A DNA stretch of 33,097 nt from Oscillospiraceae bacterium (GTDB lineage: Bacteria > Bacillota > Clostridia > Oscillospirales > Oscillospiraceae): NCBI GenBank assembly GCA_017465745.1, contig JAFTVM010000025.1:1-33097 (forward strand), in the 5' to 3' direction. Position numbers and translations under genes: made by a program. Below, in pieces: positions 1 to 33,097 of this stretch; within the stretch, counting starts at the first letter, position 1, and each line of letters opens with the position of its first letter. The notes under the pieces are model-generated. The model saw only the letters and a program-made list of their open reading frames with translations. It was not told the DNA's origin and did not search any database.

Positions 1-189
1 GATGGCGTCAAAGAGACGCATCAGGGTGACCATGATGGAGGCGAAGCCAACCAGACCCAGGATGTTCTCACCGAAGGTGGCAACATAGCTCAGGATCAGG
101 ACGAAGTAGACGTTGGTGGCGCCGTTGTTCATGGGGAACAGGGCCAGCTGATAAAATTTGGCACGGTTCATGCCGGAGTTATCGCTCAT
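1..189 (-). CDS. GPH/MFS-type sugar transporter, N-terminal part (cut by window edge)
   Basis: Only the first 63 residues are inside the window. The sequence begins MSDNSGMNRAKFYQLALFPM and continues into hydrophobic stretches (around residues 26-40 and 44-60) that look like the first membrane helices of a glycoside-pentoside-hexuronide symporter; family members often start with a short polar tail and a phrase like KFYQLALFPMNNGATNVYF. It would import a glycoside or sugar across the cytoplasmic membrane. The ATG at 189 follows a GGAGAA ribosome site at a usual distance. It lies downstream of a GH2 relic and a GH3 glucosidase on the same strand, so it may belong to a glycoside-use locus. The family call is by resemblance; another MFS transporter is possible because most of the protein is missing. 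Confidence 0.6.
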   Translation of the reverse strand, partial: MSDNSGMNRAKFYQLALFPMNNGATNVYFVLILSYVATFGENILGLVGFASIMVTLMRLFDAI

Positions 190-299
190 TTTTATTCTCC
201 TTTGTCAGAAATGGAACATTGTAACAAACCGGGCGATGCGGTAACCAATGTCGATACGTTGGGCGCACATCGCCGCCCTGATTTCTTGCATCAGCTGCA

Positions 300-709
300 A
301 AGTCGAACATAACGGAAGGTTCTGGCACCGAAGCGGGTGGAAACCATATCCGTTTCCACGCCATCTACACGCAGAACGGCTTCACAGGTATACAGATAAG
401 GATTCTCAGTGCCATTCCACAGATGGACGTTGGGAATGACAATATCCGTATCAGTGCCGTCGCGGGTAGTGACGACGGTATCATTGCGGATCACCTTTAC
501 AAAGGCGTTGACGCCGGTAAAGTCCAGATAGACCCGCTGATCCTCAGTGTAAACGGAAGATGGGAATTGTTTTCGTAAACACAGGTGCCCCGGCGGTAAT
601 CGTTGCCGCCGTCCTGAACATTCCGGGTGTGGGGCAGATCCAGCACGGTTTCGGAACCATCGAAGTGCACAAAGGTTCATGCCTCATTCAAAAGGATTCG
701 ATTTCTCAT
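300..709 (-). pseudogene. Relic of a GH2 beta-galactosidase-like gene (internally deleted, stop codon, frameshift)
   Basis: Reading from an ATG at 709, the frame gives MRNRILLNEA, a stop (TGA where related proteins have Trp TGG), then TFVHFDGSETVLDLPHTRNV and GGNDYRRGTCVYEN, the usual N-terminal jelly-roll start of GH2 enzymes. The frame then shifts and resumes as QRVYLDFTGVNAFVKVI, then jumps straight to VIPNVHLWNGTENPYLYT and ETDMVSTRFGARTF, which in intact GH2 proteins lie about 100 residues further on in the second beta-sandwich domain. The catalytic TIM barrel is absent. A nonsense change, a frameshift, an internal deletion and a lost 3' part together make this a dead gene. Boundaries are approximate. 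The remaining 190-300 stretch shows no gene. Confidence 0.8.
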
Positions 710-765
710 AAAATCCCCTTTCCTGTTGGGTGAACGGATGTGCAGACAACAGGCCGCTTATGACA

Positions 766-793
766 CTGTCCCGGGAGAACTCCCCCGGGACAG
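766..793 (-). terminator. Perfect 10-bp hairpin downstream of the GH3 gene
   Basis: CTGTCCCGGG (766-775) pairs perfectly with CCCGGGACAG (784-793) across an 8-base loop. It lies 110-140 bases past the GH3 stop codon. There is no T-run on either strand, so it may be a transcript-end or RNA-stability structure rather than a classic intrinsic terminator. Confidence 0.35.
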
Positions 794-905
794 CATTGCC
801 TGTTTAAGAAAGATCCCCCCTGCCCCGTGAAAGAAGGAATTGATCACAGGGGCCGGGACAGAGGGGATGAAGTTTATTCCTGCAAATCAGGAATGGATCA
901 TGAAA

Positions 906-3900
906 TTACTCAGCGGCGACCTCAGCCTTCTGGCAGGAGAAAGCAGCCACAGCAACAGCCACGGAAGCCAGGATCATGGCGACACCGGCAACGATGGTCA
1001 TGTAGAAGGTCTCCCAACCGGCGGTGTTGCCCTGGTTGTAGGAGAACAGACCGGCAACCAGCATAACGCGCTCGCTGATCAGGATGCTCAGGGTGTACAT
1101 GAAGGCAGCGATGGCGCCCAGGCCGCAGACGGAGCGGACCAGGTCGTTCTTCTTAGCCATCACGATGGCACCGGCAACCAGAACAACGCCCACGACGCCG
1201 CAGACCAGAGCGGTGGTCTGCTGAACCAGAGCATTGTCAGTGTGGATGGTAGAGCAGATGTAGGTGAAGACGATACCGACAACGCCCAGGACAGCTGCGA
1301 TGATGTTCATGACAGCGCCGGCGCCCTTGGCACCATTCTTCTTGCTCTCCATGACGTACATGACGGCGCACAGGGCCATCAGGACGCCGGAGACACCGAT
1401 GGCTGCGTAGTAAGCAGCACGCCACCAGGTCATCTGCATCTCAACGTGGGTCTCACCGGCATAGCGGTTCATCAGGTGGGACTCGGACCATGCAAAGATG
1501 TTCTTGTGAACAGCTTCCTTCAGCTTGGCCTGCAGGTTAGCATCGCCGTCGATGAAGTTCTTGTTCAGACCGGTACCCTCGTTGATCTGATTGACGAACA
1601 GGAAGCAGTTCTCCAGCGTGGTGGTGGAGTAGAAGCCAGCCTGGCCACGGGTATCGAAGCAGGTGGTGCCGGAGTTCAGGACGGAAGCGAACAGGTCAAC
1701 GTCGTCATAGATGTCGGTGACAGCATAGCCGATGAAGCCCCACTCGTTTGCCAGGATCTCGGTCATCAGACCGTAGCTGGAGGTGCACTCCACGCCGCCG
1801 ATCTTGGAGAAGGAGGTCATCAGACCACGCATACCGGCGTCGTACTCGGGAGTATCGTACTTGGTTGCCTCGAAGGCGTACTGGTAAGCGCGCAGCTCGA
1901 CCTCACGGGCACGCTGTTCGGTCATCCAGGGGGAGACGCCGCCGCGGTCAGTTTCCTGGTCGTTGAAGGCGAAGTGCTTGGGGGCGGCGATCAGGCCGTA
2001 CTCAGCAGCACCGATGGCGAATTCCATAGCGGCAACGCCGGACAGGATGGGATCCTCGGAGTAGTACTCGCCGTTACGGCCGTTGTAGGCGTGACGGTGG
2101 GTATTCAGGCCGGGGCCCCACAGGATGTTGATGCCGGTGAACAGGGACTCCAGGCCGGTGAAGGCGCCCAGTTCGTACATCAGCTCGGGGTTGAAGGTGG
2201 AAGCGCCCAGAGGAGCGTTACCAAAGACTTCGGGATGCCAGTTGCCGTTGGGATCGGAGGCGGAAATTGCCCAGGGAGCGTCGGGATCCTTGGTTGCGTT
2301 CAGGGCGACAGCAACACCGTTACCGGCGTTCTCGGTCATGTAGGTCTCGACAGCGCCGATGGAATCAGCACCGGGGATGGAGGGGCCGCCGAATGCGAAG
2401 ATGTACAGGGCCTCTTCCAGGGTCAGCTGCTCCAGCAGCTGGTCCCACTTGGGATCGTCGTATGCAACACCGTACATGTCGGTGATGTGGATGCCGTGAT
2501 CAACGCCCCAGACGATGTCGGAGGTGTCGTCGCCGGTCTGCAGCTCGTAGTACTTGCCGTTCAGGTGATCCAGCAGCTCCTGGCTGGTGACAGTCAGGTT
2601 GTGGTACTGCTCGGGCCAGGTAGCCTCCCAGTCGGAGCGGGACAGGTACTCGACCTCACCGGGCTGGTAGTAGTTCCAGTCGGAGTAGGGGATCTGGTTG
2701 GAGATGGCGTAGCCGGTCTTGGAGATGGAGAAAGCAGTCTTGGAAATGAAGTCCTCGGTGATCTGCTCCATGTGGACAGCGTCGTCATAGCCGCCCACCA
2801 GCTTGGTTGCATCCATGCCCTGAGCGACCATGATGGAGTTCAGAGCCTCGTGTGCGCCGTTGCCGGCTGCGAAGTAGTAGGAACCGGGATCCAGGATGTA
2901 GGTACCGGTGGTGCCATCAGCGTTCTCGTGGGTCATGTCGTAGGAAGCGATATACTGCATATCGACCTTGACATTGATGACCTCGGAGTCGCCGGGCTCC
3001 AGGACGCTGGACTTCTCGAAGTTCAGCAGCTGGATGGCAGACTTCTCCACGCCGCCCTCATAGTAGGGAGCCTGGCCGTAGATCTGCACGGGGGTCTTAC
3101 CGGCGACGTCGCCGGTGTTGGTGACGGTGACGGGGAAGGTCACGTAGATGTTGGGAGTGCCGTCCTCAGCAACTTCCTTCTCCCAAACGGGGGTGCCCAT
3201 CTGGAAGTCGAAGGTGGTGTAGCTCAGGCCCCAGCCGAAGCCGTAGGTGACTTCGTCTGCGTAGCTCCATGCGCCGTTGGAGGCGTAGGAACCGACATTG
3301 GAGGCAGCGTTGTGAACGCCTGCCACTGCATCATAGTAACGGGTCTCGTAGTAACGGTAGCCGACGTAGATGCCTTCAGCTTCGATGGCGTATGCACCGG
3401 GGTTGAAGCCCAGGACGCCGCCGGAACGGGTGATGTTGCCTTCGGTGTTTGCGTAGTACAGACGACCGAAGTTCTGCATTGCGGGAGCGGACATGTTGTA
3501 AGCGGTGAAGATGTCGAACAGACCGCCGGAGGGGCTGACCTTGCCGGACAGGATGTCGGCGACGCCCAGGTTGCCGTAGTTACCAACGGCACCGATCCAC
3601 ATGATGGCGTCGATCTCGGGGTCGTTCTTCAGGGTGCCGATCTCAACGGACTGGGAAGAGGCGACCAGGACAATGACCTTGTCGGAAGCTTCCTTAGCCA
3701 GGTTGATGGCATCCATCTCGTTCTTGGTCAGGGACAGGGGTTCACCATGCTCGAAGCCCAGACCCTCGACAACGCCGCCGGGCATGTAGTCCACCTGCTC
3801 GCAGGAGGGACGACCCACGACGACGATGGCAGCGTCGCTGTAGTCAGCGAAGCTGTCCTTATAATTGGCGTTGACGCCGGCGATCTCGTCCAGAGAAGGC

Positions 3901-4553
3901 TCACCGGGATCGAAGGTCTCAGCCGCACCCTCGTTTTCAATGTGCTTGTAAACGTTGGTGTTCAGGTTCTCGTAGATCTCGATCATGGTGGGGTTCAGGT
4001 TGAAGCCTGCGCCGTCAAACTCGAACTCCTGACCATTCCAGCCCTTGATGGTGGGGCCGCCCTCGCTGTAGGCGGAGCCTGCGCTCTGGCAGATGGTGTT
4101 GGCGAAGTCGGTCTTGTTCTGGCTCAGGGCCTGCTCCAGGGAGATGTAGACACCCTGTGCCTTGACGCCGAAGCTGGAGCCAAGCAGGTTCGCGTGGGAA
4201 CGGATACCCAGCAGGGTAACATTGGAACCTTCGCTCAGAGGCAGGACATTGTTCTCGTTCTTCAGCAGAACAGCGCCTTCAGCAGCCTCTTCACGGCCCA
4301 GGTCGATGGCGGCCTGGATCAGGGCGGTGGAGTTACCGGTGCCGTCCTCATTCAGGTACGCAGAGTCGGGGATGTACTTGGTGTACAGCTCTTCGGGACG
4401 CTCAGAGACCGTCTTGGAGCTGGTGGTGCCCAGGAAGGTGTCGATGGAGGCAGCGTTTGCTTCCAGGACAGAACCCAGGATCATGGAGAAGGCCAGAACG
4501 ATGCACAGCAGGCTCGTCAGACCACGCCACAATGCGGTTTTCTTGTTAGGCAT
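906..4553 (-). CDS. GH3 beta-glucosidase, inverted domain order, membrane-anchored
   Basis: A 1215-residue glycoside hydrolase family 3 protein, probably releasing glucose or another sugar from beta-linked glycosides outside the cell. Residues 1-34 form a signal peptide ending near EANA. The usual second half of GH3 comes first: an alpha/beta sandwich (about 80-350, with VVVGRPS, an acidic GFEHGEPLSL patch holding the candidate acid/base Glu, and PSGGLFDIF), then an FnIII-like part (about 440-575, TYGFGWGLSYTTF and VTVTNTGDVAGK). The TIM-barrel half follows (about 700-1020) with WGPGLNTHRH, APKHFAF and the nucleophile Asp947 in GYAVTDIYDD. After it come about five hydrophobic segments between 1047 and 1206, which is unusual. 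The ATG at 4553 has GGAG nine bases upstream. GC-ending codons dominate strongly, suggesting high expression. The substrate cannot be read from sequence. Confidence 0.93.
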   Translation of the reverse strand: MPNKKTALWRGLTSLLCIVLAFSMILGSVLEANAASIDTFLGTTSSKTVSERPEELYTKYIPDSAYLNEDGTGNSTALIQAAIDLGREEAAEGAVLLKNENNVLPLSEGSNVTLLGIRSHANLLGSSFGVKAQGVYISLEQALSQNKTDFANTICQSAGSAYSEGGPTIKGWNGQEFEFDGAGFNLNPTMIEIYENLNTNVYKHIENEGAAETFDPGEPSLDEIAGVNANYKDSFADYSDAAIVVVGRPSCEQVDYMPGGVVEGLGFEHGEPLSLTKNEMDAINLAKEASDKVIVLVASSQSVEIGTLKNDPEIDAIMWIGAVGNYGNLGVADILSGKVSPSGGLFDIFTAYNMSAPAMQNFGRLYYANTEGNITRSGGVLGFNPGAYAIEAEGIYVGYRYYETRYYDAVAGVHNAASNVGSYASNGAWSYADEVTYGFGWGLSYTTFDFQMGTPVWEKEVAEDGTPNIYVTFPVTVTNTGDVAGKTPVQIYGQAPYYEGGVEKSAIQLLNFEKSSVLEPGDSEVINVKVDMQYIASYDMTHENADGTTGTYILDPGSYYFAAGNGAHEALNSIMVAQGMDATKLVGGYDDAVHMEQITEDFISKTAFSISKTGYAISNQIPYSDWNYYQPGEVEYLSRSDWEATWPEQYHNLTVTSQELLDHLNGKYYELQTGDDTSDIVWGVDHGIHITDMYGVAYDDPKWDQLLEQLTLEEALYIFAFGGPSIPGADSIGAVETYMTENAGNGVAVALNATKDPDAPWAISASDPNGNWHPEVFGNAPLGASTFNPELMYELGAFTGLESLFTGINILWGPGLNTHRHAYNGRNGEYYSEDPILSGVAAMEFAIGAAEYGLIAAPKHFAFNDQETDRGGVSPWMTEQRAREVELRAYQYAFEATKYDTPEYDAGMRGLMTSFSKIGGVECTSSYGLMTEILANEWGFIGYAVTDIYDDVDLFASVLNSGTTCFDTRGQAGFYSTTTLENCFLFVNQINEGTGLNKNFIDGDANLQAKLKEAVHKNIFAWSESHLMNRYAGETHVEMQMTWWRAAYYAAIGVSGVLMALCAVMYVMESKKNGAKGAGAVMNIIAAVLGVVGIVFTYICSTIHTDNALVQQTTALVCGVVGVVLVAGAIVMAKKNDLVRSVCGLGAIAAFMYTLSILISERVMLVAGLFSYNQGNTAGWETFYMTIVAGVAMILASVAVAVAAFSCQKAEVAAE

Positions 4554-4720
4554 TTTCTTAATCTCCTTCTTGTGAATTTTTTACACGGGAGCCGCCGGTA
4601 TTTCCTACCTCAGCCGGAAACAGAGTTCCCACCTTCCATTCCTGCTACGGCATTTCCGCACCGGAAATTCCCGATGTACGCACGATGGGTACACTCCCCC
4701 ATCATGGTTGTACAGCAGAT

Positions 4721-4749
4721 ATTATATCGCGGATTGTATGCTTACGCAA
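4721..4749 (-). promoter_or_regulatory. Sigma-A promoter for the GH3 gene
   Basis: On the minus strand TTGCGT (4749-4744) and TATAAT (4726-4721) are separated by 17 bases. The predicted start near 4714 leaves a leader of about 160 bases before the GH3 ATG at 4553. I see no convincing riboswitch in that leader. The whole stretch 4554-4798 holds no gene. Confidence 0.7.
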
Positions 4750-4798
4750 CGAAATGGGAAAATCGGCCGCAAAATGTGAATAACTGGTTTTTAGGTGT

Positions 4799-4845
4799 AA
4801 AAAAATCCCTCCGATATTTGTACATTACACACAAACACCAGAGGG
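4799..4845 (-). terminator. Intrinsic terminator of the LytTR operon, overlapping the end of the small membrane ORF
   Basis: Read on the minus strand, CCCT and TCTG flow into paired blocks: GAGGG/CCCTC outside (4841-4845 with 4807-4811) and ACAAA/TTTGT inside (4831-4835 with 4817-4821), followed by A and seven T (4805-4799). The stop codon of the small ORF (4827-4825) lies in the loop, so the ORF ends inside its own terminator. Confidence 0.6.
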
Positions 4846-5040
4846 CTTACTTCCTTTTCGGTTCTGGAACAAGGGAATCAGCAGCTTCATGGAAAAGAAG
4901 TCATTCTGTCCTTCCACGGCGTGCATTCCGCAATATTTTTCCACGATTCTGCGCAGCAGCATGATGAACGCCACACAGGTCCCCACCAGCAAAATGGTGC
5001 CGGATACCACGCGCAGAAACTGATCCCCCTTATGGGCCAC
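4825..5040 (-). CDS. Small single-span membrane protein coupled to the LytTR regulator
   Basis: A 71-residue protein with a GTG start at 5040 that overlaps the end of the LytTR regulator gene by 11 bases (the frame begins GTGGCCCAT, inside the last codons GRGP-stop), which suggests translational coupling. Residues 11-29 (VVSGTILLVGTCVAFIMLL) form one strong membrane helix followed by RR, so the C-terminal half is probably cytoplasmic by the positive-inside rule. The tail is basic and ends KGSKPSGVCV. I recognise no family. It sits at the end of a two-gene transcript and its stop falls in the terminator. Its pairing with a regulator lacking the phospho-acceptor suggests it could signal to or hold that regulator, but this is inference. 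It could also be a chance frame; the clear membrane helix and tight overlap argue for a real gene. Confidence 0.55.
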   Translation of the reverse strand: MAHKGDQFLRVVSGTILLVGTCVAFIMLLRRIVEKYCGMHAVEGQNDFFSMKLLIPLFQNRKGSKPSGVCV

Positions 5041-5737
5041 GTCCTATGTAGGCCAACAGCGCGTCCATGAATGTTTTCCGGTTCCTGCGGCTGATCTCCA
5101 GTTCCGTCCCCGCCACGGTGACGGAATCATCGCGCATGTCGGTAACATGCTGTAGATTCACCAAATAGCACTGATTACATTTCGCAAAGGAATAGGACGC
5201 CAGTTCCTCCATGGCGCTGTGCAGACTCCTGCGCACGGCGTACACGCCGGAGGCAGTGTGGTAATAGAGCATGCGGCTCTTGGTTTCCAGATAATAGATC
5301 TGGCTGATCTCCAGGCGGTGCATGCCGCCGGATGTCTTGAGCATGATGCTCTCTCCGACACGCTGACGCACCCGCTGGATGGCCCGTTCCAGCTTGATGG
5401 ACAGGGCATAGTAATTCGGAGGCTTCAGCACAAAATCCAAAGCGTCCACCTCGTAGCCCCGGATGGCGTGGCCCGCCAGAGCCGTCACAAAGACCAGCAC
5501 CACGTCGGTATCCCGCCTGCGCAGCCGCCGGGCCGCTTCCATTCCGTCCAGACCGGGCATCTCGATGCCCATGAAAACAATATCGTACACATTTTGATAT
5601 TGTGCCAGGAACCGGTCTGCCCGGTCGAATTCCTCCACGCAGACTTCCAGCCCCTCATTCCGGGCATAACGGCGGATAAACACCTGCAGCTGATCGCAGG
5701 TATCCCGATCATATTCCACAACAGCGATCCGCAGCAA
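5030..5737 (-). CDS. LytTR-family response regulator with a degenerate receiver
   Basis: A 235-residue AgrA/LytR-type regulator: receiver domain about 1-118 and LytTR DNA-binding domain about 130-230 (IYYLETKSRMLYYHT, SFAKCNQCYLVNLQHV, VTVAGTELEISRRNRK). In the receiver the usual phospho-acceptor Asp of the FxDIEMPGxDG motif is Gly57 (VFMGIEMPGLDG; codon GGC, one base from GAC), while Thr85 and Lys105 are kept. It therefore probably acts without classical phosphorylation, or is controlled by a partner. No histidine kinase is adjacent; the only co-transcribed gene is the small membrane protein downstream. Translation starts at TTG 5737 after a GGGGGG ribosome site. It is transcribed from a strong promoter at 5796-5824 and may regulate the divergent-looking neighbourhood or the GH3 gene; no direct evidence of targets is visible. 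Confidence 0.88.
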   Translation of the reverse strand: MLRIAVVEYDRDTCDQLQVFIRRYARNEGLEVCVEEFDRADRFLAQYQNVYDIVFMGIEMPGLDGMEAARRLRRRDTDVVLVFVTALAGHAIRGYEVDALDFVLKPPNYYALSIKLERAIQRVRQRVGESIMLKTSGGMHRLEISQIYYLETKSRMLYYHTASGVYAVRRSLHSAMEELASYSFAKCNQCYLVNLQHVTDMRDDSVTVAGTELEISRRNRKTFMDALLAYIGRGP

Positions 5738-5795
5738 GACCTATCCCCCCTTTTGCAATCATTTCTGTCCTCCGGGACAAATTAATACAGTATTC

Positions 5796-5824
5796 ATCAT
5801 ATTCCGGATGATCCCGCCTGTCAA
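5796..5824 (-). promoter_or_regulatory. Sigma-A promoter for the LytTR operon
   Basis: TTGACA (minus strand, 5824-5819), a 17-base spacer, then TATGAT (5801-5796). This is near consensus. The predicted start near 5789 gives a leader of about 50 bases to the TTG start codon. Confidence 0.8.
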
Positions 5825-5872
5825 GAAGCGCAGCCTTATACAAATCTCACCGTTATGTTTACCTTTCGCTGT

Positions 5873-5901
5873 AAAAAGCGGGATCCTTCCGGATCCCGCT
5901 T
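5873..5901 (-). terminator. Intrinsic terminator of the LysR-VWA-DUF6273-MoxR operon
   Basis: On the minus strand AAGCGGGATCC (5901-5891) pairs with GGATCCCGCTT (5886-5876) across a 4-base loop and runs into five T (5877-5873). It lies directly after the MoxR stop codon at 5907 and closes the four-gene operon. Confidence 0.85.
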
Positions 5902-5906
5902 GTCTT

Positions 5907-7412
5907 TCAGAGAATATTGTCCAGGGGCATGGTCAGTTCGTCGATCTCGGCCAGCAGTTCTTTACGGCGGTCGCTGAGCAGCAGGCCGCTGTTGTGGGCG
6001 TAGTATTCCGCGCAGCCGTAGCGGCTGATGAATTTCGCGCCGTAGTGACTGACGGTCAGCTCCGTCACCAGGATCTGGATCTCCTGTCCGGCGCCGAAGA
6101 AATCCTCGCAGAAGCGGAACATGTTGGACATCTTCTCCCCCACTGCCCCGGCATCCGCCTTCAGCCGGCTTCTTCTGTCGCTGATGATCTGCTGCAGTCC
6201 CTTCAGGAGGGCATCCTCCATGGCCATCAGCGGTTCCAGCAGGGCGATGGTGTCCTTGGCCACATGCCGCGCGTCGGCGGACAGATTGCCTGCGCGGATG
6301 CCATTGTCGATGGCAGCCCGGCGGGAGCGGAGCTGGTTTTCCAGTGCAGCCGCAGCAACGGCGCCGGGCCGCATCATTTCCATACGCAGCGCCTTGAAAA
6401 CAGCTGCCAGCTCGGAGAGCACCTGCTCGTCCGTACAGACCCGTTTTGCTTCCGCGGTGACGGCAGACAGCATCAGGCCGATAAGACTCAGCCGCTCGTC
6501 AAAGCGGGCGTTTTTCGCCTTTTCCGTTACATCCGTCCCGGCTTTGCCTGCGAGAATGTGGTCGACCTGGTAGTCAGCGCGGTATTTGTTGAAAAGGTCA
6601 TAGTAAACGGCGAAATCCCGTGCGATGCGGGTATTCTGCAGATACTGCCCCGTCAGCTTTTCATCCACGCTGATGCCCAGTTTTTCATAGAGCCGCAGCA
6701 TCTCGCTGAGGTCGGACCAGCCCCGGGCGGTGGCAAACCGTTTGCCGTCCACAGTGGTTTCGATGGTGTAGAAATCCGCTTTTCTGATCTCCAGATAGGT
6801 CATGACCGCCGCATGGACGCCGCTGTGGTAGGCATATTCCTTCCAGGCCTCGAAATCCGGATCCACATCGATACGCTTCAGCCGGTCCCAGGTGACGATG
6901 TCGAATTCCCGAACGGAATTATTGTACTCCGTCGGATTACCTGCCGTCACCACGATCCAGCCCTCCGGTACCCGGTGGCGGCCGAAGATCTTGTACTGCA
7001 GAAACTGCAGCATGGCGGGAGTCAGCGTCTCGGAGACACAGTTGATCTCATCGAGGAACAGGATGCCCTCTGTGATGCCGGTGGCCTCCATACTGTCGTA
7101 GACGGAGGCGATGATCTCCGACATGGTGTATTCGGACACGTCATACTCCCTGCCGCCGTAGCTTTTGCGGACGATGAACGGCAGACCCAGGGCGCTCTGG
7201 CGGGTGTGGTGGGTCATGGAATAGCTGACGATGCCGATGCCCAGCTCCTGGGCGATCTGCTCCATGATGGCGGTCTTGCCGATACCCGGAGGACCCATCA
7301 AAAAGACAGGACGCTGCCGCTCCAGGGGGATCTCATATTCACCGAAGCTGTTTTTGCTCAGGTAGGCGGTGATGGTATTTTTGATCTGCAGTTTTGCTTC
7401 CTTGATATTCAT
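5907..7412 (-). CDS. MoxR-type AAA+ ATPase
   Basis: A 501-residue protein with a MoxR-like AAA+ module at the N-terminus: Walker A GPPGIGKT (residues 40-47), Walker B GILFLDEIN (116-124) and sensor-1 region VVTAGNPTEYNN. The remaining 270 residues are mostly helical and of unknown role. MoxR ATPases work with von Willebrand A proteins as chaperone or metal-insertion pairs (for example CoxD with CoxE for molybdenum CO dehydrogenase). I chose the ATG at 7412 because GGAGG lies six bases upstream and this ATG overlaps the previous stop (ATGA, 4 bp); the open frame extends eight codons further upstream without a ribosome site. It is the last gene of the operon with the LysR, VWA and DUF6273 genes. 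ATP-driven remodelling of a target complex is likely; the target, perhaps the neighbouring hydroxylase, is inference. Confidence 0.88.
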   Translation of the reverse strand: MNIKEAKLQIKNTITAYLSKNSFGEYEIPLERQRPVFLMGPPGIGKTAIMEQIAQELGIGIVSYSMTHHTRQSALGLPFIVRKSYGGREYDVSEYTMSEIIASVYDSMEATGITEGILFLDEINCVSETLTPAMLQFLQYKIFGRHRVPEGWIVVTAGNPTEYNNSVREFDIVTWDRLKRIDVDPDFEAWKEYAYHSGVHAAVMTYLEIRKADFYTIETTVDGKRFATARGWSDLSEMLRLYEKLGISVDEKLTGQYLQNTRIARDFAVYYDLFNKYRADYQVDHILAGKAGTDVTEKAKNARFDERLSLIGLMLSAVTAEAKRVCTDEQVLSELAAVFKALRMEMMRPGAVAAAALENQLRSRRAAIDNGIRAGNLSADARHVAKDTIALLEPLMAMEDALLKGLQQIISDRRSRLKADAGAVGEKMSNMFRFCEDFFGAGQEIQILVTELTVSHYGAKFISRYGCAEYYAHNSGLLLSDRRKELLAEIDELTMPLDNIL

Positions 7413-8845
7413 ACATTGCCTCCGAAGTCGATCCACATGGCAGGCCGGACAGCGTATTCATTTTCATCCACCCGGTAGCCGTAGGTGCCCAGGCTGCCGG
7501 AATTACCCACCAGGGCGGCAAATTCCGGGCTGACGCCGGGACCGCGGAGCCACCAGCAGTTGATCTGGCCGCCGAAATAGTAACCCCGGGACTGGGCATA
7601 GAGGGTGGTGTAGCCGATGCGGCTTTCGTTGAAATCGAACAGTTCCCCCGCCTCCTCCAGTGTCAGAGCAAAGACCCGGTCGGTGGTATCCCTGCCTGCC
7701 GGAGTCTTATACTTGGGGTTGACGCCGGCGGGGATTGTCACCGCCGGGATCATGGCCTGTTCTTCCGGCGTGAAGGTCAGGTGGAAGAAGGCTCCGTTGA
7801 ACCATTTGCGCAGGTCACAGTGCGCCCAGTCGATGGCACTCTGCTCCCGGTGGTAGGGGATCTTGTCGATGCAATACTTGCTGATGACCAGCAGCCGGGT
7901 CCCCTCTTTTTTCAGCACCTGCCACTGCAGCGGCGCGGAATCAGCGCTCTTGTTCTCGGGATAGAGGCCAAATGCGATGGTATCCCCCGCCTGCGCCGCT
8001 GCAAGGGCAGTCCGGTCGATGGCAGGCTCCAGCTGCGCAGGGCGCTGCCAGTAAAAGCCCTGCACCTCATCCCGGGCGAAAAAGCTCCGGGCGGCGATGC
8101 TGGTGACGGGACGGCCGCCGATCTGCGGCGGTACAAAAACCATGGGTTCCGCCCCCTTGTAGTCGAGGATGTGGACGCCCTCTTCTTCATATACAAAGCT
8201 GAACAGTTTCAGCCAGTCGTATTCGTTCTGCTCCAGAAAGCCCAGCTCCTTGTCCAGCCGGTCCTGCTCGTTGGACTCGACGAAGCTTTCCGGAAAGGTG
8301 TTTTTCTTGTATTCCAGCAGCCAGGCCTTCAGCTCGTGTTTCTGCTGCCGGTCTGTCCGCTCGATCAGCTCGTCCACCAGATCCAGCAGGATCTGATCCC
8401 GGTACTGGCCCTCCTCCAGGATCTTGGTATAGTCCTGAGGCAACGCCTGGTGGTAGCAGCCCAGATACCCCCGGAGGGTATCGATGAGATTCTCTTCCAG
8501 GATCTTTCCGATGATCTCCTCCCGGTTCTCCCGGATGTACCAGAGCATATTCTCCCGCTCCCGGTCAGAGAAAGGCGCATCGGCGGAAAGGAACACCAGG
8601 GCCTCCTCCAGCCGCTCATGCTTCTGGATCCGGTCGAATTCTCCTGCGCCGATCCAGAACTGGACAGGCGTCATGCCGCTGTCTCCCACCAGATAGTCTG
8701 GGCTGCGCTCATCGAGGATACCGCCCCGCTCCAGGACGAAGCTCTCCACCCGCTGGCGGATCACCGCATCCGGCCACAGAACGCAGAACGTCTTCCCGGC
8801 ACACACAATGGCGGGAACCGTCATGGAATAATTTCCTTTGATCAT
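7409..8845 (-). CDS. BRCT-like N-terminus, DUF6273 C-terminus protein in MoxR/VWA operon
   Basis: A 478-residue cytoplasmic protein without signal peptide. Residues about 13-58 (GKTFCVLWP, ESFVLERGGILDERSPDYLVGDS) resemble a BRCT fold, with the GG-to-DYLV spacing typical of it. The middle (75-225) is charged and helical. Residues 233-256 (EPMVFVPPQIGGRPVTSIAARSF, broken here at family level) look like a single BspA-type leucine-rich repeat. Residues about 285-474 match the DUF6273 pattern: GDTIAFGLYP, LQWQVLKKEGTRLLVIS, LRKWFNGAFF, CWWLRGPG and VRPAMWID. DUF6273 has no known enzyme activity; it resembles lectin or FGE-type folds. The gene starts at ATG 8845 behind AAGGAGG and overlaps both neighbours by 4 bp, so it is made together with the VWA protein and MoxR ATPase. 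It may be an adaptor or client of that pair; the role is unknown. Confidence 0.75.
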   Translation of the reverse strand: MIKGNYSMTVPAIVCAGKTFCVLWPDAVIRQRVESFVLERGGILDERSPDYLVGDSGMTPVQFWIGAGEFDRIQKHERLEEALVFLSADAPFSDRERENMLWYIRENREEIIGKILEENLIDTLRGYLGCYHQALPQDYTKILEEGQYRDQILLDLVDELIERTDRQQKHELKAWLLEYKKNTFPESFVESNEQDRLDKELGFLEQNEYDWLKLFSFVYEEEGVHILDYKGAEPMVFVPPQIGGRPVTSIAARSFFARDEVQGFYWQRPAQLEPAIDRTALAAAQAGDTIAFGLYPENKSADSAPLQWQVLKKEGTRLLVISKYCIDKIPYHREQSAIDWAHCDLRKWFNGAFFHLTFTPEEQAMIPAVTIPAGVNPKYKTPAGRDTTDRVFALTLEEAGELFDFNESRIGYTTLYAQSRGYYFGGQINCWWLRGPGVSPEFAALVGNSGSLGTYGYRVDENEYAVRPAMWIDFGGNV

Positions 8846-10182
8846 GGTCTTCCTCCTTCCACATCGTCCCGGTTCAGCACCAGCTTCATGGCCCAGGGCG
8901 GAACATGCAGATCCCGGTAGTCATCGTCCAAAAATACGAAAGCCGTGTCATAATCGGGCTTCCGCTCCGGGTAGATACCCATACCGTCGGTGAAATAAAC
9001 AAGACCCTTGAGATTTCGGAAGGCCTTCTTCTTCCGAAGCGCCTCCACATGGGCAAACACCGGCCGGAAATCCGTGCCGCCGAAGCCCTTCAGGGTCATA
9101 TTCTTCAGATAATCGTCGAATTCCCGCTGAGAAGTAATGCGCACATCCTCCCTGACTTGCGTATCGCACTGGATGATGCGGACATTGATCTTCGACGCAA
9201 AGCTCTCAGCGGATTTGAGGATATTATAGGTCTTCTGTACAAACGCCTGGACTGTATCGCCGGATACGGAGCCGGAGGTGTCGATGGCAATGACGAACTC
9301 CCGGATCTTCTTGATCTCCTTGTATTCCAGCGGCTCCACCAGGGGCATTTTGTCGTAAAGCTTCAGTCCGTAGGTGTAGAAGATGTAGTCGAACTCGTCA
9401 TCATCGATCTTCATCACCTCGCTGCGGGAAGCGAATTTGCGCAGGAACGCGGCATAATCATATCGTTCCCGGTTCACTGCCGTCAGATTCTGCAGCAGAG
9501 CACCTGTATTCTCTCCCCTGCCCCTGGAAAAGGTCTGCAGATCTCCCTGGACATGGCGGGAGATCTCCTCCCAGCGCTGTTCGGATTTCCCCCCGGTGCC
9601 GTCGGCATTGAAGCCGTCCTCCTGGTACCACAGGCCGTGGTCATCGGCCCGGAAGATTTTGCGCAGCTTCCGCAGCTGTCCGGGAGACAGATCCAGCTTT
9701 TCATAATAGCTGTAAATCTTCTCCGCAGTCAGGTGCTTCAGCTTCTGCCGCAGTTCATCGAGCAGCGTCTGCTGTACCGCCGCCCGGGCAGCATCCACGG
9801 CAGGCAGTCCCAACCCGGAAATGATGGCCTCTACCGTGATGTCGCAGGCCAGATCCCAGCATTTTGGTTCCACCTGGGTGTGCAGATACATATGCCGCAG
9901 CAGACAATGCAGCAGCACATGCAGGTAATCCCGCGTCAGCACAGCGGGCTCCTCCCTGTACCGTTTCAGCAGGGAAAACGGCTCAAAATACAGACATTTC
10001 CCGTCGGTCGCAAAGGCGATCTCGTTATGCAGGCGAATCTCCAGGGCGTTGATTGACTCGTCGAGAAACCGCAGGTGCAGATGCAGGGTATTGCGCGCCA
10101 GCTGCAGCGCCTCCCGGGCGATGTCTGATCCCTTCCGGTATTCCTCCGGGCTGACGCCCAGAAATCCATGGCCCGGCAGCAT
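8842..10182 (-). CDS. VWA domain protein with degenerate metallopeptidase-like N-domain (DUF2201 type)
   Basis: A 446-residue protein. The N-terminal part resembles the putative metallopeptidase domain of DUF2201 proteins: HVLLHCLLRH (residues 88-97) followed by CWDLACDITVE (108-118). The expected HExxH is HVLLH, so the catalytic Glu is missing and proteolysis is doubtful. The C-terminal half (about 290-440) is a von Willebrand A domain with an intact metal-binding MIDAS: D301-x-S303-x-S305, GGTDF (368-372) and FTDG (397-400). VWA proteins of this kind pair with MoxR ATPases, here encoded two genes downstream. The ATG at 10182 is two bases after the LysR stop codon and uses a ribosome site (GAGGT) inside the end of the LysR gene. 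Likely cytoplasmic, acting in assembly or activation of a protein complex. Confidence 0.85.
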   Translation of the reverse strand: MLPGHGFLGVSPEEYRKGSDIAREALQLARNTLHLHLRFLDESINALEIRLHNEIAFATDGKCLYFEPFSLLKRYREEPAVLTRDYLHVLLHCLLRHMYLHTQVEPKCWDLACDITVEAIISGLGLPAVDAARAAVQQTLLDELRQKLKHLTAEKIYSYYEKLDLSPGQLRKLRKIFRADDHGLWYQEDGFNADGTGGKSEQRWEEISRHVQGDLQTFSRGRGENTGALLQNLTAVNRERYDYAAFLRKFASRSEVMKIDDDEFDYIFYTYGLKLYDKMPLVEPLEYKEIKKIREFVIAIDTSGSVSGDTVQAFVQKTYNILKSAESFASKINVRIIQCDTQVREDVRITSQREFDDYLKNMTLKGFGGTDFRPVFAHVEALRKKKAFRNLKGLVYFTDGMGIYPERKPDYDTAFVFLDDDYRDLHVPPWAMKLVLNRDDVEGGRP

Positions 10183-10184
10183 GG

Positions 10185-11072
10185 TCAGACCTCGTAATGG
10201 GTCAGAAAGGTGATAAAGCTCTGGACACGGGGCTGGGCCGTAAAGCGGTTGCGGTAAACGATGTACAGCTTCTGGGGCCCCTGGTCCTGGGGCAGCCGGA
10301 ACTGCAGCAGCCGCCGCTCCCGGACAAAGTCCCGGGCAGCGATCTCCGAGATCAGGGATACACCGATACCCTTGGCCACCATATTCTTGACAGCCTCCTG
10401 GTCATTGACCCGGGCTACCACCTGCAGATCCTCTTCCTGGATCCCCATGGCGTCCAGGAAACGGTCGGCAGTCTTCTTGCCGCCCTTTTCACGCAGGATG
10501 ATGGGGCTCTGAAGCAGCTGCTTCAGCGGCGTCCGGGGGGCACGCTGCATGGCCAGGTACTCGTCCGTCACCGGGGCGATCAGCACCAGCTGGTTGCGGC
10601 AGAAGGGCACGCAGGTCAGTCCCTCCTGATCCACCGGCATGCCGATCATACCCACGTCGTACTGGCCGCTCATGACGCCCTCGACCACTTCGCGGCTGTT
10701 ACTCTGGTGGATCTGAAAGTATGTATCGGGGTTATTCTGGGTGTATTCCGGCAGGATCTCCGGAATCACATAGGTGGCAGGCACGGTGGACGCGCCCACC
10801 CGGATGATGTATTTGGAATCGGCGGAGCAGCTCTGGGTGATGCAGTCGCGCAGATCCAGGATCTTAATGGCGTATTTGTATGCCTCCCAGCCCTGGGGAG
10901 TGACTTCGATGCTCTTGGTGGTGCGCAGGATCAGCCGGGTGTTCAGTTCCTCCTCCAGCATCCGGACATGGGTGCTGATGGTGGGCTGGGCACTGTGCAG
11001 CTTCTCTGCTGCCTTGGAAAAACTCTTGTTTTCCACTACAGCCACAAATGACTTAAGCTGTCTGAAATCCAT
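10185..11072 (-). CDS. LysR-family transcriptional regulator
   Basis: A 295-residue LTTR of normal length. Residues 1-60 form the winged helix-turn-helix (MDFRQLKSFVAVVENKSFSKAAEKLHSAQPTIS region) and 88-290 the substrate-binding-like effector domain. It resembles the CysB/CysL branch, including regulators found near selenium-dependent molybdenum hydroxylases, but I cannot confirm the subfamily. It is the first gene of the operon with VWA, DUF6273 and MoxR genes, an unusual arrangement since LTTRs are mostly divergent from their targets. A divergent gene does exist at 11223 and a perfect LTTR-style inverted repeat lies between them at 11117-11133. It therefore likely controls both itself (with the MoxR/VWA module) and the divergent gene. 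The effector is unknown. The start ATG 11072 follows AGGAGG. Confidence 0.9.
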   Translation of the reverse strand: MDFRQLKSFVAVVENKSFSKAAEKLHSAQPTISTHVRMLEEELNTRLILRTTKSIEVTPQGWEAYKYAIKILDLRDCITQSCSADSKYIIRVGASTVPATYVIPEILPEYTQNNPDTYFQIHQSNSREVVEGVMSGQYDVGMIGMPVDQEGLTCVPFCRNQLVLIAPVTDEYLAMQRAPRTPLKQLLQSPIILREKGGKKTADRFLDAMGIQEEDLQVVARVNDQEAVKNMVAKGIGVSLISEIAARDFVRERRLLQFRLPQDQGPQKLYIVYRNRFTAQPRVQSFITFLTHYEV

Positions 11073-11116
11073 TCGGGGCCTCCTGTTGCGAATAGTAATG
11101 AATGGGGGATCGATTT

Positions 11117-11133
11117 ATTATAAAACTTATAAT
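11117..11133. promoter_or_regulatory. Perfect inverted repeat, candidate LysR operator
   Basis: ATTATAA (11117-11123), three bases, then TTATAAT (11127-11133). The 17-base palindrome fits the T-N11-A shape of LTTR boxes and lies 45 bases before the LysR start and about 30 bases upstream of the -35 of the divergent gene, a typical place for a shared activator/autorepressor site. Confidence 0.55.
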
Positions 11134-11163
11134 GCAAGAACCTTTTTATCCGTTGTTCTTTGA

Positions 11164-11192
11164 TTTACAAGTGGTGGTTTCTATGTTATAAT
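11164..11192 (+). promoter_or_regulatory. Sigma-A promoter for the gene at 11223
   Basis: TTTACA (11164-11169), 17 bases, TATAAT (11187-11192). The transcript would start near 11199 and carry a ribosome site AAAGGG before the ATG at 11223. Confidence 0.75.
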
Positions 11193-11222
11193 ATCACAAA
11201 AATCAGAAAGGGTAATCAATTT

Positions 11223-11900
11223 ATGATAGATTTTAATGAAAAGCGCCGCCTGATGGCGATGCTTCCCGAATTTTACATGCTCACCGGTGCCGCCGACGCC
11301 GACAAAATCAAGGACGTCGGCGTCATCGAGGCTGCCACCCCCGCCGAGGTTCTGGCCGCCTCTGAAATGGGTCTGGGCCGCCGTGAGATCTTCTTCACCG
11401 CCCACACGGCTGCCGATACCACCGCTGTCCTGGGCAAGTGCCGGGTCGTGGCCGAATCCTGGGAGGATCTGGTGGCCATCAATGAAGGCGCCGCACCTGT
11501 CACTGCCGAAGGACGGCTGCTGATGGTGGGTCTGCGGATCGTGGCAGACGGTTTTACCTCCGGCAAGAGCGCCATCACCACGGAGCAGCTGCGGGGTATG
11601 GTCCACGATATCAAGCAGCTGAAGAACATCTCCGTCTGCGGCTGCATCGTGGTTGGTGATATCGACGGCCTCCATGGTAAGGCGCTGGGCAAATTCGTCC
11701 GCTCTTCCTACCAGACTGCCAAGGAGATGACCTACATCCTCCCCTGCACCATGCCCTATATCGGCGTGGAGGGCTGTCTGGAAGCCGCCGCCTGGAACGA
11801 GGCCAATCACCCCGAGGATTTCGAAGAATTCCTCACCGCCGCCAACATCGTGGGTATGCAGAATGTCACTGCGTTCTACGCGGATTATTATCTGCAGTAA
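11223..11900 (+). CDS. Unknown protein resembling a PLP-less alanine-racemase-type barrel
   Basis: A 225-residue cytoplasmic protein. I do not recognise a named family. The layout looks like the N-terminal barrel of fold-type-III PLP enzymes: an EAATPAEVLAASEMGL segment (as in the specificity element of alanine racemases and decarboxylases), EIFFTAHTA, then CRVVAESWEDLVAI, LLMVGLRIV, SGKSAITTEQL and ISVCGCIVVGDIDGLH. The first strand, which carries the PLP lysine in those enzymes, is missing, so it is unlikely to be a normal racemase. The start ATG 11223 was chosen for its AAAGGG site; an upstream frame extension has none. The gene is divergent from the LysR operon and ends at a bidirectional terminator opposite the XDH operon. 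It may bind a small ligand or act as an enzyme of unknown reaction; the fold call is inference. Confidence 0.55.
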   Translation: MIDFNEKRRLMAMLPEFYMLTGAADADKIKDVGVIEAATPAEVLAASEMGLGRREIFFTAHTAADTTAVLGKCRVVAESWEDLVAINEGAAPVTAEGRLLMVGLRIVADGFTSGKSAITTEQLRGMVHDIKQLKNISVCGCIVVGDIDGLHGKALGKFVRSSYQTAKEMTYILPCTMPYIGVEGCLEAAAWNEANHPEDFEEFLTAANIVGMQNVTAFYADYYLQ

Positions 11901-11906
11901 CAGAAT

Positions 11907-11946
11907 AAAAAACGGGTGCTTCCGAACGGAGGCACCCATTTTTTAT
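11907..11946. terminator. Bidirectional terminator between the 11223 gene and the XDH operon
   Basis: GGGTGCTTCCG (11914-11924) pairs with CGGAGGCACCC (11927-11937, one G-T pair) with A-run on the left (11907-11912) and T-run on the right (11939-11944), so it can stop transcription from both convergent genes. Confidence 0.85.
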
Positions 11947-11982
11947 GGGTGCGGTTGAAGGGATGCTGCCTGCATGACGCAT

Positions 11983-12900
11983 TCAGAATTTCACCTTAGC
12001 AGACTGCTGGGTCAGCCAGGCCACCAGAGCGGCAAATACTTCAGCCCGGCCGGACTTGGCGCCGGCCACCGGGGTGGCAACAACGGCGATCTGCTCTTCC
12101 GGGATATTCAGCGCAGCTGCGCAGGAGGCGCGAATCTTTTTTTCGTCCCGGCCATTGGTGTAGACGGTCAGGGTATCATCATCGCTGTACAGCACAGTGG
12201 CGCATTCGGGCATCTCAGGGACGCCCCGCTCGTGGTACTCCGTAACAGCGTCGTATTCAATGTCCATGAGGCGGCACAGAACGTCCATCTCCGCCAGATA
12301 CGTGGTGACCACCAGGGCAACCACCTGATTGGTATTTTCTACGGTATCGCCCACACCCACCATACCGTCAAAGCTGCCGGGGATATCGGCCTTGAGGATA
12401 CAGTCGCCGAAGCGGACGTTCTCAAGCGCCCGGGTCATATCGATACTGACAATTCTCGCGCCGGGATTTTTTGCAAAAATGGGCCGCACATAGACCTGCC
12501 GGGGCACGTTTATGTCGTCAGCAAATTTCTTTACGCCACTGACCATGTCCATGATCTGCTTTGATGCAGGTCTGGCCTCGTGCCAGTGGTTCTTTTCCTT
12601 GGACATAACGGCCATACCGGGGGCAAAGAATCCACCGGACAGGGCAGCAGGCCCGGCTAGATGGGCGGCGATCTGCGCCAGTTCATTTTCGGGGATCCCC
12701 TCCACGGTCATGACTGCTCTATCCTTCAGTTCCCGCAGCCGGACTGCCCGGGCGGAGGTCTTCTTCCCGTCCACCAGCACCCAGTCGGCGCCGGCAGCAT
12801 CCTTGGTGCCGGTCAGATTCAGCTCGTCACGCAGAAACGTGATGAGGGTTTTGTCATGGGCTGTAATATACTCTTTTCCGTTGACAGTTACAAAATACAT
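11983..12900 (-). CDS. Truncated xanthine-dehydrogenase-like protein lacking all Fe-S cysteines
   Basis: A 305-residue relative of one-chain (2Fe-2S plus molybdopterin) xanthine dehydrogenases. Residues 1-70 keep the plant-ferredoxin frame (MYFVTVNGKEY, LITFLRDELNLT, VLVDGK, VMTVEGI) but the CGEGxCGxC loop is reduced to DAAGADW. The second cluster site GFCIPGM is GFFAPGM (90-96). Residues 120-218 resemble the hammerhead domain (FADDINVPRQVYVRPIFAKN) and 228-305 the first part of the molybdopterin-binding domain (MPECATVLYSDDDTLTVYTNG, AALVAWLTQ); the protein then stops, so the Mo centre and its Glu are absent. The reading frame is intact and codon use matches neighbours, so this looks maintained rather than decayed. 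ATG 12900 follows GAGAGG. Possible roles: assembly scaffold, subunit decoy or regulator. Confidence 0.8.
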   Translation of the reverse strand: MYFVTVNGKEYITAHDKTLITFLRDELNLTGTKDAAGADWVLVDGKKTSARAVRLRELKDRAVMTVEGIPENELAQIAAHLAGPAALSGGFFAPGMAVMSKEKNHWHEARPASKQIMDMVSGVKKFADDINVPRQVYVRPIFAKNPGARIVSIDMTRALENVRFGDCILKADIPGSFDGMVGVGDTVENTNQVVALVVTTYLAEMDVLCRLMDIEYDAVTEYHERGVPEMPECATVLYSDDDTLTVYTNGRDEKKIRASCAAALNIPEEQIAVVATPVAGAKSGRAEVFAALVAWLTQQSAKVKF

Positions 12901-12914
12901 CGTTGACCTCTCAG

Positions 12915-12946
12915 AAAAAGCCGCGCAGCCCAATGGACTGCGCGGC
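12915..12946 (-). terminator. Intra-operon terminator/attenuator before the XDH-like gene
   Basis: On the minus strand GCCGCGCAG (12946-12938) pairs perfectly with CTGCGCGGC (12928-12920) and runs into five T (12919-12915). It lies after the FAD subunit stop (12959) and only 15 bases before the next start codon. It should lower expression of the last gene relative to the hydroxylase subunits. No separate promoter is visible in the 58-base gap. Confidence 0.85.
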
Positions 12947-12958
12947 AGGATTTAGACC

Positions 12959-13777
12959 TTAGATGCCGAACTTGGTCAGGAACTCGCCCAGCAGGTTCAT
13001 GCAGACAGTCTTACGATATTCTGCGGAAACACGGCCGCGGGTCAGGACCATACGGTCGGAGTAAGCCTTGATGTAGTCAGCCTTCATGGCCTTGGCTTCC
13101 TCGACGGTCTTGCCGATCAGCATAGCCTCGATGTCGGGGTAGCGCAGGACAGTGTCAGCAACAGCGCCGAAAGCGGCAGCGACGTTGGTGATCTTGCCGT
13201 CCTTCTCCTCGAAGACACCGGCGAAGGAAACACGGGAGATGGCCAGAGCGTTACGGCCGCCGACCTTCTCGTAGTAGTAGTTCTCCAGACCGGTCTTGGG
13301 CAGCAGAACCTCAGCAATGATCTCGTCGGAGCCCAGATCCAGCTTCTTGCGGCCCAGGTAGAACTTGTCGACGTCGACAATGCGCTCGCCCTTGACGCTC
13401 AGCAGGCGCAGCTTGGCGCCGGCGACGAAGTTGATCAGGACGGAGTCAGCCTTGGCGGAGCCGTTGCCCAGGTTGCCGCCGAAGGTGCCGGCGTTACGGA
13501 TAGCGCAGGCAGCGATACGGGAGATGGCTTCCTTCATCAGCTGGGGAACGTTCTCGTTGGCAATAGCCTCGGTGAAGGTAACACCGGAGCCAATGCGGAT
13601 ATAGTTGTCATCAACGACGACCTGCTTCAGCTCCTGGACCTTGTTCAGGAACAGATAGGTGACGTTGGGACGATTCTCGACCATCAGGTCGGTACCGCCG
13701 GCGTAGGGAACTACGTCGTGGGCAGCACGGATCTCCAGTGCCTCCTGGAGAGTCTTAGGTGCGTAACCGTTTACCAT
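12959..13777 (-). CDS. xdhB: Molybdenum hydroxylase FAD-binding subunit
   Basis: A 272-residue protein of the CoxM/XdhB type that passes electrons from the Fe-S subunit to FAD and an external acceptor. FAD-binding motifs are PYAGGTDL (24-31) and the RNAGTFGGNLGNGSAKAD stretch (94-111); the C-terminal CO-dehydrogenase-flavoprotein domain follows (about 165-270). I chose the ATG at 13777, which overlaps the end of the Fe-S subunit gene by 7 bp and has GGAGG ten bases upstream. It is the fourth gene of the operon and is followed by a terminator. The family and size match three-subunit enzymes (xanthine, nicotinate, purine hydroxylases); the exact substrate is not shown. Naming follows the E. coli xdhABC scheme. 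Confidence 0.9.
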   Translation of the reverse strand: MVNGYAPKTLQEALEIRAAHDVVPYAGGTDLMVENRPNVTYLFLNKVQELKQVVVDDNYIRIGSGVTFTEAIANENVPQLMKEAISRIAACAIRNAGTFGGNLGNGSAKADSVLINFVAGAKLRLLSVKGERIVDVDKFYLGRKKLDLGSDEIIAEVLLPKTGLENYYYEKVGGRNALAISRVSFAGVFEEKDGKITNVAAAFGAVADTVLRYPDIEAMLIGKTVEEAKAMKADYIKAYSDRMVLTRGRVSAEYRKTVCMNLLGEFLTKFGI

Positions 13778-14244
13778 AAACCGTTGCCCTCCTTTGCAGC
13801 AGTGTTGATAGCAGAGACGATGGCGTTGTAGCCGGTGCAGCGGCACAGGTTGCCGGACAGGCCTTCACGGATCTCGTCGATGGTGGGGTTGGGGTTCTTG
13901 CTCAGCAGAGCTTCAGCAGCCAGGACCATGCCGGGGATGCAGAAACCACACTGGACAGCGGAGATGCCGGCGAAGGCCTTCTCCAGGCAAGCAAAGCGCT
14001 CGGTCTCGCGGAAGCCTTCCACGGTAACGATGGAGGTGCCTTCCACAGCGCCCATAGCGACGCAGCAGGAGTTGATCAGGGTGCCGTCGATCAGGACGGA
14101 GCATGCACCGCATTCGCCTTCCTTACAGCCGCACTTGACGCTCTTGCAAGCGTAGGTGTCTCTCAGGACATCCAGCAGACGGTCAGCAGCGCTGCCTTCG
14201 TAGGCAACTTCTACGCCGTTGAGAACAAACTTAATTGCATCCAT
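13771..14244 (-). CDS. xdhC: Molybdenum hydroxylase 2Fe-2S subunit
   Basis: A 157-residue small subunit carrying two [2Fe-2S] clusters. Cys40, Cys45, Cys48 and Cys60 form the plant-ferredoxin cluster (CKEGECGAC, then NSC); Cys99, Cys102, Cys134 and Cys136 form the second (QCGFCIPGM, LCRCTGY). All eight ligands are present, in contrast to the degenerate paralog at 11983-12900. It transfers electrons from the molybdenum centre to the FAD subunit. The ATG at 14244 lies five bases after the large-subunit stop and its AAGGAGGT ribosome site is formed by the last codons of that gene. Length is normal. Confidence 0.93.
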   Translation of the reverse strand: MDAIKFVLNGVEVAYEGSAADRLLDVLRDTYACKSVKCGCKEGECGACSVLIDGTLINSCCVAMGAVEGTSIVTVEGFRETERFACLEKAFAGISAVQCGFCIPGMVLAAEALLSKNPNPTIDEIREGLSGNLCRCTGYNAIVSAINTAAKEGNGLW

Positions 14245-14249
14245 TTCGA

Positions 14250-16370
14250 TTAGACCTCCTTGCTCAGTTCCTTCATGACTTCTTCAGCATTGAAGGGCAT
14301 GTGGTTGATCTTGTGGCCTGCGCCCAGAGCCATTTCGACTGCTTCCACGAATGCACCGGGAGCACCAACCAGAGGCAGCTCGCCTGCGCCCTTTGCGCCG
14401 TAGGGACCGTTGGGGTACTTCTCAACGTGCAGCATGCAGTTCAGGTTCACAACATCCTTGGAGGTGGGGATCAGGTAGTCGGAGAAGGAGGTATTGCGCA
14501 TACGGCCCTTGTCGTCGTAGTAGATCTTCTCGGTGGAGGTGTAGCCGATGCCCTGCAGGAAGCCGCCTTCCATCTGGCCCATGACGATGTTCCAGTCGAT
14601 GGGGGTACCGACGTCGAAGGAGCCGGTAGCGTCGACGATCTTGGTCAGACCGGTGTAGGTGTCGACCTCGACCTCAATGGCGTTGACAGCCCATGCATAG
14701 GTGGGATATGCGTCGCCGTGGAACTTATCGATGTAGAAGGGGATCATGAAATCGGGTTCCTTAAAGTTTTCGGTGACGATCTGATCTTCACCGTCAACCC
14801 ACACGTCACGCAGCTTGATGGCAGCGCGGCGCAGCAGCTCACCGACGACCATCAGAGAACGGGAAGCGACGGTGGGGCCGGAGTCAGGAACGCGGGCAGT
14901 GTCGGGATGGTTGTAGTAGACCTTCTCCAGGGGGATGTTCAGCTCGTTGGCAACGATCTTGGGGAAGGTGGTACGCAGACCCTGGCCGATTTCGCCGTTA
15001 CATGCCAGAACCTCGACGGAGCCGTCGGGATACTTGTGCAGCTTGGCAACAGCCTTGATGTGGTCGCGCTCGCCGGAGCCGGTGAAGCCGGCGCCGTGGA
15101 AGTACCAGGACATGCCGATGCCCTTGCGGTAACGGCCGGTCTGGGGCTTGGAGTACTCCTTGTGCTTGCGGAACAGATCGGTCTTCTCGTTGACCTCGTT
15201 CAGCATGTCGACCAGGGGCACGGGGAAGTGGTAGATACCGGAGGTGGAGGTGCCATCGCCCTGCTTGACAACGTTGTCCAGCTTGAAGTCGATGGAATCC
15301 TTACCCAGATCCTGTGCGATGTGGTTCATGAACATTTCCACAGAGAAGAAGGTCTGGGGAGCGCCGAAGCCACGGTATGCACCGGAGGGAGTAGAGTTGG
15401 TCTTCAGAGCGCGGCCGCGGACGTGCAGGTTGGGCACGTTGTAGACGCCGGAAGCAGCGATGATACCACGCTGCAGAACGACTGCGGACAGGGTGGTGTA
15501 GGCGCCGCCGTTGAACTTGACATCGATGTCCATAGCGGTGACCTTGCCGTCCTTGACAGCGATCTTATAGGTGTTCAGAGAGGGATGACGCTTGGAGGTG
15601 AACTCCAGGTCCTCATGACGGTCGAACACGCAGCGGACGGGCTGCTTAGCCTTGTAAGCGGCAACCGCAACCTGGCAGCCCAGGATGGAGGGGAATGCTT
15701 CCTTACCGCCGAAGCCGCCGCCGGTGACGTCCTGCAGAACATGGACGCCGGAGGGGCCGCAGCCCAGAGCACGGGCAACTGCACCGTGGACGTAGTAAGC
15801 GCACTGCATGGAGCCATGGACGAACATACGGCCGTCAGCCTCGGGCTCGGCCATCATGCCCTGGCACTCGATATAAGCCTGATCCTGGTAGCCAGTCTCA
15901 AACTCTTCGACGTAAACCTTGTCAGCCTCAGCGTATGCCTTCTCCAGGTCGCCCTTGCCGTACTCGTAGTCGAAGTGGGCGTGGGTAGCCTTGCGCAGAT
16001 CCAGCAGGGGCTCCAGCTCTTCGTACTCGACTTCGATCTTGGCCAGGATGTCACGGACAACAGCCTCATCGGGGCCGCAGACCATGGCGATGGGCTCACC
16101 GACATACTCAACGATCTCGTTGGCATAGACGGGGGTATCGTCCATAACGATGTTGACGTTGTTGTCGCCGGGGACGTCGTTGCGGTCCACGTAGAAGTAG
16201 CCCTCGGGCAGCTCGGGCACCTTGACGGACAGGACCTTGGCGCGAGCGTACTTGGAACGCAGCAGCTTGCCGGTCAGGATATTGCCGGTGTAGTCGCCGA
16301 CATAGCAGCTGCGTCCGGTAATCTTGGGCAAGTGGTCCTTTTTCACAACGGATTTACTGATTTTTTCCAT
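14250..16370 (-). CDS. xdhA: Molybdenum hydroxylase large subunit (molybdopterin-binding; xanthine dehydrogenase type)
   Basis: A 706-residue catalytic subunit of the XdhA/CoxL type. Hammerhead domain about 18-120 (GRSCYVGDYTGNI, LRSKYARAKVLSV, VEYEELEPLL); molybdopterin-binding domains about 140-690, with GGGFGGKEAFP, AYRGFGAPQ, CNGEIGQGL and GAKGAGELPLVGAP, where Glu664 is the likely catalytic base. CO dehydrogenase is unlikely because the AYRGFGAPQ loop lacks the Cu-binding VAYRCSFR pattern. It would hydroxylate a purine such as xanthine/hypoxanthine or a related heterocycle in the cytoplasm. The ATG 16370 has AGGAGG upstream and sits 14 bases after the MocA gene. Nearby guanine deaminase and nucleoside transporter genes favour a purine substrate. 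Selenium dependence is possible but not visible in the sequence. Confidence 0.9.
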   Translation of the reverse strand: MEKISKSVVKKDHLPKITGRSCYVGDYTGNILTGKLLRSKYARAKVLSVKVPELPEGYFYVDRNDVPGDNNVNIVMDDTPVYANEIVEYVGEPIAMVCGPDEAVVRDILAKIEVEYEELEPLLDLRKATHAHFDYEYGKGDLEKAYAEADKVYVEEFETGYQDQAYIECQGMMAEPEADGRMFVHGSMQCAYYVHGAVARALGCGPSGVHVLQDVTGGGFGGKEAFPSILGCQVAVAAYKAKQPVRCVFDRHEDLEFTSKRHPSLNTYKIAVKDGKVTAMDIDVKFNGGAYTTLSAVVLQRGIIAASGVYNVPNLHVRGRALKTNSTPSGAYRGFGAPQTFFSVEMFMNHIAQDLGKDSIDFKLDNVVKQGDGTSTSGIYHFPVPLVDMLNEVNEKTDLFRKHKEYSKPQTGRYRKGIGMSWYFHGAGFTGSGERDHIKAVAKLHKYPDGSVEVLACNGEIGQGLRTTFPKIVANELNIPLEKVYYNHPDTARVPDSGPTVASRSLMVVGELLRRAAIKLRDVWVDGEDQIVTENFKEPDFMIPFYIDKFHGDAYPTYAWAVNAIEVEVDTYTGLTKIVDATGSFDVGTPIDWNIVMGQMEGGFLQGIGYTSTEKIYYDDKGRMRNTSFSDYLIPTSKDVVNLNCMLHVEKYPNGPYGAKGAGELPLVGAPGAFVEAVEMALGAGHKINHMPFNAEEVMKELSKEV

Positions 16371-16384
16371 GAAAATAAAACCTC

Positions 16385-17002
16385 CTAACGTTTCTTTTCA
16401 TATTGTTCTTTGCATTGATCGTAGTCCTCTTTGGTATCGAGGTCTACCCAGACGCCGGTATCGTTCACCGGCACTGTGCGAATGATGGATTCAAGCTGCT
16501 TCCAAAGCTGCCGCAGTCCGCCCTCACCGTCGAATTCCAGAATTTTGGGCACAAGTCTGAAATCCACCAGCGGCGGATGTTTGCGATAGCCGTCCAGGGT
16601 CGGAAAAATGACACTGACTTCCGCATCTCTCCGGGAAATGACAGAACGGAACGTACTTTCCCGCACCACGGGCATATCGCCGGGCAGCAGGAAAAATGCG
16701 TCGCATTCCGGCAGCCTGCGGCATCCGATCCGGATGGATGTGAGCATGTCCGTGGTGGCGAAGTCTTCATTCCGGGCGATGATAACCCGGTCTGCATACT
16801 TTTCCTCCAGGATCGGCTCCAGCTCTCCGGCCCGGTGACCGGTCACAACGACGACCTTTTCCGCTCCGGCCGACAGGATGCTGTCGATGGTATTTTCGAT
16901 CAGCGTCTTGCCGCGCAGGGGCATCAGCGGCTTGAATGCCTGCATGCGCGTGGACAGCCCTGCCGCAAGAACAAGACCGCAATAGGTTTCTTCCTGCAAC
17001 AA
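16385..17002 (-). CDS. mocA: MocA/MobA-like molybdenum cofactor nucleotidyltransferase
   Basis: A 205-residue nucleotidyltransferase that probably adds CMP (or GMP) to molybdopterin for the hydroxylase encoded next door. The binding signature LAAGLSTRMQAFKPLMPL and the metal-binding LLPGDMPVV are intact. It is the first gene of the hydroxylase operon. No ATG is available: the frame opens with TTG codons. I place the start at TTG 17002, seven bases after an AAAGGGG site; TTG 16999 is an alternative, and TTG 17020 precedes the site and is unlikely. In B. subtilis (pucB) and E. coli (mocA) similar genes serve xanthine dehydrogenase. Confidence 0.85.
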   Translation of the reverse strand: MLQEETYCGLVLAAGLSTRMQAFKPLMPLRGKTLIENTIDSILSAGAEKVVVVTGHRAGELEPILEEKYADRVIIARNEDFATTDMLTSIRIGCRRLPECDAFFLLPGDMPVVRESTFRSVISRRDAEVSVIFPTLDGYRKHPPLVDFRLVPKILEFDGEGGLRQLWKQLESIIRTVPVNDTGVWVDLDTKEDYDQCKEQYEKKR

Positions 17003-17034
17003 AAGACCACCCCTTTGCAAAATACGAACAAGAA

Positions 17035-17057
17035 CGACTCCAATTTATTCGGAATCG
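17035..17057. promoter_or_regulatory. Imperfect inverted repeat at the start of the XDH transcript
   Basis: CGACTCC (17035-17041), nine bases, GGAATCG (17051-17057); one mismatch. It covers roughly +4 to +26 of the predicted transcript, a place where a repressor would block initiation. The ModE-type fusion next door is a candidate binder. Confidence 0.35.
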
Positions 17058-17067
17058 TACTAAATAC

Positions 17068-17096
17068 ATTATAGATATAAATGTCTCGGAAAGCAA
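17068..17096 (-). promoter_or_regulatory. Promoter of the mocA-xdh operon
   Basis: Minus strand TTGCTT (17096-17091), 17 bases, TATAAT (17073-17068). A short hairpin TCCCC/GGGGA (17099-17112) followed by TTTT on the minus strand just upstream may end the preceding ModE-fusion transcript and abuts the -35. Confidence 0.7.
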
Positions 17097-17126
17097 AATC
17101 CCCATTTGGGGAACTCGGAGAATTCC

Positions 17127-18053
17127 TTATATGATTTTTGTGGAAATAAACCGTTTTTTGAATTCTGTCTGGGTAAAGTGATGAACAGCCTGTTCAAAAT
17201 CATGGTAAGCCGTCAAGAATTCCCTGCCCTGCTCCGTCAGCCGGGTGCTGCCGCCGGACCGGCCGCCCCGCTGACGCTCCACCACACTGTAGCCCAGATG
17301 CTGTTCCAGGCCGTTGATCATATCCCATGCCTTGCTGTGGGCAATACCGGAACAGGCACAGGAGGTGCGCATATTGTTGGTATCCGCCAACAGGTACAGC
17401 AGCAGCTTCAGCCTGGCGGAGAAAAAGGCGGATTCCTGCTCCAGCTTCATGTGCAGCACGGGATGAAGGATGGCGGAATTATGCTCGTCCAGCTGGGCGC
17501 GGAGTTCCGCTTCGTCCCGCACATTGGTCACAACGCCCCTGTCATCCACCGGCACCCACTTCCGGGGTGCACTGCAGGCATCCAGAGCGCCCCGCAGTCC
17601 ATTGCCGCCGGTATAGGAGAGGACCTGGGGAAATACGTCCTCGGACAGCACCACAGGATGGCCGCCCCTGCCCTGATAGGAGGGCGCTACGATCTGCCCT
17701 TCTGTGCCGATCAGCTCCGCCAGAGTCACCGGCGAAAACATGGGCACATTCACCGGCGTCAACACCGCCCGGTCACATTTGCCCCGGAGAAATTCCAGGC
17801 CGATCCGGATGGAATCCATCAGCTCAGGCTGGTCGCCCCTTACGTTTTCCAGGAAGATCACGCCAAAGGCAGAAAGCTGCCGTTTGATCTCGTCAGGCTC
17901 CCGGCCGGTGACCACAACGATGGGGAAAATACCCACCTGCTGGTAGGTAATGACGATTCTTTGAATAATGGGAATGGCTCCCACCTGCAGAAGGGGCATG
18001 GCGGCTTCGTGATTCGCCACGGCGATCACGCCGCCCACTTCACCTAGTTTCAT
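17127..18053 (-). CDS. ModE-type regulator fused to a degenerate MobA/MocA-like domain
   Basis: A 308-residue two-part protein. Residues 1-195 have the nucleotidyltransferase fold of MobA/MocA (IPIIQRIVITYQQVG, VVVTGREPDEI, RGGHPVVL) but the nucleotide loop LAAGxSxRMGxxK is replaced by AVANHEAAMPLLQV, with no Gly-x-Arg-Met or Lys, and the metal-binding PGDxP is PVNVP (100-104). Catalysis is therefore unlikely. Residues about 208-300 are a ModE-like winged helix (FSARLKLLLYLL, SKAWDMINGLEQHLGY, GGRSGGSTRLTEQG). It probably senses molybdenum cofactor, a nucleotide or molybdate and regulates the hydroxylase operon downstream. The ATG 18053 has GGAGG seven bases upstream; a longer frame starting at 18143 lacks this and covers a structured leader. 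Confidence 0.85.
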   Translation of the reverse strand: MKLGEVGGVIAVANHEAAMPLLQVGAIPIIQRIVITYQQVGIFPIVVVTGREPDEIKRQLSAFGVIFLENVRGDQPELMDSIRIGLEFLRGKCDRAVLTPVNVPMFSPVTLAELIGTEGQIVAPSYQGRGGHPVVLSEDVFPQVLSYTGGNGLRGALDACSAPRKWVPVDDRGVVTNVRDEAELRAQLDEHNSAILHPVLHMKLEQESAFFSARLKLLLYLLADTNNMRTSCACSGIAHSKAWDMINGLEQHLGYSVVERQRGGRSGGSTRLTEQGREFLTAYHDFEQAVHHFTQTEFKKRFISTKII

Positions 18054-18071
18054 ACTTACGCCTCCGTGAGC

Positions 18072-18139
18072 CGGAAGCGTTATCCCTCCGAAAGGAATAC
18101 GCTTCCGCATACGCAACAAGTGCAGCACTGCGGCTGCAC
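18072..18139 (-). promoter_or_regulatory. Structured 5' leader of the ModE-fusion gene
   Basis: Two hairpins precede the start codon on the minus strand: GTGCAG/CTGCAC (18139-18134 with 18125-18120) and a perfect 9-bp stem CGGAAGCGT/ACGCTTCCG (18107-18099 with 18080-18072) topped by an imperfect extension. The leader spans about 85 bases. Position before a molybdenum regulator makes a cofactor riboswitch thinkable, but I cannot match it to the Moco RNA consensus by eye. Confidence 0.4.
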
Positions 18140-18175
18140 TCATTTATTATATATGATAATTCATTTATTATCGAA
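18140..18175 (-). promoter_or_regulatory. Promoter with direct and inverted repeats for the ModE-fusion gene
   Basis: TATAAT (minus, 18151-18146) has only a weak -35 (TTCGAT at 18175-18170). TCATTTATTAT occurs twice on the plus strand (18140-18150 and 18161-18171), 21 bases apart, i.e. two helical turns, and GATAAT-N6-ATTATC (18155-18172) is a perfect inverted repeat. This suggests regulator binding, perhaps autoregulation. Confidence 0.5.
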
Positions 18176-18273
18176 TTCTATCACGTTCCGTCAGGAAAGT
18201 CAAATCAAGAATAACGATAAGATACCCCCACATCGATAAAAACAGAATATATCCCTCTGTCCGTTTTTATGGT

Positions 18274-18302
18274 TTGACTATTCCCCGCCCTATCACTATA
18301 AT
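18274..18302 (+). promoter_or_regulatory. Sigma-A promoter for the nucleotidase-kinase fusion gene
   Basis: TTGACT (18274-18279), 17 bases, TATAAT (18297-18302). The leader is about 25 bases and carries the GAGGTGA ribosome site. The stretch 18176-18273 between the divergent promoters shows no gene. Confidence 0.8.
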
Positions 18303-18331
18303 GAAAGAAAAAACAAACAGAGGTGACCAGC

Positions 18332-19441
18332 ATGATCAAACGTTTCCGCATGTCCACTGCCCTGGATGTGGACGACCTGCTGATGGAGTGCATCCCCTAT
18401 GCCATCCGTCTTGCCAACGAAAAGTACAAGTTTGATCCCCCCATTACCATTTATGAGGTGGATCGCTGGGGCAAGCTGGACAGCCGGGCCGATGTGATCT
18501 TCGAATTCTTTGATGATCCCGATTTCTACCGGAATCAGCCCGTGATCCAGGGGGCCAAGGAATTTGTCCGGAAGCTGAGCAAAATGACCGACGTCTTCAT
18601 CTCCACCTCCATCCCGCCCAAGTATATGGGCATCCGGGCCGAGCGGATTATGGAGGAATTCCCCGAGATCCCCCCGGAGCACATTTACATGGGTTCCCGG
18701 AAGGACAAGCTGGATGTGGATATCCTCTTCGACGACGGCATGCACAACGTTTTCAAATCCAACGCCTCCTACCCCATCCTCATGCGCCGCCCCTGGAACC
18801 AGTCCGCCACGGGTATGCTGGCCGTCAACAACTATGACGAATTCCTGAAGCTGCTGGAAGTCATCACCACCAGTTACACCTACGTGGAGGGCACCGAGGA
18901 AAAACCCAGCATCGTGGTGCTGGTGGGCCCCTCCGGTTCCGACAAGCGGAAGATCGCCAAGACTCTGCTGGAAAAGTCCGACTGCTTCGGTATGCTGGTC
19001 AGCTACACCACCAAGGAATCCGCATCGGAGAATGAAAGCGACCTGTATATCCACATCTCCAAAAATAAGTTCTTCGACATGCTGGAGCATGGTGAATTCT
19101 TCGAATCCACCATGTATGCCGGCCACGGCTTCGGCTCCCGGAAGGAAGATGTGGACCGGATCCTTCGCAGCGGAAAGATCGTCCTGGCCACCATGGACAT
19201 CTGCGGCGCCATGGCGCTGAAGACCAACTATTCCGGCGTCACCACCGTCTACATCAAGCAGCACCGCCGGGAGCTGCTGACCTCCATCCTTCAGAAGGAC
19301 GGGTGCATCGAGGACAAGGTCACCCGCATCATCGCTATTGACGATGAAAAGCGCAACCGCGAGATCTGCGACCACATCGTCTACCATGAAGGCTGCGACA
19401 AGACAGCGGAGAATATCCTCTCCATGCTGCATCTGAAATAA
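18332..19441 (+). CDS. Fusion of NT5C-type 5'-nucleotidase (HAD) and guanylate-kinase-like domain
   Basis: A 369-residue two-domain protein. Residues about 5-180 look like the cytosolic 5'(3')-deoxyribonucleotidase (NT5C) branch of HAD hydrolases: nucleophile motif ALDVDDLL (Asp12, Asp14), FISTS (89-93) and DILFDDG (130-136). Residues about 192-369 follow guanylate kinase: P-loop GPSGSDKRK (199-207), VSYTTKES (223-230), ISKNKFFDMLEHGEFFEST and GKIVLATMDICGAMALK. The loop has Asp where GMPK has Gly and RK in place of Ser-Thr, so phosphate transfer may be impaired and the domain may only bind nucleotide. Joining a phosphatase to a kinase-like domain suggests nucleotide-level control in purine turnover. 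The ATG at 18332 has the best-spaced ribosome site; GTG 18323 overlaps it. Confidence 0.8.
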   Translation: MIKRFRMSTALDVDDLLMECIPYAIRLANEKYKFDPPITIYEVDRWGKLDSRADVIFEFFDDPDFYRNQPVIQGAKEFVRKLSKMTDVFISTSIPPKYMGIRAERIMEEFPEIPPEHIYMGSRKDKLDVDILFDDGMHNVFKSNASYPILMRRPWNQSATGMLAVNNYDEFLKLLEVITTSYTYVEGTEEKPSIVVLVGPSGSDKRKIAKTLLEKSDCFGMLVSYTTKESASENESDLYIHISKNKFFDMLEHGEFFESTMYAGHGFGSRKEDVDRILRSGKIVLATMDICGAMALKTNYSGVTTVYIKQHRRELLTSILQKDGCIEDKVTRIIAIDDEKRNREICDHIVYHEGCDKTAENILSMLHLK

Positions 19442-19442
19442 T

Positions 19443-19476
19443 AAAAAAGACAGGTTCTCCAGGACCTGTCTTTTTT
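19443..19476 (+). terminator. Terminator of the nucleotidase fusion gene
   Basis: AAAAAAGACAGGT (19443-19455) pairs with ACCTGTCTTTTTT (19464-19476) around an 8-base loop; a T6 tail follows the stem in the plus direction, and the A-run makes it work from the other side too. Confidence 0.88.
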
Positions 19477-19480
19477 GCGC

Positions 19481-19510
19481 AAAAAACGGCATCCCGAAGG
19501 ATGCCGTTTT
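19481..19510 (-). terminator. Terminator of the nucleoside transporter operon
   Basis: AAAACGGCATCC (19483-19494) pairs with GGATGCCGTTTT (19499-19510) across CGAA; on the minus strand it runs into six T (19486-19481). It lies 16 bases after the lipoprotein gene's end. Confidence 0.88.
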
Positions 19511-19526
19511 CCGATTCTGTTCAGAA

Positions 19527-20549
19527 TTACTTCATGAAGGTGCCGTCGACCATGGCCTGGATATAGGTGTTGTACTTCTCCTGTGCCTCAGCGGGAACCA
19601 GCTCGCTCAGAGCGCCGGTGGACAGAACGCCGTTCTGCAGGTTGCCGTACAGGACCTCGCCGCCGAAGGAACCCTCTTCAACAGCCTTGAAGCTCAGGGC
19701 GATCAGAGAGGAGTTGTCGGTGACCTGGGATCCGATGATGCAGGGGTTCTGGCCCAGGTAGTCCGCGGGCTGCGCGATGTCGAAGACCTCGACAGCGCCG
19801 GCAGCGGTGTTGTGCTCGTCGATGGCCTGGCGTGCGCCGGAGTCGATGGCGGAAGCGTCACCGAAGAAGACGTCTGCGCCCTGCTCCATCATGGCGTTGG
19901 CGAACTCGATGCCCTTGGCGGAGTCGTCATAGGAGTTGGCGTAAACAGCGTCCAGAGCGGTAACAGTCTTGCCCTCCTGAGCGCCGACATACTGAGCGGC
20001 CTCAACGAAGCCCTCGTACTTGCCCAGGGTGGTGGTCAGCTCCATGCCGCCGATGAATGCGACAGTACCGGTCTCGGTCATCAGGCCAGCCAGAGCGCCG
20101 GCGATCCAGCCGATCTGCTGTGCGTCGGGCAGCAGAGAGGAGACATTGCCGTTGGCAGCAGCAGCGGGGGTGTCCTCGCCGCCGTTGAGCAGTGCAAATG
20201 CCACGTCAGGATACTCGTTGGCGACCTGCAGCACAGCATCGGTGTACTCGCCGCCGGGTGCGTAGATCAGGTCAAAGCCCTCGTTGCAGTAAGCAACCAT
20301 GGCGTCGTAGTAGCCGTCCTGTGCCAGGTTGTCGGTGTATGCCATCTCCCAGTTGGGGTTGGCCTCAACAGCAGCAACCAGTTCGGTGTAGCAGGCAGTG
20401 CCCCAGCCGCCGTCGGAGATGGAGCAGTTCAGAATGAATGCGACCTTGTAGGTGTCTTCGCCGCCGTTGTTGTTCTCGCCCTCGCCGCCGCATGCGACCA
20501 GGCCCAGAACCATCACAACAGCCAGCAGCAGTGCGATGAGTTTCTTCAT
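19527..20549 (-). CDS. BMP-family nucleoside-binding lipoprotein
   Basis: A 340-residue substrate-binding lipoprotein of the BmpA/PnrA family. The signal peptide ends in a lipobox LVAC with Cys20 as the lipid anchor, followed by a Gly/Asn/Glu linker. The mature part has the usual two-lobe periplasmic-binding fold (KVAFILNCSISDGGWG, YTELVAAVEANP, GFDLIYAPGGEY, TVAFIGGMEL, ADVFFGDASAIDSGARQA). Family members such as PnrA bind purine nucleosides. It delivers ligand on the outer face of the membrane to the permeases encoded just upstream. It is the last gene of a six-gene minus-strand run. A good AGGAGG site precedes the ATG. Ligand identity (guanosine, inosine, or other) is inferred from the family and surrounding purine genes. 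Confidence 0.9.
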   Translation of the reverse strand: MKKLIALLLAVVMVLGLVACGGEGENNNGGEDTYKVAFILNCSISDGGWGTACYTELVAAVEANPNWEMAYTDNLAQDGYYDAMVAYCNEGFDLIYAPGGEYTDAVLQVANEYPDVAFALLNGGEDTPAAAANGNVSSLLPDAQQIGWIAGALAGLMTETGTVAFIGGMELTTTLGKYEGFVEAAQYVGAQEGKTVTALDAVYANSYDDSAKGIEFANAMMEQGADVFFGDASAIDSGARQAIDEHNTAAGAVEVFDIAQPADYLGQNPCIIGSQVTDNSSLIALSFKAVEEGSFGGEVLYGNLQNGVLSTGALSELVPAEAQEKYNTYIQAMVDGTFMK

Positions 20550-20599
20550 TTTATTTTCCTCCTGTTTTTTATAATAACCGTTATCCGGTCATTTACACG

Positions 20600-21529
20600 T
20601 CAGCGCTCTTCCTTGCGGTAGGGCAGGCCGTTGGCCTTGGGGCCGGCCTTCTTGGAGCCGATGATGGCCAGGACCACCACAGTGGCCACATAGGGGATCA
20701 TCTGGAAGAACTGGTAGGGCACACCTGCGCTGGAGACCTGCAGACGGATCTGCAGCGCGTCGCACAGGCCGAAGAACAGGCAGGCAGCCATAACGCCGGT
20801 GCCGTTCCAGCGGCCGAAGATAACGGCTGCCAGGGCGATAAAGCCACGGCCGGAAACGATACCCTCGGTGTAGGTGGTGGAGTAGCAGGTGGTCAGGTAG
20901 GCGCCGCCGATACCGGCCAGCGCGCCGCAGATGATGCAGGACAGATACTTGATGCCGATGACATTGATGCCCAGGGTGGCTGCGGCCTTGGGATGCTCAC
21001 CAACGGACTTGAAGTTCAGACCGGACTTGGTCTTGCGGAAGTAGATGTTGGTGAAGAGGACCAGGCCGAAAGCCAGGTAAACCATGGGCGTCTGATTGAA
21101 CAGCAGCTCACCCAGGAAGGGAATGTCCTTCAGCACGGGGATGGCAACGCCCTTCATCAGCTCGATCTGGTTCAGGCCGCCGCCTGCACCGAAGGAAACA
21201 CGGTAGATGAAGGAAGCCAGAGCGGGGGCCAGCAGGTTGATGGCCATGCCGTAAACGGTATGGTTGGCACACAGGCTGACGGTGGCGTAGGCGTAAATCA
21301 GATTGACCAGGATGCCTGCCACGGCGCCGCCCAGGATACCTGCCCAGGTGCTGCCGGTGTGGTAGGTCAGCATGAAGCCGGCCAGGGCGCCAACAGCAGC
21401 CAGGCCTTCCAGGCCGATGTTAACCATGCCGGCGCGCTCGGACCAAAGCTCCGCCATTGCGATCAGCAGCAGGGGGACCGCCATACGGACGGCAGCAAGA
21501 ATGATACTGGAAATTACATCCCATTCCAT
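20600..21529 (-). CDS. Nucleoside ABC transporter permease (NupQ/BmpC type)
   Basis: A 309-residue inner-membrane permease of the branched-chain-amino-acid/ribose permease fold, with about eight to nine hydrophobic helices. Family phrases include MAELWSERAGMVNIGLEGLAAVG near the N-terminus, cut here to ERAGMVNIGLEG, and GRGFIALAAVIFGRWNGTG near the C-terminus, both typical of NupQ-like proteins. It forms the transport pore together with the other permease, whose gene ends three bases upstream. Length is normal for the shorter of the two permeases. It ends KKAGPKANGLPYRKEER, a basic cytoplasmic tail. Confidence 0.92.
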   Translation of the reverse strand: MEWDVISSIILAAVRMAVPLLLIAMAELWSERAGMVNIGLEGLAAVGALAGFMLTYHTGSTWAGILGGAVAGILVNLIYAYATVSLCANHTVYGMAINLLAPALASFIYRVSFGAGGGLNQIELMKGVAIPVLKDIPFLGELLFNQTPMVYLAFGLVLFTNIYFRKTKSGLNFKSVGEHPKAAATLGINVIGIKYLSCIICGALAGIGGAYLTTCYSTTYTEGIVSGRGFIALAAVIFGRWNGTGVMAACLFFGLCDALQIRLQVSSAGVPYQFFQMIPYVATVVVLAIIGSKKAGPKANGLPYRKEER

Positions 21530-21532
21530 ACG

Positions 21533-22600
21533 TTATTTACCCTCCTTTGCATTCTTGTGGAAAAGGCGCATACGCAGTGCCTCGAACTCGGGCAGCTTGA
21601 CCAGTGCCAGGCCTGCCACGGAGAAGACGATGACCAGAGCCTGGATAATATCGGAAACACTGGTGGGAACGCCGGTGGCGACCTGCATAGAGGTGGAGCC
21701 AACACGCAGTGCCGCGAAGAAAATGGCGACGATGACGGTGGCGATGGGATGCAGCTGGCCGATCAGAGCCATAGCCACACCGTCAAAGCCGTAGCCGTTG
21801 CCGTAGCCGTTGATCAGACGGAACTGGGTACCCAGCAGGTCGGCTGCGCCGCCCATGCCGGCGATGGCGCCGGAGATGATGAAGCTGAGCAGAATGTAGC
21901 GCTTGACGGGGAAGCCGTTAAAGCGGCTGGCGGTCATGTTCAGACCGACCGCACGCAGCTTGAAGCCGGAGGAGGTCCAGTACAGGCAGTAGTACATCGC
22001 CAGGCCAACGGCCACGGCAATGACAAAGCTCCAGGTAAAGCGCATGCTGGGAACCACCTTGCTGAGCATCAGGGATGCGTCAACGGCAGGGGTCTGGGGC
22101 ATGTTGGCGTCACGGATCCAGCTGGTGTAGATGACGCCCATGAACAGGGTCGCCACATAGTTGAGCATGATGGAGATGATCATCTCGTTCAGGCCGCGGG
22201 TGATCTTCAGCACACCGGGGATCATGCCCCAGATGCCGCCGGCGATGGCGCCGACAACGATGCACACCAGGATGCCCACGATGCCGGTCAGGCCCAGGCA
22301 GTGGACAACCACAAAGCCCATGGTGGCGCCGAAGAGGAACTGGCCCTCACCGCCCAGATTGTAAACGCCGCACTTATAGGCAAAGCAGGCGCACAGGGCA
22401 GTGAAGATCAGGGGAGTTGCCTTGTTCAGGGTGGTGCCGATGGCGGCCGTGGAACCGAAGGCGCCTTTGAACAGAGAAGCCAGCGCCTTGCCGGGATTGG
22501 CGCCCAGCGCCAGCATGATGATGGCGCCGATGGCGAAGGCAAGCAGCACGGAAAGCACGGGGACCAGGAAGCTGGTCATAGATTTCTTCAGTTTTTCCAT
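21533..22600 (-). CDS. Nucleoside ABC transporter permease (NupP/BmpB type)
   Basis: A 355-residue inner-membrane permease, longer partner of the gene at 20600. It has about nine to ten membrane helices and the family phrases YNLGGEGQFLFGA and GGAADLLGTQFRLI. The first helix is about residues 9-32. It starts at ATG 22600, 16 bases after the ATPase stop codon, with a GGAGG site, and its own stop overlaps the ribosome site of the next permease, indicating one transcript and balanced synthesis. It is expected to import nucleosides with the ATPase and lipoprotein of this operon. Confidence 0.92.
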   Translation of the reverse strand: MEKLKKSMTSFLVPVLSVLLAFAIGAIIMLALGANPGKALASLFKGAFGSTAAIGTTLNKATPLIFTALCACFAYKCGVYNLGGEGQFLFGATMGFVVVHCLGLTGIVGILVCIVVGAIAGGIWGMIPGVLKITRGLNEMIISIMLNYVATLFMGVIYTSWIRDANMPQTPAVDASLMLSKVVPSMRFTWSFVIAVAVGLAMYYCLYWTSSGFKLRAVGLNMTASRFNGFPVKRYILLSFIISGAIAGMGGAADLLGTQFRLINGYGNGYGFDGVAMALIGQLHPIATVIVAIFFAALRVGSTSMQVATGVPTSVSDIIQALVIVFSVAGLALVKLPEFEALRMRLFHKNAKEGK

Positions 22601-22615
22601 TGTATTGCTACCTCC

Positions 22616-24124
22616 TTACTTACCGGTCATGGCCAGGCTGATTTCCTGGATGGGGGGATTCTTGCCGGAGAACTCGCCCATAAACTGGCCTTCAAAGATG
22701 ACCAGGATCCGGTCGGACATCTCCAGGACTTCGTCAAAGTCGGCACTGATCAGCAGGATGCCCACGCCGCGTTCCCGGGCAGCGATCATCTGATCATGGA
22801 CGAAACGGGTGGCGCCGATATCCAGGCCGCGGGTGGGATGCACCACCACCAGCAGATCGGGCTCAGACTCGATCTCGCGGGCCAGAATGACCTTCTGCTG
22901 ATTACCGCCGGACAGGCTGCGGACAGCCTGATCGATGGAGGTGCAGCGGATGTCGTACTTCTTCACCAGCTCCTCGGCATAGGCGTTGATATCCTTCTTC
23001 TTCAGCAGCAAGCCCTTGCCGCGGCTGAACTGGTCGGTTTCGGTGGACTTCAGGACCAGGTTGTCGGCAATGGACATATCGCCGATGAGGCCCTGCAGAT
23101 TGCGGTCCTCGGGAACATGGGCAACGCCGCTTTCAATAAAGTCAAAGGGATCGAAGGTGGAGACCTTGGAGCCTGCCAGATGTACGTGGCCCTTCTCGGG
23201 TCCGATGACGCCGGTGATCAGCTGTGCCAGCTGGGTCTGACCGTTTCCGTCAACGCCGGCGATGCCGACGATCTCACCGGGACGGATCTCCATGGAGACG
23301 CCTGCCAGGCCGTTGTGCTTGTTGTTTTCGTGATAGCGGACGTCCTCCAGCTTCACAACAGGATCAGCGGTGACTTCCTTCTTCTCGTACTGGGACTTGG
23401 TCAGCTCCCGGCCGATCATCAGGTTGGCCAGCTTCTGGCCGTCGGTCTCACTGCAGTTGACGGTGGTGATGACCTCGCCTGCCCGGAGAATGGTGATCCG
23501 GTCGGAGATGTGCAGCACCTCACGCATCTTGTGGCTGATGAAAATAACGCTCTTGCCCTCGCTCTTGAGCTTGTTCATGATGGCGAACAGACCCTCGACC
23601 TCGATATCGGTCAGGGCGGCGGTGGGCTCGTCCAGGATCAGCAGCTCCGCACCGTGATACAGCGCCTTCAGGATCTCCACGCGCTGCTGTGCGCCGACAG
23701 AGATCTCCGTGATCTTGGCGTCCAGCTCCACGTCCAGACCGTAGCGCTCGGACAGCTCCAGGATCTCCTTACGGCGGGCAGCACGGTTGATGAAGATACC
23801 CTTGGAGCGCTTGTCGCCCAGGATGATGTTGTCAAAAACCGTCTGTGCTTCCACCAGCATGAAGTGCTGATGAACCATGCCGATGCCAAGCTTGACCGCC
23901 TGGCCGGGAGATTCGATCCGCTCTTCCTTGCCGTTGAGGAAGATCTTGCCCTCGGTCGGCTGATAAAGGCCGATCAGGATGTTCATCAGCGTGGACTTGC
24001 CTGCGCCGTTTTCACCCAGCAGCGTCAGGACTTCACCGCGGTACACCGTCAGGTTCACGTCCTTGTTGGCATAGAAATTGCCGAAGCGCTTGCTGATATG
24101 TTCCATCCGCATTAACTCTTCCAA
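22616..24124 (-). CDS. Nucleoside ABC transporter ATPase, two nucleotide-binding domains (NupO/BmpD type)
   Basis: A 502-residue tandem ATPase that powers nucleoside import from the cytoplasmic side. Domain 1 (about 5-240): Walker A GENGAGKS, signature ISVGAQQRVEI, Walker B LLILDEPTAAL. Domain 2 (about 255-500): degenerate Walker A GVDGNGQTQ without the usual GKS, signature RSLSGGNQQKV, and Walker B DLLVVVHPTRGLD where HPTRGLD replaces DEPT. This asymmetry is normal in the RbsA/NupO family. No upstream ATG fits: translation begins at TTG 24124, nine bases after AAGGAGG; internal ATGs at 24112 and 24106 lie too far from that site. The gene follows the response regulator by 16 bases. Confidence 0.93.
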   Translation of the reverse strand: MEELMRMEHISKRFGNFYANKDVNLTVYRGEVLTLLGENGAGKSTLMNILIGLYQPTEGKIFLNGKEERIESPGQAVKLGIGMVHQHFMLVEAQTVFDNIILGDKRSKGIFINRAARRKEILELSERYGLDVELDAKITEISVGAQQRVEILKALYHGAELLILDEPTAALTDIEVEGLFAIMNKLKSEGKSVIFISHKMREVLHISDRITILRAGEVITTVNCSETDGQKLANLMIGRELTKSQYEKKEVTADPVVKLEDVRYHENNKHNGLAGVSMEIRPGEIVGIAGVDGNGQTQLAQLITGVIGPEKGHVHLAGSKVSTFDPFDFIESGVAHVPEDRNLQGLIGDMSIADNLVLKSTETDQFSRGKGLLLKKKDINAYAEELVKKYDIRCTSIDQAVRSLSGGNQQKVILAREIESEPDLLVVVHPTRGLDIGATRFVHDQMIAARERGVGILLISADFDEVLEMSDRILVIFEGQFMGEFSGKNPPIQEISLAMTGK

Positions 24125-24140
24125 ATGAAATAACCTCCTT

Positions 24141-24965
24141 TTATTCTTTACCTGCCGAAAAATCGTTCAGCATGATTTTCTTTCTCTCCTGGAGCCCGTA
24201 GACCGCGCTTTCCGCCCAGGAATACTGCTGCATGAACGCCCCCTGAAATTTGAGGCATGCCTCCATGCTGCCGTTCAGGAAATCCTGATAGTCAGAATCC
24301 GCCAGATCCATTTGGATCCGGATACTGCCCCGTTCCCGGATGAACAGCTGTTCAGCGCCATAGGCCTTCAGTGTGTCGGTCAGCTCCTTGATGGTCCGGC
24401 GGTATCCGGTGTTCTCCGGGGAATCCGCCGCCTCCTCGCCCCACAGGTTTTCCACCATTTCATGGATGGAGACCGGGCGGCCGCTGCGGTAGACGCACAG
24501 GGCCATCAGTTCCTTGGCCTTGCCGGAGCGGAAATGCACCGGCTTGCCGTCGGCTTCCATGTCGAACATGCCGAAGGTGTGAAAACGGAATCGCTTCTTC
24601 TGACGCTGGCGAAACAGCTTCGCCCGTTCCAGCACATCAACGATATCCTCCCGGTCGAAGGGCTTGAAGATTACATAGTCCGCCTTCATTTTCAGGGCGT
24701 CCACTGCAAATTTGGGGTGTGCCGTCGCGAAAACGATGATGATGTCCGAACGCAGCTGCCGCAGGCGCCGGGCCAGCTCCATGCCGTTCATACCAGGCAT
24801 GTCGATATCCAGCACTGCAAAATCCACCACATTCGCCTCGGCATAGGCGATGGCCGTCTGCGGATCGGTGAACTTGCCCACGATCTCAAATTCAGGCATG
24901 TCCGCACACTTCAGCTCAAACAGCTGAAGATCCAGGATCATATCATCTACCAGAATGGTTTTCAT
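24141..24965 (-). CDS. Response regulator with SARP/BTAD-type winged-helix output
   Basis: A 274-residue regulator. Receiver domain 1-118 is intact: acidic pair Asp7-Asp8, phospho-acceptor Asp53 in AVLDIDMPGMNG, Thr81 and Lys101. The output part (about 125-230) resembles the winged helix of SARP/BTAD regulators (HTFGMFDMEADGKPVHFRS, KELMALCVYRSGRPVSIHEMVENLWG), followed by a short helical tail. The start ATG 24965 follows GGAGG; a longer frame from 24998 has no site. Upstream is a sensor kinase; downstream, 16 bases away, the nucleoside transporter operon. It likely activates or represses the transporter in response to an external ligand sensed by the kinase. Confidence 0.9.
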   Translation of the reverse strand: MKTILVDDMILDLQLFELKCADMPEFEIVGKFTDPQTAIAYAEANVVDFAVLDIDMPGMNGMELARRLRQLRSDIIIVFATAHPKFAVDALKMKADYVIFKPFDREDIVDVLERAKLFRQRQKKRFRFHTFGMFDMEADGKPVHFRSGKAKELMALCVYRSGRPVSIHEMVENLWGEEAADSPENTGYRRTIKELTDTLKAYGAEQLFIRERGSIRIQMDLADSDYQDFLNGSMEACLKFQGAFMQQYSWAESAVYGLQERKKIMLNDFSAGKE

Positions 24966-24999
24966 TGCTTCCACCCTCCTCAAATTACAGTATATCAAA

Positions 25000-25026
25000 G
25001 AAAGCGTACGGGAACCGTACGCTTTC
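25000..25026 (-). terminator. Hairpin between kinase and response regulator genes (attenuator-like)
   Basis: GAAAGCGTACGG pairs perfectly with CCGTACGCTTTC (25000-25011 and 25015-25026) across a 3-base loop. On the minus strand it is followed by the T-rich CTTTCTTTGATAT, a weak T-run. It may partly stop transcription after the kinase gene and so raise or lower the ratio of kinase to regulator and transporter, or protect RNA ends. Confidence 0.55.
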
Positions 25027-25032
25027 AGGGGG

Positions 25033-26544
25033 TTATTTAATTTTTTGTAAAATTTTATGATAATGCAGGGAAATTTCAGTCCCCTGCCCCACGGTGCTCT
25101 TCACATCCATGCTGCATCCGGCGAAATGCTCGATCCGTTTGCGTACATTGGAAAGCCCCACCGACCGGTTCATCACTTGCTCCGTCGGATCAAAGCCCAT
25201 GCCGTCATCGGTAACGGTGATATGCCAGTGGGTCTCATCCTCCGTCAGCCGGACGGTCACCGTGCCGCCGCCCACCTTGGGTTTGATGCCGTGGAGGATG
25301 GCGTTTTCCACAATGGGCTGCACCGTCAGGGCCGGGATGCTGAAATCCTCCTCCGGGATGTCAAAGTTCACCTTCAGGCGCTCACCCAGCATCTGTTCGT
25401 TGATGTGTGCATATGCCCGGACCGCACGCAGCTCTTCCTTAAAAGATACGATACCGTCCGCCAGCAAGATTGCATCGGTATTGAACCGCAGGTACCGGGA
25501 AAAATCACCGGCCATCCGATAGGCCGCGTCGGGATTGAGCACAATCAGCGCCTGCAGGGCGTTGAGGGTATGGTAGAAAAAGTGGGAGCTGATCTGGCTG
25601 AGCATCAGGCTGGCCCGTTCCTGCTCCAGCTTCTGCTGAAGCTCCCGGATCTGCATCTGGGACGCCTCCGCCTTCATGCGGCGCAGCTTAACGGCCGTAG
25701 AAACGCCAAAGAGCGCCAGCAGACTCACCATCACGCTGCCCGCGATGCACAGCCACAGGCTCGGCCGCAGATACCAGGGGATCAGCGGCGCCACGGAAAT
25801 GGTCCAGGTGGTGTTGAACATCGTGGTCCGGTATTCCCGGATCCCGGTTCGGTTTCCGATGGGCTTTTCCGTTTCCAGAATGGTCTGCTCCCGGTTGTCA
25901 TCGGGATTGATCCGCCAAACCCGGCAGGCAAAGCCCTGTTCATTGACATGATGGATGGGATTATCCGCGAATATTTCCGGATACTTCAGCGTAACCGACA
26001 CTAGTCCCCAGTATTCCCGCTGGCCGCTGTCGTTTTCCAGATAGATGGGCAGCCGGCCGCAGACGCCGAGACCGCCCTCCACCAGCTCAAAGGGGCCCGC
26101 CAGGATCAGAGTGCCCTTGCGGATGGCCTCCTGGGCCTCCAGATTGCCGGCGCCCTCGCTGTTCAGATCCAGACCGTACACCGGCTCGTTGCCCTCCAGG
26201 GGAAAGACGCCCCGAACGACGCCGTCCGGCGCGAACAGCAGGCTGCGCACCGCTTCCTCGCCCAGCAGCCGCTGGGAGATGGGGCCGAAATTTTCATAAT
26301 CGCCCCCGGTCTCGATCAGATGGCCCTCCATGACCCGGGTCTTTTCCATCTGGGTCAGCAGCGTCTCATAGGTTTCCGATTCTACCGTACGCACGATGTA
26401 CTCCATCTGCAGCGCTTCCCTGCTGTTTTGCTGGATCTGCATCAGGGCGGTCAGCAGCAGCAGGATCACCAGGCACACCGCTCCTGCCGCCGCAGCCGAC
26501 CGGTTGTTATCCCGCCGGATGTTGGTTCTCTCAGGATGGGACAA
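25033..26544 (-). CDS. Membrane sensor histidine kinase (LytS/His_kinase type) with extracytoplasmic sensor
   Basis: A 503-residue sensor kinase. Two membrane helices (about residues 18-34 and 265-285) flank a 230-residue outside domain that looks CHASE-like (RTVESETYETLLTQMEK, LLFAPDGVVRGVFPLEGN, YWGLVSVTLKYPEIF). The cytoplasmic part has a coiled linker, the His motif QISSHFFYHTLNALQ (the common QINPHFLFNTLN with Asn and Pro changed) and a GHKL ATPase with VQPIVENAILHGI, VTDDGMGFDP and GLSNVRKRI. It would phosphorylate the regulator at 24141. I place the start at TTG 26544, eight bases after GGAGG; GTG codons at 26553 and 26550 overlap that ribosome site. It may sense purines or another nutrient outside the cell; ligand unknown. 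Confidence 0.87.
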   Translation of the reverse strand: MSHPERTNIRRDNNRSAAAAGAVCLVILLLLTALMQIQQNSREALQMEYIVRTVESETYETLLTQMEKTRVMEGHLIETGGDYENFGPISQRLLGEEAVRSLLFAPDGVVRGVFPLEGNEPVYGLDLNSEGAGNLEAQEAIRKGTLILAGPFELVEGGLGVCGRLPIYLENDSGQREYWGLVSVTLKYPEIFADNPIHHVNEQGFACRVWRINPDDNREQTILETEKPIGNRTGIREYRTTMFNTTWTISVAPLIPWYLRPSLWLCIAGSVMVSLLALFGVSTAVKLRRMKAEASQMQIRELQQKLEQERASLMLSQISSHFFYHTLNALQALIVLNPDAAYRMAGDFSRYLRFNTDAILLADGIVSFKEELRAVRAYAHINEQMLGERLKVNFDIPEEDFSIPALTVQPIVENAILHGIKPKVGGGTVTVRLTEDETHWHITVTDDGMGFDPTEQVMNRSVGLSNVRKRIEHFAGCSMDVKSTVGQGTEISLHYHKILQKIK

Positions 26545-26570
26545 GTCCACCACCTCCGTCTTTTGCCGAC

Positions 26571-26576
26571 ATCATA
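26571..26576 (-). promoter_or_regulatory. Extended -10 promoter for the kinase-transporter operon
   Basis: TGC-TATGAT on the minus strand forms an extended -10 (TGnTATGAT; core 26576-26571). No good -35 lies at 17 bases, consistent with a TGn-type or activated promoter. The start would be near 26564, a leader of about 20 bases. Confidence 0.5.
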
Positions 26577-26645
26577 GCACATTTACGACCGGATTGCATC
26601 CCCTGACGGGAAGATTTTCCGCCCTTCTACCGGATTCCGGCCCAT

Positions 26646-27131
26646 TTACTGGTTCCAGTATCCCTGATGGACCCGGGCTGCTTCCTCCTCCACGGCTGGA
26701 ACAGGGCCGATCACCTGGATCGGCTTCTGACCCCGGGCGAACACCTCCCGGCAGGGCAGATCAAAAGTGGGATTCTGCTCGTCGCTTCCGGTCAGCTCCA
26801 GCAGCCGCTTTTCGGTCATGCCGTATACGACACGGCCGATATTGGCCCAGTAGATGGCGCCGGCGCACATGGCGCAGGGCTCCGCCGTGGTATACAGGGT
26901 ACATTTCCACAGGTAGTCTTTGGAAAATGCGTGGGAGGCCCGGGCTGCCAGGGTGGTCTCGGCATGGCCGGTACAGATTTTCTCCGTAATCTCGATATTC
27001 CCCTGTTCCATGACGATCTCGCCGGATTCGTCCACCAGCAGCGCGCCGAAGGGCGTGTTGCCGCTTTCCCGGGACTGACGGGAAATTTCGATACATCTTC
27101 TCAGATAGAATTCATGGGACTGATATGCCAT
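26646..27131 (-). CDS. guaD: Nucleoside/guanine deaminase (CDA family)
   Basis: A 161-residue zinc-dependent deaminase of the cytidine-deaminase fold, closest in look to B. subtilis guanine deaminase GuaD (156 residues). The zinc and proton-shuttle motif CTGHAETTLAA (His, Glu) and the two-cysteine motif AEPCAMCAGAIYWANI are intact, as is NTPFGALLVD. The C-terminal part with YGMTEKRLLELTGSDEQN also fits GuaD better than tRNA adenosine deaminase TadA, which lacks the NP-rich tail. It would convert guanine to xanthine, the substrate of the hydroxylase cluster nearby. The ATG follows AAGGAAGG. A structured leader with terminator character precedes it. TadA or a cytosine-type deaminase remain possible but less likely. 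Confidence 0.82.
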   Translation of the reverse strand: MAYQSHEFYLRRCIEISRQSRESGNTPFGALLVDESGEIVMEQGNIEITEKICTGHAETTLAARASHAFSKDYLWKCTLYTTAEPCAMCAGAIYWANIGRVVYGMTEKRLLELTGSDEQNPTFDLPCREVFARGQKPIQVIGPVPAVEEEAARVHQGYWNQ

Positions 27132-27175
27132 TGGTTTTTCCTTCCTTCGTGTTTGATTTGAATCAGCCGGGCAAC

Positions 27176-27237
27176 AAAAAAAGAGACTAAGGGCGTGCTG
27201 TTCGGATCAGAAACAGTGAAAACCCTATAGTCTCTTT
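27176..27237 (-). promoter_or_regulatory. Terminator-like structured leader before the deaminase gene (candidate riboswitch/attenuator)
   Basis: On the minus strand AAAGAGACTA (27237-27228) pairs with TAGTCTCTTT (27189-27180), then AGGG with CCCT and CTGTT with AACAG inside, separated by asymmetric internal loops (CACG and TTTTCA). The 3' arm runs into a T7 tract (27182-27176). It sits between promoter 27271-27299 and the ATG at 27131, so it must be read through to express the gene. No canonical purine-riboswitch core was found. Confidence 0.5.
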
Positions 27238-27270
27238 ATAGTCAGACAGACTGTATTCATTTATATTGAT

Positions 27271-27299
27271 TTTATAGCACATATCGGACTTGAAATCAA
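27271..27299 (-). promoter_or_regulatory. Sigma-A promoter for the guanine deaminase gene
   Basis: TTGATT (minus, 27299-27294), 17 bases, TATAAA (27276-27271). Transcription start near 27264, giving a leader of about 130 bases. Confidence 0.65.
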
Positions 27300-27334
27300 G
27301 TCTCAAATTACACCGCAGCCGGTAAAATGATTGA

Positions 27335-27363
27335 TTGCATCTGCCGTACGGACATGATATAAT
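27335..27363 (+). promoter_or_regulatory. Sigma-A promoter for the polysaccharide genes
   Basis: TTGCAT (27335-27340), 17 bases, TATAAT (27358-27363). The leader holds GGAGG nine bases before the ATG at 27402. Confidence 0.7.
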
Positions 27364-27401
27364 ATATTGAATTTGTATGTTGTTTACGGAGGGAAACCGT
27401 T

Positions 27402-28025
27402 ATGTATCGTAAATTTTTCAAGCGGATGATCGACATTGTCCTGTCACTGTGCGGTCTGGTGGTGCTGGCGATCCCCATGGCCATCTTTGCCTTGATCGTC
27501 AAACTGGATTCCAAGGGCCCCATTCTGTTCTGGCAGAAGCGGGTGGGACTTCATAAGAAGACCTTCATGATGCCCAAATTCCGCAGCATGTACACCGAAA
27601 CCCCCTCGGATATGCCCACCCACCTGCTCAGCGATCCTCAGCGCTGGATCACCCCCGTGGGTAAGGTCTACCGCAAGCTGTCCATCGACGAGCTGCCCCA
27701 GATCTTCTGCATCCTCACCGGTAAGATGAGCATTATCGGCCCCCGTCCTGCCCTGTGGAACCAGTTTGACCTGATCGAAGAGCGGGACAAGTACGGCGCC
27801 AACGACGTCCGCCCCGGCCTCACCGGCTGGGCCCAGATCAACGGCCGCGATGAGCTGGAGATCCCCGTCAAGGCCAAGCTGGACGGCGAATATGTGGAAA
27901 AAATGAGCTTTCTGTTTGACTGCAAGTGCTTCCTGGGCACCATTTTCGCCGTGCTGCGCCACGACGGCGTGGTGGAAGGCGGCACCGGTACCATGAAGAA
28001 AGAGAAGGAGATGGCCCAGAAGTGA
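27402..28025 (+). CDS. Sugar-phosphate transferase (WcaJ/EpsL-like polyprenyl glycosylphosphotransferase)
   Basis: A 207-residue bacterial sugar transferase that moves a sugar-1-phosphate from a UDP-sugar to undecaprenyl phosphate, the first step of capsule, exopolysaccharide or glycan assembly. One N-terminal membrane helix (about 10-33), then family motifs GPILFWQKRVGLHKKTF, FRSMYT, LSIDELPQ, MSIIGPRPALW, RPGLTGWAQINGRDEL and VEKMSFLFD. It matches the short EpsL/PglC-like form with no extra N-terminal helices. It ends GTMKKEKEMAQK and overlaps the next gene by 4 bp (GTGA), so the two are made together. Confidence 0.93.
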   Translation: MYRKFFKRMIDIVLSLCGLVVLAIPMAIFALIVKLDSKGPILFWQKRVGLHKKTFMMPKFRSMYTETPSDMPTHLLSDPQRWITPVGKVYRKLSIDELPQIFCILTGKMSIIGPRPALWNQFDLIEERDKYGANDVRPGLTGWAQINGRDELEIPVKAKLDGEYVEKMSFLFDCKCFLGTIFAVLRHDGVVEGGTGTMKKEKEMAQK

Positions 28026-29101
28026 AGATCCTCATCATTACCAACCATTCCTACATGCTCTACCGCTTCCGCCGGGAACTGATCCAGGCACTGATGCAGG
28101 AAAATGAAGTGGTTCTCAGCATGCCCTTTGTGGGGCACGAGGCTGACTTTCAGGCCATGGGCCTGCGGTGTATCCATACGGAGGTAGACCGTCGGGGCAT
28201 CAATCCCAAAACGGACCTGAAGCTTTTCCAAACCTACCGCCGCCTGCTGAAACAGGAACAGCCCGATATGGTGATTACATACTCCATTAAGCCCAACATC
28301 TACGCCGGCCTTGCCTGTTCCATGGCCGGGATCCCCTTCTGCGCCAATGTCCAGGGTCTGGGCACCGCCTTCCAGCGGAAGGGACTGGCGCAGTTTGTAA
28401 CGGTTCTGTACAAAACCGCCCTGCGGAAAGTCAAGACGGTCTTCTTCGAAAATGAAGGCAACGCCCGGGAATTTCTGGACCGCAGGATCATCCCAGCGGA
28501 AAAAATCACCGTTCTGGCCGGGGCAGGCATCAATCTGCAGGAATACCCCCAGCGGCCCTACCCCGAAAACGAAGCAGTCCATTTCCTGTACCTGGGCCGC
28601 ATCATGCGGGAAAAGGGCGTTGATGAGCTCTTTGCTGCCATGCGGCGGCTTCACGCTGAACTGGGCGACCGGGTGGTTCTGGATCTGGTGGGCTTTTTCG
28701 ATGACGACTATGAGGAAGAGGTAAACCGGCTGGTATCCGACGGCATCGCCGTGTTTCATGGTTTCCAGTCCGAACCCCGTCCCTACTACGCTGCCGCCGA
28801 CTGCATCGTGCTGCCCAGCTGGCACGAGGGCATGAGCAACGTCCTGCTGGAAGCTGCCGCCACCGGCCGCCCTGTGATCACCAGTGATATCCACGGCTGC
28901 CGGGAAGCCGTCTGTGACGGCGAGACCGGTCTGCTGTGCCGGGTCAGGGACGCCGGCGACCTGTACGAAAAAATGTATCAGATGGCCCTGATCTCCCGCG
29001 AAAAACGGGATGCCATGGGTAATACCGCCCGTGAAAAAATGGAGCGGGAATTCGAAAAGAGTCTGATCGTGGAAAAGACCATCCACGCCATTCTGGGTTG
29101 A
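28022..29101 (+). CDS. Glycosyltransferase family 4 (GT-B)
   Basis: A 359-residue GT4 glycosyltransferase that probably adds the second sugar to the lipid-linked carrier. Nucleotide-sugar binding motif EGMSNVLLEAAATGRPVI (E-x7-E) and a GT-B N-lobe start MKILIITNHSYMLYRFRREL; FLYLGRIMREKGVDEL marks the second lobe. It resembles TuaC/PglA-like enzymes. The GTG start overlaps the preceding stop by 4 bp, with AAGGAG about 12 bases upstream. It is cytoplasmic or membrane-associated. The sugar and linkage cannot be told from the sequence. Confidence 0.92.
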   Translation: MKILIITNHSYMLYRFRRELIQALMQENEVVLSMPFVGHEADFQAMGLRCIHTEVDRRGINPKTDLKLFQTYRRLLKQEQPDMVITYSIKPNIYAGLACSMAGIPFCANVQGLGTAFQRKGLAQFVTVLYKTALRKVKTVFFENEGNAREFLDRRIIPAEKITVLAGAGINLQEYPQRPYPENEAVHFLYLGRIMREKGVDELFAAMRRLHAELGDRVVLDLVGFFDDDYEEEVNRLVSDGIAVFHGFQSEPRPYYAAADCIVLPSWHEGMSNVLLEAAATGRPVITSDIHGCREAVCDGETGLLCRVRDAGDLYEKMYQMALISREKRDAMGNTAREKMEREFEKSLIVEKTIHAILG

Positions 29102-29105
29102 TTCC

Positions 29106-29654
29106 ATGAACAGGTTGTTTCTCTGGTTTTACTGCCTGCCCATCCCCCAGGCGGTGCTGCTGATGGCACTGGCCGCCATGGTATTTCTTCTCCTGCGGGA
29201 ACAATTGGAGGATGTCCCCTGTTGGAAGCCCGGAGTCCTGATCCTGTTTTCCTGCTCAGTCGCCCTGATCATATACGCTACACTGTGCCAGCGGACGGAG
29301 GGCAGCAATCTGACACAACCTGTTTTGATGCCCTTCCATTCCTACCATACCGCCTTCAACGGCGGCAGCCGGGAGATCTTCCGCACCAATTTCATGAATA
29401 CGGTGCTCTTCTTCCCTGCCGGCCTGCTGGGCAGTTCTCTGCTGCCGCGGCGGTGGCGCAGCGGTGGGAAGATATTGCTGACGGCCTTTGTCTTTGCCAT
29501 AGTCAGCATTGGTATCGAGTACGCCCAGTACCGTTTCGGCCTGGGATTGGCAGAAACGGATGATGTTCTCCATAATACTCTGGGTTCCCTGGCGGGAGCC
29601 TTCACCTGCGGGTTTCCCGCTCCCCGGCTGAAGTCCCTGGGCAAGCGCAAATGA
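29106..29654 (+). CDS. VanZ-like membrane protein
   Basis: A 182-residue integral membrane protein of the VanZ-like family with four to five hydrophobic segments (about 13-31, 43-60, 95-110, 120-137, 155-170). Family marks are the Asn-rich and acidic loops FRTNFMNTVLFFPAG and TDDVLHNTLGSLAG, the latter with the conserved D-D-x-x-x-N-T-x-G pattern. VanZ-like proteins occur next to polysaccharide genes and in glycopeptide-resistance clusters; their function is poorly known. It starts four bases after the glycosyltransferase stop, and no strong ribosome site is visible, so it is probably coupled. It is followed by a terminator. Confidence 0.87.
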   Translation: MNRLFLWFYCLPIPQAVLLMALAAMVFLLLREQLEDVPCWKPGVLILFSCSVALIIYATLCQRTEGSNLTQPVLMPFHSYHTAFNGGSREIFRTNFMNTVLFFPAGLLGSSLLPRRWRSGGKILLTAFVFAIVSIGIEYAQYRFGLGLAETDDVLHNTLGSLAGAFTCGFPAPRLKSLGKRK

Positions 29655-29666
29655 AATATGATGAAG

Positions 29667-29715
29667 ACGCCCCTCTGATCCGGTCCGCAACGGACCGTAC
29701 CGGAGGGGCGTTTTT
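29667..29715 (+). terminator. Intrinsic terminator of the polysaccharide operon
   Basis: ACGCCCCTC (29667-29675) pairs with GAGGGGCGT (29703-29711), with an inner GGTCCG/CGGACC stem, followed by TTTTT (29711-29715). Confidence 0.88.
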
Positions 29716-29789
29716 CTATGGATTCTATTCGGATGATCCACTTACGGGCGGTCACTTCCCAAGGAGCTCCCAGCTGGAGCGGATTTATC

Positions 29790-30230
29790 CGCCAATCCAA
29801 AGTACCAGCTCTGGACACAGTTTCAAGCAGAAATCAGGTACATCAAGCAGGATGCTGTAACAGGAGAGCATATCACCGTGTCGTTGCAGCCTATCTGAAA
29901 AGAATCTTGCCGACACCCCCGGTTCTTCACAGAATATTTATGAACTGCCCGTGGGGCAGCGTTAAAAACGGCAGTAATGTGGTTATCAATGCAGATGGCA
30001 CTACGACCGCACCGTAGGTCAATGTAGCGGATGAACAGGTTTCCACGGCGGTTTCAGGGTGGTTGGACGAACATTCCACAGCAACTACAACTGTGCAGGG
30101 CAGCAGCATTACAAGCGGCATAATTGCTGATGGCAATGTAATCCTGTCGAAACTGTATGAATCTGTCACCGAGAACGTTATTTTACGCATATTTTCGGGT
30201 CACCAATACAGTCAGTACTATAAACACATA
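29790..30230 (+). pseudogene. Decayed phage tail-fibre/baseplate protein relic
   Basis: Fragments in changing frames: YQLWTQFQAEIRYIKQDAVTG and KNLADTPGSSQNIYELPVGQR-stop, then NGSNVVINADGTTTAP, a stop, and VNVADEQVSTAVSGWLDEHS, ATTTVQGSSITSGIIADGNV. The phrases VSGWLDEHPEATTTVQDGSIT-like and KLADGAVT-like repeats are usual in tail-fibre or baseplate proteins of Clostridia phages. Several stops and at least two frameshifts show the gene is dead. It is probably the trace of a lost prophage or a degraded mobile unit; edges are approximate. Confidence 0.6.
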
Positions 30231-30564
30231 CGGTACAATCGGCAAAAACAGAACGGACATGGTATGCGGATATCCCCCGTTGTCCCCGGTGAAATAATTT
30301 ACCTTAATAAGACTTTGACTGAAGCCGTTGGATTTTATGACTAAGACAAAGACTTTATCTTGAGACTTGGTGTTTTTCCGGTCTTAACCCGTATATTGTG
30401 CCGAATTGTGCCAGATACTCAATCTATCAAAATCAGTACAGCAACAGTCATGTTCCGTATTTCAATGCGAGAAAGAAACAGTGCCTCCCCATCCGCCATT
30501 AGTTTTGACGCTTACAAATATATCGCAGGATTGATACATTGTACCGAGGATCATTTATTTCAAT
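30231..30564. other. Gene-free stretch before the IS66 element
   Basis: I see no intact gene, RNA or strong repeat here. The composition is lower in GC than the flanks (runs such as TTTATGACTAAG and ACTTTATC), and short open frames have no ribosome sites. It may be continuing phage or element debris. Confidence 0.5.
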
Positions 30565-30614
30565 GTAAGCGTAAAACCTAGCCCCGGCTTGCAGACAATC
30601 GCATAACATGAAAC

Positions 30615-30680
30615 AATACCTCCGTGTAGTGTCGGATAGTGTATGGCAGTGCCATGCACTGCCAGCGAATCGGAGGTATT
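30615..30680 (+). promoter_or_regulatory. Hairpin that hides the tnpA ribosome site
   Basis: AATACCTCCG (30615-30624) is the exact reverse complement of CGGAGGTATT (30671-30680), which contains the GGAGG site of tnpA (ATG 30684). An inner GGCAGTG/CACTGCC stem (30645-30651 with 30657-30663) helps folding. RNA made from outside promoters could fold so that tnpA is not translated. Confidence 0.65.
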
Positions 30681-30683
30681 TTC

Positions 30684-31016
30684 ATGAACAGTGGACTACA
30701 AGTGTACAATGAGCAGAATAAACTGGCACAGTGGGCACAAATGGTGGCGCAGTGTCGGGACAGCGGCCTGAGTGTACGGCAATGGTGCCAGGAGCATGGC
30801 GTGAACATCTCGTCCTACTACAAGTGGCAGCGAAAGGTATATGCTATAGCGCAGGCGCAGCAGGAGAGCCACTTCGTGGAGATAACACCGGAACAGCCGG
30901 TGGCTGTCTGCGGTGTAGCCGTTACCATCCGGATCGCCGGAGCAGAAGCGGAGATTCATAACGGCGCAGATACAGCCACCGTGGAAGCGGTGCTGCGGAT
31001 CCTGAAGTCATGCTGA
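30684..31016 (+). CDS. tnpA: IS66 accessory protein TnpA
   Basis: A 110-residue IS66 OrfA with an N-terminal helix-turn-helix-like segment (NEQNKLAQWAQMVAQCRDSG, LSVRQWCQEHGVNISSYYKWQRKV), required with TnpB for transposition in this family. ATG 30684 has GGAGG seven bases upstream, and that site is part of an inverted repeat. Its stop overlaps tnpB (ATGCTGA), showing translational coupling. The short C-terminal part (after EITPEQPVAV) resembles the beta-rich tail of these proteins (VAVTIRIAGAEAEIHNGADT). Confidence 0.88.
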   Translation: MNSGLQVYNEQNKLAQWAQMVAQCRDSGLSVRQWCQEHGVNISSYYKWQRKVYAIAQAQQESHFVEITPEQPVAVCGVAVTIRIAGAEAEIHNGADTATVEAVLRILKSC

Positions 31017-31366
31017 CGGACTTCACCGGAGCTGACCGGGTTTACATCGCCTGCGGTTACACCGACCTGCGCCGTGGGATAGATGGACTGGCTTCTCTTG
31101 TCCAGCAGCAGTTCTGCCTGGATCCTTTCACAAACACCCTGTTCCTCTTCTGTGGAAGACGCCGGGACCGGATCAAGGCCCTGTACTGGGAGGGGAACGG
31201 ATTTGTGCTGCTGTACAAGCGTCTGGAGTCCGGCAGCTTCCAGTGGCCCCGGAAAGAAAGTGAAGCCAGAAGCCTGACACCGCAGCAGTACCGCTGGCTC
31301 ATGGAAGGGCTGAGCGTGGATCAGCCCAAGGCACACAAGCCTGTAAATGGACTGGAAATAGTTTGA
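31010..31366 (+). CDS. tnpB: IS66 accessory protein TnpB (Orf2)
   Basis: A 118-residue IS66 Orf2-like protein of full length: the family core YIACGYTDLRRGIDGLASLV, NTLFLFCGRRRDRIKALYWEGNG and LYKRLESGSFQWP is intact. It starts at ATG 31010 inside the end of tnpA (7-bp overlap). The exact role in transposition is not known, though the protein is needed in studied IS66 elements. Confidence 0.93.
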   Translation: MLTDFTGADRVYIACGYTDLRRGIDGLASLVQQQFCLDPFTNTLFLFCGRRRDRIKALYWEGNGFVLLYKRLESGSFQWPRKESEARSLTPQQYRWLMEGLSVDQPKAHKPVNGLEIV

Positions 31367-31418
31367 GATATTCTGCATTTTACTGTACTTTCCACTACAT
31401 ATATGGTATAATAAATGC

Positions 31419-32969
31419 ATGAAAAAGACAGATACTTTCCAGACAAGTAACGCCGAAATGGTCACCATTTCCCGCGCGGAATATGAGGAATTCCAGGCTC
31501 AGAGAAAGAAAATCTCGGAGCTTGAAAGTCGTGTGGATGTACTTATGGAAGCACTGCGTCTTGCCCGGCATAAGCAGTTCGGCGCATCCTCTGAGAAGAG
31601 TGAAGAGACGCTCATGGAGCAGCTGAGCTTCCTGTTCAACGAAGCCGAAGTATTTGCTGCCGCCAAGGACGAGGAGAATACCACCGTCGTTGCAGCCCAC
31701 AAGCGGCATAAAAAGCACGAGTACACCCTGGACTCCATCCCGGAGGATCTCCCCAAAGAACGGATCGAACACCGTCTGGAGGGCGAGGACCTGGTGTGTC
31801 CCCAGTGCGGCGATACCATGACCGAGATCGGCACCGAGGTGGTCAACAAGCTCAAGATCGTTCCTGCCCAGATCATCGTGGAGCAGCACATCTATTACAG
31901 CTATGCCTGCAAGAGCTGTGCTGAAACCGCTGACGAGGGCTGTGAAACGCCCATTGTTAAGGCTCCCCACGAGAAGAGCGTCATCCCCGGCAGCTTTGCC
32001 ACGCCGGAGGCCATTGCTCACATCATGACCCAGAAGTTCGTCATGGGTGCGCCCATCTACCGTCAGGAGCAGGAGCTGAACCGCCAAGGAATCTCCCTAA
32101 GCCGCCAGACCATGTCCAACTGGATTCTGAGAGCTGCGGAGGATTACCTGAAACCTGTATACGAGCAGCTGCACAGGGAGCTTCTTTCCAGAGATATTCT
32201 CCACGCAGATGAGACTACGCTGCAGGTACTCCATGAGCCGGGCAGGAAGCCTCAGACTGAGAGCTATATGTGGCTATACCGGACCAGCGGAGATACGTGC
32301 AAGCCCATCGTTCTGTATGAGTACCAGCCCGGAAGAGGAAGTATCCATCCCAAGGAATTCCTGACCGGCTTCAAGGGATATCTCCATACGGACGGCTATT
32401 CCGGATACCATAACCTTCCGGAAGATATTACGGTCGTCGGATGCTGGGCGCACGCCAGAAGAAAGTTCGACGAGGCTGTGAAATCCCTGCCCAAGGGAAA
32501 GGCCAAAGGCAGTTCAGCATCCCAGGGACTGGCTTACTGCAACCTCCTGTTTGAGATTGAGCAGGGTCTTGCGGAGAAAACAGCAGAAGAACGATACAAC
32601 GAGCGGCTGGAGCAGGCGAAGCCTGTTTTAGACGCGATGTTTGCATGGGCAAATTCCAGAGCAGCCGCACCGAAGTCCGCTCTGGGCAAGGCGTTCACCT
32701 ACCTGAAGGAGCAGTGGCCTTACCTGACCAATTATCTCAAAGATGGCCGGCTGGAGATCTCCAACAACCGGGCTGAAAGAAGCATTAAGCCCTTCGTCAT
32801 TGACAGAAAGAACTTCCTGTTTGCCAATACCCCGAAGGGTGCCACCGGCAGCGCAGTCATGTTCAGCCTGATCCAAACAGCGATTGAGAATAGCCTGGAT
32901 CCGTACAAATACCTGACCTGGCTGATGAAAACGGCAAAGGACGCAGATCTGGCTCGGTGTAAATGCTAA
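31419..32969 (+). CDS. tnpC: IS66 transposase TnpC (DDE type)
   Basis: A full-length 516-residue IS66 transposase. The N-terminal coiled coil (about 18-50, ISRAEYEEFQAQRKKISELES) precedes the LARHKQFGASSEKSEE motif, a zinc finger with CPQCG and YACKSCAE (about 127-169), and the DDE catalytic domain: LHADETTLQVL (first Asp), LHTDGYSGYHNLP (second Asp), and ISNNRAERSIKPFVIDRKNFLF (Glu in the NNRAERSIKP box). The C-terminal IS66 segment (SLIQTAIENSLDPYKYLTWLM) is complete. No clear ribosome site precedes ATG 31419. The codon use is like the host's, so the element may be long resident. Confidence 0.95.
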   Translation: MKKTDTFQTSNAEMVTISRAEYEEFQAQRKKISELESRVDVLMEALRLARHKQFGASSEKSEETLMEQLSFLFNEAEVFAAAKDEENTTVVAAHKRHKKHEYTLDSIPEDLPKERIEHRLEGEDLVCPQCGDTMTEIGTEVVNKLKIVPAQIIVEQHIYYSYACKSCAETADEGCETPIVKAPHEKSVIPGSFATPEAIAHIMTQKFVMGAPIYRQEQELNRQGISLSRQTMSNWILRAAEDYLKPVYEQLHRELLSRDILHADETTLQVLHEPGRKPQTESYMWLYRTSGDTCKPIVLYEYQPGRGSIHPKEFLTGFKGYLHTDGYSGYHNLPEDITVVGCWAHARRKFDEAVKSLPKGKAKGSSASQGLAYCNLLFEIEQGLAEKTAEERYNERLEQAKPVLDAMFAWANSRAAAPKSALGKAFTYLKEQWPYLTNYLKDGRLEISNNRAERSIKPFVIDRKNFLFANTPKGATGSAVMFSLIQTAIENSLDPYKYLTWLMKTAKDADLARCKC

Positions 32970-33031
32970 TATGTACTTGAGCCACTTTCCCGGAGAATGA
33001 CAGCGAATATTTGAGCCACCTTGCAAGATGC

Positions 33032-33059
33032 CCTACAATAGGATTAACGCTATTGTAGG
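33032..33059 (+). promoter_or_regulatory. Hairpin over the ribosome site of the last partial gene
   Basis: CCTACAATAG (33032-33041) pairs with CTATTGTAGG (33050-33059) across an 8-base loop. The 3' arm reaches the AGGAGG (about 33057-33062) of the GTG start at 33073, and may limit translation of transposase from readthrough RNA. Confidence 0.55.
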
Positions 33060-33072
33060 AGGAAAAGAAAAG

Positions 33073-33097
33073 GTGGTAACTTCGGTGGATGTTTACA
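33073..33097 (+). CDS. istA: IstA-like transposase, first eight residues only
   Basis: GTG at 33073, ten bases after AGGAGG, opens MVTSVDVY, similar to the start of IS21-family IstA proteins (MxTxxxxxxIR). Too short for firm identification. Confidence 0.4.

Follow-up and report, generated by a model that had tools for sequence, protein, structure and literature searches.

The loading of selenium and molybdenum into enzymes of the molybdenum hydroxylase class is partly understood, and in complex I the NuoG protein, with a Mo-type domain that holds no cofactor, is a pseudo-subunit of a redox enzyme. In CO dehydrogenase, maturation of the Mo site involves CoxD, an AAA ATPase, and CoxE, a VWA protein (PMC4240915), and in the xanthine dehydrogenase (XDH) of R. 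capsulatus the cofactor enters the assembled apo-enzyme (PMC2997495). Selenium-dependent hydroxylase loci have been described, including C. difficile loci without FAD or Fe-S subunits (PMC11448449; PMC2276186), and XdhD has been found to act on uric acid (PMC12507026). Our search of the open-access literature, which covered titles and the beginnings of abstracts, found no cofactor-less xanthine dehydrogenase paralogue. Pseudoenzymes are known as a kind; one in the XDH class is new as far as this search reaches.

Here we describe such a paralogue, encoded next to xdhB in a window of 33,097 nucleotides (the whole stretch of DNA analysed, positions 1 to 33,097 of contig JAFTVM010000025.1, assembly GCA_017465745.1, from an Oscillospiraceae bacterium, our genome G000). 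We refer to it as the stripped paralogue. The xdhA, xdhC and xdhB genes of the window are open frames with clear domain-family matches that stay below the NCBI strict equivalog cut-offs.

Table 1. Features of the xdh locus, in positions of the window
Feature	Position	Strand	Basis
xdhA, molybdenum subunit, 706 aa	14250..16370	-	NCBIfam and Pfam
xdhC, small subunit with 2x[2Fe-2S], all eight cluster cysteines by eye	13771..14244	-	NCBIfam and Pfam
xdhB, FAD subunit	12959..13777	-	NCBIfam and Pfam
Terminator-like hairpin between xdhB and stripped paralogue, 12 pairs (10 G-C), loop 3, T run	12920..12946	-	pattern scan and fold
Likely ribosome binding site GAGAGG, 6 nt before ATG	12907..12912	-	read from sequence
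Stripped XDH paralogue, 305 aa	11983..12900	-	frame, family matches, alignment, orthologues
Convergent gene, no known family, other border of the slot	11160..11900 (ATG at 11223)	+	homologues beside the slot

The gene of the stripped paralogue starts with an ATG at 12900, ends with a stop codon at 11983-11985 and has no internal stops. An upstream start (TTG 12933, in a frame open to 12951) was rejected, since the ribosome site is placed for the ATG at 12900. The best NCBIfam family is TIGR03311, the one-chain selenium-dependent xanthine dehydrogenase, matched with E 9.5e-27 in three stretches; the protein spans consensus positions 1-422 of 866, and the score of 93.4 bits does not reach the curated cut-off of 830.45 bits. 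In Pfam, an a/b hammerhead domain just reaches the gathering score (31.4 vs 31.3), a MoCoBD_1 stretch stays under its threshold (23.1 vs 27), and neither Fer2 nor Fer2_2 is matched up to E 1. XdhC/CoxI and Rossmann domains are absent among the three Pfam families matched up to E 1. The first 120 residues align with small subunits of the XdhC/PucE/CoxS type (pucE, 1.7e-12), and the protein is 36% identical to the one-chain enzymes C50 and C66. By the E value, this identity and a common genomic slot, we judge that the stripped paralogue is of common descent with the TIGR03311 enzymes. The earlier note on this DNA had likewise related the 305-residue protein to one-chain XDH, in a clean frame and behind a good ribosome site, and all three statements agree with our results, the site being a plausible one.

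To describe the cofactor sites, we aligned the three carriers of the stripped paralogue with 14 full-length one-chain enzymes, and based the counts on 13 of them because one duplicate locus was dropped. None of the eight cluster cysteines of these 13 enzymes is left: three (36, 129 and 131) lie within deletions and five (41, 44, 56, 94 and 97) have given way to A, D, R, G and F, respectively. The CRCTGY region is missing, and the molybdopterin motif VGGGFGGKED reads VAGAKSGRAE. Six deletions comprise 117 consensus positions: the first cluster loop is shorter by 5, the surroundings of CRCTGY by 51 and the hammerhead by 8, two stretches ahead of the Mo domain account for 25 and 24, and one past the Mo motif for 4. 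The gap edges depend on the alignment used. An argument that these deletions had preserved the reading frame was dropped, since a measurement made on proteins proves nothing in this respect. The enzyme's second half is missing as well, and the stop codon lies 82 bases from the next gene. Among 115 family-invariant positions, 46 are kept, 28 deleted and 41 substituted; family core motifs, e.g. the C-terminal AALxAW...KVKF, are among the best kept parts.

The alignment shows that the regions of the ferredoxin-type fold, the hammerhead domain and the first Mo-domain unit remain, and that the regions predicted to hold both [2Fe-2S] clusters and molybdopterin are deleted or substituted. With these losses, the predicted protein cannot itself transfer electrons through the lost cofactor sites. 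The comparison with full-length enzymes thus upholds what had been read from the letters: all Fe-S cysteines are gone, GFCIPGM has become GFFAPGM, and the Mo-binding half is lost, the protein ending at consensus 422 of 866 and the GGGFGGKE motif being altered.

A query with xdhA led to 12 loci in genome_contigs. At L062 (Oscillospiraceae MAG RGIG8797), an orthologue of 305 residues, 68% identical, lies directly after xdhB. The L061 contig (Oscillospiraceae MAG RGIG8705) ends in xdhC, and a second contig of RGIG8705 carries xdhB (97%) together with an orthologue that is 76% identical. All three orthologues are exactly 305 aa long, with no gaps and no stop between them. We rejected an assembly artefact, since the two orthologues differ from the window protein by 24% and 32% and share its length and end; between themselves they differ by 28%. 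That the same protein recurs at the same length in two more genomes is beyond what chance would be expected to give.

In one lineage, the stripped paralogue gene is maintained under strong purifying selection. Its pairwise dN/dS values are 0.125, 0.101 and 0.174, with dS of 1.92, 1.74 and 1.25, so close to saturation that these ratios are rough. A maximum likelihood codon model gave an omega of 0.121 with lnL -2616.3; fixing omega at 1 lowered lnL to -2768.0, and that value is rejected (2 x delta lnL ~303). The differences at codon positions 3/1/2 number 171/67/58, 159/54/44 and 153/54/56 in the three orthologue pairs. In the L062 and L083 comparisons, the flanking genes other than xdhABC had dN/dS of 0.15-0.40, dN of 0.12-0.37 and dS of 0.63-1.36, ranges that omit the L061 ABC row (34% identical, probably not an orthologue). 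The stripped paralogue, with dN of 0.241 and 0.176 in these comparisons, falls within the range of the flanking genes and has the highest dS; dN of XdhABC is 0.01-0.05. By dN, therefore, the constraint on it is similar to that on its non-xdh neighbours and far weaker than that on XdhABC. The picture of a maintained paralogue that lost every cluster ligand and kept its frame is thus supported by intact 305-aa orthologues and an omega of 0.121. The two homologues of the cysteine-less form are both intact, not broken remnants, and dN/dS is not near 1, either pairwise (0.10-0.17) or by maximum likelihood (0.121). Note that xdhA, xdhC and xdhB have a dS of 0.20-0.42, vs 0.63-1.92 for the other genes of the block in the same genome pairs (L062, L061 and L083); this likely reflects strong codon selection, with recombination as the alternative.

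The stripped paralogue is known from three genomes, G000 and two other Oscillospiraceae MAGs. By their record titles, two of the carriers are from the colon of water deer. The genome samples searched overlap and were drawn from larger groups, except for the genus of G680. The window's own genome was the single match in the family (1 of 250 genomes at 1e-25), the order (1 of 394 at 1e-20), the genus (1 of 61 at 1e-10) and the phylum (1 of 398 at 1e-28), and also when a three-row profile was run on the family (1 of 400 at 1e-40). In the genus of G680, two of 135 genomes matched at 1e-18, G679 and G680. The genus of G029 gave matches in 16 of 25 genomes at 1e-10, every one in a frame of 862-1052 aa, which is full-length size. 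Among six genomes reached via xdhA, two have an orthologue, two have only frames of 850-873 aa and two have no match (1e-5). One of the latter two is G681, with an xdhA that is 87% identical and ~1.0 Mb of available sequence, its contig ending after xdhA. A protein pattern scan of genome_contigs found no relative, a negative that carries no weight, since the scan also missed L062, a carrier in this collection that was reached only via xdhA. In plasmids, tblastn returned two records, 25% identical and both annotated as selenium-dependent xanthine dehydrogenase. With a listed contamination of 7% for G000 and no such gene in 60 congeners, the window contig may belong to a relative. In the tree, the enzymes C50 (G000) and C66 (G679) group as sisters (support 88), a relation that fits one common lineage. 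Cysteine-less versions beside xdhABC, whose recurrence the earlier note had put forward as a check, therefore do recur within one small lineage of three genomes and, in the samples searched, no wider.

What occupies the slot after xdhB in relatives suggests where the gene came from. Directly after xdhB, L065 (the same locus as L026), L027, L067, L068 and L072 have a full-length one-chain enzyme, and L084 has one ~280 bases downstream. In L026, L068 and L067, the gene that follows the full-length enzyme is homologous to the window's 11223-11900 gene (38, 39 and 27%). With the same position after xdhB and the same next gene, the stripped paralogue occupies the place of the full-length enzyme. 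Gene order thus suggests duplication, then remodelling in place, as the probable origin; in the tree (311 columns) the stripped-paralogue branch is 1.33 long and its placement, with a bootstrap of 48, is unsupported. As for the convergent gene itself (~225 aa), it matches nothing in NCBIfam or Pfam up to E 1 and borders a one-chain enzyme or the stripped copy in L062, L083, L068, L026 and L067, and a homologue (22%) lies near xdhB in L069. It is a conserved gene tied to one-chain xanthine dehydrogenases or the stripped copy.

Other loci differ. L028, L029, L030, L038 and L069 have the full-length one-chain enzyme upstream of xdhA, and L070 has xdhA without xdhC or xdhB. In L064 (xdhA 80% identical), neither the stripped paralogue nor a full-length enzyme is seen within the 558 readable bases after xdhB. 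L061, L063 and L066 end before the slot, and L015 ends within xdhB. L031-L037 and L039-L041, several of which are short stretches, gave no match to the stripped paralogue at 1e-12. The stripped paralogue was not seen beside xdhA in any of 16 other genomes (some stretches short), and hence maturation in general does not depend on it. G000 and G679 each carry two full-length one-chain copies elsewhere in the genome. The third carrier, G680, has no TIGR03311 match over the cut-off, so that either a one-chain partner may be unneeded or this MAG is incomplete.

The product of the stripped paralogue is likely scarce. Scored with xdhABC weights, its codon use is 0.338, vs 0.769 for xdhA, 0.693 for xdhC and 0.795 for xdhB, a comparison that is loaded because the reference genes score themselves. 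On the same scale, mobA has 0.235, mobA-modE 0.257, ORF8842 0.294 and lysR 0.427, and the transporter genes have 0.578, 0.664 and 0.752; the stripped paralogue falls with the first four of these seven genes, away from the transporter genes. With weights from xdhA only, in a scoring that left out L027, L072, L083 and the lysR of L062 (whose frame took in its stop and codons from upstream), the stripped paralogue has 0.350 in the window and 0.287 in L062, vs 0.67-0.78 for the xdhABC of the window; the full-length enzymes that occupy the slot in L065, L068 and L067 have 0.722, 0.561 and 0.717, and the C50 full-length copy of G000 has 0.685. The view that codon use matches the neighbours consequently had to be given up: at 0.34 vs 0.69-0.80 for xdhABC, it resembles that of low-expression genes instead.

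A hairpin with a T run, comparable to that of Table 1, precedes the stripped paralogue in all three carriers when the intergenes are folded (window -27.7, L062 -29.7 and L083 -30.7 kcal/mol); the one in L062 is visible in the fold and was not listed by the pattern scan. Terminator-like sites number 12 in the window region, vs 4.6 in shuffles. The full-length enzyme, too, has a hairpin before it in L067, L072 and L084, though not in L065 and L068, and hence the hairpin alone is no marker of low output. A promoter-like match at 12893-12865 (-) lies within the stripped paralogue, and such matches are about as frequent as in shuffles (3 vs 1.9).

The surrounding block has the order mobA-modE, mobA, xdhACB, stripped paralogue, convergent gene, LysR, VWA, DUF6273 and AAA ATPase. 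It is syntenic as a whole in L062, and its part from xdhB to the ATPase is syntenic on the L083 contig. An AAA_5 ATPase, a DUF6273 protein and a VWA/DUF2201 protein lie in a row at 5907-10182 (-), syntenic in L062 and L083, the ATPase just under the MoxR family cut-off (26.0 vs 27). By analogy, this AAA ATPase/VWA pair beside a selenium-type hydroxylase is reminiscent of the CoxD/CoxE maturation module. The LysR regulator scores over the cut-off of a selenium-metabolism family. On the other side of xdhA, a MobA-like nucleotidyltransferase fused to a ModE-like DNA-binding domain (below cut-off) is encoded at 17127-18143 (-), and a second MobA-like gene at 16385-17020 adjoins this fusion. A fusion of 5'-nucleotidase (NT5C) and guanylate kinase domains lies at 18323-19441 (+), beside a BMP-family ABC transporter set.

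The loss of catalytic and cofactor residues under purifying selection points to a pseudoenzyme, for which a non-catalytic role is predicted. While the orthologues show that the stripped paralogue exists and is maintained, its function is something we infer. Our preferred mechanism, held tentatively, is that of a scarce cofactor-free pseudo-subunit that would assist or restrain the neighbouring molybdenum hydroxylases in their assembly. On this view, a pseudoenzyme produced in small amounts would have arisen in the slot after xdhB by remodelling of the first half of a one-chain selenium-dependent XDH. This protein would dock where the ancestral domains docked, on apo-XdhA or on the full-length one-chain enzyme, and would serve as a placeholder or a brake during cofactor insertion and subunit assembly. 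Since the cofactor is inserted into the assembled apo-enzyme in R. capsulatus XDH, domains copied without their cofactor sites would lend themselves to holding the apo-state. That it is a self-derived chaperone, with both Fe-S loops and the Mo site excised and the docking scaffold kept, which would occupy apo-XdhA until the Se/Mo-loaded cofactor arrives, we regard as unlikely. We know of no molybdenum hydroxylase with such a mechanism.

We lean somewhat against a neofunctionalised binder, whose scaffold would sense a ligand (purine, molybdate or cofactor) or bind DNA or another protein without contact to a hydroxylase. The long branch (1.33), the substitution of 41 of 115 family-invariant positions and a codon use near that of regulators such as lysR would suit a protein of this kind; however, the gene stays directly behind xdhB in three genomes, and its best kept parts include family core motifs such as AALxAW...KVKF. 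The earlier note had proposed a structural or gating subunit of XdhABC. A stoichiometric subunit of this type would agree with a gene on the same strand, next after xdhB and with its own ribosome site, but appears quite improbable given a codon use far from that of xdhABC (0.34 vs 0.69-0.80), a terminator-like hairpin after xdhB in 3/3 carriers and xdhA without the stripped paralogue in 16 other genomes (some stretches short). Note that low-expression codons and a hairpin in all three carriers argue against a stoichiometric structural subunit; a scarce partner in assembly or regulation would be compatible with both. We give as little weight to a decoy or brake aimed at the full-length one-chain enzyme alone, which would lower activity through mixed complexes with one active half missing: the stripped paralogue derives from the one-chain family and G000 and G679 hold two full-length copies each, but G680 has none over the cut-off, and the part needed for Mo-domain dimerisation is probably mostly missing. 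Finally, half of the ancestor is gone and full-length copies are found elsewhere in G000 and G679, as a slowly decaying, functionless remnant of the one-chain enzyme would predict. The omega of 0.121, the rejection of omega 1 (2 x delta lnL ~303) and the absence of any indel or stop among three lineages at pairwise dS of 1.2-1.9 make such a remnant very improbable.

A natural scaffold without cofactor sites would show which surfaces of the enzyme merit keeping without catalysis, and the stripped paralogue could serve as a small bait for maturation partners in gut purine degraders. Domain-based annotation could label it a xanthine dehydrogenase, which by its predicted sequence it cannot be.

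Compared with known systems, the stripped paralogue shares with the one-chain selenium-dependent XDH (TIGR03311) the domain order over the first half and, in five relatives, the slot after xdhB. Unlike this enzyme of ~866 aa, it has 305 aa, 0/8 cluster cysteines, no molybdopterin motif and low-expression codons. Its N-terminal 120 residues align with [2Fe-2S] small subunits of the XdhC/PucE/CoxS type, but it is without cluster cysteines and with hammerhead and Mo-domain parts; to our knowledge, these small subunits carry neither. As with the XdhC-family chaperones and CoxD/CoxE, the stage at which it would act is maturation in the xanthine-oxidase family, and its block includes genes for an AAA ATPase and a VWA protein. 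It differs from the XdhC-family maturation chaperones in having no XdhC/CoxI-type domain. Neither those chaperones nor CoxD/CoxE are, as far as we know, copies of the enzyme itself. In contrast to NuoG, it belongs to a different enzyme family and has lost both the Fe-S and the Mo sites of one polypeptide; as occurs with NuoG, a redox domain has been retained after the loss of its cofactor.
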